From: Clostridioides difficile
Lineage (GTDB): Bacteria > Bacillota > Clostridia > Peptostreptococcales > Peptostreptococcaceae
DNA: 64,000 nucleotides
Assembly (NCBI RefSeq): GCF_001299635.1
Contig: NZ_JRHN01000054.1
Coordinates: 1 to 64,000, forward strand
Direction of reading: 5' to 3'
Numbering within the stretch: the first letter of the stretch is position 1; every line of letters starts with the position of its first letter. A program made the translations under genes and the position numbers. This document shows, piece by piece, positions 1-64,000 of the stretch. Below the pieces are notes generated by a model. That model was not told the origin of the DNA, searched no databases, and was given only the letters and a program-made list of their open reading frames with translations.

Positions 1-112
1 TTTAATTTTCAAAGTTCATTTTTCATGTTTGCCCTTTTCTTAAGGACAAGTAATACTATATCATCTTAAAAATGTTTCGTCAACACATTTTTAATATTTT
101 TTATTTTATTTT

Positions 113-691
113 TTATATATCAAGTTTCTTTAACTCTTCTAAATCGAGCGTTATCAACATATTAAGCATATCTTTTCTTTCGCTTTTATCTTCATATTTT
201 TTTATAACTTTTTTTCTAATATCGCCTAATACATTTAAATATTCCTCATAATCTTCAGTATATATCTTTTCAAGCTCCTTTTTTATTTTTGATGATAGTG
301 AAGGACTCTTACCCCCAGTAGATATACTTATAAGTAAATCGCCTCTTTTTATATATGATGGGACAGTAAAATTTGATACCTCTACATTATCAACAACATT
401 TACCAGCTTATTTTCCGCTCTACAATATAATCCTATTTCCATATTCAATTCCCTATTATTTGTTGCAGCAATTATTACAGAAGCATTTTTTATATACTTT
501 TCTCTATAATCATCCTTTATTATCTTTATATCTCCCTCCAAATCATAAAACTTATTTAAAAGTTGTTTAGAAACTATAGTAACACTCTTATTAAAGTTTA
601 AAAAATTTTTACATTTCCTATATGCGACTTCTCCTCCACCAATTATAACTACATCTAGGTCATCTAATTTTAAATTAATAGGATATAGCAT
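113..691 (-). CDS. Precorrin-2 dehydrogenase (siroheme synthase N-terminal-like)
   Basis: NAD-dependent oxidation of precorrin-2 to sirohydrochlorin, the compound that receives cobalt in the anaerobic B12 route (or iron in siroheme). The 192-residue protein opens with a Rossmann motif, VVIIGGGEVAYRK, near residues 14-26. It later has the family segment LLISISTGGKSPSLS. The length fits stand-alone Met8p/SirC-like enzymes without a methyltransferase domain. The ATG is preceded by GGAGGT. It is the last gene of the corrin/heme-precursor operon inside the window and lies 152 bases downstream of hemB, with a long inverted repeat in between. It may also carry ferrochelatase activity, as Met8p does; that cannot be settled from sequence. 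Confidence 0.85.
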   Translation of the reverse strand: MLYPINLKLDDLDVVIIGGGEVAYRKCKNFLNFNKSVTIVSKQLLNKFYDLEGDIKIIKDDYREKYIKNASVIIAATNNRELNMEIGLYCRAENKLVNVVDNVEVSNFTVPSYIKRGDLLISISTGGKSPSLSSKIKKELEKIYTEDYEEYLNVLGDIRKKVIKKYEDKSERKDMLNMLITLDLEELKKLDI

Positions 692-721
692 TTTATACCT
701 CCAAAATTTATTTAATCACAT

Positions 722-822
722 AAATAAAGTATAGAAATTATAAATTAGTATCTATTCTTATTTAATAAAGCTCTAAATAAAAACACTATAGAATATCTAA
801 TTACAATTCCTATACTTTTTAT
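722..822. repeat. About 100-nt imperfect inverted repeat
   Basis: The arm at about 726-748 (AAAGTATAGAAATTATAAAT, then TAG) is nearly the reverse complement of the arm at about 797-818, which ends CCTATACTTT. An inner TTATTTA/TAAATAA pairing (759-779) extends the structure. The transcript could fold into one long hairpin between hemB and the precorrin-2 dehydrogenase gene. No T-run follows, so a simple terminator is not supported. It could be a processing site or a small palindromic element. Confidence 0.6.
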
Positions 823-843
823 AATTCTTTTTCTTTATAGAAT

Positions 844-1809
844 CTATTTTTGTAACAATCTCGCAATATCTTTAGCAAAGTAAGTTATTATTATATCTGC
901 TCCTGCTCTTTTTATAGATGTAATTGATTCAAGAATTACATCTTCATTTAATAAACCTTCTTTTACAGCATACTTAAGCATAGAATATTCTCCACTTACA
1001 TTATAAGCTGCTAGAGGTAAATCAAAGTTGTCTTTAACCCTTCTTATGATATCTAAATATGATAATGCAGGTTTAACCATAAGTATGTCTGCACCTTCTA
1101 ATATATCAAGTTCTGTTTCTATTATAGCTTCATTGCTATTTGCTGGGTCCATTTGATATGTTTTTCTATCTCCAAAAGATGGTGCTGAATGAGCTGCTTC
1201 TCTAAAAGGACCATAGAAATTTGAAGCATATTTAACACTATAAGCCATTATTCCTATATTCTCTAATCCATTTTCATCTAAAGCTTCTCTTATCGCTTGT
1301 ATTCTTCCATCCATCATATCTGATGGAGCTACCATATCTGCTCCAGCTTTAGCATGACTTACAGATATTCTAGCTAAATACTCTAATGATTTATCATTAT
1401 CAACATAACCAGTATCAGTTAAAATTCCACAATGTCCATGGCTTGTATATTGACACATACAGACATCTGTTATCACATTCATCTCTGGATTTATCTCTTT
1501 AACTTTCCTAATTGCCTTTTGAACTATTCCATTATCATTAAAAGCTTGTGAGGCACACTCATCTTTTTCATTTGGCACACCAAACAACATTATATGCTCA
1601 ATACCTAACTCACTTATTTCTTTTATTTCTTCTTCTAACATGTCTATAGATAAATGATAAACATCTGGTAAAGATTTAATTTCTTCTTTTATATTCTCTC
1701 CCTCTACTACAAATAGCGGATATATTAAATCTTCTACATTTACTTTAGTTTCTCTTACTAAGTTTCTTATTGCTTTACTTGCTCTTAATCTTCTTGGTCT
1801 TCTTAACAT
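844..1809 (-). CDS. hemB: Delta-aminolevulinic acid dehydratase (porphobilinogen synthase)
   Basis: Condenses two 5-aminolevulinate molecules to porphobilinogen, the pyrrole unit of all tetrapyrroles. At 321 residues it is of normal length. The zinc-binding cysteines Cys117, Cys119 and Cys127 are visible in DVCMCQYTSHGHCG, which marks the zinc-dependent class. The Schiff-base lysines are Lys193 (AYSVKYAS) and Lys246 (LMVKPALS). A GGAGG precedes the ATG. The gene follows the cobA-hemD fusion by 15 bases and is in the same operon as the cbi genes, so its product probably feeds corrin synthesis and may follow the B12 riboswitch. Confidence 0.97.
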   Translation of the reverse strand: MLRRPRRLRASKAIRNLVRETKVNVEDLIYPLFVVEGENIKEEIKSLPDVYHLSIDMLEEEIKEISELGIEHIMLFGVPNEKDECASQAFNDNGIVQKAIRKVKEINPEMNVITDVCMCQYTSHGHCGILTDTGYVDNDKSLEYLARISVSHAKAGADMVAPSDMMDGRIQAIREALDENGLENIGIMAYSVKYASNFYGPFREAAHSAPSFGDRKTYQMDPANSNEAIIETELDILEGADILMVKPALSYLDIIRRVKDNFDLPLAAYNVSGEYSMLKYAVKEGLLNEDVILESITSIKRAGADIIITYFAKDIARLLQK

Positions 1810-1824
1810 GATAATCCTCCAAAA

Positions 1825-3324
1825 TTAATTTTTTATGATTAAATCTACTAATGAATCTATAGTAGATGTAGTAGCTTCTTTATATAACTTTATTCCTAAG
1901 TTATTTATCGTCTCTGTAGTTATAGGTCCAATAGATAGTGTTTTTATTTTGTCTAATAGTTTAATATTCTCTTTTCCTATAATTTCAATTAGATTATTTA
2001 CTGTTGAGGAACTAGTAAATGTTATATAATCTATATCATTAGAATTTAAAATATCTAATATCTCATCTTTCTTCTCTTCATCTATTACTGTTCTATATGT
2101 ATGTACTTCTGTTACCTCACAAATATCCTTAAGCTTGTCAACTAGATAATCTCTAGCATTTTCTGCTCTAGGTATAAGTATATTATCACTACTTTTCAAG
2201 ATAGGCATTAGCTCTTCATATAGTGATTCTGCTACAAATTTTTTAGGTACTATATCAGCTATAATTCCTCTTTTTTTCAATTCATTTGATGTAGCAGAAC
2301 CTATAGCACATATTTTTAAATTAGATAGTATTCTTAAATCAAAATTCATTTCATATATCTTTTCAAAAAAGATTTCTACAGCATTTTTACTAGTTAATAT
2401 TAGATAATTATATTTATTTATATTTCTTATTTCATTTTCTAACTTAATATTATTTTGTAGTTTTTCTATCTTTATAGTAGGTATTTCAATTGGATTTCCA
2501 CCTAAATCCATTATTTTTTCCACTAATACACTATTTTGATTTCTAGACCTAGTTACAGCAATACTTTTTCCAAATAAAGGCTTATTCTCAAAGAAATTTA
2601 ACTTTTCTCTAAGACCTACAACACTGCCAACTACTATAAGGGTTGGTGGCTTTACTTCTTCTTTAATAGCAGTTTCATAAACATTTTCAAGTGTAGATGT
2701 AACAACTCTTTGATTATATCTAGTTGCCCAGCTTATAAGTGCAACTGGTGTATCCTTATCTTTTCCCTCTCTCATTAAGTTTTCACTTATTTTCTTTAAA
2801 TTTGATATTCCCATTAAAAACACAAGAGTACCTTTATTATTTGCAAGAGCATTCCAATTTAATTCTCCACTATCATCACCCTTCAAATGACCTGTTATTA
2901 CATGAAAAGATGAAGCATGTTCTCTATGTGTTATAGGTATACCAGCATAACATAAGCCTCCTATAGCAGAAGTTATTCCTGGAACTACTTCAAATTCTAT
3001 CTCCTCATCTACTAAAGTCTCTGCTTCTTCGCCTCCTCTACCAAATACATAAGGGTCTCCCCCCTTAAGACGAGTAACATATTTTCCTTCTTTAGCTTTT
3101 TCTGCTATAATTCTATTTATATCTTCCTGTGGCAAAATATGATTACTTGATACCTTTCCTACATATATAAGCTCACAATCAGGCTTAGCTTCTCTTAAGT
3201 AACTACTATTTGCTAATCTATCATATACTATTACATCTGACTTTCTTATACACTCTAGACCTTTTAAAGTCATGAGTTTATAATCACCTGGCCCTGCACC
3301 TACTAAGTAAACTTTACCCTTCAT
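1825..3324 (-). CDS. cobA: Uroporphyrinogen-III C-methyltransferase / uroporphyrinogen-III synthase fusion
   Basis: Two-domain protein of about 499 residues. Residues 1-245 are an SAM-dependent methyltransferase (VYLVGAGPGDYKLMTLKGL, and the GGDPYVFGRGGEE loop) that converts uroporphyrinogen III to precorrin-2. Residues about 255-499 are HemD, which closes hydroxymethylbilane to uroporphyrinogen III. The fusion therefore performs two consecutive steps. The ATG at 3324 is chosen over one three codons upstream because the AAGGAG box abuts the earlier codon. It overlaps the hemC end by 11 bases, suggesting translational coupling. Such cobA-hemD fusions are common in Firmicutes. Confidence 0.93.
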   Translation of the reverse strand: MKGKVYLVGAGPGDYKLMTLKGLECIRKSDVIVYDRLANSSYLREAKPDCELIYVGKVSSNHILPQEDINRIIAEKAKEGKYVTRLKGGDPYVFGRGGEEAETLVDEEIEFEVVPGITSAIGGLCYAGIPITHREHASSFHVITGHLKGDDSGELNWNALANNKGTLVFLMGISNLKKISENLMREGKDKDTPVALISWATRYNQRVVTSTLENVYETAIKEEVKPPTLIVVGSVVGLREKLNFFENKPLFGKSIAVTRSRNQNSVLVEKIMDLGGNPIEIPTIKIEKLQNNIKLENEIRNINKYNYLILTSKNAVEIFFEKIYEMNFDLRILSNLKICAIGSATSNELKKRGIIADIVPKKFVAESLYEELMPILKSSDNILIPRAENARDYLVDKLKDICEVTEVHTYRTVIDEEKKDEILDILNSNDIDYITFTSSSTVNNLIEIIGKENIKLLDKIKTLSIGPITTETINNLGIKLYKEATTSTIDSLVDLIIKN

Positions 3325-4219
3325 AATTTTCATACTCCTTCAATACAAGTTTAGCTAGTTTTAAACCTAACTCTCTAGGAGAAGAAATATCCCCCTCCAT
3401 AGACTTAATTACTACTTTAGTTCCTTCTGAATCTCCATATAGACCAGTAAGATATATCTTATCTTGGTTTATTTCACAATAAGCAGCCATTGGTATATGA
3501 CAACTTCCATTAACACCATCCAAAAAACCTCTTTCAGCTAATATTTGGATTTCTGTATTTTCATCTTTTAGTGAATTTACTATTTCTTCTATATTACTAT
3601 CATTACTTCTTATCTCTATAGCCAAAGCTCCTTGAGCAGGTGCTGGTATAACAACATCAACAGGTAAATAAGAACTTATTTTTTCTTGTAAATTCGCTCT
3701 TATTATTCCTGATGCAGCCAACACAATCCCATGCATATTTTCATCTTTTATTTTTCTTATTCTAGTTTCTACATTACCTCTAACTTGTACTATATTTAGG
3801 TCAGGTCTTTGCTTTAATAATTGAAATTTTCTTCTTTTACTTCCTGTGCCTATTACTGCTCCATGAGGTAAATCATCTAAGCTTTTATATCCTTCTCTAA
3901 GTATTAGAACATCTCTTGGGTCTTCTCTCTTAGGTGTATGAGCAAATTTTAGTCCATCTGCTAAATAAGAGGGCATATCCTTCATACTATGTACTGCTAT
4001 ATCTATTTTTCCATCCAATAGTTGCTGCTCTATTTCTTTAACAAACAATCCTTTATCGCCTATTTTATCTAGGGAAACATTTTGAATCAAATCCCCTTTT
4101 GTCTTTATGACTTTAATCTCAAAATTAATATCTGGATACTTCTTTTTTAATTCATTAATTACCCATTCTGTTTGTATAAGTGCTAGATTACTACCCCTAG
4201 TTCCAACCACGATATTCAT
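3314..4219 (-). CDS. hemC: Porphobilinogen deaminase (hydroxymethylbilane synthase)
   Basis: Polymerises four porphobilinogen units into hydroxymethylbilane. It has 301 residues, a typical length. Cys240 in GVNGSCHIPMA is the residue that carries the dipyrromethane cofactor. Other family motifs are VVGTRGSNLALIQT at the N terminus, HSMKDMP and the arginine-rich GTGSKRRKFQ. It lies between the CbiK-CbiL fusion and the CobA-HemD fusion, so porphobilinogen use and uroporphyrinogen III formation are encoded back to back. The start has an AGGAG box. Confidence 0.97.
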   Translation of the reverse strand: MNIVVGTRGSNLALIQTEWVINELKKKYPDINFEIKVIKTKGDLIQNVSLDKIGDKGLFVKEIEQQLLDGKIDIAVHSMKDMPSYLADGLKFAHTPKREDPRDVLILREGYKSLDDLPHGAVIGTGSKRRKFQLLKQRPDLNIVQVRGNVETRIRKIKDENMHGIVLAASGIIRANLQEKISSYLPVDVVIPAPAQGALAIEIRSNDSNIEEIVNSLKDENTEIQILAERGFLDGVNGSCHIPMAAYCEINQDKIYLTGLYGDSEGTKVVIKSMEGDISSPRELGLKLAKLVLKEYENYEG

Positions 4220-4249
4220 ACTAAATCTCCTTTAAAATATTACCTTCAT

Positions 4250-5728
4250 CTATTTTATTTTGTTCTCTTTATTTACTAGTATTGTAGAAAAATAAGATAT
4301 CTTATCTTCAAGATGTGCCTCTCGTAAATCTTTAAATACAGTTTCACCTTCTTGAGACGAATTACTTACTAAAATAGCATGTTCTATTAGATTATATTTT
4401 TCTAGTTTTTTTATTATTTCCTTAAAGTTCTTATAAACTTTCATCAATACTATTGAATTATAATTTTGTAAAGCAAGTTCTATTTTATCATCTTCCATAG
4501 TACAAGGAACTATTACTAAGGCTTCCTTATCCATAACTAGTGGGAAATTTTGATTAGATGCTATATTAGAAAATGATGAAATCCCTGGTATAGTTTCTAC
4601 TTCTATCTCATCTGATATTCTCTCCATTATGTACACATATGTGCTATAAATCATAGGGTCTCCTAATGTTACAAACCCTACGTTTTTTCCATTCTTAACA
4701 TCTGTAGCAATCTCTTCGGCTACATTGTCCCATGCTATATTCTTTTCATTTCCATCAAAACACATTGGAAAATGTCTAGATTTTATCTCTATTGATTCAT
4801 TTAAGTATTCTTTAACTATTGATAAAGCTAAGCTATCTCCACCTTTTTTTGATTCTGGAGTATATAAAATATCTAGTTTCTTTAACGTGCTAACTGCTTT
4901 CATTGTAAGTAATGAACTATCTCCTGGTCCTGCTCCTATACCATAAAACTTAACATTTTCTGCACATTTAGTCGCATGACGAACAAACTTATCTTGTATA
5001 TAAGGATTTTCACCTAAACCTTTTAGATGTATATTTACATTAAATCCATTCTCTTCTAATATTGTTTTCCAAGAATCTTCTTCATCTCCCGCCATATCAT
5101 TTATAGCATGGTCACCTGCAACTAACATAAATGGCATTAGATTTACGGTTTTTATATTACCTTCTTTTAATCTTCTTATTACATGCTCTATTTCTGGATA
5201 ACCTTCAACTGTACCAACATAAGCATTTACTCCATTATCTCTAAGCATATATTCTAATGCTGGATATGCTGAATGTGATTCATGAATAGTCCCATGACCC
5301 ATAAATACTACTGCTTCATCATTTTTCATATGAGGGATTTGATGTTTAATCGCCTCTACAGATTCTTGATAATCCTCAATATGTGTAAGTAAAGGTCTCC
5401 CTAATACAATCTTTTTAAATTTAGATGAGTAGCCTTCTACTTGCTCTTTTAACTTATTAAATTCTTCTCCACATATAATATGAAGTGTTTGAATTATTAC
5501 TTCATCATATCCTTGTTCATATATTTTATCTAAAGCTTGTATTGGATTGTCTATCTCTATTCCATCCCTTTTTTTTATTTTATTTATTATCATATTTGAT
5601 GTATAAGCTCTAAAAAAGTCATAGTTTTTTAATGAATCTTTTATTTTATTCTCACACATATCTATTGTCTTTTCTCTCGTTTCATGGTAGCTCGTACCAA
5701 AACTCACTACTAATAAGGCCTTCTTCAT
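4250..5728 (-). CDS. cbiK: Sirohydrochlorin cobaltochelatase (CbiK) / cobalt-precorrin-2 C20-methyltransferase (CbiL) fusion
   Basis: Residues 1 to about 260 are a CbiK-type class II chelatase. The N terminus is LLVVSFGTSYHETREKTID, with likely metal-binding histidines in VVFMGHGTIHESHSAYP. Residues about 261-492 are a precorrin methyltransferase of the CbiL/CobI type, beginning KFYGIGAGPGDSSLLTMKAV. The two halves would insert cobalt into sirohydrochlorin and then methylate C20 of the product, two consecutive steps. Free CbiK is about 260 residues and free CbiL about 230, so 492 residues is two intact domains. An AGGAGG precedes the ATG. Domain calls are strong; coupled catalysis is inference. 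Confidence 0.92.
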   Translation of the reverse strand: MKKALLVVSFGTSYHETREKTIDMCENKIKDSLKNYDFFRAYTSNMIINKIKKRDGIEIDNPIQALDKIYEQGYDEVIIQTLHIICGEEFNKLKEQVEGYSSKFKKIVLGRPLLTHIEDYQESVEAIKHQIPHMKNDEAVVFMGHGTIHESHSAYPALEYMLRDNGVNAYVGTVEGYPEIEHVIRRLKEGNIKTVNLMPFMLVAGDHAINDMAGDEEDSWKTILEENGFNVNIHLKGLGENPYIQDKFVRHATKCAENVKFYGIGAGPGDSSLLTMKAVSTLKKLDILYTPESKKGGDSLALSIVKEYLNESIEIKSRHFPMCFDGNEKNIAWDNVAEEIATDVKNGKNVGFVTLGDPMIYSTYVYIMERISDEIEVETIPGISSFSNIASNQNFPLVMDKEALVIVPCTMEDDKIELALQNYNSIVLMKVYKNFKEIIKKLEKYNLIEHAILVSNSSQEGETVFKDLREAHLEDKISYFSTILVNKENKIK

Positions 5729-5746
5729 ATGTTCTCCTCCTAAAAA

Positions 5747-6496
5747 TTATACAAGTATATCTTTAATTTTATTTATATCATTAATTACATTTTCATAGTT
5801 AATCGATTCTCGCTTAATAATTATCACTGGTATATTAAAACTTTTACATGCATTTACTTTTTCTAAGAAACCACCTGCTATTCCACTTTCTTTTGTTATA
5901 ACTAAGTCTATACCATAATGTTTATACGTTTCTTCGTTTATACACTGGCTAAACGGACCTTTCATAGCTATTATATTGTCTGCATTTAAACCTAATTTTT
6001 CACAACTTAGTATAACCTCACTAGTTGGAAGAACCCTAACTACTAAGTTTTTATCGTTTATTTCCTCTACAAATCTATTTAGATTCTTACTTCCTGTTCC
6101 TATAAATATATTTTTTCCTATTTTATTTGCTATTTTACAGGCTTCCTCAATTGTATCTACTATAAACTTATTATCATAATTTATTTCTTCAATTAGAGAT
6201 TTCCTCTCAAATCTTATATATTCTACATTCAACAGTTTTGCACAATACATAGCATTTTTAGATACTTCAACTGCATAAGGATGAGTTGCATCTATTATTT
6301 TCACTATATGATTATCTTTTATAAATTTTAGCATCTCCTCCTGTCCGAGTTTTCCTAAAATTATATTATCTGTATGTCGTTGTGCAAGCTCCTTTCCATA
6401 ATCTGTGGTCACTGAAAGGATATATGGTTGTTTTAGTTCATTTATCTTATCACATATAAATAAACTATCTGAAGTTCCTCCTAAAATCAAAATCAT
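5747..6496 (-). CDS. cbiJ: Cobalt-precorrin-6A reductase
   Basis: NAD(P)H-dependent reduction of the corrin macrocycle intermediate precorrin-6A. The 249-residue length matches CbiJ/CobK. The N-terminal ILILGGTSDSLFICDKI nucleotide-binding motif is present, as are the family segments DATHPYAVEVSKNA and KESGIAGGFLEKV. Its start overlaps the cbiH stop by four bases (ATGA), indicating coupled translation. It sits between cbiH and the CbiK-CbiL fusion. Confidence 0.94.
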   Translation of the reverse strand: MILILGGTSDSLFICDKINELKQPYILSVTTDYGKELAQRHTDNIILGKLGQEEMLKFIKDNHIVKIIDATHPYAVEVSKNAMYCAKLLNVEYIRFERKSLIEEINYDNKFIVDTIEEACKIANKIGKNIFIGTGSKNLNRFVEEINDKNLVVRVLPTSEVILSCEKLGLNADNIIAMKGPFSQCINEETYKHYGIDLVITKESGIAGGFLEKVNACKSFNIPVIIIKRESINYENVINDINKIKDILV

Positions 6497-7218
6497 ACTG
6501 TATAACCTCTTGGAGTTATCATCAACTCATTATCAATATAAGTAGATTTATTTCCGATTATAACCATTGTAGTCATATCAACCTTTTCAAAATCCATATT
6601 TTCAAAGGTACATACAAACTTTTCTTCCTTTTCTCTACCTACATCTTTAACCACTCCAACAGGCGTATTCCCACTTTTAAATTCACCCATTATTTTAAAT
6701 GCTTTACTTAAATGCTCACTTCTTCCTTTACTTCTTGGATTATATAAACAAATTACAAAGTCAGCTTCAGCAGCTAATTTCAACCTTTTTTCAATTACTT
6801 CCCATGGAGTCATTAAATCACTTAAACTTATATGACAAAAATCATGCATAATAGGAGCTCCAAGTATAGCTGCTGCACCAATACTTGCAGTAACACCTGG
6901 AATCACTTTTACTTTTATATCTTCTTTTTCTTTAGATATTAATTCCAAGATAAGTCCTGCCATTCCATATATTCCAGCATCTCCACTACTTACAACTGCC
7001 ACTTTTTTTCCTTTCTTCGCTTCCTCTACTGCTTGTTTACATCTATCAACTTCTTGTCTCATACCATTTTGAATTATTTCTTTATTTTGTATAAATTCTT
7101 CTATTAAATTTATATAAGTCTTATATCCAACAATAGCCTCAGAATCTTCTATTGCTTTTATTGCCTCTAAAGTCATGGTATCTTTACTTCCTGGACCAAT
7201 TCCTACAACGTATATCAT
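6493..7218 (-). CDS. cbiH: Cobalt-precorrin-3B C17-methyltransferase
   Basis: SAM-dependent methylation at C17 with ring contraction, the defining corrin step of the anaerobic pathway. At 241 residues it is of usual CbiH/CobJ length. The methyltransferase motifs are VVGIGPGSKDTMTLEA at the N terminus, VSSGDAGIYGMAGLI and VIPGVTASIGAAAILGAP. It overlaps the end of cbiG and the start of cbiJ by four bases each. No CbiG-type or iron-sulfur extension is present. Confidence 0.95.
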   Translation of the reverse strand: MIYVVGIGPGSKDTMTLEAIKAIEDSEAIVGYKTYINLIEEFIQNKEIIQNGMRQEVDRCKQAVEEAKKGKKVAVVSSGDAGIYGMAGLILELISKEKEDIKVKVIPGVTASIGAAAILGAPIMHDFCHISLSDLMTPWEVIEKRLKLAAEADFVICLYNPRSKGRSEHLSKAFKIMGEFKSGNTPVGVVKDVGREKEEKFVCTFENMDFEKVDMTTMVIIGNKSTYIDNELMITPRGYTV

Positions 7219-8336
7219 ATTTTTATTCTCCCCACTGAAAAAGTTATTCCTTTATATTTATGTTTTTCAACTATTAAGTTCCCTTTGCTCAAAAGATACG
7301 CTACTGGCTCTGCTACTGAATACACTCCCACATTTTTTTTAACAAAATCAGATTTATCAAATAGATTATCAACATTTGATATTTCATCTATTGAAAATGT
7401 TTTAAAAGGTATTTGTAGTTCTTTTGATAAATCAATGATTGCCTTCTCATCTTTTTTTAGCTCTATACTTCCAATCGTGTTTATTGCTCTTATATCTATA
7501 TTTTGTTTATTAAGAAATTCTACAAGCGAATTATACATTAGTTCACTATCTGTATTTCTTCTACAGCCAATTCCTATTACTATATCTTTTGGGATTACTC
7601 TTATTATTTTTTCATTAATATAATCATTCTCAAACTCATTATCTGTATTTAAATTTTCAACATCTCTAATACAATTTATTTTATGACTTATTATAACTAC
7701 TTTTTCTATGTACTTATTTAAGAAACTCTCTTTTAACTCATCAATGTTTTGTATAAACTTAAATCCTCTAGTATCAACTTGATACCATTCATCAACATAT
7801 AAACCAACACATTTATTGTTAACTAACTTAGAATTCACTTCTTTTACATTTTCTCTAAAGTTATCAATATATGCACTTAGATTTTTTGCTATCATATCTA
7901 ATGAAGCCTTTTGATTTACATCAGTGGCTGTTGTTATTACTGGATTAGCATCGATAAGATTACTTATGTAATGTGTTAATTTATTTGCTCCTCCGATATG
8001 CCCACTCAATAAGCTTATTACGTTTTTACCTTTCTCATCTAGTACTAAAATTGCTGGGTCACTAAATTTACTCACTATATATGGCGCTATACTTCGTACA
8101 ACTATACCTGTAGCCATTATAAATACTATGTAATCAAATTTATTAAATATTTCTCCCACAAAATCGCTCAGTTTCTTTTGAACTATATGTACACAGGTTT
8201 CTTGAAGATTTAAATTAATTTCTTTATTTTTTATTTGATATACAACACAATTATCTACTAGAGATTTTATCTTTATAGCTAGATTCTTACCATTTTCTGT
8301 GATACAGATTATAGCAATATTACCCTCTATATTCAT
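7215..8336 (-). CDS. cbiG: Cobalt-precorrin-5A hydrolase
   Basis: Opens the delta-lactone and releases the C20 fragment as acetaldehyde, a step specific to the anaerobic route. The protein has about 373 residues. It carries the CbiG central signature [21 protein letters not shown] and [16 protein letters not shown]. The C-terminal domain begins [17 protein letters not shown] chose the ATG at 8336, which has an AAGGA box eight bases upstream, over an ATG six codons earlier. The gene overlaps the cbiF end by 17 bases. Confidence 0.93.
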
Positions 8337-9072
8337 GTTTAAAATCCTTGTCATATAACTTTGAGTTATTATATTCTTCTCCTAAGAATCTTCCAACCAT
8401 TATTAAAGCAGTTTTATTTATATTATTTTCTTTAACTTTTATAGCTATGTCACTTAAAGTTCCTTTAACTATTTTTTCATCTGCCCAAGTTGCTTTATAT
8501 ATAACTGCTATAGGAGTATCTTTTGGATATCCACCTTCTAGTAATCTAGACACAACTTTCTCAATTTCTTGAACAGATAAAAATATTACCATAGATGTCT
8601 GATGCTTAGCATATGATTGTATTGATTCTTTCTCTGGAACTGGGGTTCTTCCTTCCATTCTTGTTATAATTACACTTTGAGAAATTTCTGGAACTGTATA
8701 TTCAACACCTAAAGATGAAGCTGCTCCTAAAAAAGAACTTACTCCTGGAGTGCAATCATAATCTATATTCAATTTATTTAAGTCCTCTACTTGCTCTCTA
8801 ATTGAACCATATATAGAAAAATCACCTGTTTGCAGTCTTACAACAGACTTGTTATTTTCTATACCTTCTCTCATGACATCTATTATCTCTTGTAAATCCA
8901 TATGTGCACTATTATGTATTTGGCAATCTTCTTTACAATATTCCAAAAGTTCAGGATTAACAAGTGAACCTGCATATATTACTACATCTGCATCACTTAA
9001 TAATTTGTATCCTTTTAATGTTATTAATTCTTTATCTCCAGGCCCTGCTCCTACAAAATGTACTTTATTCAT
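8320..9072 (-). CDS. cbiF: Cobalt-precorrin-4 C11-methyltransferase
   Basis: SAM-dependent methylation of the corrin ring at C11. The 250-residue protein has the CbiF/CobM motifs [37 protein letters not shown] and [14 protein letters not shown] chose the ATG at 9072. The open frame extends seven codons further to a GTG, but the AAGGGG box lies inside that extension. This start overlaps the cbiT end by eight bases. The gene sits in the run cbiE-cbiT-cbiF-cbiG, in which every neighbour overlaps. Confidence 0.95.
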
Positions 9073-9640
9073 AATCATTTTCCCCTTTTTCACAAGATAT
9101 TATATATATAGGATTTAGTGGTTTAAAGTATTCACCTTTTCCTAGTTTCTCTAGTTTAGAAACATTTAAGACACTTACATCTATTTCTTTAAATCCATAT
9201 TTTTCAAGTAATTTTAAAGTTTGATTAAAAGTATCCATTATTATAAAATTAGCTACAAGTCTTCCTCCTATAACTAAATTATTTTTAGACCATTCTATTA
9301 TTTCTTCTAAATTATTCCCTGTCCCACCAAGAAAAATAGACTCAACTTGGGTATTTAATCCTACATCGATTGGAGCATACCCTTTTATTACTTCTATATT
9401 TTTTAAGTTAAACTTTTTTATGTTTTTCTCTATAAGTTCTATAGCAACATCATTTTTCTCTATAGATATAACATTTAGATTAGGATAATTATATGCAGCT
9501 TCAATACTTACACTTCCTGTACCAGCACCTATGTCTATAAAGTTTTTAGCCTTTACTAAATTCAACTTACTTATTGATATTGCTCTAACTTCTTCTTTAG
9601 TAATTGGAACTTTCCCTGTTATAAATTCACTATTCTTCAT
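9065..9640 (-). CDS. cbiT: Cobalt-precorrin-6B C15-methyltransferase (decarboxylating)
   Basis: Methylates C15 and decarboxylates the C12 acetate side chain. The 191 residues form a class I SAM methyltransferase fold with the motif [16 protein letters not shown]. The family start [19 protein letters not shown] is also present. The partner CbiE is a separate overlapping gene (11 bases), unlike organisms where the two are fused as CobL. The ATG lies within the last codons of cbiE, consistent with coupled translation. Confidence 0.95.
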
Positions 9641-10238
9641 CTAAAATCACCACAACATTCATCTCGAAATTGTCCATTCTTATTATCTCTTTTGGTTTTG
9701 CTATTGTTATTTTTTCATTTTCATATGATAAATTTTCTCCTACTACAACAATCTTATTTAAATTTCTATCTATTATTTCTTTACTTATTTGTTTTGGACC
9801 TATCTTAGAGTCTGTAACCATACATACTTTTTTATGTGATAGTATATAATCAAAATCTGGTACTTTTCCATGACTACTTGTGATATATACATCATTCATA
9901 TCAACATATATTTTTGAAAATATATATTGTAATGAACTAATTCCAGAAACCATATTTATTATTTTGTTGTCAATATTCTTAGATAGATACCTACCTATAC
10001 CATATATTAATGGGTCACCAGAAGCTATTACTGATATTTGCTTTTCTTTATTATTATTTATGTACTCTATAATTTCTCTCAAATTAGAATCTAAGATTAT
10101 TTTTTCTCCTTCGAAGTTTTTTATAGATTCTAGATTCCTCTTACCACCAATTAATACATCAGAAGTGGAAATTAAGTTTTCACCTTTTTTTGTTATATAG
10201 TCCAAATTTCCAGGCCCTAGACCTATTATGTTTATCAT
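9630..10238 (-). CDS. cbiE: Cobalt-precorrin-7 C5-methyltransferase
   Basis: Methylates C5 of the corrin ring, working with CbiT. At 202 residues it has the tetrapyrrole methylase opening INIIGLGPGNLDYITKKG and the segment SVIASGDPLIYGIGRYL. It overlaps the cbiD end by four bases and cbiT by eleven. The short length, without a C-terminal methyltransferase, shows it is the CbiE half only. Confidence 0.94.
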   Translation of the reverse strand: MINIIGLGPGNLDYITKKGENLISTSDVLIGGKRNLESIKNFEGEKIILDSNLREIIEYINNNKEKQISVIASGDPLIYGIGRYLSKNIDNKIINMVSGISSLQYIFSKIYVDMNDVYITSSHGKVPDFDYILSHKKVCMVTDSKIGPKQISKEIIDRNLNKIVVVGENLSYENEKITIAKPKEIIRMDNFEMNVVVILDEE

Positions 10239-11461
10239 ATAAAGACCTCCACTAATGCATCTGTATTATCCGATTTACCTAACAATGACTTATCCATTGA
10301 AAATATCATAACTTCCACATCAATATCATCTGACTCTTCATTTAAGTATTCCTTTACTCTATCTCTACATTTATTACTCAATATATTATACACCTGTTTA
10401 TACTCACTATTGTTTATTATATCTACAGCTTCTTCAGATGTTAGACACTGATTTATTTTATTTAAAAATTCGTATTTAGCTCCCATTAAGGCTAGATTTG
10501 CCACTAATATCTCACTTCTAGCATCTGCAACTTTACTATGAGTATTAAAGATACCAGCAGATAGTTTTATAAATTTGCCTATATGACCAGCCATTAATAT
10601 TTTTTTATACCCTATTCTTTGAGTTTCTTTAATCATATAGCCTACAAAATTACTCGTTCTAACTACATACTTAATATCCAGGTTTAGTTTTTCTCTTATA
10701 AACTGTTCTCCATGATTTCCTGGAACCAGTATTATTTTATCTAAGCCTTGTTCTTTTTTCATTTGGAGTTCTATGGATAAGGATTTTTTCCATCCTTCAT
10801 CACTCATAGGCTCAACAATACCTGTTGTACCTATTATAGATATTCCTCCAACTATACCTAATCTTGGATTAAATGTTTTCTTTGCTACCGTTTCTCCTTG
10901 TGGAGCAAAGATTGTTATTTTTAAAACTTTATTATCTCCAAGTATAGATTCAAAATTACTTCCTACAAGCTTTCTTATTTCCTCGTTTATCATTTTAAGT
11001 GGAGTAGGATTTATAGCTGGCTTACCAACATCTACACTTAGTCCTTTTTTGGTTACTACTCCAATACCAATTCCACCATAAACTCTAATATATTTATAAA
11101 GTTCATTTTGACTCTCACTATTAGTACTTACACTATCAATATCACATAAAGTAAGATAATCTTTATCATTATCGTTTTTGGACACAATTTCAGCTCTTGC
11201 ATAAATATCCATGGTGTGAGTTGCATCTATGTCATCTCCACCATCTTTTTTTATGGAACATTCCACAAATGTATTAGAAATATTTATATTATCAACCTTT
11301 AATGATAATGGTATCCCTTTAGGAGTATCTATATTTATAGTATCAATTTTATTTTTTGTCATCAGCATATATACAGCAGCTTTGGATGCACCTGTTGCAC
11401 ATGAGCCTGTAGTATATCCTCTTCGATATTTTTTACCATCTATATATACATATTCTTCCAT
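10235..11461 (-). CDS. cbiD: Cobalt-precorrin-5B C1-methyltransferase
   Basis: Methylates C1 in the anaerobic pathway. CbiD is unrelated to the other corrin methyltransferases. The 408-residue length is usual. The characteristic N-terminal segment YRRGYTTGSCATGASKAA is present, with ISIIGTTGIVEPMSDEGW and LVPGNHGEQF further on. It starts nine bases after the cbiC stop and overlaps cbiE by four bases. Confidence 0.96.
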   Translation of the reverse strand: MEEYVYIDGKKYRRGYTTGSCATGASKAAVYMLMTKNKIDTINIDTPKGIPLSLKVDNINISNTFVECSIKKDGGDDIDATHTMDIYARAEIVSKNDNDKDYLTLCDIDSVSTNSESQNELYKYIRVYGGIGIGVVTKKGLSVDVGKPAINPTPLKMINEEIRKLVGSNFESILGDNKVLKITIFAPQGETVAKKTFNPRLGIVGGISIIGTTGIVEPMSDEGWKKSLSIELQMKKEQGLDKIILVPGNHGEQFIREKLNLDIKYVVRTSNFVGYMIKETQRIGYKKILMAGHIGKFIKLSAGIFNTHSKVADARSEILVANLALMGAKYEFLNKINQCLTSEEAVDIINNSEYKQVYNILSNKCRDRVKEYLNEESDDIDVEVMIFSMDKSLLGKSDNTDALVEVFI

Positions 11462-11469
11462 ACATATAC

Positions 11470-12102
11470 CTACATAGTATATAATATAGCATTTACTATT
11501 GCTGCTGCTAAATTACTACCACCTTTTCTACCTTTAGAAATTATATATGGTATGTCTGTTTTTTCAACCTCATCTTTTGATTCTTGCGCCCCTACAAAAC
11601 CTACAGGAACTCCTATAACTGCATCTAAATCTAATTTACCTTCTGATTTCATCTCCATAACTTTATATAAAGCTGTTGGTGCATTTCCTAAAACAAATAT
11701 CTTTCTGCCATCTTCTTTAGCTGCAATTTCTACTGCTGCCATAGAACGAGTAATCCCTTTCTCTTTAGCTAATTTTGCTGTTTCTTCGTCTGCTACTAAG
11801 CATTTATATTTACATCCTAATACTTCTAGCTTTCTTTTATTTATTCCACTAAGAGCCATATTTGTATCAGTATAAATACTAGCATTATTTTTTAATGCAT
11901 CTATTATACTATCTACTGCTTCTTCTGATATTTTTAATATGTCTAAGTAATCGAAATCAGCAGTAGTATGTATAGCTCTTTTTATTATTTTTTCTTCGAT
12001 ATTATTCTTAAATCTATAATCTGGTCTAATCTCATCTATTATTTCTTGTATTAATTCAAAACTTTTTTCTTCTATTTTCATAGGATTCTTTATGTATTGC
12101 AT
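11470..12102 (-). CDS. cbiC: Cobalt-precorrin-8 methylmutase
   Basis: Moves the methyl group from C11 to C12 to give cobyrinic acid. It has 210 residues, the normal CbiC/CobH length. Motifs include RAIHTTADFDY, which contains the catalytic histidine region, TDTNMALSGINKR, and GVPVGFVGAQESK near the C terminus. Its ATG lies inside the end of the PduX-like gene (13-base overlap), with AAGGGGG as the ribosome binding site. Confidence 0.96.
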   Translation of the reverse strand: MQYIKNPMKIEEKSFELIQEIIDEIRPDYRFKNNIEEKIIKRAIHTTADFDYLDILKISEEAVDSIIDALKNNASIYTDTNMALSGINKRKLEVLGCKYKCLVADEETAKLAKEKGITRSMAAVEIAAKEDGRKIFVLGNAPTALYKVMEMKSEGKLDLDAVIGVPVGFVGAQESKDEVEKTDIPYIISKGRKGGSNLAAAIVNAILYTM

Positions 12103-12977
12103 TCTATTTCCCCCTTAATTCCTCCATTTATTATGTTCAATGTATAAATCTTATTATAAACAGAATCTATATTAGATTCGCATAATACATCTATTATCTT
12201 TTTATCATCCATAAACTTATCAATTAAGATGCCTATTACTGTACCACTGTGAGCAATGTTTACTCCATATGCCCCACATTTTTTTGATATTTTTATTATT
12301 TCACTTAGGTACTCTTTTTTCTCTATATTTTCATTTGCTAAACTACTTAAAGTACAAGCCTCTCCAACTAGGGATAAGTTATCACTTTTTATTCCCTCTT
12401 CTAAAATAGCAAATGACCTTTTTATGATTTCTCTATTTTCTATTTTTAAGGTGTTGTAATCTTTCCTCAGCCTAATTTTCATAGTATCTAACATTTTGTT
12501 TGGTTCAAGTATTATAACTTTTGCATTGGTTAGATTCCCTAAATATTTTATAACAGTTCCACTTAAGGGATTAAATATGCTATTTTTATCTATAAATATA
12601 GAATCTGTTGGTTCTATTTCCGCTGCTAATTTACAAATCTCTTCACTACTTAAATCTTTATCTATCAATGACAATGTTGCCTTTATAGTAGCTCCTATAT
12701 CAGCAGTCGAACTTGCCATCCCCTTTCCAACAGGTATCTTACTATCTATATTCAGAGAAATATTTTTAGTATCTTTTTTAGGTAGATTAAACTTTTCAAA
12801 TACTTTCTCAATTGCTAGTCTTGACTTACGTCTACCTAAGTTTATATCTATTAATTTTTCTTCAATATACACCTTGGAATACATATCTATTGCATATGAG
12901 CATAGATATTCTTCATCATCAATTATTCCTTGTACAAACTCTCCACAAGATGCTGGGCACATTCCATAAGATTTCAT
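12090..12977 (-). CDS. pduX: GHMP-family kinase, PduX-like L-threonine kinase
   Basis: Probably makes L-threonine-O-3-phosphate, the substrate of the neighbouring CobD, for the aminopropanol linker of cobalamin. The 295-residue GHMP kinase has the ATP loop PVGKGMASSTADIGATI. It begins CPASCGEFVQGIIDDEEYLC, typical of PduX relatives. I chose the ATG at 12977; an in-frame GTG lies three codons upstream inside the cobD end. Assignment rests on the fold plus the position between cobD and cbiC. Confidence 0.85.
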   Translation of the reverse strand: MKSYGMCPASCGEFVQGIIDDEEYLCSYAIDMYSKVYIEEKLIDINLGRRKSRLAIEKVFEKFNLPKKDTKNISLNIDSKIPVGKGMASSTADIGATIKATLSLIDKDLSSEEICKLAAEIEPTDSIFIDKNSIFNPLSGTVIKYLGNLTNAKVIILEPNKMLDTMKIRLRKDYNTLKIENREIIKRSFAILEEGIKSDNLSLVGEACTLSSLANENIEKKEYLSEIIKISKKCGAYGVNIAHSGTVIGILIDKFMDDKKIIDVLCESNIDSVYNKIYTLNIINGGIKGEIECNT

Positions 12978-12978
12978 T

Positions 12979-14049
12979 CTAATCACCCAATAAACCTTTT
13001 ATATTTTCTATAAGAATTTTATTATCTTCATGAGATTTTATAGCTACTCTTATAAAACTATCATCTAGCCCTACAAAGTTAGATGCATCTCTAACCAATA
13101 AATTTCCTCGCTTAAATAAATCTTTTTTCAATTCTCTAGATGTTTTTTTATAAATTTTTATCAAAATAAAATTAGCATCTGTATCATAGACTTTTATATT
13201 TTTTACGTTTCTCAACTCTTGTAACATGTATTTTCTTTCTTTTATGTAATATTCTTTACTCTTTCTAATATACTCTTTATCTTCAAAAATAAAATCAGAT
13301 AGTATGTCTGCAAAAGAATTTATAGTCCAAGGCTCTTTGTATTCATAAATTTTGTCCATAATGTTAGTATTGCTTGTAATACCATATCCTAACCTTAAGC
13401 CAGGCATACCAAAAAACTTAGTCACAGCTTTAATTATGAATATGTTTTTGTTTGATTCTATATATTTGACTAAGCTATACTCATTTTCATCTTCAACAAA
13501 CTCCATAAAAGTTTCATCAACTATTAACATCTTATTATACTGACCTAATAAATAAACAAGCTCCTTTAAGTCTTGAACATTTCCACTAGGATTATTAGGA
13601 TTACATATAAATAAGCTATCGAATTTTTCAATGTTATTTTTTATTATATCTATATCAAATTTAAAATTATTTTCTGAATCTAACTCTAAATCTATAATAT
13701 CTAGATTGTTTAACTTAGCACTTCTTCTATATTCTGAAAATGTAGGATTTATTATAGCTAATCTTTTTTTAAGACTCTTCATAAGCAAATAAATCACTTC
13801 TGTAGCACCATTTCCAGGTATTATAAAGTTCGGATTTATATCTATATATTTTGATATATTCTCTCTCAAATTTGTATAGTTTATGTCTGGATAATTCCTA
13901 CACTCCTTTAATCCTTTTAAAATGTATTTTTCTAAATTTGGCAATACATTTGGATTTATATTTGAGCTAAAATCTATTATTTCTTTTGGGTCTTTCCCAT
14001 ACAATTCAGCCATTTCATCCACATTGGCACCATGCCCTAAATCCTTCAT
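12979..14049 (-). CDS. cobD: Threonine-phosphate decarboxylase
   Basis: PLP-dependent decarboxylation of L-threonine phosphate to (R)-1-amino-2-propanol phosphate. The 356-residue fold type I enzyme has the early family motif DFSSNINPNVLPNLE, the ICNPNNPSG segment and the PLP lysine in AVTKFFGMPGLRLGYG. It resembles histidinol-phosphate aminotransferase. The cobalamin neighbours (cbiB downstream of its product, PduX before its substrate) make the CobD role the best call. AAGGGGG precedes the ATG. Confidence 0.92.
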   Translation of the reverse strand: MKDLGHGANVDEMAELYGKDPKEIIDFSSNINPNVLPNLEKYILKGLKECRNYPDINYTNLRENISKYIDINPNFIIPGNGATEVIYLLMKSLKKRLAIINPTFSEYRRSAKLNNLDIIDLELDSENNFKFDIDIIKNNIEKFDSLFICNPNNPSGNVQDLKELVYLLGQYNKMLIVDETFMEFVEDENEYSLVKYIESNKNIFIIKAVTKFFGMPGLRLGYGITSNTNIMDKIYEYKEPWTINSFADILSDFIFEDKEYIRKSKEYYIKERKYMLQELRNVKNIKVYDTDANFILIKIYKKTSRELKKDLFKRGNLLVRDASNFVGLDDSFIRVAIKSHEDNKILIENIKGLLGD

Positions 14050-14080
14050 CTATGTCCCCCTTAAGTTCGCAAACCATCAT

Positions 14081-15052
14081 TTATATAATTAATTTGATTA
14101 AAATCATCCTACACAACACATATAATAGTGTAAATACTAATATGGATACAAACGAAGATGCGTACATAATTTTATTCGTTTTAATTATATCCTCTTTATC
14201 TATCTCCCTAAGCTTATCCCCTATTGTTGGCTTATATACTTTTTCCCCAAAATAAACGTTAGTACCACCCAATTGGATTCCTAAAGCACCAGATACTGCA
14301 CCCTCTGAAAAAGCACAATTTGGACTTTTATGATTCTTTCTATCTCTAATGGATATCTTAAAACAATTTCTATAGTTGTAACGTAAAAAGAAACTCCCAA
14401 TTGTCATAAGGACAACGGATATTCTAGCTGGTATATAATTGGCTACATCATCAATCTTAGCAGAAGCAAAGCCAATATCTTTATATTTTTCATTTTTATA
14501 TCCAACAGTTGAATCTAATGTATTTATAGCTTTATACACCATAGCAAGTGGTGCTCCTCCAATAAATGCATAAAACATAGGTGCGATTATACCATCTACA
14601 GTATTTTCTGCAACAGTTTCTACAGTTGCTCTTATTATCTCAGACTCACTTAAAGTAGTAGTATCTCTACCTACTATATAAGACAACTGCGTTCTAGATT
14701 TCTCTATATCTCCAGTTTTTAATACATTATAAATTTTTAACGCTTCATCTTTCAAACATTTTGTAGCCAGTGTGGTATAAATTATAAAACCATTTACCAC
14801 AACGCTCAATAATCCATTAAAGCTAAATAACTTCAATATAGCATAGGTTATTAAATACGTTATTCCCACAGTTATAAACCATAATATAAATCCACCAAAT
14901 TTTAACTGTTTATCACTCTTAAAGACCTTCCTTATTATACCTTGAGTAAAATTTATAAGTTTACCAATAAACCTTACTGGATGAGGAAAAGAATATGGGT
15001 CTCCTACAATTAAATCTGCCACATATCCTATATAAATAGATAAAATATTCAT
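14081..15052 (-). CDS. cbiB: Adenosylcobinamide-phosphate synthase
   Basis: Joins aminopropanol phosphate to adenosylcobyric acid at the membrane. The 323-residue protein is strongly hydrophobic with several transmembrane segments. Family motifs are YVADLIVGDPYSFPHPVRFIG at the N terminus (first 20 residues or so), VETVAENTVDGIIAPMFYA and SPNCAFSEGAVSGALGIQLGG. It follows the cbiA stop with no spacer, and the cobD gene starts 31 bases after its end. Confidence 0.95.
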   Translation of the reverse strand: MNILSIYIGYVADLIVGDPYSFPHPVRFIGKLINFTQGIIRKVFKSDKQLKFGGFILWFITVGITYLITYAILKLFSFNGLLSVVVNGFIIYTTLATKCLKDEALKIYNVLKTGDIEKSRTQLSYIVGRDTTTLSESEIIRATVETVAENTVDGIIAPMFYAFIGGAPLAMVYKAINTLDSTVGYKNEKYKDIGFASAKIDDVANYIPARISVVLMTIGSFFLRYNYRNCFKISIRDRKNHKSPNCAFSEGAVSGALGIQLGGTNVYFGEKVYKPTIGDKLREIDKEDIIKTNKIMYASSFVSILVFTLLYVLCRMILIKLII

Positions 15053-16429
15053 TTACTTATTTCCTTTATTCAAAAAATTTTCTATACAATTTAAATTATT
15101 ATAGAAATGAGTATGAAGATATGTAGCTAAAGTATTTCCTTTACTATAACCGCCATCCCATTCCTCAACTATATTTCCATCTCTTTCTTTTTTCATTGAA
15201 TATGCACATTTTTCATCACTTTCAAATATTGAATGATGAAACTCATGACCTTTGATAGCCTCTCCTTTTTTAGATAAAAGAGTATTTTCTTTAGCTACAC
15301 CAATACAGTATCCAAATCTTTTTAAAGAAGATGTCATCTTACTAATTCCACTGAATATACCAACCATATTAAATTCTTGTTCTTCTTGATTCAATAGTTT
15401 CTCACCTAGGTACATCAGCCCCCCACATTCTGCATAAATTGGTATGTTATTGTTATGTGCCTCTAATATAGAAGCTCTCATTGACTCATTTGCCTCCAAT
15501 TCTTTTCCAAATATCTCTGGAAATCCGCCTCCAATATAAATATAATCTGAAGTTGGCACTGATGTATCTTCAAGAGGGCTAAAATAGTTTACCTCTAATC
15601 CAAGTTCTTCTAAAAGCTCTATATTCTCTCTATAATAAAAATTAAATGCCTTATCATATGCTATAGCTATTGATTTATTCTTAACATGCTTTTTTATTTC
15701 ATTATTCTCTATTAAAGCTTGGAAATCAAAATCACTCTCAAACTCATCACTTTCTGAAATTTCTATTATCCTATCAATATCTATATAACTTTCAATTTCA
15801 TCAGCTAAAGTATAAAATTTTTCTCTTAAAGATTTCATCTCCACACTAGGAACCAATCCTAAATGTCTAGATTCTAAAGAAAACTTATTATTTGGAGGAA
15901 AATATCCCAATACTTCAATATTACAATATTTCTCTATAGAACTTTTAATTATTTGATAATGGCTATTGGTCTTAACATTATTTACTATGACACCTTTTAT
16001 ATTTACATCTTTATCTAATTCCTTATATCCAAGTACCATAGCAGCACTAGATGCAGCCATAGATTTTCCATTTATAACTAATATAACAGGTGATTTTAAC
16101 ACCTTTGAAGTATGTGAGCTTGTACAGTTATCTAAATCTATTCCAAAACCATCATATAGCCCCATAACACCTTCTATTACTGAAATATCTGCATCTTTTG
16201 ATGATTTATTCACTATATACTTTATTTTTTCATCATCTAACATATAAGAATCTAGATTTCTGGAATGTCTTCCAGTTATAAAAGTGTGATATGAAGGGTC
16301 TATATAGTCTGGCCCTACTTTATATGGCTGTACTTTCATATTCCTCTTGACTAAGGCTTGCATTATTCCTAATGAAATTGTTGTCTTGCCTACTCCACTA
16401 CTGGTACCTGCAATTAAGATTTTTTTCAT
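15053..16429 (-). CDS. cbiA: Cobyrinate a,c-diamide synthase
   Basis: ATP- and glutamine-dependent amidation of the a and c side chains of cobyrinate. At 458 residues it has the ATP-binding loop LIAGTSSGVGKTTISLG and a C-terminal class I glutaminase domain with the nucleophile cysteine in YAECGGLMYLGE. The catalytic histidine region is HTHFYNN near the end. AGGAGG precedes the ATG. It lies between cbiP and cbiB. Confidence 0.96.
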   Translation of the reverse strand: MKKILIAGTSSGVGKTTISLGIMQALVKRNMKVQPYKVGPDYIDPSYHTFITGRHSRNLDSYMLDDEKIKYIVNKSSKDADISVIEGVMGLYDGFGIDLDNCTSSHTSKVLKSPVILVINGKSMAASSAAMVLGYKELDKDVNIKGVIVNNVKTNSHYQIIKSSIEKYCNIEVLGYFPPNNKFSLESRHLGLVPSVEMKSLREKFYTLADEIESYIDIDRIIEISESDEFESDFDFQALIENNEIKKHVKNKSIAIAYDKAFNFYYRENIELLEELGLEVNYFSPLEDTSVPTSDYIYIGGGFPEIFGKELEANESMRASILEAHNNNIPIYAECGGLMYLGEKLLNQEEQEFNMVGIFSGISKMTSSLKRFGYCIGVAKENTLLSKKGEAIKGHEFHHSIFESDEKCAYSMKKERDGNIVEEWDGGYSKGNTLATYLHTHFYNNLNCIENFLNKGNK

Positions 16430-16468
16430 AATACACCTCCTACCTAAATTATAAATACAGAATCATTA

Positions 16469-17983
16469 CTATTTCATAATCTCATATATTTTCTCTATAT
16501 CTAAATGTTCTCTTAAAAAATCAGCCAATTTATCATATTCTTTATCTTTAAATTCACCAAAAGAATTTACCTTGCTTTCTAATTCTTGTAGACCTTTTTT
16601 CTTTCTTATATTATTTAAAATTTTCCTTGTGAAACTTATTTCATCAAAGATTCCATGGATATAAGTTCCAATTACAGTACCATCTTTATTTATGCTTCCT
16701 TCAGTATAATTCACTTCTTCATCCAGTTTTTTTGTTATCAAATCTAAGCTTCTTATACCATCACCTCGATTTGTAATACCCATATGGATTTCATAACCTT
16801 TTACTTTTATACCTTTAAGGTCATTCATATATTCACCATTACATTCAACAATAGTAGCTTCTACTTGTGTGGTAGTTTTTTCTTTCTCAAATATTGTTTC
16901 TGTATCTAAGAGACCTATACCATCAACTTCTTCAATTTCACTTTCAACATGATAAGGGTCTCTTAATTTCTTACCTAGCATTTGATACCCACCACATATA
17001 CCAAATATCAATTTACCCTGACCATGCAAATTTTTAATTTGTGACTCAAGACCACTTTCTCTTATATACATTAAATCATTTATAGTACTTTTAGTTCCTG
17101 GTATTATTACCATATCTGGATTTCCTAAAGATTCTCCAAAATCTACATACCTGATGCTTACATCTTCTTGTGTCTCAAATATATTGAAATCTGTAAAATT
17201 TGACATGTGTGGAGTTCTAATTATTTCTATGTGTATATCACCTTTATTCATTTTTTTCTTAAATCTAGTAGTCACACTATCCTCATCTTCTATTTTTATA
17301 TCTGTATAAGGAACTACTCCTATAACAGGTACTTTTATAATGTCTTCTAGCATCTTTACTCCATCTTGTAAAAGCTCTTTTTTTCCTCTAAATTTATTAA
17401 TTATTACACCTTTTACTCTTTTTTTCTCATCTTCATTTAATAAAAGCATTGTTCCTACTAATGATGCAAATACTCCTCCTCTATCAATATCTCCAACTAT
17501 TATTACAGGTGCATCTGCTATTTCTGCCATACCCATATTAGATATATCTCTATCTTTTAAATTTATCTCTGCATTACTACCAGCACCTTCCATAACTACA
17601 ATATCATAAGTTGAATTCAAGCTATCAAAGGTATCTTTCAATATATCTACCAATTCTAGTTTGTAATCATGATATTGGGAAGAAGGCATTTCCCCTATAA
17701 CTTTACCTCTTACAATAACTTGACTTTTGTTATTTCCAGAAGGTTTTAATAGAACTGGATTCATATCAGCTATAGGCTCTATTTTTGCTGCTTCAGCTTG
17801 AAATACTTGTGCTCTTCCCATTTCTAATCCTTCTTTAGTTATAAAGGAATTTAAAGCCATATTTTGAGACTTAAAAGGAGCAACAGTATAACCATCTTGT
17901 TTAAATATTCTACACAAACCTGCTACTAAGATACTTTTACCTACGTTTGATGCCGTTCCTTGTAGCATTATTTTTTTCCCCAC
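16469..17983 (-). CDS. cbiP: Cobyric acid synthase
   Basis: Amidates the b, d, e and g side chains of adenosylcobyrinate diamide. The 504-residue enzyme has the N-terminal loop [19 protein letters not shown] and a glutaminase domain with the nucleophile cysteine in [12 protein letters not shown]. The C-terminal GTYIHGIFD motif is present. The start is GTG with GGAGGGG upstream. It is the first gene after the cobalamin riboswitch and its terminator hairpin, so it and the genes behind it should be shut off when adenosylcobalamin is abundant. Confidence 0.96.
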
Positions 17984-18026
17984 TTTCTAACCCCTCCTTG
18001 CTAAAATTTACTAAAATGCCAATAAA

Positions 18027-18059
18027 AAAAGTCCTATTGCTTCTAAAGATAGGACTTTT
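18027..18059 (-). terminator. Riboswitch expression-platform terminator
   Basis: On the minus strand AAAAGTCCTAT pairs with ATAGGACTTTT across an 11-base loop, followed by a CTTTTTTTATT run. It lies between the cobalamin aptamer and the cbiP start, so it is most likely the regulated terminator. Confidence 0.88.
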
Positions 18060-18077
18060 ATACGTATTAATTAAAAA

Positions 18078-18248
18078 TCTTTCACCCCGAAGACCTCTTG
18101 TTTTAAATTAAATTAGGCAGGTATCCTGGCTTAACTTCATCCTACTTCTATAACCTTCCCATCAAATTGACAGTGGTATTTATAGTTTCGTTGGTTTCAC
18201 AGTAGCGGGGGCTGCAAAGGCATCTAACCTTTTTCCCTTTTAACATAT
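18078..18248 (-). promoter_or_regulatory. Cobalamin (adenosylcobalamin) riboswitch
   Basis: Read on the minus strand the conserved blocks occur in order: AAAGGGAAAAAGG, then GCAGCCCCCGCTACTGTGA, then the B12 box core ACCACTG, then GATGGGAAGG, and AAGCCAGGATACCTGCC. These match the class I cobalamin aptamer. A terminator hairpin with a T-run follows before cbiP, so control is probably by premature termination. It is the only B12 element I can see in the window and sits between cobC and cbiP, inside the cobalamin cluster. Confidence 0.95.
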
Positions 18249-18332
18249 AATTAAGAACCTAATTTTAATCTAATATTCTATTTTCATTAATATTTTTACA
18301 GACATATATTGTAATACTTAATTTTAATTAAA

Positions 18333-18947
18333 TTATATAAAGTCTGTAAAATTCATTTTATCTACTACAGTAAATCCACTATTAATTTCTAAAACTGTAA
18401 TAGATGCATTATCAATTTTAAAGTTCCAATGATATTTATAACCACCAGAAATCAAATGTGTTATTATATTTCTTATTGTTCCTGCATGAGAACATATAAG
18501 TATTGTTTTTATATCTGAATGACTATCATTTTCTAAAAGTATATTATCAATTTCTTTTGCCACTCTTTTATAAGAGTCTATGAGACTTTCTCCATTTGGA
18601 TATCTATAGTTGTTACCTTCTTCTATCATCTTTTCGAACTCTTTGGGATATTTGACTTTAATTTCTTCAAAAGTTATTCCTTCAAAGTCTCCAAAACTAA
18701 TTTCTCTTAAAGCTTCTTTTTCTTCTATTTCTATTAATTTTAACCTTGATATCTTTTCCATTGTATCCTTTGTACGTGAAGATGGTGTCGTGTAAATTCG
18801 GTCTATATTTTCATTACTTAGGTATTCAGTAATTTTATTTATTTGAATTTTTCCTTCTTCACTGATACAACTATTTATGTGACCTGATAATCTTCCTTTT
18901 TCATTATCATTTGTCAATGCATGTCTTATTAGTATTAATCTTATCAC
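18333..18947 (-). CDS. cobC: Histidine phosphatase family protein, probable alpha-ribazole phosphatase
   Basis: Removes the phosphate from alpha-ribazole 5'-phosphate or from adenosylcobalamin phosphate in nucleotide-loop assembly. The 204 residues have the phosphoglycerate-mutase fold with the phospho-acceptor histidine in LIRHALTNDN, the REISFGDFEG segment and the second histidine in ILICSHAGTIRNI. The start is GTG. The family is broad; the CobC role is supported by its place directly after cobS in the cobTUS operon. Confidence 0.85.
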   Translation of the reverse strand: MIRLILIRHALTNDNEKGRLSGHINSCISEEGKIQINKITEYLSNENIDRIYTTPSSRTKDTMEKISRLKLIEIEEKEALREISFGDFEGITFEEIKVKYPKEFEKMIEEGNNYRYPNGESLIDSYKRVAKEIDNILLENDSHSDIKTILICSHAGTIRNIITHLISGGYKYHWNFKIDNASITVLEINSGFTVVDKMNFTDFI

Positions 18948-18961
18948 ATTATCACCACTTT

Positions 18962-19747
18962 TTAGTTTTTAAAAAACATAAAAATTAACAAATATATATA
19001 AATCAAATATACAAGCTCTGAAAGTTCTATTCCACAACCTAATATATCACCTGTTACTCCATCAATCTTTTTATAAATGTGTTTTTTGAATAATATTATA
19101 AATATAAAAATTACTATAGCTGAACCTAATATTTTAATCAACACTATATTAGGTAATAAGAATATAAATTTAGTAATAAGAATAACTATTAATGATGTAT
19201 ATACTATAGCTGTTATTAACATATTTGTAGTCAGTTTACCTATAAATAAATTTCCCATTCCTTTTTCTCTTGGTGTCACAGTTTTATATGTCAATAACAT
19301 TACTCCTAATCTTGCAATCATTGGCATAAATATTATAACCCATAATGAATTATTACTTATTATATTGTATATGAATCCAACCTTTAATAAAAGCACAAAC
19401 ATAATTGCTAAAAGTGAATTTGTACCTAACCTTGAATCTTTCATTATTTCAAGCATTTTTTCTTTATCTCTATAGCTATATATTGCATCAAATGTATCTC
19501 CTAATCCGTCTATATGAAGACCTCCAGTAATTAATACCCCAGCTAGAGTTATTATTATAGAAGCTATAAATGGTTCAAATAAAAGCATAGAAATCCATCC
19601 TATTAAATAAGATAATACACCAATAACAAAGCCTACAAGTGGAAAATACACTATTGATTTATAAAATTCATCATCAAATCCTACATTTAATTTTATAGGT
19701 ATCCTTGTTAAAAACTGTAGTATTAAAATAAATCTTTTCATAGTCAC
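18962..19747 (-). CDS. cobS: Adenosylcobinamide-GDP ribazoletransferase (cobalamin synthase)
   Basis: Membrane enzyme that joins adenosylcobinamide-GDP to alpha-ribazole(-phosphate). The 261-residue protein is polytopic, with the catalytic acidic motif GGLHIDGLGDTFDAIYSYRD near residues 95-114. The N terminus LQFLTRIPIKLN is typical. A GTG at 19747 with AAGGAG six bases upstream is the likely start. The gene begins three bases after the cobU stop. Confidence 0.95.
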   Translation of the reverse strand: MTMKRFILILQFLTRIPIKLNVGFDDEFYKSIVYFPLVGFVIGVLSYLIGWISMLLFEPFIASIIITLAGVLITGGLHIDGLGDTFDAIYSYRDKEKMLEIMKDSRLGTNSLLAIMFVLLLKVGFIYNIISNNSLWVIIFMPMIARLGVMLLTYKTVTPREKGMGNLFIGKLTTNMLITAIVYTSLIVILITKFIFLLPNIVLIKILGSAIVIFIFIILFKKHIYKKIDGVTGDILGCGIELSELVYLIYIYLLIFMFFKN

Positions 19748-19750
19748 ATA

Positions 19751-20311
19751 CTACTCCTTTATTTTCATAGGTATGCCACTAACTACAAAATAAACTTCAT
19801 TACTTTTTGATGCTATGTATTGATTTATGCGACCTACAATATCAGCATATATCCTACTAAGTTTATTCCCAGGAACAATTCCCATACCTAATTCATTTGT
19901 AACAAATACAAAGTATAGATTTGTTTTTTCTATTTCTTCAATAAGTCTTATAACTTGTTCTTTTATATATTCTTCCAATTTGTTTATCTCTTCTTGAGTA
20001 GACTCTTCTATATTTAGATTGTGTTTAAACATTAGATTATTTACTAATAAGGTTACACAGTCTAGTATAACAGTTTCATGTTCTTTGTATAGCTGTCTAA
20101 TTATGGAATATATATCTTCATATATTTCATATGTATCCCAATTTCTAGGTCTATTTTCTTGATGCTTTTTTACCCTATCTTTCATTTCATCATCAAACGG
20201 AATAGAAGTTGCTATATAAGCTGTTTTATTATTCCTATTTAAACATAGCTTTTCTGCAAAGTTACTCTTCCCTGACCTAGCTCCTCCTGTTACCAGAACA
20301 ATTTCACTCAT
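19751..20311 (-). CDS. cobU: Adenosylcobinamide kinase / adenosylcobinamide-phosphate guanylyltransferase
   Basis: Bifunctional enzyme that phosphorylates adenosylcobinamide and activates it with GTP. It has 186 residues, with the P-loop LVTGGARSGKSNFAEKL at the N terminus, the guanylylation-site region VKKHQENRPRNWDTYE and the FVTNELGMGIVP motif. The ATG at 20311 is preferred over a TTG one codon earlier. It follows cobT by 32 bases. Confidence 0.95.
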   Translation of the reverse strand: MSEIVLVTGGARSGKSNFAEKLCLNRNNKTAYIATSIPFDDEMKDRVKKHQENRPRNWDTYEIYEDIYSIIRQLYKEHETVILDCVTLLVNNLMFKHNLNIEESTQEEINKLEEYIKEQVIRLIEEIEKTNLYFVFVTNELGMGIVPGNKLSRIYADIVGRINQYIASKSNEVYFVVSGIPMKIKE

Positions 20312-20343
20312 CAAAACACTCCTACATATTAAATTTTTATGCC

Positions 20344-21390
20344 TTATCTCCCCATGTCAATTTCATCAAAAGTTGCCATATTCTTATAAGTATAATTTGA
20401 AGCTTCTATTATGTTAAATGCTAGAGCAGCTCCACTTCCTTCACCCAACCTCATATCCATATTTAGTAAAGGGTCTAATTTCAATATATCTAAGGCTCTC
20501 TTAGTTCCTGATTCTGCTGACAGATGAGATGCTATCATATATTCTCTAGTTTTTGGATTTATCTTATAAGCAATTAGTGCTGCTGCATAAGAAATAAATC
20601 CATCGATTACTACTGGAATTCTATTAGCACTACATCCTAATATTACACCTGCCATTGAACCTATTTCAAATCCACCCACTTTAGATAAAATATCTACTCC
20701 ATCAGTTGGATTTGGATTATTAATTTCAATAGCTTTTCTGATTACTTCAGCCTTATGTTTTAGTCTCTCTTTTTTAAGACCTGCACCTATACCAGTAACT
20801 TCTAATGGGTCACAGCCTGAAATTACAGATATTATTGCTGTACTTGGAGTAGTATTTGCTATCCCCATCTCTCCAATACCAATAACCTTATAATCTTTTT
20901 CTATACACTGTTCTGCTATTTCAATTCCTATCTCTAAACATCTAATAGCTTCTTGTTTACTCATAGCTGGCCCTTTGGCCATGTTTGATGTTCCTTTTCT
21001 AATCTTATAATCCAATACTCCCTCTAGTTTTTCATCACAGTTTATTCCTACATCTACAGCTACAACATCTGCCCCTACAAATTTACTTATTACTCCAACT
21101 CCACATAATCCTTTCGAAAAATTTGGAAATTGTAGTTTTGTTATATTTTGAGGGTCAGGTGCTACACCTTCTTCATATACACCATGGTCTCCTGCAAAAG
21201 CTATTATAACTTTTTTACTTGTATCAAAATTTTCATTACCAAATATCCCTGATAATTGCATACAAATATCTTCTATTTTGCCTAAGCTTCCAGTTGGATG
21301 TATAAGCCTATCCAATCTCTGCTTTGTTTTTTCAATAGAAGAATTATCTAAAGAATATATATTTTTTGATATACTTTCTAATAAACTCAT
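20344..21390 (-). CDS. cobT: Nicotinate-nucleotide-dimethylbenzimidazole phosphoribosyltransferase
   Basis: Makes alpha-ribazole phosphate, the lower ligand nucleotide. At 348 residues it is of normal length. Motifs are RLIHPTGSLGKIEDI, FAGDHGVYEEGVAPDPQ (numbering near 65-82), IGIGEMGIANTTPSTAI and the catalytic glutamate region RLGEGSGAALAFNI near the end. It is the first gene of the cobT-cobU-cobS-cobC unit. No cobalamin aptamer lies in the 219 bases upstream. Confidence 0.96.
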   Translation of the reverse strand: MSLLESISKNIYSLDNSSIEKTKQRLDRLIHPTGSLGKIEDICMQLSGIFGNENFDTSKKVIIAFAGDHGVYEEGVAPDPQNITKLQFPNFSKGLCGVGVISKFVGADVVAVDVGINCDEKLEGVLDYKIRKGTSNMAKGPAMSKQEAIRCLEIGIEIAEQCIEKDYKVIGIGEMGIANTTPSTAIISVISGCDPLEVTGIGAGLKKERLKHKAEVIRKAIEINNPNPTDGVDILSKVGGFEIGSMAGVILGCSANRIPVVIDGFISYAAALIAYKINPKTREYMIASHLSAESGTKRALDILKLDPLLNMDMRLGEGSGAALAFNIIEASNYTYKNMATFDEIDMGR

Positions 21391-21549
21391 TTTCTATCCT
21401 CCCAACATTTTTTTATTTTTTAAATTATCTTTTTAGATAAAAAATACTCTTATTTTCTAAAAATTTCAACTTTTTATTTTTATTTTTACATATATACAAA
21501 AATTATTCTACATTTTATCTCTATTTCCTTTATTTTCCATTATGAATTT

Positions 21550-21565
21550 GCATACAATCGCATGC
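21550..21565. promoter_or_regulatory. 16-bp imperfect palindrome between divergent genes
   Basis: GCATACAATCGCATGC is a near-perfect dyad in the 219-base space between cobT (minus) and the small plus-strand gene at 21610. It could be an operator for either side. No regulator is assigned. Confidence 0.3.
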
Positions 21566-21609
21566 TTTTTGTAAAAATATATTTAAAAGAACTTTAAGGA
21601 GATGATTTT

Positions 21610-21801
21610 GTGGATGATTTTTCTAAATTAAAAAATTTATATGAAGATGGATATAGATGTATTTATCATGATTGTGTAGATAATAATTACACTATATATC
21701 TTAAGAATTTTTATACGGAAGGTTCAGAAACTATCGAGTTAAGTAGCGAATCAGATTTCTCACAATTCAAAGATTATATAGATGGACTGAGAATGTCTTA
21801 A
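21610..21801 (+). CDS. Small hypothetical protein, 63 aa
   Basis: I do not recognise this family. The frame starts with GTG, preceded by AAGGAG at a normal distance. The product is acidic and soluble, with no membrane segment: it begins MDDFSKLKNLYEDGYRCIYH and ends YIDGLRMS. Alternating polar/hydrophobic stretches (NNYTIYLKNFYTEGSETIEL) suggest a small beta-rich fold. It reads divergently from cobT, has its own upstream region and ends just before a hairpin terminator. The codon use looks like that of its neighbours. Confidence 0.65.
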   Translation: MDDFSKLKNLYEDGYRCIYHDCVDNNYTIYLKNFYTEGSETIELSSESDFSQFKDYIDGLRMS

Positions 21802-21818
21802 ATATTATGAAACCCATT

Positions 21819-21848
21819 AAAATAGGGAGTTTAACAACTCCCTATTTT
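21819..21848. terminator. Bidirectional terminator
   Basis: AAAATAGGGAGT and ACTCCCTATTTT flank a six-base loop. It follows the 63-residue gene on the plus strand and overlaps the end of the 39-codon minus-strand frame. Confidence 0.8.
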
Positions 21849-21961
21849 GAAGTCACAATTTTTTTTATAAGCTTTAAAAGTTCGTCTCTGTTTACTTCTC
21901 TTTCATTTTTTCTGTCCTTATACTCTTGAAAGTTAACAACTTTTGTATTTGGTTTTTCCAT
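21842..21961 (-). CDS. Very small basic hypothetical protein, 39 aa
   Basis: A 39-codon frame on the minus strand starts with ATG behind GGGAAGTGAG and stops inside the terminator stem. The product begins MEKPNTKVVNFQEYKDRKN and ends LLKLIKKIVTSK. It is highly charged, with a predicted amphipathic C-terminal helix. The family is unknown. A good ribosome binding site, natural codon use and an adjoining terminator support it, but such a short frame could be chance. Confidence 0.45.
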   Translation of the reverse strand: MEKPNTKVVNFQEYKDRKNEREVNRDELLKLIKKIVTSK

Positions 21962-22194
21962 AAACTCACTTCCCATTTAACATTATTAACTTATCTTAAT
22001 ATATTTTATTCTATACAATTTATCTATTTCCTTCTATTTATAATACAAAATTTCTTAAATAATCCCAAATTTTCAAAACAAAATTTTCAAAATATACTAA
22101 AATCTACCTTTCAAATATAATATCAAATAAAATTTAATAATCCTTATACTTTATAGTATAATATACTCATAAAATTTAATAAAGGAGATTTTAA

Positions 22195-23067
22195 ATGAAT
22201 ATATTACAAAATGAAAAGTTAATTATAGAATCAAACAATTCTGGTGCTGAACTCACTAAAATATTTTCTAAAAGATATAATAAAGACATTCTTTGGAATG
22301 GTAATAAAAAATATTGGGGTAGACAATCACCTATATTATTTCCTATAGTAGGTAAACTTGTTGATAATGAAACTATAATAGAAGAAAATCTATATAGCAT
22401 GACTCAGCATGGATTTGCCAGAGATATGGAATTTGAGATTATAGATAAAGGAGATACATTCATATCTTATAAATTAACAGACAATGAATCTACTTTAGAA
22501 AATTATCCATATTCTTTTGAGCTAATCATAAATTATACATTAAAAGATAATAGTATAAATATAGAGTGGATTGTAAAAAATACTGACTCTAAAGATATAT
22601 TCTTTTCTATAGGCGGACATCCTGCATTTAATCTTCCTCTTTTTGAGCAAAATGATTTTTCTAAATATCATCTTGAATTTAAAAAAAGAAGTGATGTAGA
22701 AAAAATCAATTTAAATACTTCTTTTATAGATGATATAACATTTATCGGAGATTTAAAAAACTTACAGTTAAGTCCAGAATTATTCAAGAATGATGCCTTA
22801 ATATACACTAATATAGATGAAGTGTCTATATGTAATAATGATGGTGGCAAATATATAACTCTATCTATGCAAGATTTTCCTCTAGTTGGTATTTGGACTC
22901 CTTATTATAGTGAAACTAATTCTACTGCTCCATTTTTATGTATAGAACCTTGGTATGGTCTTGCTGATAGTATACATTCTAATAAAATTTATAAAGATAA
23001 GAAATTCATTAATAAACTTGGTAAAGGAAAAATTTTTACTGCTTCTTACAATATAAATATACATTAA
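22195..23067 (+). CDS. Aldose 1-epimerase family protein (LacX-like)
   Basis: A mutarotase-fold protein of 290 residues, related to LacX and galactose mutarotase. It probably interconverts anomers of a sugar or sugar phosphate in the cytoplasm. Family motifs include LTKIFSKRYNKDILWNGN, PILFPIVGKL, QHGFARDMEFE with the catalytic histidine, and SIGGHPAFNLP. AAAGGAG precedes the ATG and a TATAAT lies at 22157-22162. It is a single-gene unit ending at a strong terminator. The exact substrate is not predictable. Confidence 0.88.
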   Translation: MNILQNEKLIIESNNSGAELTKIFSKRYNKDILWNGNKKYWGRQSPILFPIVGKLVDNETIIEENLYSMTQHGFARDMEFEIIDKGDTFISYKLTDNESTLENYPYSFELIINYTLKDNSINIEWIVKNTDSKDIFFSIGGHPAFNLPLFEQNDFSKYHLEFKKRSDVEKINLNTSFIDDITFIGDLKNLQLSPELFKNDALIYTNIDEVSICNNDGGKYITLSMQDFPLVGIWTPYYSETNSTAPFLCIEPWYGLADSIHSNKIYKDKKFINKLGKGKIFTASYNINIH

Positions 23068-23165
23068 ATAAAAGTCAGTTACATGTACTACCAAAATGAT
23101 AAAATATTTTAACATAAGCTAGTATAAGAATATGAGGTAGTATTATTTAATATTCCTTAATCAAA

Positions 23166-23200
23166 AAATATTACTGGAATGCAAAATTCCAGTAATATTT
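23166..23200. terminator. Bidirectional terminator
   Basis: AAATATTACTGGAAT pairs with ATTCCAGTAATATTT across a GCAAA loop. It separates the convergent epimerase gene and MalY-like gene. Confidence 0.85.
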
Positions 23201-23255
23201 AATAACTAAACAATATGCTTTTATATAAACCTATAAATAGCTTATTTTTTCTAAT

Positions 23256-24443
23256 TTAACAGTACATACTTATATACGTTTTTTTAATTCTATTTAGAGC
23301 TTCATTTAATGTCTCTTTAGGGCACCCTATATTAAGACGGATAAACCCTTCTCCATCTTTTACAAAATAACTTCCAACTACCATAGTTAAATTTGCATGT
23401 CTAAAAAACTCTTTAGCTTTTTCTTCATTTTCAAATACTTCTCTAACATCTATCCAAGCCAGAAAAGAAGAGTCTGACTTCATAACCTTTGCTTTTGGTA
23501 TATGTCTTTCAAAGAAATCATAAACTATTTCAAAATTATTCTCTACATAATTGGTCATTTCATCTAGCCATTTTTCACTTTCATTGTATGCTGCAATAAT
23601 CGCTGGTATTGCAAATACATTTGGAGAAGTTATTGAATTACTTTTTAATCTTTCTAACAAAATTTCTCTAACTTTTAAATCTCGTATTAATACATAAGAT
23701 GTTTTTAATCCTCCTAAGTTGAATCCTTTATTAGGAGATACACAGATTATACTATTTTTATAAATTTCTGGATGAGCATTCCATAAAGACACAAATCTGT
23801 GACCTTTAAATACTACATCCCTATGAATTTCATCACTTACCAAAAGTACATTATACTTTAAGCATAACTCTGATACTTTATACAGTTCTTCCTTTGTCCA
23901 TATACGACCTGATGGATTTTGTGGACTACAGAATATAAATAATTTTATATTTTTGTATTTCATTTGAGCTTCTATATCTTCTAAGTCTAAATAATATCTA
24001 TTATTCTCTAATTTTAATGAGCTACAACATAATTTTCTATTATTGTTTACTACAGCTTCTGCAAAAGGGTCATAGGCAGGTGTATTTATCAATACACACT
24101 CTCCTTGCTTAGTGTATGCTTGGACTATATAATGAAGTGTTGAAACCGTCCCAAAAGTTAACTTTATCCATTCTTTTTCTACATATATATCAAACCTTCT
24201 TTTATTCCAATTTATAATAGAATCATAGAAGTCATCTCCTATAAAAGTATAACTATAATCTCCTACTGATGCTCTTTTTAAGATAGATTCTTTTATAGCA
24301 GGAGCACATTCAAAATCAATATCAGCTAAATCCATAGGAATTGCATCTTCATTTAAGTCAAACTTTTCTTTAATTATATGGTTGCTCCACTTCCTACAAT
24401 TCCCCTCTTTACGATTTAATACTTTGTCAAAATTATATTTCAT
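23256..24443 (-). CDS. MalY/PatB-type PLP enzyme (probable cystathionine beta-lyase)
   Basis: A fold type I PLP enzyme of 395 residues. The pyridoxal lysine is in VSPNKGFNLGGLKTSYV, and SDEIHRDVVFKGHR and FCSPQNPSGRIWTKEE are MalY/PatB motifs. Members cleave C-S bonds of cystathionine and S-substituted cysteines, and some act as aminotransferases. AGGAG precedes the ATG. It is the last gene of a PTS operon that also encodes two peptidases, which suggests that an imported conjugate releases a cysteine derivative. That substrate idea is inference. Confidence 0.88.
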   Translation of the reverse strand: MKYNFDKVLNRKEGNCRKWSNHIIKEKFDLNEDAIPMDLADIDFECAPAIKESILKRASVGDYSYTFIGDDFYDSIINWNKRRFDIYVEKEWIKLTFGTVSTLHYIVQAYTKQGECVLINTPAYDPFAEAVVNNNRKLCCSSLKLENNRYYLDLEDIEAQMKYKNIKLFIFCSPQNPSGRIWTKEELYKVSELCLKYNVLLVSDEIHRDVVFKGHRFVSLWNAHPEIYKNSIICVSPNKGFNLGGLKTSYVLIRDLKVREILLERLKSNSITSPNVFAIPAIIAAYNESEKWLDEMTNYVENNFEIVYDFFERHIPKAKVMKSDSSFLAWIDVREVFENEEKAKEFFRHANLTMVVGSYFVKDGEGFIRLNIGCPKETLNEALNRIKKTYISMYC

Positions 24444-24447
24444 AATT

Positions 24448-25518
24448 TTATTCTCCTAATATCATAAAATCTTTGGATGTCTTATTGAGTGGAACACCTT
24501 TTCCATCTATTATAACAATGTCATCTTCTATCCTAACTCCCCCTATATTTGGAATGTAGATTCCTGGCTCACAAGACATTACCATTCCCTCGGTTAATAT
24601 ATCATCACTATTTGGATTTAGAGTAGGAATCTCGCCATCTCCAAGACCTAGACCATGACCTAGACCATGATTAAAATACTCACCAAATCCATGTTTATCT
24701 ATAATTTCTCTAGCTACTTTGTCAACATCACAGGCCTTAACTCCTTCTTTTATTGACTCTATTGCAGATAATTGTGCTTCTAATACTACATTATATATCT
24801 CTTGAATAATTTTAGGAGGTTTACCTATAGATATTGTACGAGTCATATCCGATTGATACCCTTGATAAACAACACCAAAATCTATCGTTATAGCTTCATT
24901 TACTTTCAACTTTTTATTTGTAGGTCTTCCATGTGGCATTGCTCCTCTTTCCCCTGATACCACTATTGTCTCAAAAGACATACCACTTGCACCTTTTTTC
25001 AATGCATGATACTGAATTAGAGCTGATACTTCTAGTTCGGTCATATCTTTTTTAATCTCAGAAATAACTTCATTAAACACTTCGTCTGTAATATCACAAG
25101 CATTTTTAATAAGTTCAATCTCTTCTTTAGATTTCACAGACCTTAACTTCCATAATTCATTGGTTATTAAATTGATTTCAAAGCCTGCATTTTTTAGCAA
25201 AATATACTCTTGTATACTCATAGATTGATTTTCTATTGCTAACTTTCCTATATTCAATTCTCTTAATAGTCCAATTATATTTGGTATATAAGTACCTTGA
25301 GATACAACTCTTTTTATGAAGCCAGTAGTTTTTTTATCTGCTTCATCAATATATCTACCATCTAGAATTTGATAGTTTTTATCTTTAGTAATAAGTACAT
25401 ACACACCACTACCTGATAATGCTCCTATGTATCTTTTAGTGTTCTTAGCTTTAATCAAAAGAGCGTCAACACCTCTTTTATAGATTAAATCTACTAGTCT
25501 CTCTATTGTATTATCCAT
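24448..25518 (-). CDS. M24-family Xaa-Pro aminopeptidase (YpdF/PepQ-like)
   Basis: Metallopeptidase that removes an N-terminal residue before proline. The 356-residue protein has a creatinase-type N-terminal domain (about 1-120) and a pita-bread catalytic domain. The dinuclear metal ligands are visible: the two aspartates in TIDFGVVYQGYQSDMTRTI, the histidine in HGLGHGLG, and the glutamates in SCEPGIYIP and GGVRIEDD. It lies between PTS EIIC and the MalY-like gene. A weak ribosome binding site and short gap suggest translation coupled to EIIC. Confidence 0.92.
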   Translation of the reverse strand: MDNTIERLVDLIYKRGVDALLIKAKNTKRYIGALSGSGVYVLITKDKNYQILDGRYIDEADKKTTGFIKRVVSQGTYIPNIIGLLRELNIGKLAIENQSMSIQEYILLKNAGFEINLITNELWKLRSVKSKEEIELIKNACDITDEVFNEVISEIKKDMTELEVSALIQYHALKKGASGMSFETIVVSGERGAMPHGRPTNKKLKVNEAITIDFGVVYQGYQSDMTRTISIGKPPKIIQEIYNVVLEAQLSAIESIKEGVKACDVDKVAREIIDKHGFGEYFNHGLGHGLGLGDGEIPTLNPNSDDILTEGMVMSCEPGIYIPNIGGVRIEDDIVIIDGKGVPLNKTSKDFMILGE

Positions 25519-25527
25519 ATCAAAATA

Positions 25528-26850
25528 TTAGAAATCCAGACCTAAGCCATCTAATAAGTCTTCTTCTTCTTTAGAGAATATGTTCTTTGTTTCTTCTTTT
25601 TGTTTTTTATTATTCTGTTGACGTTCCATTATTTTAAAGAATGGCCAATATAATAAGACTGCCAATACTAGCTGTAATGCATTTGCTAATATAGAATGCC
25701 AATCTCCATTAGTTAAAAAACCTTCTAAGAATACCCCCACATATGGAGGGTCAAATACTGGTTTTGCTAACCATCCCCAATGCATAAAAAACATTGGCAA
25801 TGTCCCTATTATAGCCCCACCAAATACATGTGGTATAAACATTACTGGATTTAATATTATTGGTGCACCAAATAATATTGGTTCATTTATTCCAAATAAT
25901 GCAGGGAATAATGATACACGTCCAATCTTTTTATAAGATGCGTTTTTTGATAACATACATGCAATTACACAACCTATACTAATTCCACAACCTGTAAATC
26001 CAAAGAATGCACTTGAAGCTCCTGCTGTAAAGAAATGAGGTATTGTTTCACCAGCTTGCATAGCTGCTATATTTTCAGCTATAAATGTAATCATTATAGG
26101 TCTAGTTATAGGGCTAAATACTGATGAATGTATTCCGAAAAAGAATATCGTACATATAGCAAAATTAAGAGCAAGAACTGACCATGGATTATCCATACTT
26201 CCTACTAATGGAGATAAAAATTGAGTAAGTATTTGTGGAGGTAATTCTCCAAACACTTTTAATGAAATAAAACGTGCAACTATAAAAGTACCACAAACTA
26301 TTATAGTAGTTGGTATCAATTCAAAAGACCTAGATACAAAATCAGGTACATTTTCTGGCATTTTTATTGTAATATTCTTCTTAGCACAGAAATTATATAA
26401 CTCTACAGAACCAAGTCCTGCTATCATCCCCGTAAATAGCCCTTTAGCTCCTAAGTTTCCTATTTCTAATGCTCCATCTGGTGTGAATGATGCTACTAGG
26501 AATAGAAAGGAAAAAGTTGATAGTGCAACACAACCTGGTATATATAACTTATAATAATTACCTAAATTAAAAGCAATACACATACAAGCATATAATCCTA
26601 TCAAACCTATGGAAAGACTTACTGGTAAGTCTAGTATTGTTGCATTATTCAATATAAATTTGCTTATCGAGTTACTCTCTCCAAGCATGTTTGGAAGTGC
26701 TGGAAGTATTGCAAATATACTTCCTAATATAGTGAATGGTGTCATAGCCACCATACCAGCCTTTATAGAACCAAGGTGACGCTGATTGTCAACCTTGTGA
26801 GCTAAAGGCATAAATACTCTATTCATGAACGCTTCAAATTTTGAAAACAT
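25528..26850 (-). CDS. PTS lactose/cellobiose-type EIIC permease
   Basis: Membrane channel component that carries the substrate while it is phosphorylated by EIIB. The 440 residues make about ten hydrophobic segments, with the family stretches MTPFTILGSIFAILP, VPDFVSRSFELIPT and LFGINEPILFGAPIILNP, the last being the substrate-binding loop with its conserved glutamate. The C terminus is a charged tail of about 30 residues, rich in Lys and Glu. GGGGGA precedes the ATG. Substrate is unknown; no glycosidase accompanies it. Confidence 0.93.
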   Translation of the reverse strand: MFSKFEAFMNRVFMPLAHKVDNQRHLGSIKAGMVAMTPFTILGSIFAILPALPNMLGESNSISKFILNNATILDLPVSLSIGLIGLYACMCIAFNLGNYYKLYIPGCVALSTFSFLFLVASFTPDGALEIGNLGAKGLFTGMIAGLGSVELYNFCAKKNITIKMPENVPDFVSRSFELIPTTIIVCGTFIVARFISLKVFGELPPQILTQFLSPLVGSMDNPWSVLALNFAICTIFFFGIHSSVFSPITRPIMITFIAENIAAMQAGETIPHFFTAGASSAFFGFTGCGISIGCVIACMLSKNASYKKIGRVSLFPALFGINEPILFGAPIILNPVMFIPHVFGGAIIGTLPMFFMHWGWLAKPVFDPPYVGVFLEGFLTNGDWHSILANALQLVLAVLLYWPFFKIMERQQNNKKQKEETKNIFSKEEEDLLDGLGLDF

Positions 26851-26881
26851 ATTTAATCCCCCTTTCCCCTCAATATTCTTA

Positions 26882-27217
26882 TTACCCTTGAGCTAATTGA
26901 TGCTTTTTATATGTTATTAATGCTAACTTCATAACTGTAGCTCCATCCATTTTCCCATATACATCTTTATCTATTACTGCAAAGGGTTTGTTTTTTGGTT
27001 CTAATATCCCTTTTAAAAAATCTATTTTGTGAGCTATCTGAGGTCCTATAAGTACTATATCCCAATCATCAACTTCACTTTCTATTGAATCTGCTGGTAT
27101 AGCTGTAAATTCAAAATCTTTTTCATCAAGTTTAGCACTTTCTTTTACTACCTTCTTCATATTTTGCATTAGCATATTAGTAGAAAATCCACCTGCACAA
27201 CATAATAATATTTTCAT
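26882..27217 (-). CDS. PTS lactose/cellobiose-type EIIB
   Basis: Soluble phosphotransfer protein of 111 residues that passes phosphate from EIIA to the sugar bound by EIIC. The P-loop with the phospho-cysteine is at the N terminus (MKILLCCAGGFSTNMLMQNM); Cys7 aligns best with the catalytic residue and a second cysteine precedes it. An AGGAGG box lies before the ATG. It follows EIIA after an unusually long gap of 99 bases for this operon. Confidence 0.93.
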   Translation of the reverse strand: MKILLCCAGGFSTNMLMQNMKKVVKESAKLDEKDFEFTAIPADSIESEVDDWDIVLIGPQIAHKIDFLKGILEPKNKPFAVIDKDVYGKMDGATVMKLALITYKKHQLAQG

Positions 27218-27316
27218 AATAATTCCTCCTAAAATTTATATTTTTTATTATCTCTTGAAAGCATTTAAAACTTTCTAAAAGAAAATTTATGTAAATAATT
27301 TATTTATACACTACAA

Positions 27317-27622
27317 CTACTTGTCAAGACAATCTATCAAAGCCTCTATCAAGTCTTTTGCTAGTTGAGAAGTCATATAGTGGTCTTGGGCATGTACCAT
27401 TAAAAGACTCATTGCTGGACTTTCAACATCTTCATTTAAATCTTGAGTTATCAATTCTGTCTGTATTCTATGAGCTTCAATATCTATTTTACGAGCCTCC
27501 TCTATTAACAATTTTGCTCCTTTAAAATCTTTTACTTTCACTTTTTTTAAAGCTTCGAAAGCTTTTGATTTACTTTCCCCTGCAGTTGATATAAGCTCCA
27601 TTATTTGTAACTCTGTTGACAT
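27317..27622 (-). CDS. PTS lactose/cellobiose-type EIIA
   Basis: Helical phosphocarrier of 101 residues that receives phosphate from HPr. The family signature SLLMVHAQDHYMTSQLAKDL near residues 72-91 holds the phospho-histidine (His77). The N-terminal helix pair ELISTAGESKSKAFEALKK is also typical. AAAGGAG precedes the ATG. It is 14 bases after the M42 peptidase gene. Confidence 0.94.
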   Translation of the reverse strand: MSTELQIMELISTAGESKSKAFEALKKVKVKDFKGAKLLIEEARKIDIEAHRIQTELITQDLNEDVESPAMSLLMVHAQDHYMTSQLAKDLIEALIDCLDK

Positions 27623-27636
27623 TTTCCTATTCTCCT

Positions 27637-28680
27637 TTAAATAAAATTTCTTATATGTTTATATTTTTCTTCATCAAAATTTAAGATTAATTGTGTATAT
27701 AACTTTATAATAGCATCCAAATCTTTATTACTTACTATCGAAAATGCACAATGACCATATCTGACTGGTACACAAGTTACTACACAAGGTTTCCCTTCAT
27801 TTACAAGATGTGCTTCTCCCCCATCAGTACCACCTGATTCAAACATATCATGTTGAAGTTGTATATTGTTTTTATTAGCAATTTCCATTACATAATCTAT
27901 CATTTTTCTACTAGGGACTAAAGTCCTATCTCTATGCATTAGCATTATACCTTTATCAATTTGTTTCTGATTTGTATAGTCTCTTACAAACTCGTTCTTA
28001 GCACATGCTACATCTATTACAAATACTATATCAGGATTTATTAGCTGTGTTGCTGTCTTTGCTCCTCTTATTCCAACTTCTTCACTACTTGTAGCTGCAA
28101 AGTGAATATTACAGTTTAGATTTTTATTCTCTAACTCTTTTAAAACCTCTCCCATCACAAAGCATCCTATCCTATCATCAAAAGCTTTTCCAACTAATCG
28201 GTCTTGAAGAGTGAATTCCTCAAAGTTTGTTGTATAGGTTACCATATCCCCAACATGAATTCCTAGATTGTATACTTCATCTTCTGTACATGCTCCAATA
28301 TCTGCATATATATTTTCAACTTTGCCATTATTATATGTGGCATTTATTATAGCAGGTATTTTTTTTCCTTCTCTTGTTGTAATTCTAATTTTTTGAACAA
28401 ACTGTGCAAGAGGTTTTACTCCCCCTATTGTTATTAGGTGAATCATGCCAAGTTTATCTATACTTCTCACCATAAATCCAACTTCATCCATATGAGCACA
28501 AATCATTACATTTGGTGCATTTTCATCTTTTATCTTAGAAAAGATTACACTCCCTAGCCCATCACATATAACTTTATCACTATAAGTTTTTAGCTCGTCT
28601 AATAAAACTTGTCTAACCTCCTCTTCATTAGATGCTATACCATCTGCTTCTGATAATCTCTTAAAAAACTCTATATTCAT
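27637..28680 (-). CDS. M42-family aminopeptidase (FrvX/YpdE-like)
   Basis: Dinuclear-metal aminopeptidase of 347 residues, a relative of glutamyl aminopeptidase PepA and of proteins once called CelM endoglucanases. Metal-site residues are seen in ICAHMDEVGF, GKAFDDRIGC, AATSSEEVGIRGA, FVIDVACA and RYGHCAFS. M42 enzymes form large dodecameric particles in the cytoplasm. It starts two bases after the PRD regulator and precedes EIIA. In Escherichia coli, M42 proteins are also encoded beside PTS genes (frv and fry/ypd clusters). Confidence 0.92.
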   Translation of the reverse strand: MNIEFFKRLSEADGIASNEEEVRQVLLDELKTYSDKVICDGLGSVIFSKIKDENAPNVMICAHMDEVGFMVRSIDKLGMIHLITIGGVKPLAQFVQKIRITTREGKKIPAIINATYNNGKVENIYADIGACTEDEVYNLGIHVGDMVTYTTNFEEFTLQDRLVGKAFDDRIGCFVMGEVLKELENKNLNCNIHFAATSSEEVGIRGAKTATQLINPDIVFVIDVACAKNEFVRDYTNQKQIDKGIMLMHRDRTLVPSRKMIDYVMEIANKNNIQLQHDMFESGGTDGGEAHLVNEGKPCVVTCVPVRYGHCAFSIVSNKDLDAIIKLYTQLILNFDEEKYKHIRNFI

Positions 28681-28682
28681 GC

Positions 28683-30584
28683 CTAACCTCCCAGATAGAT
28701 TTTTAACTTATACATAAACTCTTCATAGGATTGTGACTTATTTAGCATATCTACCATATCCTTATCTGTCATAATCTTACTTAGATATTTAGATATCTGT
28801 TTATGAAGCTCTAAATTTCCCTTTATTAATGAAATCATGAAAATAATTTTTGGCACCCTATTTTCATAACTAATATCAGTTTGTATCAAAGCTACTGATA
28901 TAATATTTTTATTACCTGTCATTTCAATTGGATGAGGTATTGCTACACCATTTGTGTAAATAGTGCTCAAATAACTTTCTCTTTCCCACACATCTCTAGG
29001 ATAGGTTGGGGAACAAGCTCCTTCATCAACTATGCATTGTGACATGCTATCGAGGATATTCTTATATTTGATTTTGTCTTTTATACATCTAAAGTGATTC
29101 TTATCAAACAGACCTAATATATATTGTTTTGGGCTTGATATATTTCCTATATGGTCTGCAAATCTAACACTTTCTTTAATATCTAAATAATCCAGTTCAT
29201 CTAAAATTTCATTTATAAGTATAACTGGAGCATTTATTTCAAATAAAAGAGTTGTTATTGAAAAAATCAAATCTGGTGCAAATTCTACTACAGGTTTTTC
29301 CTCTAGTAATGAAAAATTTTTTATATCAGCATTTGGAAAGATTTCTTTAAGCCTTAAATTTATTAAAAATGCACTACCTCCACCAGAAGAGCATATTATA
29401 GCTATCTTATACTTTTTATTAAAATTGGCCTCTTCTCTCTTTTCAAAGGGTACAGCAATATGAGTGGCTATAAAACCTATTTCATCTTGACTTATTTTTA
29501 TATGATACTCATTTTCTATAATTTTTGAAAACTGAATAGATAAATTAAAAACAGTTGGATATTGTTGGCTTATCTTAACTGAAAAAGGATTTATTATCTT
29601 GTGATTCTTCTTTATACGTTCTATTAAACATGCAATATGTAAATAAAATAAATTAAGAAATTCTTTATCCTCTAAAAAATTAGAGTTATACTTTTTGTCT
29701 ATATCTCTAAAAAATTCATATATTATATCTTGAAGTTTATTTTTGTCTATATTCTTTATAGTGGCTTTCTTATCTTTAGTCCTTAATTTTATAAGTTGTT
29801 TTAAATAATACTTTTCATCATGATTAAGATTGTATTTTTTATCTTTAAAAATTTTATCTAATAAGTCATCTATAATTAAATCTTCCGTATATAAGTCTAA
29901 ATCATTAACATCTCTTGCCACTCTCATACTAACTCTTATATACAATATAATAATTTGTGCTAATATTTCCTCAAGCTCTGTTAGGTTGACTTCTAAGTTA
30001 TGTTCATTAAGAACATTTTTTATTGTACTTCTAATACTATCTAATTTAAATTTATCTATAAATCTATTTCTATACTCTGTTATATTTCTATTCCCTTTAA
30101 AATAACTATCCACTAATATACTTTGAATTTCTTTTACAGAGCCTTCTATTTTAATTCCATAATGAGCCTTTCTCTGTAATTTTAATTCTGTATCCTTTAT
30201 CTTTTCATCTACCTTTTTTAAATCATTTTTTATTTGGGATGAACTTACTAAAAATTTTTTACTTAATTGTTCTATAGTTTTATAACCTTCATTTATTAAA
30301 AGTTCTACTATTATAGATTCTAACCGTTGTTCTGGATTTTCAACTAAATCTGAGGGTAAGCTTTTTAGGTAATGCTCGAATTTCTCTTGGTCTTTAATAT
30401 TTAGAATATATCCTAATTTAGACTTATACTCTAATTTGAAGCCATTACATTCTTTTATAGTTTCTATCTTTTTTATTTCATTTCTGATAGTTCGAGTAGA
30501 TACCCCCAATTTATCTGCAAAATAATCTATATTTAGATAACTACTACTATTTTTCAATGTCTCAAGAATAATGCGTTCTCTCAT
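28683..30584 (-). CDS. PRD-containing transcriptional regulator with EIIB- and EIIA-like domains
   Basis: PTS-controlled activator of the MtlR/LicR type, 633 residues. In order: an HTH domain (about 1-60, NIDYFADKLGVSTRTIRNEI), a second HTH-like region, two PRD domains (about 170-390) with histidines open to phosphorylation, an EIIB-like domain near 405-490 (IAIICSSGGGSAFLINLRL) and an EIIA-like domain at the C terminus (TNGVAIPHPIEM). It is the first gene of the PTS-peptidase operon and probably controls it according to PTS flux. GGGAGG precedes the ATG. No sigma-54-interaction domain is present. Confidence 0.92.
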   Translation of the reverse strand: MRERIILETLKNSSSYLNIDYFADKLGVSTRTIRNEIKKIETIKECNGFKLEYKSKLGYILNIKDQEKFEHYLKSLPSDLVENPEQRLESIIVELLINEGYKTIEQLSKKFLVSSSQIKNDLKKVDEKIKDTELKLQRKAHYGIKIEGSVKEIQSILVDSYFKGNRNITEYRNRFIDKFKLDSIRSTIKNVLNEHNLEVNLTELEEILAQIIILYIRVSMRVARDVNDLDLYTEDLIIDDLLDKIFKDKKYNLNHDEKYYLKQLIKLRTKDKKATIKNIDKNKLQDIIYEFFRDIDKKYNSNFLEDKEFLNLFYLHIACLIERIKKNHKIINPFSVKISQQYPTVFNLSIQFSKIIENEYHIKISQDEIGFIATHIAVPFEKREEANFNKKYKIAIICSSGGGSAFLINLRLKEIFPNADIKNFSLLEEKPVVEFAPDLIFSITTLLFEINAPVILINEILDELDYLDIKESVRFADHIGNISSPKQYILGLFDKNHFRCIKDKIKYKNILDSMSQCIVDEGACSPTYPRDVWERESYLSTIYTNGVAIPHPIEMTGNKNIISVALIQTDISYENRVPKIIFMISLIKGNLELHKQISKYLSKIMTDKDMVDMLNKSQSYEEFMYKLKIYLGG

Positions 30585-30921
30585 ATGCCCACCTCCCTCA
30601 GTATTATTATCTTTTTCAAAGTAGTATTACAAACAAAAATATCTTCTTACTAAAAATTAAACTCTTAATTTTATTTATATTTACGAAGTTTATATCCTAG
30701 TATATTTTAGCATTAAAGTTTATGATACAGATTTCATAATAATAAAATATATAGTTCAATTTTTATTATATTTTAATTATATATGTAATACTTTACCAAT
30801 AAAAGCTGATATTTTTCATCAATTAAATGAAAAAAATACACTATTATATATAAATGATATAAATTTTTCATATAACAAATATCCTAAACTTATCTAAAAT
30901 AAATTTAGGATATTTTATTTT
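30585..30921. other. Intergenic region upstream of the PTS-peptidase operon
   Basis: This AT-rich stretch of 337 bases should carry the promoter of the PRD regulator operon. It contains a dyad TTTTTCAT-N7-ATGAAAAA at 30812-30834 and the terminator of the aldolase unit at 30877-30915. I see no GntR-type palindrome and no cobalamin-like or other known leader RNA. Confidence 0.5.
30877..30915. terminator. Terminator after the tagatose-bisphosphate aldolase gene
   Basis: AAATATCCTAAA pairs with TTTAGGATATTT. The better T-run follows on the plus strand, but its place right after the aldolase stop fits the minus-strand operon. Confidence 0.6.
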
Positions 30922-31773
30922 TTATGCTTTATTTACAGACCCACATACTTTAATTTTTTCTTTTACAAAGTCCTTTACTGATTGAATTCCTGCCAACCCA
31001 TATTTTTTAGGGTCTATAACCTCAGAATCTTTACTTAAAACTTTTTTAACTCCATTACTATATGCAATTCTTAATTCAGTTGCGTAGTTAACTTTTCTAA
31101 TCCCTCTTTTTATAGCCTCTTTTATAATATCATCACGTATTCCCGAACCTCCATGTAATACTAAAGGTATTGAAACTACTTTTTTAATTTCTGATAGTCT
31201 GTCTAAATCTATTTTAGGTTCACCTTTATACAATCCATGCGCTGTACCTATAGCTATGGCTAATGAAGATACTCCTGTTCTATCGACAAACTCTTTTGCC
31301 TCTTTTGGATTTGTATAATCATTACTATCTCCACCATCTAAATCATCTTCTTTTCCACCAACTTTTCCAAGTTCTGCTTCCACTGGTATAAGAGATGGGC
31401 TACATGCTTTTACTACTGATTTAGATAGATATATATTATTTTCAAAACTTTCATGAGAACCATCTATCATTATTGATGTATAACCATCCCTTAAAGCTTT
31501 CATTGCAAGTTCAAAACTTGAACCATGGTCTAAATGCATTGCTATAGGTATATTTACTCTCTTCGCTGCAACCTTTGCATTTGCTAGATAATAATCAAGC
31601 CCTGCATACTTCACAGTTGATGGAGTCGTTTGTAATATAACTGGAGAATTTAGCTCCTCAGCAGCTTCTATAACAGCAATTACCATTTCCATATTTTCCA
31701 CATTAAATGCACCTACTGCATACCCTTCATCTTGTGCCTTTTTAAGCATCGATGTTGTTGTTACTAATGCCAC
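30922..31773 (-). CDS. Class II tagatose/fructose-bisphosphate aldolase
   Basis: Zinc-dependent cleavage of tagatose 1,6-bisphosphate (or fructose 1,6-bisphosphate) to DHAP and glyceraldehyde 3-phosphate. The 283-residue protein has AMHLDHGSSFELAMKAL with zinc-binding histidine, VEAELGKVGGKED and VLHGGSGIRDD. I chose the GTG at 31773 because the GGGGGG ribosome binding site lies upstream of it; a TTG five codons earlier sits on that box. It follows agaS and is likely co-transcribed. The GatY/KbaY role is inferred from AgaS and the PfkB kinase nearby. Confidence 0.9.
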   Translation of the reverse strand: MALVTTTSMLKKAQDEGYAVGAFNVENMEMVIAVIEAAEELNSPVILQTTPSTVKYAGLDYYLANAKVAAKRVNIPIAMHLDHGSSFELAMKALRDGYTSIMIDGSHESFENNIYLSKSVVKACSPSLIPVEAELGKVGGKEDDLDGGDSNDYTNPKEAKEFVDRTGVSSLAIAIGTAHGLYKGEPKIDLDRLSEIKKVVSIPLVLHGGSGIRDDIIKEAIKRGIRKVNYATELRIAYSNGVKKVLSKDSEVIDPKKYGLAGIQSVKDFVKEKIKVCGSVNKA

Positions 31774-31820
31774 ATTGATACCCCCCAAATTATTTAATTA
31801 TAATATTTTAATAAATATTT

Positions 31821-32984
31821 TTAGTATTCATATATTGTTACACCTTTTACTACTCTATTTACTGTTCCTGTAACTGATGGTGTATCTGGCTTATTTTCAA
31901 CTTTTATAGATGCAAATAATGCTATAGTTTGTGCAAATAATATGTATGGCATTGCAAGATACGCATCTGGCAATTTATTATATTTTCCTCCAAACTCAAA
32001 CTTTGTTCCTGAAAAGTTACTTTCGCCTTCTACAGACACTGCACAAGTGAGTTTGGCAATCTTATCTCTTTTTATTTCTTCTAAAACATCTAAGTCATAT
32101 TTTCTTGTATATGAACAATTGGATACAAATTCAAATACAAGTGTATTTTTATCAATAAATGATTTGGGACCATGTCTAAATCCCATAGGAGAATCATATA
32201 CTGTAGCTATTTTCCCTGCTGTAAGTTCTAAAAGTTTTAGTTGTGCTTCTTGTGTAAGACCACCTAATCCTCCTGAACCTAAATATACAACTCTATCAAA
32301 ATCTTTATTTATTAACTCATGTATTTCGTCTTTTCTATCTATAACATTTCTTCCCATTTCAATTATTGAATGTATATATGACTTTTCTACATCATCTTCT
32401 AAACTATCAAATATTAGCATAGCAGATAACATCATACATGAAAAACTTCCAGTCATAGCGAAACCTTTATCATTTGATTTTGATGGCATTAGTAACAAGT
32501 AATTGTTTTCATCATTTTTAGCCATTTTAGCCAGTTCGCCTTCTGGATTACAAGTTATAACTAAATGATAAAAATTATCTACAATTTGATTTCCTAAGTT
32601 TAGAGCAGCCAAGCTTTCAGGGCTATTTCCACTTCTTGCAAATGAAACTAATAACGTTGGCACATCTTTTTTTAAGTAATCATATGGATTAGAAACTATA
32701 TCTGTAGTAGGTATTGTTTCAAATATATATTTTCTTATATCATTTTTATTTTTAAGATAAGGGAGTATTGAGTTTCCTACATAAGCTGAAGTCCCAGCAC
32801 CTGTAAAGATAACTCTAAACTGCCCATGATTACTACTTATTGTATCTATAAACCTACTTAATTTTTCTTTATTAGATTTATATGTTTCATAAGTTTCTAA
32901 CCATAATTCAGGTTGTTGTTTTATTTCGTTAGTCGTTATTATTGCACCTAAATCTTTTAATTTTTGTTCTTCTAGTTTAAACAT
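31821..32984 (-). CDS. agaS: AgaS-type galactosamine-6-phosphate deaminase/isomerase (SIS domains)
   Basis: Two SIS sugar-phosphate domains in 387 residues, of the AgaS type. It probably converts galactosamine 6-phosphate to tagatose 6-phosphate and ammonia. Motifs are RVIFTGAGTSAYVGNSILP, VSFARSGNSPESLAALN and VVYLGSGGLGGLTQEA. The second of two ATGs is used because AAAGGGG is too close to the first. It is preceded by a leader of about 270 bases with two GntR-type operators. GlmS-like glutaminase sequence is absent, so it is not an aminotransferase. Confidence 0.88.
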   Translation of the reverse strand: MFKLEEQKLKDLGAIITTNEIKQQPELWLETYETYKSNKEKLSRFIDTISSNHGQFRVIFTGAGTSAYVGNSILPYLKNKNDIRKYIFETIPTTDIVSNPYDYLKKDVPTLLVSFARSGNSPESLAALNLGNQIVDNFYHLVITCNPEGELAKMAKNDENNYLLLMPSKSNDKGFAMTGSFSCMMLSAMLIFDSLEDDVEKSYIHSIIEMGRNVIDRKDEIHELINKDFDRVVYLGSGGLGGLTQEAQLKLLELTAGKIATVYDSPMGFRHGPKSFIDKNTLVFEFVSNCSYTRKYDLDVLEEIKRDKIAKLTCAVSVEGESNFSGTKFEFGGKYNKLPDAYLAMPYILFAQTIALFASIKVENKPDTPSVTGTVNRVVKGVTIYEY

Positions 32985-33026
32985 TTTCATTCCCCTTTCA
33001 TACTCATAACACTTAATTTTGGTAAT

Positions 33027-33040
33027 GAGGTTATAACCAC
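33027..33040. promoter_or_regulatory. GntR/UTRA-type operator, agaS leader copy
   Basis: GAGGTTATAACCAC matches the GTGGTnnnnACCAC dyad seen at three other sites in this locus, with one mismatch. It lies about 43 bases before the agaS start and about 209 bases from the promoter-proximal copy. Confidence 0.6.
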
Positions 33041-33234
33041 TTTTAAATGTAAAAAAAATACTCTTTTATATTTTTTACTTGGACTTATTATTACTACTAA
33101 AACTAATTTTTAAATATACTCTATACATTTTGATTACTCTCATAGATTATTTATAGTTTATCTTAAAAAATTTAATAGAATTATATTATAGGCGTTTTGG
33201 CATTTTTATTTTATGATAAAAATTTATTTAAAAA

Positions 33235-33250
33235 AGTGGTAACTACCACT
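33235..33250. promoter_or_regulatory. GntR/UTRA-type operator at the agaS promoter
   Basis: AGTGGTAACTACCACT is a strong dyad just downstream of a minus-strand -10 box. It matches the copies near 35531 and 35674 and is probably bound by the GntR protein encoded at 35708. Confidence 0.8.
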
Positions 33251-33256
33251 AATCCA

Positions 33257-33285
33257 AATATAAATTAATTTAAATTTTTTGTCAA
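33257..33285 (-). promoter_or_regulatory. agaS operon promoter
   Basis: On the minus strand TTGACA (33285-33280) and TATATT (33262-33257) are spaced by 17 bases. The operator dyad begins seven bases further on, over the expected transcription start. The layout matches the pfkB promoter. Confidence 0.75.
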
Positions 33286-33403
33286 TACATAAAATATTTA
33301 TATCAATCAATTTTATATATTTTTTTAAATTACTTTATCAATTATATTTATTGCACAGTTAATTTACCTTCATAAACTTCATATTTATTTTTTTAGCACA
33401 AAG

Positions 33404-33432
33404 TTTACAAATTTATGTGCCTGAATTATAAT
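33404..33432 (+). promoter_or_regulatory. Promoter of the Gfo/Idh/MocA gene
   Basis: TTTACA and TATAAT are spaced by 17 bases and end 38 bases before the ATG. No GntR-type palindrome overlaps it. Confidence 0.7.
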
Positions 33433-33470
33433 CATTTCTATAAATCTAAAAAACACTAGGAGAAACTATT

Positions 33471-34388
33471 ATGAAAAATATAAAAGTCGGTATGATAGGT
33501 CTTGGCTCTATAGCTCAAAAAGCATATTTACCTGTATTAACAAAATCTGATAGATTTAAATTTGTAGGAGCCTTTACTCCAAATAAATCCAAAAGAGAAA
33601 AAATCTGTAGTGATTATAGGCTCACACCATTTGATTCTATTGAATCTTTAGCTAAAAAGTGTGATTGTATTTTTCTACATAGCTCTACAGAAACACACTA
33701 CGAAATTATAAAGATACTATTAAATTTAGGTATTCATGTATATGTGGACAAACCACTTGCATCAACAGTAGAGCAGGGAGAAGAGCTTATCGAATTAAGT
33801 ATGAAAAAAAACCTAAATTTAATGGTTGGATTTAACCGTAGATTCTGTCCTATGTACAAAGAAATCAAAAGGAATGCTACAGAAATTGTATCTATCAATA
33901 TATGCAAACATGGATTAAATTCTATAAGAAATGTTGGATTTGACAGTACACTTATAGATGACTATATACATGTTATTGATACTGCCTTATGGTTAGCAGA
34001 TAGTGATGTTAAAATTACTGGAGAGGATTTATTTTTAACAGACAATAAGAATCTAATATTTGTAAGTCATAAGCTTAAGGGTAAAAACTTCTCCATAAAT
34101 ACCTTTATGCATAGAGATTCTGGAACAAAATTAGAACAAGTTGAGATTATTTCAAAGGGTAAAATTCAAAGAGTTAAAAACCTTAATACACTGGAAATAG
34201 AAGAGTATGGAAATCTAACTTCAAAACAAAGTGGTGCATGGGTAAATATATTAAAACAAAAAGGTTTTGAGGACATAATAAATCATTTCATTGATTGCTT
34301 AGAAAATAGTATAAAACCAGCAATTAGTGGAGAAGAGTGTGTTAAAGCTCAAAGATTACTAGAGAAAATTATCGGTTCAGTAAAATAG
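33471..34388 (+). CDS. Gfo/Idh/MocA family oxidoreductase
   Basis: NAD(P)-dependent sugar or polyol dehydrogenase of 305 residues. The Rossmann motif KVGMIGLGSIAQKAYLPVL opens the protein and the family motif HVYVDKPLAST contains the catalytic lysine-proline pair. The C-terminal part supplies the sugar-binding domain (FMVGFNRR-like segment NLMVGFNRRFCPMYKEIK). It lies within the amino-sugar locus but reads divergently from agaS with its own promoter. Substrate is unknown. AGGAG precedes the ATG. Confidence 0.87.
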   Translation: MKNIKVGMIGLGSIAQKAYLPVLTKSDRFKFVGAFTPNKSKREKICSDYRLTPFDSIESLAKKCDCIFLHSSTETHYEIIKILLNLGIHVYVDKPLASTVEQGEELIELSMKKNLNLMVGFNRRFCPMYKEIKRNATEIVSINICKHGLNSIRNVGFDSTLIDDYIHVIDTALWLADSDVKITGEDLFLTDNKNLIFVSHKLKGKNFSINTFMHRDSGTKLEQVEIISKGKIQRVKNLNTLEIEEYGNLTSKQSGAWVNILKQKGFEDIINHFIDCLENSIKPAISGEECVKAQRLLEKIIGSVK

Positions 34389-34397
34389 ATATTTATT

Positions 34398-34439
34398 ATA
34401 AAAATAAGCTAGGGATAAGTGTCTCTAGCTTATTTTTAT
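34398..34439. terminator. Bidirectional terminator
   Basis: ATAAAAATAAGCTAG pairs with CTAGCTTATTTTTAT. It lies between the convergent Gfo/Idh and pfkB genes and can serve both strands. Confidence 0.85.
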
Positions 34440-34512
34440 AATGAGACTTGCTTTTTATATATCAAATTCTATTACATACATATCAAACTCATTATATTCA
34501 CATTAATTCTAT

Positions 34513-35442
34513 TTAACCTAACTTTGTTACTTCAACTAAATTCTGATACTTATTAACTTCTTTTAAGCACACAAAACCTGTTTCCATATTTAGGGCATTA
34601 CTTATTCCACAAGCATTTGCGAACTTAAGTAAATTTTCTATTTCGTAGCCCCTTAAAATACCCACACTAAATCCAGCTATCGTACTATCTCCACTGCCTA
34701 CAGTATTTACACATTTTAAAGGTGGTACTTTTACATCATATACACTATCTCTATTTAAATAAACCATCCCATCCTTACCTAAAGATATACATACATTTTC
34801 TGCCCCCATTTCAAGAAGTTTTTTTCCTGATAAGATAACTTCCTCTCTTGATTCTATATTAGCTCCTAATAAATTTATTATTTCATCTATATTTGGCTTT
34901 ATTAAATATGGTTGTGATTTTAAGGCTACTTTTAGCGCATCTCCTGATGTATCTAATATAAATTTTATATTATTTTCTCTACATAAATTACCTAGTTTCT
35001 CATAATAGTCTGTTGGCATATTTTCACAATAACTACCAGATGCCACTAATATTTTAGTATTTTTTATTACTTTATCTATGTCATTTTCAAACCTCTCTAA
35101 ATCACTTTTTTCCACTCTTGGCCCCTTTTCTAGAAATTCTGTACTTATTTTGTTGTCTTCGATTATATTTAGACAATTTCTAGTTTCCTGCTCTATTTTT
35201 GTGAATTTATTTTGTATATCTAATTTTTTAAGTTCATTTTTTATAAATTCCCCATTAAATCCACCTAAAAATCCCATAGCTAAAGGTGTTTCTTTTAAAA
35301 TTTTACATACCTTAGTAACATTTAATCCTTTACCTCCAGCAGTTGCATTTGTACTTACTACCCTTTGTACCTGACCTATGTTTATATTATTTACTCTATA
35401 CATTCTATCTATAGATGGATTGAACGTTATTACTGTAATCAT
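34513..35442 (-). CDS. PfkB-family sugar-phosphate kinase (tagatose-6-phosphate kinase / 1-phosphofructokinase)
   Basis: ATP-dependent kinase of 309 residues. The ribokinase-family signatures are present: TAGGKGLNVTKVCK near residue 35 and NTVGSGDSTIAGFSVGIL with the catalytic aspartate near residue 250. The N terminus (MITVITFNPSIDRMYRV) is typical of FruK/LacC. Sequence alone cannot split tagatose-6-phosphate kinase from 1-phosphofructokinase. The adjacent AgaS, aldolase and NagA favour tagatose 6-phosphate. Its promoter carries the locus operator. Confidence 0.88.
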   Translation of the reverse strand: MITVITFNPSIDRMYRVNNINIGQVQRVVSTNATAGGKGLNVTKVCKILKETPLAMGFLGGFNGEFIKNELKKLDIQNKFTKIEQETRNCLNIIEDNKISTEFLEKGPRVEKSDLERFENDIDKVIKNTKILVASGSYCENMPTDYYEKLGNLCRENNIKFILDTSGDALKVALKSQPYLIKPNIDEIINLLGANIESREEVILSGKKLLEMGAENVCISLGKDGMVYLNRDSVYDVKVPPLKCVNTVGSGDSTIAGFSVGILRGYEIENLLKFANACGISNALNMETGFVCLKEVNKYQNLVEVTKLG

Positions 35443-35522
35443 ACTCGATTCTCCTTATTATTAATTTCTCACTTCCATAAAATAAATCAATATGTAAAAT
35501 ATAAAAACTTAGCCTATAATAT

Positions 35523-35550
35523 ATTCAAATTGGTAATTACCACTTTGAAT
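35523..35550. promoter_or_regulatory. GntR/UTRA-type operator at the pfkB promoter
   Basis: The core TTGGTAATTACCACTT is flanked by ATTCAAA and TTTGAAT arms, giving a 28-base near-perfect dyad. It overlaps the end of the minus-strand -10 box. Confidence 0.8.
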
Positions 35551-35576
35551 ATAAATTATTTTATTTATTTTGTCAA
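35548..35576 (-). promoter_or_regulatory. pfkB promoter
   Basis: Minus-strand TTGACA (35576-35571) and TATATT (35553-35548) have a 17-base spacer. The operator starts in the -10 region, so a bound repressor would block RNA polymerase. Confidence 0.75.
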
Positions 35577-35638
35577 TGCACCATAACTTCAAGCTAGTTA
35601 ATAGTATCACTTATTAGATTTTGATTAAATTTTACTCA

Positions 35639-35667
35639 TTGACATAAGTATTTGTATATTTTATAAT
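35639..35667 (+). promoter_or_regulatory. Promoter of the gntR-nagA unit
   Basis: A consensus TTGACA, 17-base spacer and TATAAT lie upstream of the regulator gene. The operator at 35674-35687 falls at the expected start site. Confidence 0.85.
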
Positions 35668-35673
35668 CAAACT

Positions 35674-35687
35674 GTGGTAATAACCAC
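35674..35687. promoter_or_regulatory. GntR/UTRA-type operator at the gntR promoter
   Basis: GTGGTAATAACCAC matches the other operators of the locus and implies autoregulation of the GntR gene 20 bases downstream. Confidence 0.82.
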
Positions 35688-35707
35688 TTAGAAAGGACTA
35701 TTTTTTT

Positions 35708-36433
35708 ATGATAAAAAGAAATGATAAAAGACCAATATATGACCAACTTGTTGAGATATTAAGGACTAAAATTGAAAACGAGATGGAGCCAAATGATAGA
35801 ATGCTTTCTGAAAGAAAAATTTGTGATGAATATGGAGTAAGTAGGACTACAGTTAGACTAGCAATGGCTGAATTAGAACATATGGGATACATATACAAAA
35901 GACATGGAAAAGGTACTTTTGTTGCTGCACTAAGTCAAGATTCCCAAAACTTAATGGACAGTTATAGCTTTACAGATTATATGAGAACACAAGGAAAAAA
36001 ACCAAGTACAAAAGTATTATCATTTGAGGTAGTAGAAAGTACAAAATATTTTTCTGAGAAATTAGGTATAACTCCTGGTGAAAAAATAATAAAAATAATG
36101 CGTCTAAGACTTGCTGATAATCTTCCTATGATGCTTGAAAGAACATATCTCCCTATGAAAGAGTTTACAGGATTGACACAAGAAAAAGTAGAACAAAAAC
36201 CTCTGTACGAGATATTTAGAGAAGATTATGGGGAAATTATCAAAGTGGCTGATGAGGAATTTTCAGCAGGAATAATATCTGATAAGGAATCAAAGTTATT
36301 AGAAGTACCAGGTGATTCACCTTGTCTAAAGTTACTTCGTACTACATATAACGATGATAATATAGTTATTGAATTTACTTTGAGCGTTGCCAGAAGTGAT
36401 AAATTTGTATATAAAATAAGGCATGTAAGATAG
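35708..36433 (+). CDS. GntR-family regulator with UTRA domain (NagR/AgaR-type)
   Basis: Repressor of 241 residues. The N-terminal winged helix (about 5-75) contains RMLSERKICDEYGVSRTTVR and the wing HGKGTFVA. Residues about 90-235 form a UTRA ligand domain (LPMMLERTYLPMKEF, ECTL-like IEFTLSVARSDKFVYKI end). HutC-subfamily members bind GTGGTnnnnACCAC-like sites, and four such sites lie at promoters here. The likely effector is an amino-sugar phosphate; that is inference. The nagA-like gene follows in the same direction. Confidence 0.92.
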   Translation: MIKRNDKRPIYDQLVEILRTKIENEMEPNDRMLSERKICDEYGVSRTTVRLAMAELEHMGYIYKRHGKGTFVAALSQDSQNLMDSYSFTDYMRTQGKKPSTKVLSFEVVESTKYFSEKLGITPGEKIIKIMRLRLADNLPMMLERTYLPMKEFTGLTQEKVEQKPLYEIFREDYGEIIKVADEEFSAGIISDKESKLLEVPGDSPCLKLLRTTYNDDNIVIEFTLSVARSDKFVYKIRHVR

Positions 36434-36518
36434 TAAATTTTAAATAGATTTCCAGAAAACTTAATATTTTATAAACTTCAAAACTACAAATGATAATGTA
36501 ATTTATAAGGAGGTAGTT

Positions 36519-37673
36519 TTGAAAAATTTTATTTATGCAGATAAATTTTTTATGGAGTATGGTACCAAGGAAAAAGGTTACCTTAGCATAATTGATGGCA
36601 AATTTGGTAAATTTCAGAAAGAAAAACCACAAGCTATTGATAGTGTTATAGACTTTTCAGGTAAATATATTGCTCCTGGTTTAGTTGATACTCATATTCA
36701 TGGCATTTTAGGTGCAGACATCATGGATAATACATTTGAAGCAATAAACACAATTTCAAAAGGGTTGTTAAAATATGGAGTGACTTCTTTCCTCCCCACA
36801 ACTTTAACTGATTCTATAGATAAACTAAGTGATTCTATAGAAAATATAAGTAATAACTATGATAAAGTTGAAGGAGCAAAAATACAAGGTATTTATTTAG
36901 AAGGCCCTTTTTTTACAGAAAAACATAAAGGTGCTCAAAATGAAAAATATTTTAAAGACCCTAGTATTGACATTTTAAAATCATGGCAAAAAAAAGCAAA
37001 AAATTTAATAAGAAAAATAGCAATTGCCCCAGAACGTAAAAATTCAATAGAGTTCACAAAATATGCTACCGAAAATAATATATCAGTAGCACTTGGTCAT
37101 AGTTCAGCTACATTTGAACAGGTTGAACAAGCTGTTAATTCTGGGGCTAAAGTGTTTGTACATATGTATAATGGAATGAGTCCTCTAAATCACAGAGAGC
37201 CTGGAATGGTTGGAGCAGCTATGGCACTAAAAAACACTTATGCTGAACTAATATGTGATGGTCATCATGTAAGTCCCATAGCTGCTAAAATAATAATGGA
37301 TATTAAGTCCAGAAACAATATTGCTTTAATTACAGATTGTATGAGAGCAGGTGCTATGGATGATGGCCAGTATACTCTTGGTAAGTTTAATGTCAATGTA
37401 AAAAATGGTGTTGCAAGATTGAGCAATGGAAGTTTAGCTGGGAGTGTATTAACAATGGACAATGCTGTGAAAAATATAGTTAATTGGAATATATCAACTT
37501 TAGAGGATGCAATAAAAATGGCTACATATATACCTGCTTTAAGTTGTAATATTGATAATATCTGTGGCTCTATATGCCAAGGTATGGACGCAGATTTTAT
37601 AGTAATAGATAATGACTTTAATATACATGAAACTTATATAAATGGTATCTGTAAGTATAGAGCTAATAAATAA
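36519..37673 (+). CDS. nagA: N-acetylglucosamine/N-acetylgalactosamine-6-phosphate deacetylase
   Basis: Metal-dependent deacetylase of 384 residues acting on GlcNAc-6-P or GalNAc-6-P. Metal and catalytic residues are seen in VDTHIHGILGADIMD, YLEGPFFTEKHKGAQN, ALGHSSATFEQ, HMYNGMSPLNHREPG and LITDCMRAGAM, the last with the catalytic aspartate. The start is TTG with AAGGAGG five bases upstream. It lies behind the GntR gene and ends at a terminator. AgaS and tagatose-type enzymes nearby favour the GalNAc (AgaA) role, though NagA activity is equally possible. Confidence 0.93.
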   Translation: MKNFIYADKFFMEYGTKEKGYLSIIDGKFGKFQKEKPQAIDSVIDFSGKYIAPGLVDTHIHGILGADIMDNTFEAINTISKGLLKYGVTSFLPTTLTDSIDKLSDSIENISNNYDKVEGAKIQGIYLEGPFFTEKHKGAQNEKYFKDPSIDILKSWQKKAKNLIRKIAIAPERKNSIEFTKYATENNISVALGHSSATFEQVEQAVNSGAKVFVHMYNGMSPLNHREPGMVGAAMALKNTYAELICDGHHVSPIAAKIIMDIKSRNNIALITDCMRAGAMDDGQYTLGKFNVNVKNGVARLSNGSLAGSVLTMDNAVKNIVNWNISTLEDAIKMATYIPALSCNIDNICGSICQGMDADFIVIDNDFNIHETYINGICKYRANK

Positions 37674-37688
37674 ATTTTATATAAAAAT

Positions 37689-37720
37689 AAAGAGTGGATA
37701 TTTTCAATTATCCACTCTTT
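37689..37720. terminator. Bidirectional terminator
   Basis: AAAGAGTGGATA pairs with TATCCACTCTTT across eight bases. It separates the convergent nagA and ctpA genes. Confidence 0.85.
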
Positions 37721-37765
37721 CATAGTACACTTTATTTTATAGTATAAGTCTACAAAAATTAAATC

Positions 37766-38914
37766 CTATTTATCAATCTGTTCTCTAAGCCACTTAGTTG
37801 CTACATCCAGTTGCTTATTTTCATCTTTTTCTTCAATTGTAGGCTTTATTCCTTTTTCATTGATATAATCTCCATTAGGTGTAAAATATTGAGCAGTAGT
37901 TAGTTTGTACCCTGTTCCATCTTTTAATCTTACAACTGATTGTACCAACCCTTTACCAAAGGTTGTAGTACCTACAGAAATACCTTCTTTATTATCAACG
38001 ATTGCAGCTGTTAATATTTCAGCAGCAGAAGCACTTTCTCCATTAGTTAAGACTACTATTGGAAGTCCTAATTTTTCTTTATCAGATTTCAAGTACTCAG
38101 TGTTTCCTTTATTATCTTTTGTATATACTATAGTTCCTTCGCCAATTAGCTCATCAGCAACTTCTTTACATATATCCAGCATTCCACCAGGATTATTTCT
38201 AAGGTCTATTACTAATCCCTTAATATTCTTTGCTTTTAATTCTTTTAAAGCTTTGTCAAAGTCAGTATATGTACTTGATATAAATTGAGTGATTTCTATA
38301 TATCCTAAATCATTATCAATTACTTTACTTTCTATACTTTTCTCAACTATTTGTTCTGTCTTTACTTTAAAGTTTAGATGTTTGTCTTCTCTTAATATAG
38401 TCAATTCGACTATTTTTCCTTTTTTACCTTTCATCATACGCACAGCTTCATCTGAATTCTTATATGACACAGATTTTCCATTTACTTTTACTAATTTATC
38501 CCCTGCTTTTACACCTGCTTTTTCTGCTGGAGAATCTTTCATAGGAACTACCACTAGCCCTCCATCTTTCGATGCACCTATATACATACCTACACCAACA
38601 TAGGAGCCTTCACTATCATTTATTAAGTCTTCCATTTCATCTTTAGTGTAATAACCAGAGTACTTATCATTAGTACCTAAGAACAAACCTTTTGATGCTC
38701 CATCTACTAAGTCAGCATCAGATACTTTTTTATAAAAATCTTGTTTTATAATAGTTTCTAATCCTAACAACTTATCATATTTTTTATAGTCCTCATAGAG
38801 TTCCTTCGATATTACAACCTTATTCCCCAATGTTAACTGAAAGGCTGATGTAGTCATCGCCGTTATAATTACTAAAATCACCCCTAAAAAAATAGCTTTC
38901 TTCTTTGAAATCAC
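37766..38914 (-). CDS. C-terminal processing peptidase, S41 family
   Basis: Membrane-anchored serine protease of about 382 residues. An N-terminal hydrophobic segment is followed by a PDZ domain (about 95-180, with KDSPAEKAGVKAGDKLVKVNG) and the tail-specific protease domain. The catalytic serine is in LTNGESASAAEILTAAI and the lysine in TTFGKGLVQSVV. I chose the GTG at 38914, since the upstream ATG touches the GGAG box. It probably acts on proteins at the outer membrane face. The gene is monocistronic and divergent from the cyclo-ligase gene. Confidence 0.93.
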   Translation of the reverse strand: MISKKKAIFLGVILVIITAMTTSAFQLTLGNKVVISKELYEDYKKYDKLLGLETIIKQDFYKKVSDADLVDGASKGLFLGTNDKYSGYYTKDEMEDLINDSEGSYVGVGMYIGASKDGGLVVVPMKDSPAEKAGVKAGDKLVKVNGKSVSYKNSDEAVRMMKGKKGKIVELTILREDKHLNFKVKTEQIVEKSIESKVIDNDLGYIEITQFISSTYTDFDKALKELKAKNIKGLVIDLRNNPGGMLDICKEVADELIGEGTIVYTKDNKGNTEYLKSDKEKLGLPIVVLTNGESASAAEILTAAIVDNKEGISVGTTTFGKGLVQSVVRLKDGTGYKLTTAQYFTPNGDYINEKGIKPTIEEKDENKQLDVATKWLREQIDK

Positions 38915-39075
38915 AAGATACATCTCCTTTTACATAAACTATTATTATTATATGACTAGCTGTTATTTTTATTACATTTACCCAAATATATTGCTTTATT
39001 ATAATAAACTATACTAAAATTTATATTAAATACAATTGCTTTACACATTATAACACATTAAGGGAGGAATATTTT

Positions 39076-39645
39076 ATGAAAAAAGAATTTAGGAAAAAAG
39101 TTATTGAATCCAGAAAAAGTAAGAGTGCAGATTTTGTATTTAATAATTCAAATTTAATAACAGAAAAATTACTTCAAATGAAAGATATAAGAAATGCAAC
39201 TAATATAATGCTTTATCTAGACTTCAATAACGAAGTTCAAACAGATAGTTTAATTCAAAAACTTTTATCCCTAAAGAAAATAGTCTCAAGCCCCATTACA
39301 ATAAAAGAAAATCATACATTAATCCCTACTCAAATAACAGACTTAAAAGAAGGATTGAAAATTGGAACATATGGAATAAGAGAACCTAAAGAAAAATCAC
39401 CTACAATCGATATCAAGGCCTTAGATATTGTAATTGTACCAGCTGTAGCATATGATATAAATTGCTATAGACTAGGATATGGTGGAGGATTTTATGATAG
39501 GTTTTTAGAAAACTTAAGAAAAGATGCTATAACTATAGGAATAGCATTTGATTTCCAAATATTCAATTCTATCCCAAAAGAAACTCATGATGCACAATTA
39601 AATTATATAGTTACTGAAACTAGAATTATCACACCAGACAATTAG
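39076..39645 (+). CDS. 5-formyltetrahydrofolate cyclo-ligase
   Basis: ATP-dependent conversion of 5-formyl-THF to 5,10-methenyl-THF, recycling a folate storage form. The 189-residue length is usual. The signature LGYGGGFYDRFLENL and the basic N terminus (FRKKVIESRKSKS) are present. GGGAGG precedes the ATG. It stands alone between ctpA and a terminator. Confidence 0.94.
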   Translation: MKKEFRKKVIESRKSKSADFVFNNSNLITEKLLQMKDIRNATNIMLYLDFNNEVQTDSLIQKLLSLKKIVSSPITIKENHTLIPTQITDLKEGLKIGTYGIREPKEKSPTIDIKALDIVIVPAVAYDINCYRLGYGGGFYDRFLENLRKDAITIGIAFDFQIFNSIPKETHDAQLNYIVTETRIITPDN

Positions 39646-39675
39646 AATAGTAAATATTGTTAATATCACATCTTA

Positions 39676-39738
39676 AGTCATGGCTTTTAAAATAATAATA
39701 AACACATATCATTTACTTATAATAAAAACCATGACTTT
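39676..39738. terminator. Long hairpin, probable terminator
   Basis: TAAGTCATGG at about 39675-39684 pairs with CCATGACTTTA at 39730-39740 around an AT-rich loop that can itself pair. It lies between convergent genes and can serve the cyclo-ligase. Confidence 0.6.
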
Positions 39739-39779
39739 ATTATATAAACTACTTAGTTATTTAGTTATAAAACATATTT

Positions 39780-40196
39780 TTATTTAGTTGAATTTAATTC
39801 TATTCTATCTGGAAGCTCACTCATATTTGTTTCAACAACTATGTACGGATAAGAGTCCTCCTTATCTTTATACTTTATCTTGACTCTTAAAACATCTTTT
39901 CCTTCTTCACTTACACTTTCTATTTTGTTCATTTCTATACCATATTTATTATTTCCTCTAGTTACTATGATGTATATTTTGTTATCAATTTTAGCTGCCA
40001 AAGCTCTTTCTTCATTTGTATACTTATCCATGACATCAAGTATTTTTTCTGGTATTGAATTTCTTTGTAATATCGTATAATCTACAGGCTTAGATTTCTC
40101 TACAAACATACTTGGTATGAATATAAATCCCCCTATAACGAATACCAGAGCTATAACTCCATAAATTATACCTTTAATATTAAATTTTACATTCAA
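39780..40196 (-). CDS. Hypothetical single-pass membrane protein
   Basis: No family recognised. The 138-residue product has one N-terminal transmembrane segment (FNIKGIIYGVIALVFVIGG, about residues 4-25) followed by an extracytoplasmic domain of about 110 residues with alternating strands (IYIIVTRGNNKYGIEMNKIE). I chose the TTG at 40196, as GGGAGGAG lies just upstream; an ATG six codons earlier coincides with that box. It is a stand-alone gene next to the YkvI-type transporter. Confidence 0.7.
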   Translation of the reverse strand: MNVKFNIKGIIYGVIALVFVIGGFIFIPSMFVEKSKPVDYTILQRNSIPEKILDVMDKYTNEERALAAKIDNKIYIIVTRGNNKYGIEMNKIESVSEEGKDVLRVKIKYKDKEDSYPYIVVETNMSELPDRIELNSTK

Positions 40197-40354
40197 TCTT
40201 ATCACTCCTCCCATCTATTCTAAATATATGATTTACAACCTTATCTTAGACTCTAAATTATTGATTATAATTCGTTTAATCATAATTACAAATATATGTA
40301 ACACAATTAAAAAACATATTTTCGACATTTTATAATAAATAAAACATAAAATAA

Positions 40355-40399
40355 AAAGAGCTATATTAAAACAATTTAATTGTTTTAATATAGCTCTTT
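40355..40399. terminator. Long perfect hairpin terminator
   Basis: A 45-base perfect dyad: AAAGAGCTATATTAAAACAA pairs with its complement across a very short AT loop, ending ATAGCTCTTT. It follows the YkvI-type gene on the minus strand. Confidence 0.8.
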
Positions 40400-40419
40400 G
40401 ATTTTCAATCTTAAAATGT

Positions 40420-41514
40420 TTATTTATCACTAACGCCTTCTTGATATCCAGATGTCTTTGTAATCTGTCTATAAAGAACACAGACCAGTATTATGACGCC
40501 CATATATCCAGTGTATGGATATAAAATACCAACCAGCTTGTCAAATGGTAAGAATCCACCTATAAGACCTAATATAGCTGTTATTAATGTTATTATTTTA
40601 AACTTAGGATGATTATCATCAACAAATCTATTAGTTACTGACCATAATAGAGGCACAGCTGTTGTATATATACCTAATATAAGAATTATTGAGAATAAAA
40701 CTCCAACTATTGGTGAAATCTTATCAGCTAAGAATAATGAAGGTATTGCTTTTGAATATAGATTTCCTATATCAGAAAGAATAGCTAAGTGCATCATTAT
40801 AGCTGCTGCCATAAGTGCTACCCCACCTAATATACCACCACAAACAGCTTCTTTTTTATTAGCAGCACTTGCTCCTAATCCTGTTAAGAATGCCATGACA
40901 ACGATTGTATTATAAGTAGTGTATATTAAACCAGATAGGTATGCGTTTGGCACTGGCTTAGCTACCTTTACAGTACTAAGAACCTCTGCTGCTTGACCTA
41001 TATTACCTATATTATTAGCTAAACTTATACCACCAACTAAAAGTGTAAAGATTATTATTATAGGTCCTATTCCACCTAGTATCTTTGATAATTTATCAAG
41101 ACCTAGTGAAACAGTTAATAATGCTACTACTGCCATACCAACTCTACCTACAAATGGATTTAATCCATAGTACTCAGTTAAAGTTGCTCCTGCTCCTGAA
41201 ATCATTACTACGAAAACACCAAATAAGAATAATGGTCCAAACCACTCAAAGAATATTCCTAAATACTTACCACAATAAACACGATAAATTTTGATAGGTT
41301 CTTTAAGTTGAAGTTCTTTACCTTTTGACATAACTGAAGCACCCATCCATGAGAATAATACCATTGAAATTATCCCACCAATAACTCCTGCGAAACCATA
41401 AAAAGTGAAAAATTGCATTATTTCCTGTCCTGTTGCAAATCCAGAACCTATTACTGTTGCTACATAAGCTCCTGCGAAACTTATGACTGTTTTAACGTTT
41501 ACCTTTTCTGACAT
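40420..41514 (-). CDS. YkvI-family membrane transporter
   Basis: Integral membrane protein of 364 residues with about ten hydrophobic helices. It starts KTVISFAGAYVATVIGSGFA, where a broken first helix with the GSGFATGQE motif resembles the APC/LeuT superfamily. Family members are annotated as uncharacterised (possibly amino acid) transporters. GGGGAGG precedes the ATG. It is monocistronic with a 425-base upstream region and a strong terminator. Substrate unknown. Confidence 0.85.
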   Translation of the reverse strand: MSEKVNVKTVISFAGAYVATVIGSGFATGQEIMQFFTFYGFAGVIGGIISMVLFSWMGASVMSKGKELQLKEPIKIYRVYCGKYLGIFFEWFGPLFLFGVFVVMISGAGATLTEYYGLNPFVGRVGMAVVALLTVSLGLDKLSKILGGIGPIIIIFTLLVGGISLANNIGNIGQAAEVLSTVKVAKPVPNAYLSGLIYTTYNTIVVMAFLTGLGASAANKKEAVCGGILGGVALMAAAIMMHLAILSDIGNLYSKAIPSLFLADKISPIVGVLFSIILILGIYTTAVPLLWSVTNRFVDDNHPKFKIITLITAILGLIGGFLPFDKLVGILYPYTGYMGVIILVCVLYRQITKTSGYQEGVSDK

Positions 41515-41939
41515 ATCTCAGTTACCTCCCCACGTGAAATTTTTCATCTGCTTAAACAATTCGATAAACTACCTATAATTTCCTTTAACATAAAATACAT
41601 GATAACTGTTTTAGAGCTTTTTAGTATAATAACTTAAAACTTATAATATATCTTTTATACAGTATACCTCCCTCCATAAGATTTATTAAATTCTTTTTTG
41701 TCTAAGTAGCTTTTATATATAAAATTAATTTCCCTATAAACTATATATTAGTCATATTTTTCTGAATAGTCAATATATATTTGAATATTTTCTCTATTTT
41801 TGTAAAAATTTGAATATTTTATTACATTTTTGATATATTGATATCATGTATAAAAAAGAGAGATATAAATTAATCCAGACCTTTATATCTCTCCTTCAAA
41901 TATACTATATTATTAACAAATATGAATAATTTATATGTC
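41515..41939. other. 425-base intergenic region
   Basis: The stretch between the YkvI-type gene and the transketolase pair holds the terminator of the latter (41856-41894) and should hold the promoter of the former. A minus-strand GGAGGGAGGT near 41670-41679 is followed by no convincing gene. No T-box or known riboswitch was recognised. Confidence 0.5.
41856..41894 (-). terminator. Terminator of the transketolase operon
   Basis: On the minus strand AAGGAGAGATATAAA pairs with TTTATATCTCTC, followed by TTTTTTA. Confidence 0.85.
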
Positions 41940-42881
41940 TTAAATTCTTTTTGCAAGAATGGCTTCTTTGACAGCTTTTATTATATCATCACAAGTTAAT
42001 TCATATTTTTTTAACAATTCATTTGGAGCACCAGATTCTCCAAATGAATCTTTAACTCCAACTTTTTTTACTATAGTTGGATAAGACTCTCCAACTACTT
42101 CACTTACAGCAGAACCTAACCCTCCAATTATACTGTGTTCCTCTACAGTTACTATGGCATTTGTTTCTTTTGCTGTTTTTAATATTAAATCCTTATCTAT
42201 AGGTTTTATTGTAGACATATTTATGACCCTAGCACTTATACCTTCTTCTTGCAACTTTTCTTGTGCCAGTATAGCCTCATTTACCATAATTCCACAAGCT
42301 ATAATAGACACATCATTTCCATCTCTTAAAACTGTACCTTTTCCTATTTCAAACTCATAGTTTTCATCAAATAAAATTGGTACTGAGCTTCTTCCTAATC
42401 TAACATAAACAGGACCATTATACTTAGCTACTTCAAAAATCATTTTTTCTGTTTCAACACCATCAGCTGGAACAAGAACTGTCATATTTGGTATAGCTCT
42501 CATTATAGCAATATCCTCTACACTTTCATGAGATGCTCCATCTTCTCCAACAGTAAGACCTGCATGAGTAGCACAAATTTTTACATTTAGTTTTGGATAG
42601 CAAACTGAATTTCTTATAATCTCAAAAGCTCTTCCTGTAGCAAACATAGCAAAAGTACTTGCAAAAGGTATTTTGCCAGCAGTTGACAATCCACAAGCAG
42701 CACCTATTAGGTTTTGTTCTGCTATACCCATATTAAAAAATCTATCTGGAAATGATTTATAGAAGTCGTGTGTCTTTGTAGATTTTGATAAGTCTGCATC
42801 TAACACAACAACATTGTCATTTATTTGACCTAGCTTTACTAATGCTTTACCATATGCCTCTCTCGTCGCCATTTTACTCAT
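41940..42881 (-). CDS. Transketolase, C-terminal half
   Basis: Pyrimidine-binding plus C-terminal domains of a split transketolase, 313 residues. It has [33 protein letters not shown] with the catalytic glutamate, and [21 protein letters not shown]. The partner half is encoded just upstream and overlaps by eight bases. I chose the ATG with AGGAGG in front; a GTG three codons upstream lies on that box. The two halves should form one active heteromeric enzyme of the pentose phosphate pathway. Confidence 0.94.
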
Positions 42882-43701
42882 TGTCAGCACCTCCTAGTTC
42901 AAGCAAGGCTTTTTCTAACTCTTCATCACTTGGAGCTGTTCCGTGCCATCCTGCTTGATTTTCCATAAAAGATATTCCTTTGCCTTTTATAGTTTTTGCA
43001 ATTATCATTGTAGGTTTTTTAACTGTTGATTTAGCTATGTCAAGAGCAGCAAATATTTGGTCAAAATCATGTCCATCTATTTCAATTACATTCCATCCAA
43101 AAGCTTTAAATTTATCAACTATTGAACCTAAATTCATTACACTTTCTGTATCTCCGTCTATTTGAAGCCCGTTATTATCTAAAAAAGCAATTAAATTATC
43201 AAGCTTATAGTGTGCAGCACTCATAGCAGCTTCCCAAACAATACCCTCTTGAACTTCTCCATCACCAAGTAAAGTATATACATTCCATGGTGCATTATCA
43301 AGTTTTGATGCCATCGCCATACCACATGCAACTGAAAAACCTTGCCCTAGAGAACCTGTAGATATCTCTATACCAGGCGTACCTTTCATATCTGGATGAC
43401 CTTGTAACATTCTTCCAATTTTCCTTAGACCATCAAGTTCTTCCTTATCAAAATAGCCTTTTTCAGCCAATGTAGCATATAATGCTGGTGCAGCATGTCC
43501 TTTTGATAATACAAATCTATCTCTATCCTCCATTTTAGGATTTGAATAATCCACATTCATTTCATCAAAGTATAACGCAGTAAGTATTTCAACTACTGAT
43601 AATGACCCTCCTGGATGTCCAGATTTGGCTCTATGTATCATGGAAACTATATCTCTTCTTATGATACGCGCAATCTCATTTAATCCTTTATGGTCTCTCA
43701 T
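42874..43701 (-). CDS. Transketolase, N-terminal half
   Basis: Thiamine diphosphate-binding domain, 275 residues. Motifs are [53 protein letters not shown]-type TPP site (GDGEVQEG through DNN) and [20 protein letters not shown] precedes the ATG. It ends inside the start of the C-terminal half. Split transketolases are common in Firmicutes and archaea, so this is not a frameshift. Confidence 0.94.
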
Positions 43702-43837
43702 GCAATTACCTCCCTTGAGTTCGTAATTTTATATCAATTCCATATTATTATATCACTTTTATGCTATTTTTTTGCGTTATTTTTGATTTTCTTAATACAC
43801 GCTACCAAAATTAAATACTAAAAGATATTTCCAAAGA

Positions 43838-43874
43838 AAAAAGGGATTGTCTAATAAAAGACAAACCCCTCTTT
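43838..43874 (-). terminator. Terminator of the mazEF unit, overlapping the mazF stop
   Basis: Minus-strand AAAGAGGGGTTTGTCT pairs with AGACAATCCCTTTTTT; the T-run follows. The hairpin begins inside the mazF stop codon region. Confidence 0.8.
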
Positions 43875-44235
43875 AAAAAGTAAACAATCCTAGACTTATT
43901 TGAAGTCCATCGTCTACTTTTATCATCATATTTTCATCTAGACAACCAATTTTCTCCCTCAGTCTCTTTTTATCAATAGTTCTAATTTGCTCTAAAAGAA
44001 TTACTGAGTCTTTATTAAGCCCATATTCATTGGAACTTATCTCTACATGAGTAGGTAGTTTGGCTTTATTAATCTGAGATGTTATAGCTGATACTATAAC
44101 TGTAGGACTATATTTATTACCTACATCATTTTGTATTATCAGAACAGGTCTAACGCCTCCCTGCTCTGAGCCAACAACTGGACTTAAATCAGCGTAATAT
44201 AAATCACCACGCTTTATTTCACAATTAGTACTCAC
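43873..44235 (-). CDS. mazF: MazF/NdoA-type endoribonuclease toxin
   Basis: Sequence-specific mRNA interferase of the PemK/MazF family, 120 residues. Family motifs are [20 protein letters not shown] near the N terminus, [12 protein letters not shown] and [16 protein letters not shown] chose the GTG at 44235, overlapping the antitoxin end by 11 bases; the open frame runs further up into the antitoxin gene and would add residues foreign to the family. It pairs with the gene just upstream. The same pair follows alr in Bacillus subtilis (ndoAI-ndoA). Confidence 0.92.
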
Positions 44236-44512
44236 CTTGGGCAATCTTCCCTTCATTTTTATCATCAGAAGATACTTCTTCAACTGTCATACCTAACTCA
44301 GCCAATGACAGATTAATTTGACCCATTTCTCTATAACCCGTTTTCATAGATTCTTTAATATGAATTCTCTTTTTCTGAGTTATATAGAACTGAAAAGCAG
44401 CTTTTGCAAAATCTTCTCTGTTACTGTTCTCCATCTGAACTATACTATCAACTTCAGAAATCAGAGAGTCTGGTAAAGTAACTTCTATTTTTTCTTTACT
44501 TTTATCGTACAC
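44225..44512 (-). CDS. mazE: MazE/NdoAI-type antitoxin, ribbon-helix-helix
   Basis: Antitoxin of 95 residues that binds and neutralises the MazF toxin. The N terminus ([20 protein letters not shown]) is a ribbon-helix-helix DNA-binding arm. The acidic C terminus ([19 protein letters not shown]) is likely the toxin-binding tail. The start is GTG with GGGAGGCG upstream. It begins 32 bases after alr, suggesting one transcript alr-mazE-mazF. Confidence 0.88.
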
Positions 44513-44544
44513 AAAATCGCCTCCCAGATTATAATATCATGGTT

Positions 44545-45702
44545 TTATTTTAGCAAATAACTGTTTATTTGTACAAGCTCATTATTTTCCATATAAACAC
44601 GGTCAACTCTTCTTGATATCATACATAACACTTCATAGTTTATAGTTCCTAAGTCTTGGGCTATACGTTCAGCTGTAACTTCACCTTCTCCAAATAGTAT
44701 AACCTCATCTCCAACTTTTATGTCTATATCTTTGTCAATTCTAACCATTATTTGATCCATACAAATTCTACCAACTACATCAAACACTTCTCCTTTAATA
44801 AGAACCTTTGGATTTTTTTGAATTCTAGTAAATCCATCTGCATATCCTATTGGAACTGTAGCGATTGTTTCTTTACCAGTAGTTGTATACTTTAGTCCAT
44901 AACTTATTCCTACACCTGGTTCAACTTGTTTTATATGTCCGATTTTTGATTTTAATTTCATTGCTGGTCTTAATTCTAATCTTTCTTTAAATACATCCTC
45001 AGATGGATAATGACCATATAATATTATTCCTGCTCTTACCATATTTAATCTTAAATCAGGGCAATCCATAATAGCTGCACTGTTTGATACATGTTTTATA
45101 GCTATTTTTACACCAGCTTCGTCCAACTTATCAGACATAAATTTATAATTATTAGCTTGTTTATAAGTGTACTCTTTACTTACTTCATCAGCTGTAGCGA
45201 AATGAGTAAACATACCTTCTAAATTTATATATTCTAATTTATTTAATTTTATTATTTCCTGTACTGACTCTTCATTAGGTTGGAAACCTATTCTAGTCAT
45301 TCCTGAGTCTATTTTAATGTGAACACAGGCTTTTTCTCCTAAAGATTTTGCAACCTCGTTTATCTTTTGTGCTGTTTCTAAAGAATAAACTGTCATAGTT
45401 ATTTTATTTTTTATAGAATCTTCGAAAGCTTCGTCTGGAGTATATCCTAAGTTCAAAATAGGAAGTGTTATGCCATTTTGTCTAAGTTCGATTCCTTCAG
45501 CAGTTCTTGCTACTGCTAAATAATCTACTTTTTCTTTTTCTAGCAATTTTGCAACTTCTACTGCACCATGTCCATATGCATCAGCTTTTATTACTCCACA
45601 AACCTTAATATCTTCTTCTAATAAATTTTTAATATTATTTAAGTTAAATCTTAAGTTATCTAGATTTATCTCTGCCCATGTAGGCACTGTTATTTTTTGC
45701 AT
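44545..45702 (-). CDS. alr: Alanine racemase
   Basis: PLP enzyme making D-alanine for peptidoglycan. The 385-residue length is usual. The PLP lysine is in VCGVIKADAYGHGAVEVAK, and the second catalytic base is in GVGISYGLKYTT. The N terminus is WAEINLDNLRFNL. It follows the GerS-like gene by 14 bases. In C. difficile the gerS and alr2 genes are known to form one operon, which fits this layout and would tie this racemase to sporulation. Confidence 0.95.
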   Translation of the reverse strand: MQKITVPTWAEINLDNLRFNLNNIKNLLEEDIKVCGVIKADAYGHGAVEVAKLLEKEKVDYLAVARTAEGIELRQNGITLPILNLGYTPDEAFEDSIKNKITMTVYSLETAQKINEVAKSLGEKACVHIKIDSGMTRIGFQPNEESVQEIIKLNKLEYINLEGMFTHFATADEVSKEYTYKQANNYKFMSDKLDEAGVKIAIKHVSNSAAIMDCPDLRLNMVRAGIILYGHYPSEDVFKERLELRPAMKLKSKIGHIKQVEPGVGISYGLKYTTTGKETIATVPIGYADGFTRIQKNPKVLIKGEVFDVVGRICMDQIMVRIDKDIDIKVGDEVILFGEGEVTAERIAQDLGTINYEVLCMISRRVDRVYMENNELVQINSYLLK

Positions 45703-45716
45703 TTCTTTAGTCCCCC

Positions 45717-46307
45717 TTAGTTTCTGTATTCAAAATCATTGTATTTTACTGTAAATCTCGGCACGCCTTCTTTATCTAATACTTCCATTTTTTCAGGGTT
45801 CTTTGTGTCAGCATTTACATATAATACTTGCTTATTAAAATATTTATTATCCCCAGGAATAAAAGTTTCTAGAACCAAATGTCCTTTGGATAACTTTATT
45901 TTCATCTCTTCGTTTTGAAGATAGTTTTTTATAAAGTCTCCTATAAAAAGATATTGATTGTTCTTTCCTGTATTAGGCAATTCCACTATATCACTGATAT
46001 TTGGATTTTTAACTAATATTTTATCACCTTGATACTCTATACTCTTCCCTTTTAAATGTTTTGGGGAAATTACTTCTAATTTATAGTTATCAGTTTTTTT
46101 ATAAGTATGAATTAAAACATAATTGTGTGGGCTTTTATTTCCAAATACTTCTACTTCAGCTTTACAACTGTAAGAATTCATATCAGAAATCTGCTTTTGA
46201 AAGTCTTTGTATACTTCTTCTTTAGTGGACTGTCGCTTTTGGCATCCTATTACAATTATAACCAGTGCCAAAAACATAATACATACTATGGTCCACTTTT
46301 TTCTCAC
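45717..46307 (-). CDS. gerS: GerS-like germination lipoprotein
   Basis: Lipoprotein of 196 residues with a type II signal peptide: basic start MRKKWT, hydrophobic core and lipobox VIGC with Cys22 as the lipidation site. The rest is a LolA-like open beta fold (YKLEVISPKHLKGKS, VLYVNADTKNPEKMEVLD). I recognise it as GerS of C. difficile, which is needed for spore cortex modification by CwlD and so for germination. The start is GTG behind AGGAGG. Its position directly before alr matches the known gerS-alr2 operon. Confidence 0.85.
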   Translation of the reverse strand: MRKKWTIVCIMFLALVIIVIGCQKRQSTKEEVYKDFQKQISDMNSYSCKAEVEVFGNKSPHNYVLIHTYKKTDNYKLEVISPKHLKGKSIEYQGDKILVKNPNISDIVELPNTGKNNQYLFIGDFIKNYLQNEEMKIKLSKGHLVLETFIPGDNKYFNKQVLYVNADTKNPEKMEVLDKEGVPRFTVKYNDFEYRN

Positions 46308-46327
46308 ATCACACCTCCTACTCTAGT

Positions 46328-46789
46328 TTATTCATTGTATAAAGCTTTTATTATATCATATCTACAAATTATACCTTTAAGTTTATTGTCATCATCTACC
46401 ACAGGAACTCTGTTTATTGATTTTTTAATCATTACATTAGCTACATCATCAAACTTATCATCTTCATGAACCTTTATTATATCTTTAGACATAAGTTCTC
46501 CAACCTTATAAGCAGCCACCTGTTTTATATCTTTTTCTACTTTTTTTAAATCATCTAAGAAAATCAATCCTTGTAATAGATTTATATAGAGAGGTGCTTC
46601 TATATATTTTTCCTTTTTAAGAATATCTGTTTCAGAAATCACTCCAACCACTCTGTTTTCTGAATCTACAACTGGCAGACCTCCTATTTTTTCTGCAATT
46701 AGCATATTAGCTACATCTGCTATACTATCATCTTGTTTTGCTACTATTACATCTGTTGTCATTATTTCTTTTGCTGTTTTATCCATCAT
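46328..46789 (-). CDS. CBS-domain pair protein
   Basis: Two CBS motifs make up nearly all of the 153 residues: about 8-62 (IMTTDVIVAKQDDSIADVAN) and about 92-150 (LMSKDIIKVHEDDKFDDVAN). Such pairs bind adenine nucleotides and act as energy sensors; no effector domain is attached. AAGGAG lies ten bases before the ATG. It lies between acpS and gerS and may be co-transcribed. Target unknown. Confidence 0.88.
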   Translation of the reverse strand: MMDKTAKEIMTTDVIVAKQDDSIADVANMLIAEKIGGLPVVDSENRVVGVISETDILKKEKYIEAPLYINLLQGLIFLDDLKKVEKDIKQVAAYKVGELMSKDIIKVHEDDKFDDVANVMIKKSINRVPVVDDDNKLKGIICRYDIIKALYNE

Positions 46790-46803
46790 AATGTAATCAC
46801 TCC

Positions 46804-47184
46804 TTAGTCCTTAATTATGGTTATCGCATTTGCTATAGCATAATCTTTTGAATGTGATATTGAAACTTTTATTTCTAAAACATTATAATCTATGCACATT
46901 TTTGCGAGATTATTATAAGTTTTTACTATTGGTTTTCCCATTTCATTTCTGAGAACTTCTATGTCTTTAAAGTTAAATACTCTAATTCCTGTACCCATAG
47001 ATTTACTTATAGCTTCCTTAGCTGCGAAATTACCTGCTATACTTTCTGCTTTAAAATTCTTAGAATTAAAATATTCAATTTCTTTATCAGTAAATATTTT
47101 TTCCAAAAACCTGTTATTTTTTTCTACAGCTTTTCTTATTCTGTCAATTTCAATTATGTCTACACCAATATCAAATATATTCAT
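46804..47184 (-). CDS. acpS: Holo-[acyl-carrier-protein] synthase
   Basis: Transfers 4'-phosphopantetheine from CoA to acyl carrier protein. The 126 residues have GVDIIEIDRIRKAV with the magnesium-binding aspartate and FAAKEAISKSMGTG, plus ISHSKDYAIANAI. GGAGG precedes the ATG. It probably heads a unit with the CBS gene, 14 bases downstream. The upstream region of 461 bases has no gene. Confidence 0.95.
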   Translation of the reverse strand: MNIFDIGVDIIEIDRIRKAVEKNNRFLEKIFTDKEIEYFNSKNFKAESIAGNFAAKEAISKSMGTGIRVFNFKDIEVLRNEMGKPIVKTYNNLAKMCIDYNVLEIKVSISHSKDYAIANAITIIKD

Positions 47185-47645
47185 TGTTCCTCCAGAAAAT
47201 TTATAATGCTTCTTTAAATATTAATAATGAATTTATAAATTTACTATTGATAATACATATTATTATTTAGTTTATGTTACTTATCTTAATTTAATAATCA
47301 TTATAATAAAATTGTAACTTTTAAAATTATTTGTAATGAATATTATATACAAATCTATTATATTATTTATTATACTACACAACTAAGCAAATTTTTTAAA
47401 TTTTATAAAAATTTTATATATATTTATTATATGAATATGTTTTCATTTACATAAAACCTAGCTAAACCTTCTTTATATTTTGAATTACAACATAATTTTG
47501 CAGTAAATTTAAACTTTTTGTGAATTTATTATCACTAAAAATTTACAATTTTTTTGTTATTTTATTAACACCAAAAAACAAAAAAGTCATTTTATCCAAA
47601 ATATTTTTTTGGTCAAAATGACTTTTCAGATTATAAATTAATTTA
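47185..47645. other. 461-base AT-rich intergenic region
   Basis: The region separates acpS from the end of the ATP synthase operon. It contains the atp terminator (47582-47626) and a minus-strand TATAAT near 47425-47435 that may serve acpS. I see no gene or known RNA in it. Confidence 0.5.
47582..47626 (-). terminator. Terminator of the ATP synthase operon
   Basis: AAAAGTCATTTT pairs with AAAATGACTTTT, with an inner CCAAAA/TTTTGG stem. Read on the minus strand a TTTTTTG run follows. It starts about 20 bases after the atpC stop. Confidence 0.88.
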
Positions 47646-47906
47646 TTAAATCCATTCAGCAGATTCTGTTAATATAACAGTTTTATTCTGAGCTACGTTA
47701 ACAAATCCTTCTGCTATTTTTGCTTCTTTAAAACTTCCATCTTTTTTTATCTTTAAAGTTCCTACAGGTATACCTGAAACAAATGGTATATGACCTTTCA
47801 ATACTCCTTTGTCTCCTTTTGTAGTTCTAACTACTATCATTTCAACGTCTCCATCATAAAAAGTATTATCTGGAGTTACAACTTTCAATGAAAATTCACT
47901 GGCCAT
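47646..47906 (-). CDS. atpC: ATP synthase epsilon subunit, short form without C-terminal helices
   Basis: Central-stalk subunit linking the c-ring to F1. The 86 residues cover only the N-terminal beta-sandwich (FSLKVVTPDNTFYDGDVEMI, with KGDKGVLKGHIPFVSGI). The usual length is about 130-140 residues because a C-terminal helical hairpin normally follows and can inhibit ATP hydrolysis. Here the frame ends with two TAA codons and the terminator follows at once, so no lost exon or frameshift is visible. It starts two bases after atpD. Confidence 0.92.
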   Translation of the reverse strand: MASEFSLKVVTPDNTFYDGDVEMIVVRTTKGDKGVLKGHIPFVSGIPVGTLKIKKDGSFKEAKIAEGFVNVAQNKTVILTESAEWI

Positions 47907-47908
47907 GA

Positions 47909-49306
<1,398 letters not shown>

Positions 49307-49315
49307 CTAACCTCC

Positions 49316-50194
49316 CTATTTTAGAGCTTCAACTCCACCAACTATCTCTGTTATTTCTTGAGTTACAGCTGACTGTCTTGCTCTGTTATAACTTAACTCT
49401 AAATTAGATAGCATTTCATTCGCATTGTCTGTGGCTGATTCCATCGCAGTTCTTCTAGCACCTTGCTCTGACGCAAAAGATTCCAAAATTCCACCATATA
49501 CTGTACCTGATATAAATTGAGGTACTATATAACTCAAAACTGCCTCTGCTGATGGTATATATTGTACTTTTGATTTACTTTGCTTTTCTTCTTTTATTAC
49601 AATTCCATGGTCATCTGTATCTTTCTCAAAAACTAATGGAAGCAATTTTAAAATTTCAACTTCTTGTGATAAAGCTGATTTAAATTTTGTATAAGAAATA
49701 TAAACTTCATCTACTTCACCTTTTTTATACAGGTCAATAATAGTTTGTGAAATTTCTATCGCATCTTCATATCCACAAGCTTCCACACTATTTATATCTT
49801 TTACTATATTGTAATCTCTTTTAGAAAAGAATTCATGAGCTTTCTTTCCTACAGTTATAACTGTTTCCTTTTTACCTTGCATATGAGATACAGATTCCTT
49901 TAACACATTGGAATTGTATCCACCAGCAAGACCTCTGTCTCCAGCTACTACTATATAGCACTTATTCTTTACTTCTCTTTCTTTTAAAAATTCATTTCTA
50001 ACTCCACGTGTTGTTTGGGCAATATCTTTTACTGTATCGTACAAAGTATTAAAGTATTCTCTTGAATCTTCAGCTTTTTCTTTTGCCTTTCTAAGCTTAG
50101 AAGATGCAACTAGTTCCATAGCTTTAGTTATTTGTTTTGTACTTTCAACAGTTCCCATACGTATTTTGATTGCTTTAATTCCAGCTCCTGCCAA
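49316..50194 (-). CDS. atpG: ATP synthase subunit gamma
   Basis: Rotor shaft of F1, 292 residues. The N-terminal helix IKIRMGTVESTKQITKAMELV and the C-terminal helix SNLELSYNRARQSAVTQEIT form the coiled coil; VVAGDRGLAGGYN is the conserved core segment. The start is TTG, nine bases or so after AAAGGAGGT. It lies between atpA and atpD. Confidence 0.97.
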   Translation of the reverse strand: MAGAGIKAIKIRMGTVESTKQITKAMELVASSKLRKAKEKAEDSREYFNTLYDTVKDIAQTTRGVRNEFLKEREVKNKCYIVVAGDRGLAGGYNSNVLKESVSHMQGKKETVITVGKKAHEFFSKRDYNIVKDINSVEACGYEDAIEISQTIIDLYKKGEVDEVYISYTKFKSALSQEVEILKLLPLVFEKDTDDHGIVIKEEKQSKSKVQYIPSAEAVLSYIVPQFISGTVYGGILESFASEQGARRTAMESATDNANEMLSNLELSYNRARQSAVTQEITEIVGGVEALK

Positions 50195-50221
50195 TTAATT
50201 TACCTCCTTTTTTAAAAAGGA

Positions 50222-51724
50222 TTATACTTCAACAACAAACTTTTCTTTAAATTCATTTATTGCATCTGTTAAATCATGAGTGAAGTCATCTCCACCTAAT
50301 ATTTTTCTTGATATTTCTGGATAATTATTATCTACAAATGCATACAATTCTGATTCAAATCTAGCTATATTATCTATTGGAATATCCTCTAGATGATTAT
50401 TTATAACAGCGTATATTATCATAACCTGATTTTCAACTTTTATTGGTTGATGCTCACCTTGTTTTAATATCTCAACTATTCTTTCACCTTGAGCAAGTCT
50501 CTTTTTAGTATCTTCATCCAAGTCAGAACCAAATTGTGAGAATGCTGCAAGTTCTCTATATTGTGAATATGCAAGTTTTAATGTACCTGCAACTTTTTTC
50601 ATTGCTTTAATTTGCGCAGAACCACCAACCCTCGATACTGATATACCAGGGTCAACTGCTGGTCTTACACCTGAATAGAATAATTCTGGTTGTAAGTATA
50701 TTTGACCATCTGTTATAGATATAACGTTTGTTGGTATATACGCAGAAACGTCACCAGCTTGAGTTTCTATTATAGGTAAAGCAGTCATTGAACCTCCACC
50801 TAATTCATCTGATAACTTAGCTGCTCTTTCAAGTAATCTTGAATGTAAATAGAATACATCTCCAGGATATGCCTCACGTCCTGGTGGTCTTCTAAGTAAT
50901 AATGACATTTCTCTATATGCAACGGCTTGTTTACTTAAATCATCATATACTATAAGTACATGTTTTCCATTGTACATAAACTCTTCACCCATCGCTGCTC
51001 CAGCATATGGCGCTATATATTGAAGTGGCGCTGATTCAGATGCTGTTGCTGAAACTACTATTGTATAGTCTAAAGCTCCACCTTTTTCTAGTGAATTAAC
51101 CAATTGAGCTACAGTAGAACGTTTTTGCCCAATTGCTACATATATACATATAACATCTTTTCCTTTTTGATTTAATATAGTGTCAATAACTATAGATGTT
51201 TTACCAGTTTGTCTGTCACCTATTATTAACTCCCTTTGACCTCTTCCAATTGGTATCATTGAATCTATTGATTTGATTCCTGTTTGTAATGGTTCATAAA
51301 CAGACCTTCTATCTATTATACCAGGTGCTTCAGATTCAACTGGTCTAGTTTTTGTATATGCTATAGGTCCTTTTCCATCTATTGGTTGACCTAGAGAATT
51401 TACAACCCTACCCATTAAAGCTTCTCCAACTGGAACTTCAACTATTCTTCCAGTTCTCTTAACTATATCGCCTTCTTTTATTTCACTGTCATCACCAAGT
51501 ATAACAGCTCCAACTACTTCTTCTTCTAAGTTAAGTGCCATACCATATATTTCACCTGGGAACTCTAGTAACTCACCAGACATAGCTTTCTCTAATCCAT
51601 ATACACTCGCTATACCATCCCCAACTGTTAAAACACTCCCTGTATCTGTTAACTCAACTTTATTCTCATAATTTTTTATTTGCTGCTTAATTATAGAACT
51701 TATTTCTTCAGGTTTTAAGTTCAT
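50222..51724 (-). CDS. atpA: ATP synthase subunit alpha
   Basis: Non-catalytic nucleotide-binding F1 subunit of 500 residues. The P-loop is [18 protein letters not shown], with the arginine-finger region in [15 protein letters not shown]. The N-terminal region [18 protein letters not shown] is typical. It begins 16 bases after atpH. Confidence 0.98.
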
Positions 51725-51740
51725 GGGTTCACCGCCATTC

Positions 51741-52286
51741 TTAAGATATTACTTCAGATAGCTTTTCTTTCATCTTATCTAGACGAGTTTTTACAGTGCC
51801 ATCTATCTGTTCATTTCCAAGTCTAACTAGAACTCCCCCTAGTATAGTCTTGTCAACTACATTTTCTATAGTAACATTTTTATTGTATTTACTTGAAAGT
51901 TTAACTTCAAGTTCTTTAATATCTGTTTCACTTATTGGAATAGCACTTATTGCTACACCAGCAATCACATTGTTTTTCTTATTTAATAACTCTTTATAAG
52001 CTAATTCTATATCTTCTAAATATGATATCCTATCTTTGTCTACCAAAACTTTCAAGAAGTTTTTTATGTTGGAACTTACTTCCTTACTAAAAATAATTTC
52101 TACCAAGTTTTTCTTTTCTGATTTTGAAACTAATGGTGATTTTAAAACTTTGTAGAAATCTTTACTAACTTTAGTCATCATATCTACTACTTTTTCTAAT
52201 TCTTTGAACAATAAATCAGTTGAATTTTCTTCTTCTCCTAATTGAAATAGGGCTTCAGCATATCTGTTGGCTATTACATTTATCAT
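51741..52286 (-). CDS. atpH: ATP synthase subunit delta
   Basis: Peripheral stalk subunit linking F1 to subunit b, 181 residues. The N-terminal helical domain starts [15 protein letters not shown]; the C-terminal motif is [23 protein letters not shown]-like ([18 protein letters not shown]). It overlaps the atpF end by four bases (ATGA), indicating coupled translation. Confidence 0.96.
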
Positions 52287-52780
52287 TTAGCTTCCCCTAC
52301 CTCTTTTATAAAGTTTTCTATCAATTCTTCATGTTTAGATTTATCTAAATCTTTTTCAATGACCTTAGATGCTGCAAGTAGTGCTATATTAGATATATCA
52401 CTCTTAATTTCATTTATAACCTTTTGTCTTTCTTGTTCTACATCTTTACTTGCTTTCTCTTTTATATCAAGAGCATCTTTCTTTGCAGTATTTACTATAT
52501 CATCTGATTTCTGTTCTGCTCTTATAGTTGCTTGTTTTATGATTTCTTGACCTTCATCTTTAGCAAAATTGATTTTTGACTCATATTCTTTTTTCAGAGC
52601 TAAACCTTCATTTTTTGCTTTTTCGCCTTCTGCCAGATCGTTTTTAATATCATTTTCTCTTGATTCAATTATATTTAATACTGGCTTAAATAAAAGCTTT
52701 CTCAGAAGTAAAAATATTATAAAAGTATTAACAATTTGGAACACAAATTCCCATGTTATACCTACTAGTGCTTTCTCCAT
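52283..52780 (-). CDS. atpF: ATP synthase subunit b
   Basis: Peripheral stalk, about 165 residues: one N-terminal transmembrane helix (WEFVFQIVNTFIIFLLL) and then a long charged helix (NDIKNDLAEGEKAKNEGLAL onward) forming the dimeric coiled coil. I chose the ATG at 52780, since the earlier ATG six codons upstream is part of the GGAAAGGAGG ribosome binding site. It is preceded by a 122-base spacer with two stem-loops after atpE. Confidence 0.95.
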   Translation of the reverse strand: MEKALVGITWEFVFQIVNTFIIFLLLRKLLFKPVLNIIESRENDIKNDLAEGEKAKNEGLALKKEYESKINFAKDEGQEIIKQATIRAEQKSDDIVNTAKKDALDIKEKASKDVEQERQKVINEIKSDISNIALLAASKVIEKDLDKSKHEELIENFIKEVGEAK

Positions 52781-52809
52781 AATTATCCTCCTTTCCATAA
52801 ATCATAACT

Positions 52810-52885
52810 ACTTATAATCACGAGAAGAAAAAACTCTTCTCATGATTATAAGTTTGAGATGATTTACCTATAAACCTATCTCAAA
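52810..52885 (-). other. Tandem stem-loops between atpE and atpF
   Basis: An 18-bp stem (ACTTATAATCACGAGAAG at 52810-52827 with its near complement at 52836-52853) is followed by an 8-bp stem (TTTGAGAT at 52853-52860 with ATCTCAAA at 52878-52885). No T-run follows on the minus strand, so a full terminator is unlikely. An mRNA stability or processing role is plausible. Confidence 0.7.
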
Positions 52886-52902
52886 ATATTTAAGGACTAA
52901 AT

Positions 52903-53163
52903 CTACATTCCTAAGTATTTAAAGAATGGATTTACGAATAGAAGTATTATTGATACAACCAAACCATATATTGCTGAAGACTCTGCTATAGCAACACCTA
53001 GTAATAAAGTTGAAGTTATATCACCTTTAGCTTCTGGTTGGTTCCCTACTGCTTCTGCTGCTTTACCTGCTGCTACACCTTGACCTATTCCTGCACCTAT
53101 ACCTGTTGCAACTGCTATTCCTGCACCTATTGCTGATGCTGCCGCTACTATTGCTGTTTCCAT
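52903..53163 (-). CDS. atpE: ATP synthase subunit c, sodium-type signature
   Basis: Rotor-ring proteolipid of 86 residues with two transmembrane helices joined by the loop [10 protein letters not shown]. The ion-site residues are Gln28 (in [11 protein letters not shown]), Glu61 and Ser62 (in [10 protein letters not shown]), followed by Ser63 and Tyr66. These match the sodium-binding Gln32/Glu65/Ser66 pattern of Ilyobacter and Propionigenium. A proton-only ring would usually lack this set. AAGGAGG precedes the ATG. Confidence 0.97.
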
Positions 53164-53231
53164 AATTATTTCCTCCTTAAAACTTTAATTTTTTAAATTA
53201 TTTTATTTTTATCTTAATATAAGTTGATTTC

Positions 53232-53936
53232 TTAATCTAATTCTCCTGCACTTGATATAAACACCATTGTTAACATTATGAATATATATGCTTGTAACAA
53301 TCCTGCAAATAAGTCAAAATACAAGTGCAATGGTACTGGTATTAGTATCTGTCCAATTGGTATTGATAATCCTGGTATTAAACTAGATACAAAACCTAAA
53401 AGTTGATAAAATAGACCCATTATAATTGTTCCACCTAAAATATTCCCAAATGGACGGAAACTTAATGATATTGGTCTGGCTAACTCACCTATAATATTGA
53501 TTGGTAACATTACAGGAAGTGGTTGAGCCAATTCTTTAAAGTACGATAATCCCTTAAATTTAACTCCTGCAAAATAAATCATAAAAAATGTAATCATTGC
53601 CCATGCAGCAGTTGTATCTAAGTCGGTTGTTGGTGATCTTAATCCAAGTAATGGGCTTAAATTTGAGCATGCGAAAAATAAAAACAAACTTCCTATGTAT
53701 GGTATCATATATGGCATTCTTTTTATTGTGTTTTTACCCATAACATTTGTAACCATTTTAGCAAGACCACCTATTGCAAACTCCAAAAATATTTGGATTT
53801 TACTAGTTGGAACTTTTTTTAAGTTTCTAGTCAAGAAATAAGATGCTATCGCTAAAAAGGCCATTATTCCCCAACTCACTAGTATTGTTTCACTAATTTT
53901 AAAGTTTCCTATGAGATAATAATGCGCTTGACTCAT
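53232..53936 (-). CDS. atpB: ATP synthase subunit a
   Basis: Membrane stator channel of 234 residues with five or six transmembrane helices. The essential arginine is in GELARPISLSFRPFGN, and the C-terminal motif is LLQAYIFIMLTMVFISSA. GGAGG precedes the ATG. It lies between atpI and atpE. Confidence 0.97.
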   Translation of the reverse strand: MSQAHYYLIGNFKISETILVSWGIMAFLAIASYFLTRNLKKVPTSKIQIFLEFAIGGLAKMVTNVMGKNTIKRMPYMIPYIGSLFLFFACSNLSPLLGLRSPTTDLDTTAAWAMITFFMIYFAGVKFKGLSYFKELAQPLPVMLPINIIGELARPISLSFRPFGNILGGTIIMGLFYQLLGFVSSLIPGLSIPIGQILIPVPLHLYFDLFAGLLQAYIFIMLTMVFISSAGELD

Positions 53937-53938
53937 AC

Positions 53939-54325
53939 TTATGCCTCCTTCCTCTTTAATTTATTTATAAAGTTTTTTGATAATATGACAAACTTTGTAC
54001 TCAATAATCCTAATGCTGTTCCGATTATATTTAAATGTGGTACTTTAGCTGAAGCAATTAGAACAACTGCCATTATAAATAACCTAATGGTATATTGTGC
54101 TGATGCATAAGCTTGTGCCTTTCCAGCAGGAAATGTCACTGATTTTTCCAGTGATATTGCCAATAATCTAAAATTTAACATAGCTATTATAGAGCCAAAT
54201 ATAAGTCCTAATAATAATGGCTTACTTAATGTTGATGTTATCAACATTAGCACAATTAAAATTACATCAAATATTACTATACCCTTTGTTACTGACCTTA
54301 CTTGGTTAAGTAATTTTATATCCAA
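53939..54325 (-). CDS. atpI: ATP synthase subunit I family protein
   Basis: Small membrane protein of 128 residues with about four transmembrane helices (IVIFDVILIVLMLITS, LLLGLIFGSIIAMLNFRLL). AtpI-type proteins help c-ring assembly. The start is TTG behind GAAGGAAG. It lies between the AtpZ-like gene and atpB. Confidence 0.82.
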   Translation of the reverse strand: MDIKLLNQVRSVTKGIVIFDVILIVLMLITSTLSKPLLLGLIFGSIIAMLNFRLLAISLEKSVTFPAGKAQAYASAQYTIRLFIMAVVLIASAKVPHLNIIGTALGLLSTKFVILSKNFINKLKRKEA

Positions 54326-54329
54326 TATA

Positions 54330-54557
54330 TCACTTCCTTCGTGTATATACTATTAGAGTTTTATAAACACCACTGAAAGCTCCTCCAACGCCTAACAATA
54401 AAAATATTATTGTCAGAACTGGACTAGTATTTAATTTACTATCTAAAAATTTTCCTAAGAAAGTACATCCTAATATTGATATTACAATCATCAATCCTAT
54501 TTGGCTTATTAAACTAAACAACTTTGCAATTTCCATATGTGTATTTCTTTTACTCAT
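54330..54557 (-). CDS. AtpZ-like membrane protein
   Basis: 75 residues with two transmembrane helices: LFSLISQIGLMIVISILGCTF-like first helix (about 10-32) and VLTIIFLLLGVGGAFSGVYK (about 46-66). This matches the AtpZ/AtpI small protein that opens many atp operons, sometimes linked to magnesium or calcium movement. It is the first gene of the atp operon, five bases before atpI. Confidence 0.8.
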   Translation of the reverse strand: MSKRNTHMEIAKLFSLISQIGLMIVISILGCTFLGKFLDSKLNTSPVLTIIFLLLGVGGAFSGVYKTLIVYTRRK

Positions 54558-54634
54558 AAATAGTATCCCTCATTATTACAAAATAAATAACAATTAATTA
54601 ATCTATATCATAAATTTATTTAATTATAAAATAT

Positions 54635-54663
54635 ATCTTACTACTAATCTGATGATTTTTCAA
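54635..54663 (-). promoter_or_regulatory. Candidate atp operon promoter
   Basis: Minus-strand TTGAAA (54663-54658) and TAAGAT (54640-54635) are spaced by 17 bases, some 80 bases before the first atp gene. Both boxes deviate from consensus. Confidence 0.4.
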
Positions 54664-54731
54664 ACACTTTCTTTTAACCATATCATTCCATTGTCATAAT
54701 TTGGCTTTTATTGTCATGTCATTACTATTTA

Positions 54732-55169
54732 CTAAAATTTTATAAGCTCTATTCCTGCTTCTTTTAGCAATTCTGTAGACATGTCATCTGGATAATCACC
54801 TTCATAAACAATTTTTAATATACCTGCATTTATGCACATTTTTGCACACAAAACACAAGGCCTTGTAGTAACATACAAAGTTGCTCCATCTACACTAATA
54901 CCATTATGAGCTGCTTGTATTATGGCATTTTGTTCAGCATGTAATGCTCTACACAATTCATGTCTTTCTCCTGAAGGAATATTCAATTCCTGCCTTTTAC
55001 ATCCAATATTTTCACAGTGTTCAAGATTTCTTGGAGAGCCATTATATCCAGTTGTTAATATTTGTTTGTCCCTTACAATGACAGCACCTACTTGTCTTCT
55101 AATACAAGTTGAACGCTTTTTCACTACTTCTGCAATTTCCATGAAGTATTCATCCCATGATGGTCTCAT
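54732..55169 (-). CDS. dCMP deaminase (ComEB-type zinc deaminase)
   Basis: Converts dCMP to dUMP for thymidylate synthesis. The 145 residues have the zinc site in [13 protein letters not shown] (histidine and catalytic glutamate) and [17 protein letters not shown] (two cysteines). The start [21 protein letters not shown] is typical. AGGAGAAAAG precedes the ATG. It lies alone upstream of the atp operon. Confidence 0.93.
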
Positions 55170-55284
55170 AATTTACTTTTCTCCTCTTTGCTTATGTACT
55201 GGTCTTATATATTTATTAGATTTCAAGCTAAATAAATACTTATTTTTATATTATATACACATGTTAATTGAATGTCCAATAAAA

Positions 55285-55335
55285 AAAGAGCATTTTTACC
55301 ATTTAAATTTTAAATACCCGTTATATGCTCTCTTT
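55285..55335 (-). terminator. Terminator after yqeB
   Basis: On the minus strand AAAGAGAGCAT pairs with ATGCTCTTT around an AT-rich loop that can itself pair, and a TTTTTTT run follows. Confidence 0.8.
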
Positions 55336-55394
55336 AATCTATTAAATTTATTATATCATCTTAACAAAATATTAATAGCCCTATCTAATATAAA

Positions 55395-56210
55395 TTAATT
55401 TTTTGGATAGATTCCATTGTTTAATATGGCTTCTAAAACCCCTCCAGCTATGCATCTAGCTTTATCTGATATTGTAAAAGCATTCTTAACTTCTTCTTTT
55501 CTAGGGTCTATGTCTAGTATTTTTAAACTTTTATTTACCTTTGCTCCATCTTTTAATAATCCTCTAAGCACTCCAGGTATTGTTGCTCTAACTTCATGCT
55601 TTTTTTCATAATCATTAATATAACAAAGTAAGTCTCCTTTTTCAACTATATCGCCTATCTTACATACATTTTCCATTATACCAGCATGCTGTGAATGCAT
55701 TACCCTCTCTTTAGCGAAACCTTTTATTGCACCTGGTATTCCAGTATTTTTTTCTGCTCTTCCATCAGTTATTACTCTTCCTAGATTATGACCTCTCATT
55801 GTTTCTATAACAATGTCTACATCTTCACCTGCGCAAAATCCAGGTCCTAAAGCTATTGTAAGTGGCGCCATATCTTTAGTTGTACCTAAGTTTTTCTTAG
55901 CTAATATCCCATCAACCAAAACAATTGGATTTATTTTTGATAGCATTTCTCCTTTTGGGTCTATAATCAATGCTACTTTATCTTGAGACAAGGTCTCTTC
56001 TATTTCTTTTTCAGTATTACAAAGTATGCACTCTACACCTTCAACAATCACCTTTTTTTCATAAACAGCTTCACAAAAAGAAATTTGTCTTCTTATGGCT
56101 AATGGTTCTTCTATTTCTAGAGCAATCACTTTAAAACCACTATTGTGTAATTTATGAATAACTGCTGTCGCTAAATCTCCTGCTCCTCTTACCACTATAC
56201 AATTTTTCAT
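55395..56210 (-). CDS. yqeB: YqeB/EF2563-family selenium-dependent molybdenum hydroxylase accessory protein
   Basis: 271 residues with an N-terminal Rossmann-like motif CIVVRGAGDLATAVIHKLHN and family segments IDPKGEMLSKINPIVLVDGI and LGPGFCAGEDVDIVIETMRGH. A lipoyl-like C-terminal region (GDIVEKGDLLCYIN) is visible. The family is genetically linked to selenium-dependent molybdenum hydroxylases such as xanthine dehydrogenase, but none is encoded in this window, so it is an orphan here. AGGAG precedes the ATG. Confidence 0.88.
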   Translation of the reverse strand: MKNCIVVRGAGDLATAVIHKLHNSGFKVIALEIEEPLAIRRQISFCEAVYEKKVIVEGVECILCNTEKEIEETLSQDKVALIIDPKGEMLSKINPIVLVDGILAKKNLGTTKDMAPLTIALGPGFCAGEDVDIVIETMRGHNLGRVITDGRAEKNTGIPGAIKGFAKERVMHSQHAGIMENVCKIGDIVEKGDLLCYINDYEKKHEVRATIPGVLRGLLKDGAKVNKSLKILDIDPRKEEVKNAFTISDKARCIAGGVLEAILNNGIYPKN

Positions 56211-56429
56211 GTATTATCACTCCTAATAATATCCTTCATACTTTATTTCTAATTTAATACACATCAATTTAATTGTAAGCAACTAACATGCCATATTGAA
56301 AAACATTAATATTTTGTAGATTCCTGTAAAATAGCCATTCTTTTTTAATTGGTAAAAACTTTTTATTCTCAATTCGAGAAATTTATCAATTCAAGAATTA
56401 CTATTTTGAGAAAAATATATAAAAAGGAA

Positions 56430-56464
56430 CCTTCTTACATAAAATTATACATTACATAAGAAGG
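56430..56464 (-). terminator. Terminator after upp
   Basis: CCTTCTTA and TAAGAAGG flank an AT-rich loop; TTCCTTTTTATA follows on the minus strand. It lies 30 bases beyond the upp stop. Confidence 0.75.
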
Positions 56465-56493
56465 CCCCCAGAAATATTTATGGTTATTTATTT

Positions 56494-57123
56494 TTATTTA
56501 GTTCCAAATAATCTATCTCCAGCATCACCAAGACCAGGAATTATATATCCATGTTCATTCAATTTTTCATCAATTGATGCAACATATATATCAACATCAT
56601 CATGATATTTTTGTACTTCTGCTATACCTTCTGGTGCAGCTACTAAATTAGCTAATTTTATACTTTTAGCTCCTTTAGATTTAAGTAAATCTATGGCTGC
56701 TACAGCAGACCCTCCTGTTGCAAGCATAGGGTCAACTACTATTATATCTCTTTCTCCTATATCTTGAGGAAGTTTACAATAGTATTCAACTGGTTTTAAT
56801 GTTTCTGGGTCTCTATATAGTCCCACATGCCCAACTTTTGCTGCTGGCATTAAACTTACTAATCCATCTACCATCCCAAGACCTGCTCTTAAGATTGGAA
56901 TTATTGCTAATTTTTTACCCGCAACTACTTTAGATGATGTTTTTTGAATAGGAGTTTCTATTTCTACATCTTTTAATGGTATATCTTTTGTTATTTCATA
57001 TCCCATTAACATTGCAATTTCAGTTAAAAGTTCTCTAAAATCCTTAGAACCAGTATTTTTGTCTCTCATTAAAGTTAATTTATGTTGTATTAATGGATGG
57101 TTTGTCTCTACCACTTTACTCAT
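56494..57123 (-). CDS. upp: Uracil phosphoribosyltransferase
   Basis: Salvages uracil to UMP with PRPP. The 209-residue length is usual. The PRPP-binding motif is [22 protein letters not shown]. The N terminus [21 protein letters not shown] and uracil-site [13 protein letters not shown] at the C terminus are conserved. AGGAGGA precedes the ATG. Confidence 0.97.
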
Positions 57124-57158
57124 TTTGATAATTCCTCCTAATAAAACTGTAATTTTTA

Positions 57159-57611
57159 TTATTTATTATGTTTTTCTTCTATTGATTTAATCATATTTAC
57201 TCTTCTAGCATGTCTATCACCTTCAAAATCTGTGTTAATCCATGCCTCAACTATTTCAAGTGCTAGACCTTTTCCTAAAACTCTTTCACCTAATGACAAC
57301 ATGTTTGCATCATTATGTGCTTTTGACATTTTTGCAGAAAATACATCTGATACAACTGCACATCTTATTCCAGGAACCTTATTTGCAGCTAAAGATATTC
57401 CTATACCTGTACCACAACATAATATTCCATAATCTACTTCTTTATCTACAACTGCATTTGCAACTACTTCTCCATAAACAGGATAATCAACAGAATCTGT
57501 AGCATTATTAGTTCCATAATCCACACATTCTATCCCTTTACCTTCTAAATAGCTTATTATTTCTTTTTTTAAATTATATCCTCCATGGTCACAACCTAAT
57601 CCTATCTTCAT
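57159..57611 (-). CDS. rpiB: Ribose-5-phosphate isomerase B
   Basis: Interconverts ribose 5-phosphate and ribulose 5-phosphate. About 150 residues, with [17 protein letters not shown] at the N terminus and [17 protein letters not shown] with the catalytic cysteine. I chose the ATG at 57611 because GGAGG lies just upstream; an in-frame GTG five codons earlier coincides with that box. It follows the phosphatase gene by 16 bases. Confidence 0.95.
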
Positions 57612-57627
57612 TTGTTTATCCTCCACT

Positions 57628-58077
57628 TCATATTTTTTTTACTATTTCGTTGACAGAATATATTATTTCTTTCATAGTATCTTTATAAGTATCTAAATTT
57701 CCACCAAATGGGTCAGATATATCTAACTCACTCTTATTTACAAACCCTTTAAAAGTATACACTTTTTCTTTGCATTTTGGAACTGCTTGTACTAAAATTT
57801 CTTTATGAGATTTAGTCATTGTTAGTATTATATCTGAGTTATCAATTAATTCCTTAGTAATTACCTTACTTCTATGATTTGATAAGTCTATACCTAATTC
57901 TTTTACTGCTTCTATAGAATGTCTAGAAGCATTCATACCATCTACTGTTGATATACCTGCTGATGATATACAATATTCTTCAATATTTCTTCCAGATTCT
58001 TCAATTGCCTTCTTTAATATAGCTTCAGCCATAGGGCTTCTACAAGTATTCCCTGTACATACAATAAGTATATTCAT
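57628..58077 (-). CDS. Low-molecular-weight protein-tyrosine phosphatase
   Basis: Phosphatase of 149 residues with the P-loop VCTGNTCRSPMAEAIL (Cys and Arg of CX5R near the N terminus) and the general-acid aspartate in ISDPFGGNLD. It is a YwlE-type protein, a class that may act on phosphoarginine or phosphotyrosine. The gene lies between sua5 and rpiB, as in Bacillus. Confidence 0.93.
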   Translation of the reverse strand: MNILIVCTGNTCRSPMAEAILKKAIEESGRNIEEYCISSAGISTVDGMNASRHSIEAVKELGIDLSNHRSKVITKELIDNSDIILTMTKSHKEILVQAVPKCKEKVYTFKGFVNKSELDISDPFGGNLDTYKDTMKEIIYSVNEIVKKI

Positions 58078-58093
58078 ATTTTACAACTCCCTT

Positions 58094-59155
58094 TTAAGCC
58101 TTTATTACTTTGTATCCTGCTGACTTAAGTAATCTATTCATAATTGCTTGTCCAACGCCAGTTTTAGGGAACTCCTCTGAATATATGACATCAATACCCT
58201 TTTTATCCATTTCTATAAGAGCATCAAACAGATTACTTGCAACTTCTTCAAGAGTGCTTCCTAAATCTATTACTTCTCCATCATAAAACTCTCTATTTCT
58301 ACTAATACACATTACGCCTGTTTTTAGGCCTTTCTCTTTATTAGATTTTATCATATCATTAATCTTTGTTGCTACATTTTCTCTTTTTCCAGATATAATA
58401 TATACATCTGCATTTGGAGAATAGTGTTTATACTTCATTCCAGGAGCTTTAGCTTTTTGATTGTCTTCTTTTTTACTTAATGATGGGTCAAGCTTTACTT
58501 CACCAAGAAGTTCTTCCAAAACTTCTTTAGTGATACTTCCAGGTCTCAATATCATTGGAGTTTCTTCTGTCAAATCTAATACAGTTGACTCTAATCCAAA
58601 GTTACTATCTCCACCCAAAACTATCCCATCTACTCTTCCATTCATTTCTTCATATACATGTTTTGCTTTTGTTGGAGATGGTCTACCAGATATGTTTGCA
58701 GAAGGAGCTGCAATAGGTACGCCAGCTTCTTTTATTATTGCCCTGGCAATAACATTAGAAGGCATTCTTATTGCAACTGTATCAAGCCCCCCACTAGTTC
58801 TATATGGAATTATATCTTTCTTATTTAATATTATTGTTATAGGTCCTGGCCAAAGCTTTTCTATAACAAGTTTAGCTTTATCACTTACATCTTTAGCTAA
58901 ATCATATACTTCTTCTTTTTCATATATATGAACTATTAGTGGATTATCACTAGGTCTTCCTTTAGCTTCATAAATCTTTTTTACTGCATTCTCATCTAAT
59001 GCATTTGCACCTAGCCCATATACTGTCTCAGTTGGAAAGATAACTGTTTTACCTTCTCTAAGAAGTTTTGCTTGTATTTTTATTTCTTCATAATCAATAT
59101 TATTTATATCAATACTACTTATAATAGTTTTCATCTTTTGTATGCCTGCTTTCAT
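58094..59155 (-). CDS. L-threonylcarbamoyladenylate synthase (Sua5 type)
   Basis: First enzyme of the t6A tRNA modification. The 353 residues comprise a YrdC domain (about 20-210; FPTETVYGLGANALDENAVK, PSANISGRPSPT) and a C-terminal Sua5 domain (GMKYKHYSPNADVYII onward). Length shows the full Sua5 form rather than the short YrdC form. Neither start candidate has a strong ribosome binding site; an ATG seven codons downstream is possible. It sits between the ZIP gene and the phosphatase. Confidence 0.94.
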   Translation of the reverse strand: MKAGIQKMKTIISSIDINNIDYEEIKIQAKLLREGKTVIFPTETVYGLGANALDENAVKKIYEAKGRPSDNPLIVHIYEKEEVYDLAKDVSDKAKLVIEKLWPGPITIILNKKDIIPYRTSGGLDTVAIRMPSNVIARAIIKEAGVPIAAPSANISGRPSPTKAKHVYEEMNGRVDGIVLGGDSNFGLESTVLDLTEETPMILRPGSITKEVLEELLGEVKLDPSLSKKEDNQKAKAPGMKYKHYSPNADVYIISGKRENVATKINDMIKSNKEKGLKTGVMCISRNREFYDGEVIDLGSTLEEVASNLFDALIEMDKKGIDVIYSEEFPKTGVGQAIMNRLLKSAGYKVIKA

Positions 59156-59162
59156 TTTAATT

Positions 59163-59843
59163 TTATATATAGTTTACAATTATTGTACCTACCAAAAAAC
59201 CAATTATACAATACACACTTTTTGAATGCGGGAAAATTTCTTCCAATACAACATACATCATTGTACCTCCTGCTGTAGCAAGAAATACACCTATAAGGGA
59301 CGTAAATGCCCCTCCAAAATAAGCACCTAAAAAACTTCCTAGACCCATAGGTAGTCCAGCTATCAAAGTAAATAAAATTACCTTGCCTAGTTTCATTTTA
59401 TTGCAAACTAAACCCAATGCCATAGCTAATCCTTCTGGTATATTGTGCAGACCTATAACTATAGCAAGAGTTATACCTAAGCTTTCAGTTGACATGAAAG
59501 AAGAACCTATTGCTAACCCCTCTGGTAAATTATGTAGTAATATACTTATGAATATAAGATACCCAGATGTCATACTTCCAGACACATCTAATTTTGTTTT
59601 TATGTACATAGTTATGAGAGCTCCAACAAATGTAAATATAACTGTATTGAATATGCCCATTTTGTCCATTGATTCTTTCATCAAGTCAAATACCACTACA
59701 GCTAACATTATTCCGCCAGATAATCCCATAAAGAAATTTAGATATTTATCAACCTCTCTTTTAAAAATAGCCGATATTACTCCTCCTAATCCTGTCCCTA
59801 TAACACCTGCCAAAAGCCCAATCATTGTTACCTTTAGTATCAT
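59163..59843 (-). CDS. ZIP-family metal transporter
   Basis: Membrane importer of zinc or other divalent metal, 226 residues and about seven to eight helices. The metal-site motif HNLPEGLAIGSSFMS and the second HNIPEGLAMALGL are clear. AGGAGGG precedes the ATG. It starts a unit with sua5. The metal is not decided by sequence. Confidence 0.9.
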   Translation of the reverse strand: MILKVTMIGLLAGVIGTGLGGVISAIFKREVDKYLNFFMGLSGGIMLAVVVFDLMKESMDKMGIFNTVIFTFVGALITMYIKTKLDVSGSMTSGYLIFISILLHNLPEGLAIGSSFMSTESLGITLAIVIGLHNIPEGLAMALGLVCNKMKLGKVILFTLIAGLPMGLGSFLGAYFGGAFTSLIGVFLATAGGTMMYVVLEEIFPHSKSVYCIIGFLVGTIIVNYI

Positions 59844-59914
59844 ATAACCCTCCTATACTTGTATATAACAATTATATACAGTAGAATATGATAACATGAC
59901 CTAAAATGCAAAAT

Positions 59915-59956
59915 AGCTGTTTCAAAATAGAAAATAATTTCTAGAAAGAAACAGCT
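59915..59956 (-). terminator. Terminator after prfA
   Basis: AGCTGTTTC pairs with GAAACAGCT around an AT-rich loop; ATTTTGCATTTT follows on the minus strand. Confidence 0.75.
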
Positions 59957-59971
59957 TCTTTAAAACATTAC

Positions 59972-61036
59972 TTATATTGCAGTCATTTTCTCTGTTTGGT
60001 CAACAGTAATTAAAGCATCTATCATTTCATCTATATCTCCATCTAAGAACGCATCTAGCTTATATAAAGTTAAATTTATTCTATGGTCACTTATTCTACC
60101 TTGAGGGAAATTATATGTTCTTATTCTTTCTGACCTATCTCCTGTTCCAACCTGGCTCTTTCTTTCCGCTGCTATATCTTTGTGTTGTTCTGCCAATGCT
60201 TTATCGTAAAGTCTAGCTTTTAATATTTTTAAAGCTTGCTCTTTATTTTTTAATTGTGATTTTCCATCCTGACAAGATACTACTTCACCTGTAGGTATAT
60301 GAGTTACCCTAACTGCAGAGTCAGTAGTGTTGACACTTTGCCCTCCATTACCTGAAGAACGGAAAACATCTATTCTTAAATCATTTGGATTTATTTCAAC
60401 TTCTACATCTTCAACTTCTGGTAATACAGCAACAGTAGAAGTTGATGTGTGTATTCTTCCACCAGATTCAGTTGATGGTATTCTTTGAACTCTATGAACT
60501 CCAGACTCATACTTTAATCTTGAGTATGCTCCTTTACCTTTTATCATAAAAGATACTTCTTTATATCCACCAACTCCAGTATCACTTGCACTTAATAATT
60601 CTATTTTCCATCTTCTTCTCTCAGCATATCTTGAGTACATTCTAAATAAATCACCTGCAAATAGAGCTGCTTCATCTCCTCCAGCTCCACCTCTAATTTC
60701 AACTATAACGTTCTTGTCGTCATTAGGGTCTTTAGGTAATAATAATATTTTTATTTCGTCCTCTAGAGGTTCTACTTTTTCTTCCATCTCAGCTAACTCC
60801 ATTTTAGCTAATTCTCTTAATTCTTCATCTGACTCTTCTTGTAAAATTTCTTTTGATTCTTTTATACTATCTAAAACATTTTTATACTCTCTGTATTTCA
60901 TAACAATAGGCTCTAAGTCAGCGTGTTCTTTTATATACTTTTGCCAAACTTTTTGATCATTTATTATATCAGGGTCACCTATTTTTTCACTTAAGTCTTT
61001 ATATGTATCTTCCAATACCTCTAATTTTTTTAACAT
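59972..61036 (-). CDS. prfA: Peptide chain release factor 1
   Basis: Terminates translation at UAA and UAG. The 354 residues contain the GGQ motif in [18 protein letters not shown] and the stop-recognition PAT-type region ([19 protein letters not shown]). The methylation target glutamine lies in GGQ; PrmC, which modifies it, is encoded just upstream. GAGGTG precedes the ATG. Confidence 0.97.
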
Positions 61037-61079
61037 ACTTTCACCTCGATTAAATGTAACATATCAATTGTTGATTATA

Positions 61080-61931
61080 TCATATATTGTAACCTATAAC
61101 AACTCTATCAATGCCTTGAATATCCTTCTTTGTATATATTTTTTTATATCCATTACTTTTCATAATATTAATAACATCTTCAGCTTGATTATGACCAACT
61201 TCGTATGCTAATATTCCACATGTATTTAGATATTTCTTACCTTGCTCTGTTATTTTTCTATAGAAATCTAATCCGTCATCTCCACCTTCAAGAGCATTAT
61301 ATGGCTCATAATCCTTTACTTGTGTATGTAAAGTTTCTATATCTTGTTTTTTAATATATGGTGGATTTGAAACTATGATATCAAATTTTATATCACTATC
61401 ACTTATTGCTGTAAATAAGTCAGAATTAATGAACTCTGTCTTTTCATCAACTCCATTTATAATAGAATTTTTTTTAGCTATTTCTAAAGCTATTTCTGAT
61501 ACATCAAAAGACATGACTTTAGAATTTTCAATATATTTTGCTAAACTGATTGTAATAGCACCAGAACCAGTACCTATATCTAGTATACTTACATCTCTTT
61601 TTCCTTTACACATTTCGATTATTTCTTCTACCAATGTTTCTGTATCTGGTCTTGGAATTAATACACCTTCCTTAACAAAAAAATCTAATCCCATAAATTC
61701 TCTATTTTCAACTATATAGGCTATTGGTCTCCCATTTAATCTTTCTTGTGCAAAGCCTATAAATTTTGTTTCTTGTTCTTGAGCTAACTCTTTATTTAGA
61801 TTTAAGTGAATATACAGCCTGTCAACATCACCTAAAGCTTTTTGCAATAATAACTCTGTATCTAATCTTGGAGTATCGCTTATATCTTTAAATGTATCTG
61901 AATATTTAATAATTATATCTCTTATCGTCAT
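61080..61931 (-). CDS. prmC: Peptide chain release factor N5-glutamine methyltransferase
   Basis: Methylates the GGQ glutamine of release factors. It has 283 residues, with the SAM motif ILDIGTGSGAITISLA and the catalytic IIVSNPPYIKKQDIE motif. AAAGGA precedes the ATG. It lies 43 bases upstream of prfA. Confidence 0.96.
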   Translation of the reverse strand: MTIRDIIIKYSDTFKDISDTPRLDTELLLQKALGDVDRLYIHLNLNKELAQEQETKFIGFAQERLNGRPIAYIVENREFMGLDFFVKEGVLIPRPDTETLVEEIIEMCKGKRDVSILDIGTGSGAITISLAKYIENSKVMSFDVSEIALEIAKKNSIINGVDEKTEFINSDLFTAISDSDIKFDIIVSNPPYIKKQDIETLHTQVKDYEPYNALEGGDDGLDFYRKITEQGKKYLNTCGILAYEVGHNQAEDVINIMKSNGYKKIYTKKDIQGIDRVVIGYNI

Positions 61932-61948
61932 AATAAATATCCTTTTCT

Positions 61949-62842
61949 TTAATCTACTACTGCCTTTAATGCTTCTAAGGCTACCTCTAGCTGCTCATCA
62001 TCAGGCTCTTTTGTTGTAAAATATTGCAACATCATCCCTGGGTATGCAATAATTTTAGTGAATCTATTGTCATATTTTCCAAGAATCCTGATTACCTCAT
62101 AAGATAAACCTGCTACTATTGGCACACATATGATTCTCATAAATATTCTAAGAATTGGATTTGGCCAACCAAAAAATGCAAATAATATTATTGATACAGC
62201 CATAACTATAAATAAAAAATTTGTACCACATCTAGGATGTAACCTTTTAAATTTTCTAGCGTTTTCTACTGTAAGTTCTAAATCATTTTCATAGCAATAT
62301 ATAGATTTATGTTCTGCACCATGATATTGAAATACTCTTTCTATATCCTTGCTTCGTGAGATTAGTACTATATATGCAAATAATATAACTATTCTTATAA
62401 TACCTTCTATTAAATTGAGCATAAAGTCATTAGGCATTACTTTAGAAAAAGCTCCTCCTACTAATGTAGGTATGAAAATAAATAATCCAGCAGAAAGTAG
62501 CATTGCTATGACCAATGAAAATATTATAATGATATCATTCGCTTTATCTTTAAAGATTTTCTTTATAAATAAATCAAATTTATCTTCTTCAGCTTCTTCC
62601 ATAAAAAACTCTGAAGAAAAATTCAAACTTTTTATACCTTGAATCATTGTATCTATCATAACAAAAGAACCTCTAACAAAAGGTATCTTATCTATATTCT
62701 TATCTCTTACCCAACTTTTTATTCTATCTTCTTTTAGTGCTATTTCTCCGTCACTTTTTCTAACAGCTACTGCTCTTTTGTCTTTTGACTGCATCATTAC
62801 ACCTTCAATAACAGCTTGCCCACCTACAGCTTGTTTTGCCAT
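61949..62842 (-). CDS. DUF1385 (YqhQ-type) membrane protein
   Basis: Integral membrane protein of 297 residues with four or so transmembrane segments. The N-terminal motif AVGGQAVIEGVMMQSKDKRA and the YQYHGAEHKSIYCYE-like stretch (FQYHGAEHKSIYCYEND) are diagnostic. The HPRCGTNFLFIVM motif follows. Its function is not established. GAGGTG precedes the ATG. Confidence 0.92.
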   Translation of the reverse strand: MAKQAVGGQAVIEGVMMQSKDKRAVAVRKSDGEIALKEDRIKSWVRDKNIDKIPFVRGSFVMIDTMIQGIKSLNFSSEFFMEEAEEDKFDLFIKKIFKDKANDIIIIFSLVIAMLLSAGLFIFIPTLVGGAFSKVMPNDFMLNLIEGIIRIVILFAYIVLISRSKDIERVFQYHGAEHKSIYCYENDLELTVENARKFKRLHPRCGTNFLFIVMAVSIILFAFFGWPNPILRIFMRIICVPIVAGLSYEVIRILGKYDNRFTKIIAYPGMMLQYFTTKEPDDEQLEVALEALKAVVD

Positions 62843-62951
62843 CCACTCACCTCATTTTATTGTATTTAGAATACTCAATTTTACATATTTATTATTATAA
62901 TACAAAAAGACAATTTAAAGTAGAATATGAATGTTTTTTTGTAATAAAATA

Positions 62952-62973
62952 GGAGTTGGCTTCCTCCAACTCC
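62952..62973 (-). terminator. Terminator after rpmE
   Basis: GGAGTTGG pairs with CCAACTCC across a six-base loop; TATTTTATT follows on the minus strand. Confidence 0.75.
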
Positions 62974-62986
62974 ATTTTTATAAAAA

Positions 62987-63187
62987 TTAATCCATTTTGA
63001 ATCTTTTTTTGAATTTGTCGATTCTTCCACCTTTTTCTATGTTCTTTTGTTTTCCTGTATAGAATGGATGGCACTCTGAACATATTTCAACTTTTATTTC
63101 GTCCTTAGTTGAACCAGCAGCAAATGTGTTCCCACAAGCACAACGCACTTCAACTGGATTGTATTTTGGTTGTATTTCCTTTTGCAT
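62987..63187 (-). CDS. rpmE: Ribosomal protein L31
   Basis: Zinc-binding form of L31, 66 residues. The four-cysteine-type ligands are in [13 protein letters not shown] and [16 protein letters not shown] chose the ATG at 63187 with AGAGGTG upstream; a GTG three codons earlier sits on that box. It follows rho, the standard Firmicute pair. Confidence 0.96.
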
Positions 63188-63339
63188 TATAGTCACCTCT
63201 TCTCTTTATTTAAAAAAATTAATTATATTAACTTTCTTTTTACATTATCAACTACATTATTATAGCACAACTTATTATGCCATTCAAGTGATTTTTCCAT
63301 TACTTTATATAATCTATATTTACATTTATATTACTGACT

Positions 63340-64000
63340 TTACAAATTCTTTATTGATTTTACAAACTCTTTATTGTCTTTAGTTCTTTTGATAAGCTCA
63401 ATAACTTTATCTGTAATTTCCATTACTGAATTATTACTCATTTCTCTTCTTAATCTCCAAAGAGCTGTCTTTTCTTCATCATCAAGCAATAAGTCATCTC
63501 TTCTTGTCCCAGATTTGTAAATATCTATTGCAGGGAATATTCTTTTTTCAGCTAATTTTCTATCTAGGTGTAATTCCATATTTCCTGTACCTTTAAATTC
63601 CTCAAATATTACATCGTCCATCCTAGAACCAGTTTCGACTAATGCTGTTCCTAGTATTGTCAAAGAACCACCTTGTCTAATGTTTCTAGCTGCTCCAAAG
63701 AACTTTTTAGGTCCATGAAGTGCACCAGGGTCAATACCTCCAGACAAAGTTCTACCTGTAGGAGATATTGTAAGGTTATACGCTCTTGCTAATCTAGTTA
63801 TACTATCTAGCAAGATTACCACATCTTTCCCATGTTCAACTAATCTTTGAGCTCTATTTAGTACCATCTCTGCAACTTTAACATGATGGCTTGATACTTG
63901 GTCAAAGGTAGAGTATATAACATCTCCTTCAATGGATTCTTTCATGTCAGTAACTTCTTCTGGTCTTTCATCTATAAGAAGTACTATAAGTTCAACATTT
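63340..64000 (-). CDS. rho: Transcription termination factor Rho, C-terminal part
   Basis: The frame runs off the window edge; only about 220 C-terminal residues are visible. [18 protein letters not shown] at the edge, the Walker B-type [16 protein letters not shown], and the Q-loop region [20 protein letters not shown] identify Rho. The C-terminal end is [20 protein letters not shown] and then [12 protein letters not shown]-binding and P-loop parts lie beyond 64000. Confidence 0.96.

Follow-up and report, generated by a model that had tools for sequence, protein, structure and literature searches.

We suggest, tentatively and with somewhat less than even confidence, that the phosphotransferase (PTS) cluster in the analysed 64,000-nucleotide stretch of Clostridioides difficile DNA (the window) is a module for a glycoconjugate, in which a PatB/MalY-type lyase does the glycosidase's work on a peptide-linked sugar. 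The M42 peptidase, M24 peptidase and lyase were matched together at 75/80 loci seeded by EIIC (Bacillota, Collinsella and Vibrio) and at 0/18 control lactose-family (lacE family) EIIC loci, where L156 and L170 overlap and L162 and L171 are 3.9 kb and 12.7 kb long. A PTS operon is commonly taken for a sugar pathway and given the name of a sugar on the basis of homology, and the best family label for the window EIIC is 'cellobiose/lactose'. The conserved enzyme set makes an amino-acid or peptide conjugate the more likely cargo.

The initial annotation described a collinear seven-gene run with short gaps, and all the open reading frames were present on the minus strand from 30584 to 23256, separated from regulator to lyase by 2, 14, 99, 31, 9 and 4 bases; the families given to them (PRD, M42, EIIA, EIIB, EIIC, M24, PatB/MalY) agree with Pfam and NCBIfam. 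The run comprises a PRD-type transcriptional activator (28683..30584, 633 aa, with HTH_11, Mga HTH, PRD and EIIA_2 domains in Pfam and NCBIfam), the YpdE-type M42 metalloaminopeptidase (27637..28680), EIIA (27317..27622, PF02255) and EIIB (26882..27217, PF02302) of the lactose/cellobiose family, EIIC of a distinct subfamily of that family (25528..26850, aligning with ChbC 3QNQ), the YpdF/prolidase-like M24 peptidase (24448..25518, PF00557 and Creatinase_N), and the PatB/MalY-type PLP C-S lyase (23256..24443). Judged by spacing, the seven genes are probably co-transcribed. A terminator-like hairpin follows the lyase gene on the same strand (23166..23200, a 15-pair stem and then a T run, a consensus match only); 7 such hairpins were found in 12 kb against 3.2 expected, and the 83 promoter-like sites were no more than chance would give (82.0 expected). 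A separate upstream unit, also on the minus strand, contains a tagatose/fructose-bisphosphate aldolase (30922..31788; PF01116, and 433 against a cut-off of 383 for the GatY subfamily PRK12737) and, upstream of it, an AgaS-like SIS sugar isomerase/deaminase (31821..32990; 450 bits for TIGR02815, below the cut-off of 529). The operon had been called glycosidase-free, and no cluster protein matches a glycosidase family: Pfam gave 0 glycoside hydrolase matches among ten proteins (nine of 23256-32990 and the epimerase at 22195), and the oxidoreductase at 33471 had none in NCBIfam.

The gene set is kept together despite the rearranged order. On the EIIC strand and within 6 kb, the two peptidases and the lyase were found at 70/80 loci, all four genes were single reading frames of at least 300 aa at 66/80, and a PRD regulator homologue was present at 73/80; apart from the core seven, every gene family is limited to 17/80 loci or fewer. 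One Enterococcus/Listeria/Bacillus clade has the alternative order IIA-IIB-IIC-M24-M42-lyase, and the lyase lies on the opposite strand in Vibrio and Collinsella. The lyase is missing from the fetched DNA of two Photobacterium loci, and M24 from one Clostridium locus. These counts supply the M42, M24 and MalY co-occurrence around EIIC that the initial annotation had proposed to measure, and its claim that the PTS-peptidase link recurs across phyla is borne out in three of them. Since the trio accompanies the seeded EIIC and none of the controls, this is not a chance run. That the neighbours came together by chance or general nutrient regulation, as the further M42 and PatB family members of the C. 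difficile genome might allow, is hardly credible given this count, the rearranged order and the lyases of different subclades. Matches in the phage collection comprised 45 records, the best rows being about 33% identical.

The transporter belongs to the sugar PTS by family. EIIC scored 261.3 bits for the lactose/cellobiose family model TIGR00410 (lacE subfamily, cut-off 236) and 261.3 bits, below the cut-off of 434, for the cellobiose EIIC equivalog TIGR00359; EIIB (62.6 bits for TIGR00853, cut-off 110) and EIIA (84.5 bits for TIGR00823, cut-off 137) were below the NCBIfam cut-offs and were assigned by Pfam. The conserved columns of the cluster proteins include the expected catalytic residues in the alignment of relatives; outside the lyase, these are residues that we take to be catalytic. 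In EIIA, H51 and H77 are present in 75/75 rows and H81 in 74/75, and C7 of EIIB is kept in 72/73. The EIIC columns were compared in 72/79 rows (length 400-480 aa, L119 left out): H241 and E323, the sugar-ligand His and Glu shared with the chitobiose/cellobiose PTS (ChbBCA, CelABC) of the same EIIC family, occur in 72/72 rows, whereas position 370 is Tyr in 71/72 and the Trp of those systems in 19/20 control rows, two control genes being counted twice in overlapping loci. The conserved ligand residues would suit an ordinary sugar or glycoside cargo, with the peptidases supplying amino nitrogen and the lyase as a regulator or side enzyme, like E. coli MalY, which is annotated as a negative regulator of MalT activity. 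We consider this unlikely, because the catalytic residues are kept, no cluster protein is a glycosidase, and the enzyme trio tracks this EIIC across phyla; the 18 control loci of the lacE family had neither the peptidases nor the lyase.

Both peptidases appear to be equipped for catalysis. The M42 protein scored 563 bits for the YpdE aminopeptidase model PRK09961 (cut-off 412), and its columns H63, D65, D168 and E200 (77 each), and E201, D223 and H310 (78 each), are conserved among 79 rows. The M24 protein was below the YpdF equivalog cut-off (PRK09795, 244 bits against 393) and is classed no further than M24, by PF00557; D213, D224, H288, E317 and E331 are present in 75/75 rows. Two free lyases (L228, L240) have a distant M24-family gene nearby (26-28% identity) and no PTS, so M24 and lyase genes can also be neighbours away from a PTS.

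The lyase scored 367.4 bits for the PatB family C-S lyase model TIGR04350 (cut-off 340). K239 (74/75 rows) and Y65 (75/75) were mapped by sequence onto K246, the PLP lysine, and Y72, the active-site tyrosine, of ShPatB, as described in the available text of PMC7385124. The window protein is thus a predicted PatB/MalY-type C-S lyase with its catalytic residues kept. The assayed relative is Lactobacillus sakei MalY (Ls-MalY), which, in the available text of PMC5845896, is a C-S beta-lyase active on Cys, cystine and cystathionine with no activity on L-Ser, and also a broad racemase of Ala, Arg, Val and others. Its malY cluster in strain LT-13 (PRD, aminopeptidase, lac-family IIA, IIB, IIC, RDD, aminopeptidase, MalY) has the gene set of the window and, compared by published description, the same layout as locus L071, but differs from the window in having two genes for PRD proteins and an additional one for an RDD protein. 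The authors name the cluster genes and assay MalY, and the available text proposes no transported substrate (PMC5845896). Among papers outside subscription, the literature search found such a cluster only in the available text of that report. Since Ls-MalY lacks L-Ser activity and is a broad racemase, conjugate lysis may not be what this enzyme mainly does. The racemase activity (PMC5845896, available text) would fit a D-amino-acid or muropeptide route, in which the lyase is a broad racemase for the use of cell-wall peptide residues. We regard this as very improbable: in the same text kcat/Km is 80.9 for L-Cys lysis and 12.2 and 13.7 for Ala racemization, none of the proteins encoded in the cluster is a MurQ or an amidase by NCBIfam and Pfam, and the RidA association described below points to an imine-releasing lyase.

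In the lyase tree, the PTS-linked enzymes, among them E. coli MalY, fall into two strong subclades that are distinct from most of the free-standing PatB proteins, and the window lyase falls in a PTS-linked subclade. Thirteen unused lyases served as a held-out check against 23/75 operon lyases: 0/13 had a Lac-, Fru- or MalX-type EIIC/EIIB in flanks of up to 6 kb (three ended by contig ends), and 11/13 were placed outside the PTS-linked group. The other two, L238 and L239 on a long branch, attached at its base and have no such PTS neighbour. This tree needs two label changes, and 30% of its bootstrap trees show one. The group consists of two PTS-linked subclades and two unplaced rows and is not a perfect clade. 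The free-lyase set is biased to high PatB-model scorers and to Clostridia, and the PTS types sought beside lyases were Lac, Fru and MalX; among 29 new lyase loci, L202 and L215 were dropped (no usable reading frame) and 20 of the other 27 had 1.5 kb flanks only. In L072 and L074 a second lyase, counted among the 31 'free' rows, is located next to an aldolase gene some 2.8 kb past the end of a complete PTS cluster.

An apparent set of at least four switches between PTS-linked and free lyases disappeared once three lyases, two PTS-linked paralogues and MalY of E. coli, were relabelled, and many independent recruitments of lyases to PTS were dropped as an explanation, the PTS-linked lyases being on one side of a branch. 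Other-subclade lyases remain in L091 and in Collinsella (L075), whose lyase is of a different subclade than those of the clusters with which its EIIC groups, on a long EIIC branch. Conserved basic columns are R17, K27, R208 and K247 in one subclade and R67, K73 and K378 in the other; the gained columns are 7 basic and 8 acidic in the window's subclade and 7 and 3 in the other, with no overall enrichment of basic, possibly phosphate-binding residues in the PTS-linked subclades.

Lyases are paired with other PTS families as well. A second operon of the C. difficile genome encodes a Fry-type Fru PTS (EIIC 53% identical to FryC) with an M20 dipeptidase, M24 and a lyase; its relatives have IIABC, M24 and the lyase in 6/6 examined and the dipeptidase in 5/6. 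A third operon contains a MalX-like PTS (EIIBC 568 bits, below the cut-off of 632) with the lyase beside it, SIS and EIIA. The lyases of both operons are related to that of the window. The parallel drawn earlier to E. coli fry, a PTS with the M42 peptidase YpdE and the M24 peptidase YpdF, is real, and the M42 proteins are 43% identical. E. coli fry has fructose-family EIIB/EIIC and FryA and no lyase gene beside it, in contrast to the window with its lactose-family EII proteins; the window cluster works like fry and yet, by its EII family, is not a member of it. In E. coli malXY, the PTS permease is directly followed by the MalY lyase, but there are no peptidases and the regulator is the MalI repressor. 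We found no MalX, which we take to be a fused EIIBC of the glucose family, in the window cluster by NCBIfam or Pfam, placing it outside malXY.

The gene set suggests the following order of steps, substrate and bond cut. EIIABC would import and phosphorylate a sugar linked to a di- or short peptide through a cysteine side chain, or through a different amino acid whose beta carbon carries a leaving group. The M42 aminopeptidase and M24 peptidase would strip the flanking residues, because PLP chemistry needs both the alpha-amino and alpha-carboxyl groups of the conjugated amino acid free. The lyase would then, by beta-elimination, yield the sugar-phosphate moiety, pyruvate and ammonia, and with a link through sulfur the released moiety would be a thiosugar. 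Release of a thiol may be its role, or it may free the sugar itself; a cargo in which the sugar is attached to a peptide or to a cysteine derivative appears to fit our results. An S-glycosidic link would give a 1-thiosugar phosphate, which would need a further desulfurizing step. RidA clears imines (2-aminoacrylate) made by lyases, and where present it would remove the 2-aminoacrylate; it is in or beside 5/80 loci, and in 3 of them its gene overlaps that of the lyase or comes immediately after it. A similar order is described for Cys-Gly-3M3SH in Staphylococcus hominis, where the dipeptidase PepV acts first and PatB then cleaves the cysteine conjugate, but uptake is via a peptide transporter and not a PTS (PMC11742315 and PMC7385124, available text); the transporter and the peptidase are both described as not specific to Cys-Gly-3M3SH (PMC11742315, available text).

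In Peptostreptococcaceae, the linked AgaS-like isomerase and aldolase may carry the released sugar phosphate onward. The aldolase was seen beside AgaS and the cluster only in this family and is upstream in L028, L029, L030, L040, L041 and L042 (L030 and L041 being the same stretch). These genes could also indicate O-glycosyl Ser/Thr peptides (e.g., mucin-type GalNAc-Ser/Thr), on which the peptidases would lay bare the glycosylated residue and the lyase would eliminate a directly metabolizable sugar phosphate, with AgaS and tagatose-bisphosphate aldolase degrading galactosamine. The AgaS-like gene is in the same 5/8 Clostridioides genomes as EIIC, and many carriers are presumably gut genera. 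We rate such a cargo as distinctly unlikely, since AgaS is in only 4/80 loci (in one at a distance of about 6 kb), the window protein is below its family cut-off, and Ls-MalY was inactive on L-Ser (PMC5845896, available text). The available text on a Bacteroides mucin O-glycoprotein locus (PMC11992087) describes no PTS-lyase route. SIS proteins adjoin the cluster of the window as well as the operon with MalX-like PTS and lyase, which would accord with Amadori or N-glycosylated peptides being trimmed by the peptidases, an AgaS-like SIS deglycase freeing the sugar and the lyase taking cysteine-derived by-products. This is quite improbable, as the scarcity of AgaS-like genes (the AgaS family alone was sought) argues against it, and it makes the lyase dispensable, yet the lyase matches at 75/80 loci.

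Returning to the glycoconjugate module, three unrelated PTS families (lactose, fructose/Fry and glucose/MalX) may have in common MalY lyases that are dedicated to the PTS and stand in for glycosidases. It is possible, though we hold it doubtful, that PTS-lyase systems are a general, unrecognised catabolic route for sugars on cysteine-type residues of small peptides. For E. coli fry and malXY we know of no physiological substrates, and such a route, if true, would also explain them. The PTS-lyase reading offers fry and malXY a concrete framework that can be tested, and it would account for the position of MalY lyases beside PTS genes. Should the sugar be freed by the lyase, bacteria would have a glycosidase-independent use of glycosylated peptides.

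The seven ORFs of the window cluster run on the minus strand from 30584 down to 23256. The first encodes a PRD/EIIA-type activator and the second an M42 peptidase; genes for lactose-family EIIA, EIIB and EIIC follow, then those for an M24 peptidase and, last, a PatB/MalY C-S lyase. The seven are separated by 2 to 99 bases, and a terminator-like hairpin lies 3' of the lyase gene. Genes for an AgaS-like SIS protein and for an aldolase (window 30922-32990, minus strand) are located upstream across a gap of 337 bases. By translation alone, the next genes at 19751-21390 look CobU- and CobT-like (cobalamin synthesis). The genome holding the window is 4.28 Mb, and the closest named relatives of the locus among the best 80 of 88 are Clostridioides difficile CD160 and 173070 (EIIC identity 98%). 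The cluster EIIC was detected in five of eight Clostridioides genomes (identity 98-100%), and the AgaS gene is present in the same five.

The gene set is almost certainly a conserved module. The genome collection was scanned once with the EIIC alignment and the best 80 of 88 relatives were kept; these 80 loci are not independent, since many come from Enterococcus. Within this set, tblastn matches to EIIC, M42, M24 and lyase occurred together in 75/80 loci and matches to all seven cluster genes in 71/80, and the same four genes lay on one strand within 6 kb in 70/80. Each of the four was a single ORF of at least 300 aa in 66/80, and in the other loci genes were split, short or covered by a longer frame in ORF calling. 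In L055, for example, the M24 match is only a remnant. Of the five loci in which the four are incomplete, tblastn found no lyase match in the Photobacterium loci L083 and L084, no M24 match in L091 and no M42, M24 or lyase match in L119 (33% identity), and the contig of L118 stops within EIIC. The lyase gene is on the opposite strand in L075, L077, L080 and L087 and upstream in L113; gene order in general varies from clade to clade. The cluster of Lacticaseibacillus thailandensis (L112) looks decayed, its EIIC, M42, regulator and lyase matches being split across several frames. Six Enterococcus genomes carry two clusters each (L048/L109, L050/L102, L051/L101, L052/L097, L053/L106 and L056/L095), and the set was also found on two annotated Enterococcus megaplasmids; the taxa include Bacillota, Actinomycetota and Pseudomonadota. 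As controls, 18 loci of other lactose-family EIIC proteins from the same order were used, of which two stretches overlap and one is just 3.9 kb long. No M42 or M24 gene was found in them, nor did these controls hold a close lyase, the one distant aminotransferase-type match (82 bits) being in L170.

Three of the five strong-scoring PatB-like lyases of the window's genome are PTS-linked. On contig C38 (L177:7127-15011), a Fry-type PTS locus encodes an M20 PepV-type dipeptidase, a regulator, fructose-family EIIA, EIIB and EIIC, an M24 peptidase and a lyase scoring 339.4 bits, just below the PatB cut-off of 340. Its EIIC shares 53% identity with E. coli FryC, and EIIC of this type occurs in all eight Clostridioides genomes. 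The regulator, EIIABC, M24 and lyase are kept in 6/6 other genomes examined (of eleven) and the dipeptidase in 5/6. On contig C41 (L176:6114-11250), a LicT-type antiterminator, a MalX-like EIIBC (below the family cut-off), a lyase (344 bits, PatB model), a SIS protein and a glucose-type EIIA form one run. The 15 kb stretches around the two remaining strong PatB-like lyases contained no Lac-, Fru- or MalX-type EIIC. The free PatB lyase of contig C39 (L121) has a sigma-54 activator on one side and a Na+/H+-antiporter-family protein on the other (L174:4644-9623). This setting fits the SigL effect reported for MalY/PatB of C. difficile 630, described as a cysteine C-S lyase (PMC5767170).

A first lyase tree, built by a quick method, placed 78 PTS-linked lyases (75 of them found through EIIC) on one side of a branch and 31 taken as not PTS-linked on the other (SH-aLRT 99), with one label change vs 27.2 in shuffles. 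The only PTS-linked rows found independently of EIIC were E. coli MalY and the two own-genome paralogues. A second, careful tree took in 13 held-out lyases, and 0/13 had a neighbouring PTS of the Lac, Fru or MalX type. Eleven fell outside the PTS-linked group and two long-branch rows attached at its base; each of the two PTS-linked subclades was supported at 100/99, and both joined the long-branch rows at 97/94. Seven free lyase loci re-read with 6 kb flanks likewise showed no Lac-, Fru- or MalX-type neighbour. Lyase position 250 is Tyr in 75/75 rows from the operons, and the other three PTS-linked lyases share this Tyr; the position is Asn or Ala in 20/29 free lyases and Tyr in the free L121.

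The only solved structure matching the cluster EIIC at E <= 1e-10 was the chitobiose EIIC 3QNQ, whose ligand residues E334 and H250 are called conserved in PMC11393339. These correspond to cluster E323 and H241, found in 72/72 cluster rows each, with equivalents in 20/20 and 18/20 control rows, respectively. Position 370, a column that we take to be ChbC W382, a putative ligand contact, is Tyr in 71/72 cluster rows vs Trp in 19/20 control rows. Because the ligand Glu and His are kept and position 370 is changed, the cluster protein looks, from its sequence, like a sugar-type EIIC with an altered site.

Beyond the seven core genes, no ORF family was detected in more than 17 of the best 80 of 88 relatives, and a glycosidase is thus no constant member; few of the variable neighbours were annotated. 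An RDD-family membrane protein occurs in 17/80 of these loci (Pfam check in two; examples L066:13210-13866 and L079:11438-12028), in one EIIC clade only, between EIIC and M24 or past the last enzyme gene. RidA was detected in 5/80 (Pfam check positive 5/5), overlapping or directly 3' of the lyase gene (L061:13666-14070, L079:14620-14997, L116:14265-14645) or 5' of the regulator gene (L069:5818-6282, L073:5685-6065). RidA enzymes hydrolyse enamine/imine products of PLP eliminases, and its presence in some clusters therefore favours beta-elimination. A DsrE-like small protein lies 5' of the regulator in eight Enterococcus loci (L090, L092, L095, L097, L101, L102, L106 and L109); the one copy scanned scored 20.2, just below the Pfam cut-off of 22.7. 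It is a possible link to sulfur.

We found one published description of the module, in which its function is not given. The same layout is reported in L. sakei LT-13, strain LK-145 being without the cluster, and the accessible text proposes no PTS substrate (PMC5845896). There, LT-13 MalY had lyase activity on L-Cys (95 nmol/min/mg), no detected activity on L-Ser and racemase activity, and was stated to split cystine and cystathionine (data not shown in that paper). In S. hominis, peptide conjugates pass through a peptide transporter, the PepV dipeptidase and then PatB (PMC11742315, PMC7385124).

As a tentative general model, which falls a little short of probable, the PTS would import a sugar-peptide conjugate, the peptidases would trim it and the lyase would free the sugar. 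A PTS phosphorylates its cargo, usually at a sugar hydroxyl, and a PLP eliminase requires a free amino acid. Conversion of a glycopeptide to a glyco-amino acid requires peptidases acting on both sides, and the lyase would then cut this product at the beta carbon; because the lyase itself would break this bond, no glycosidase would be needed. The published specificity of L. sakei MalY (PMC5845896) favours a sulfur link. An oxygen link in its place is the alternative: it would tie in neatly with the AgaS and aldolase genes found in this family, though not elsewhere.

Taken together, the module is real and widespread, a variant assembled from known parts, and its interest lies in the recurrence of the lyase with three PTS families and in the testable idea that a lyase may act instead of a glycosidase.
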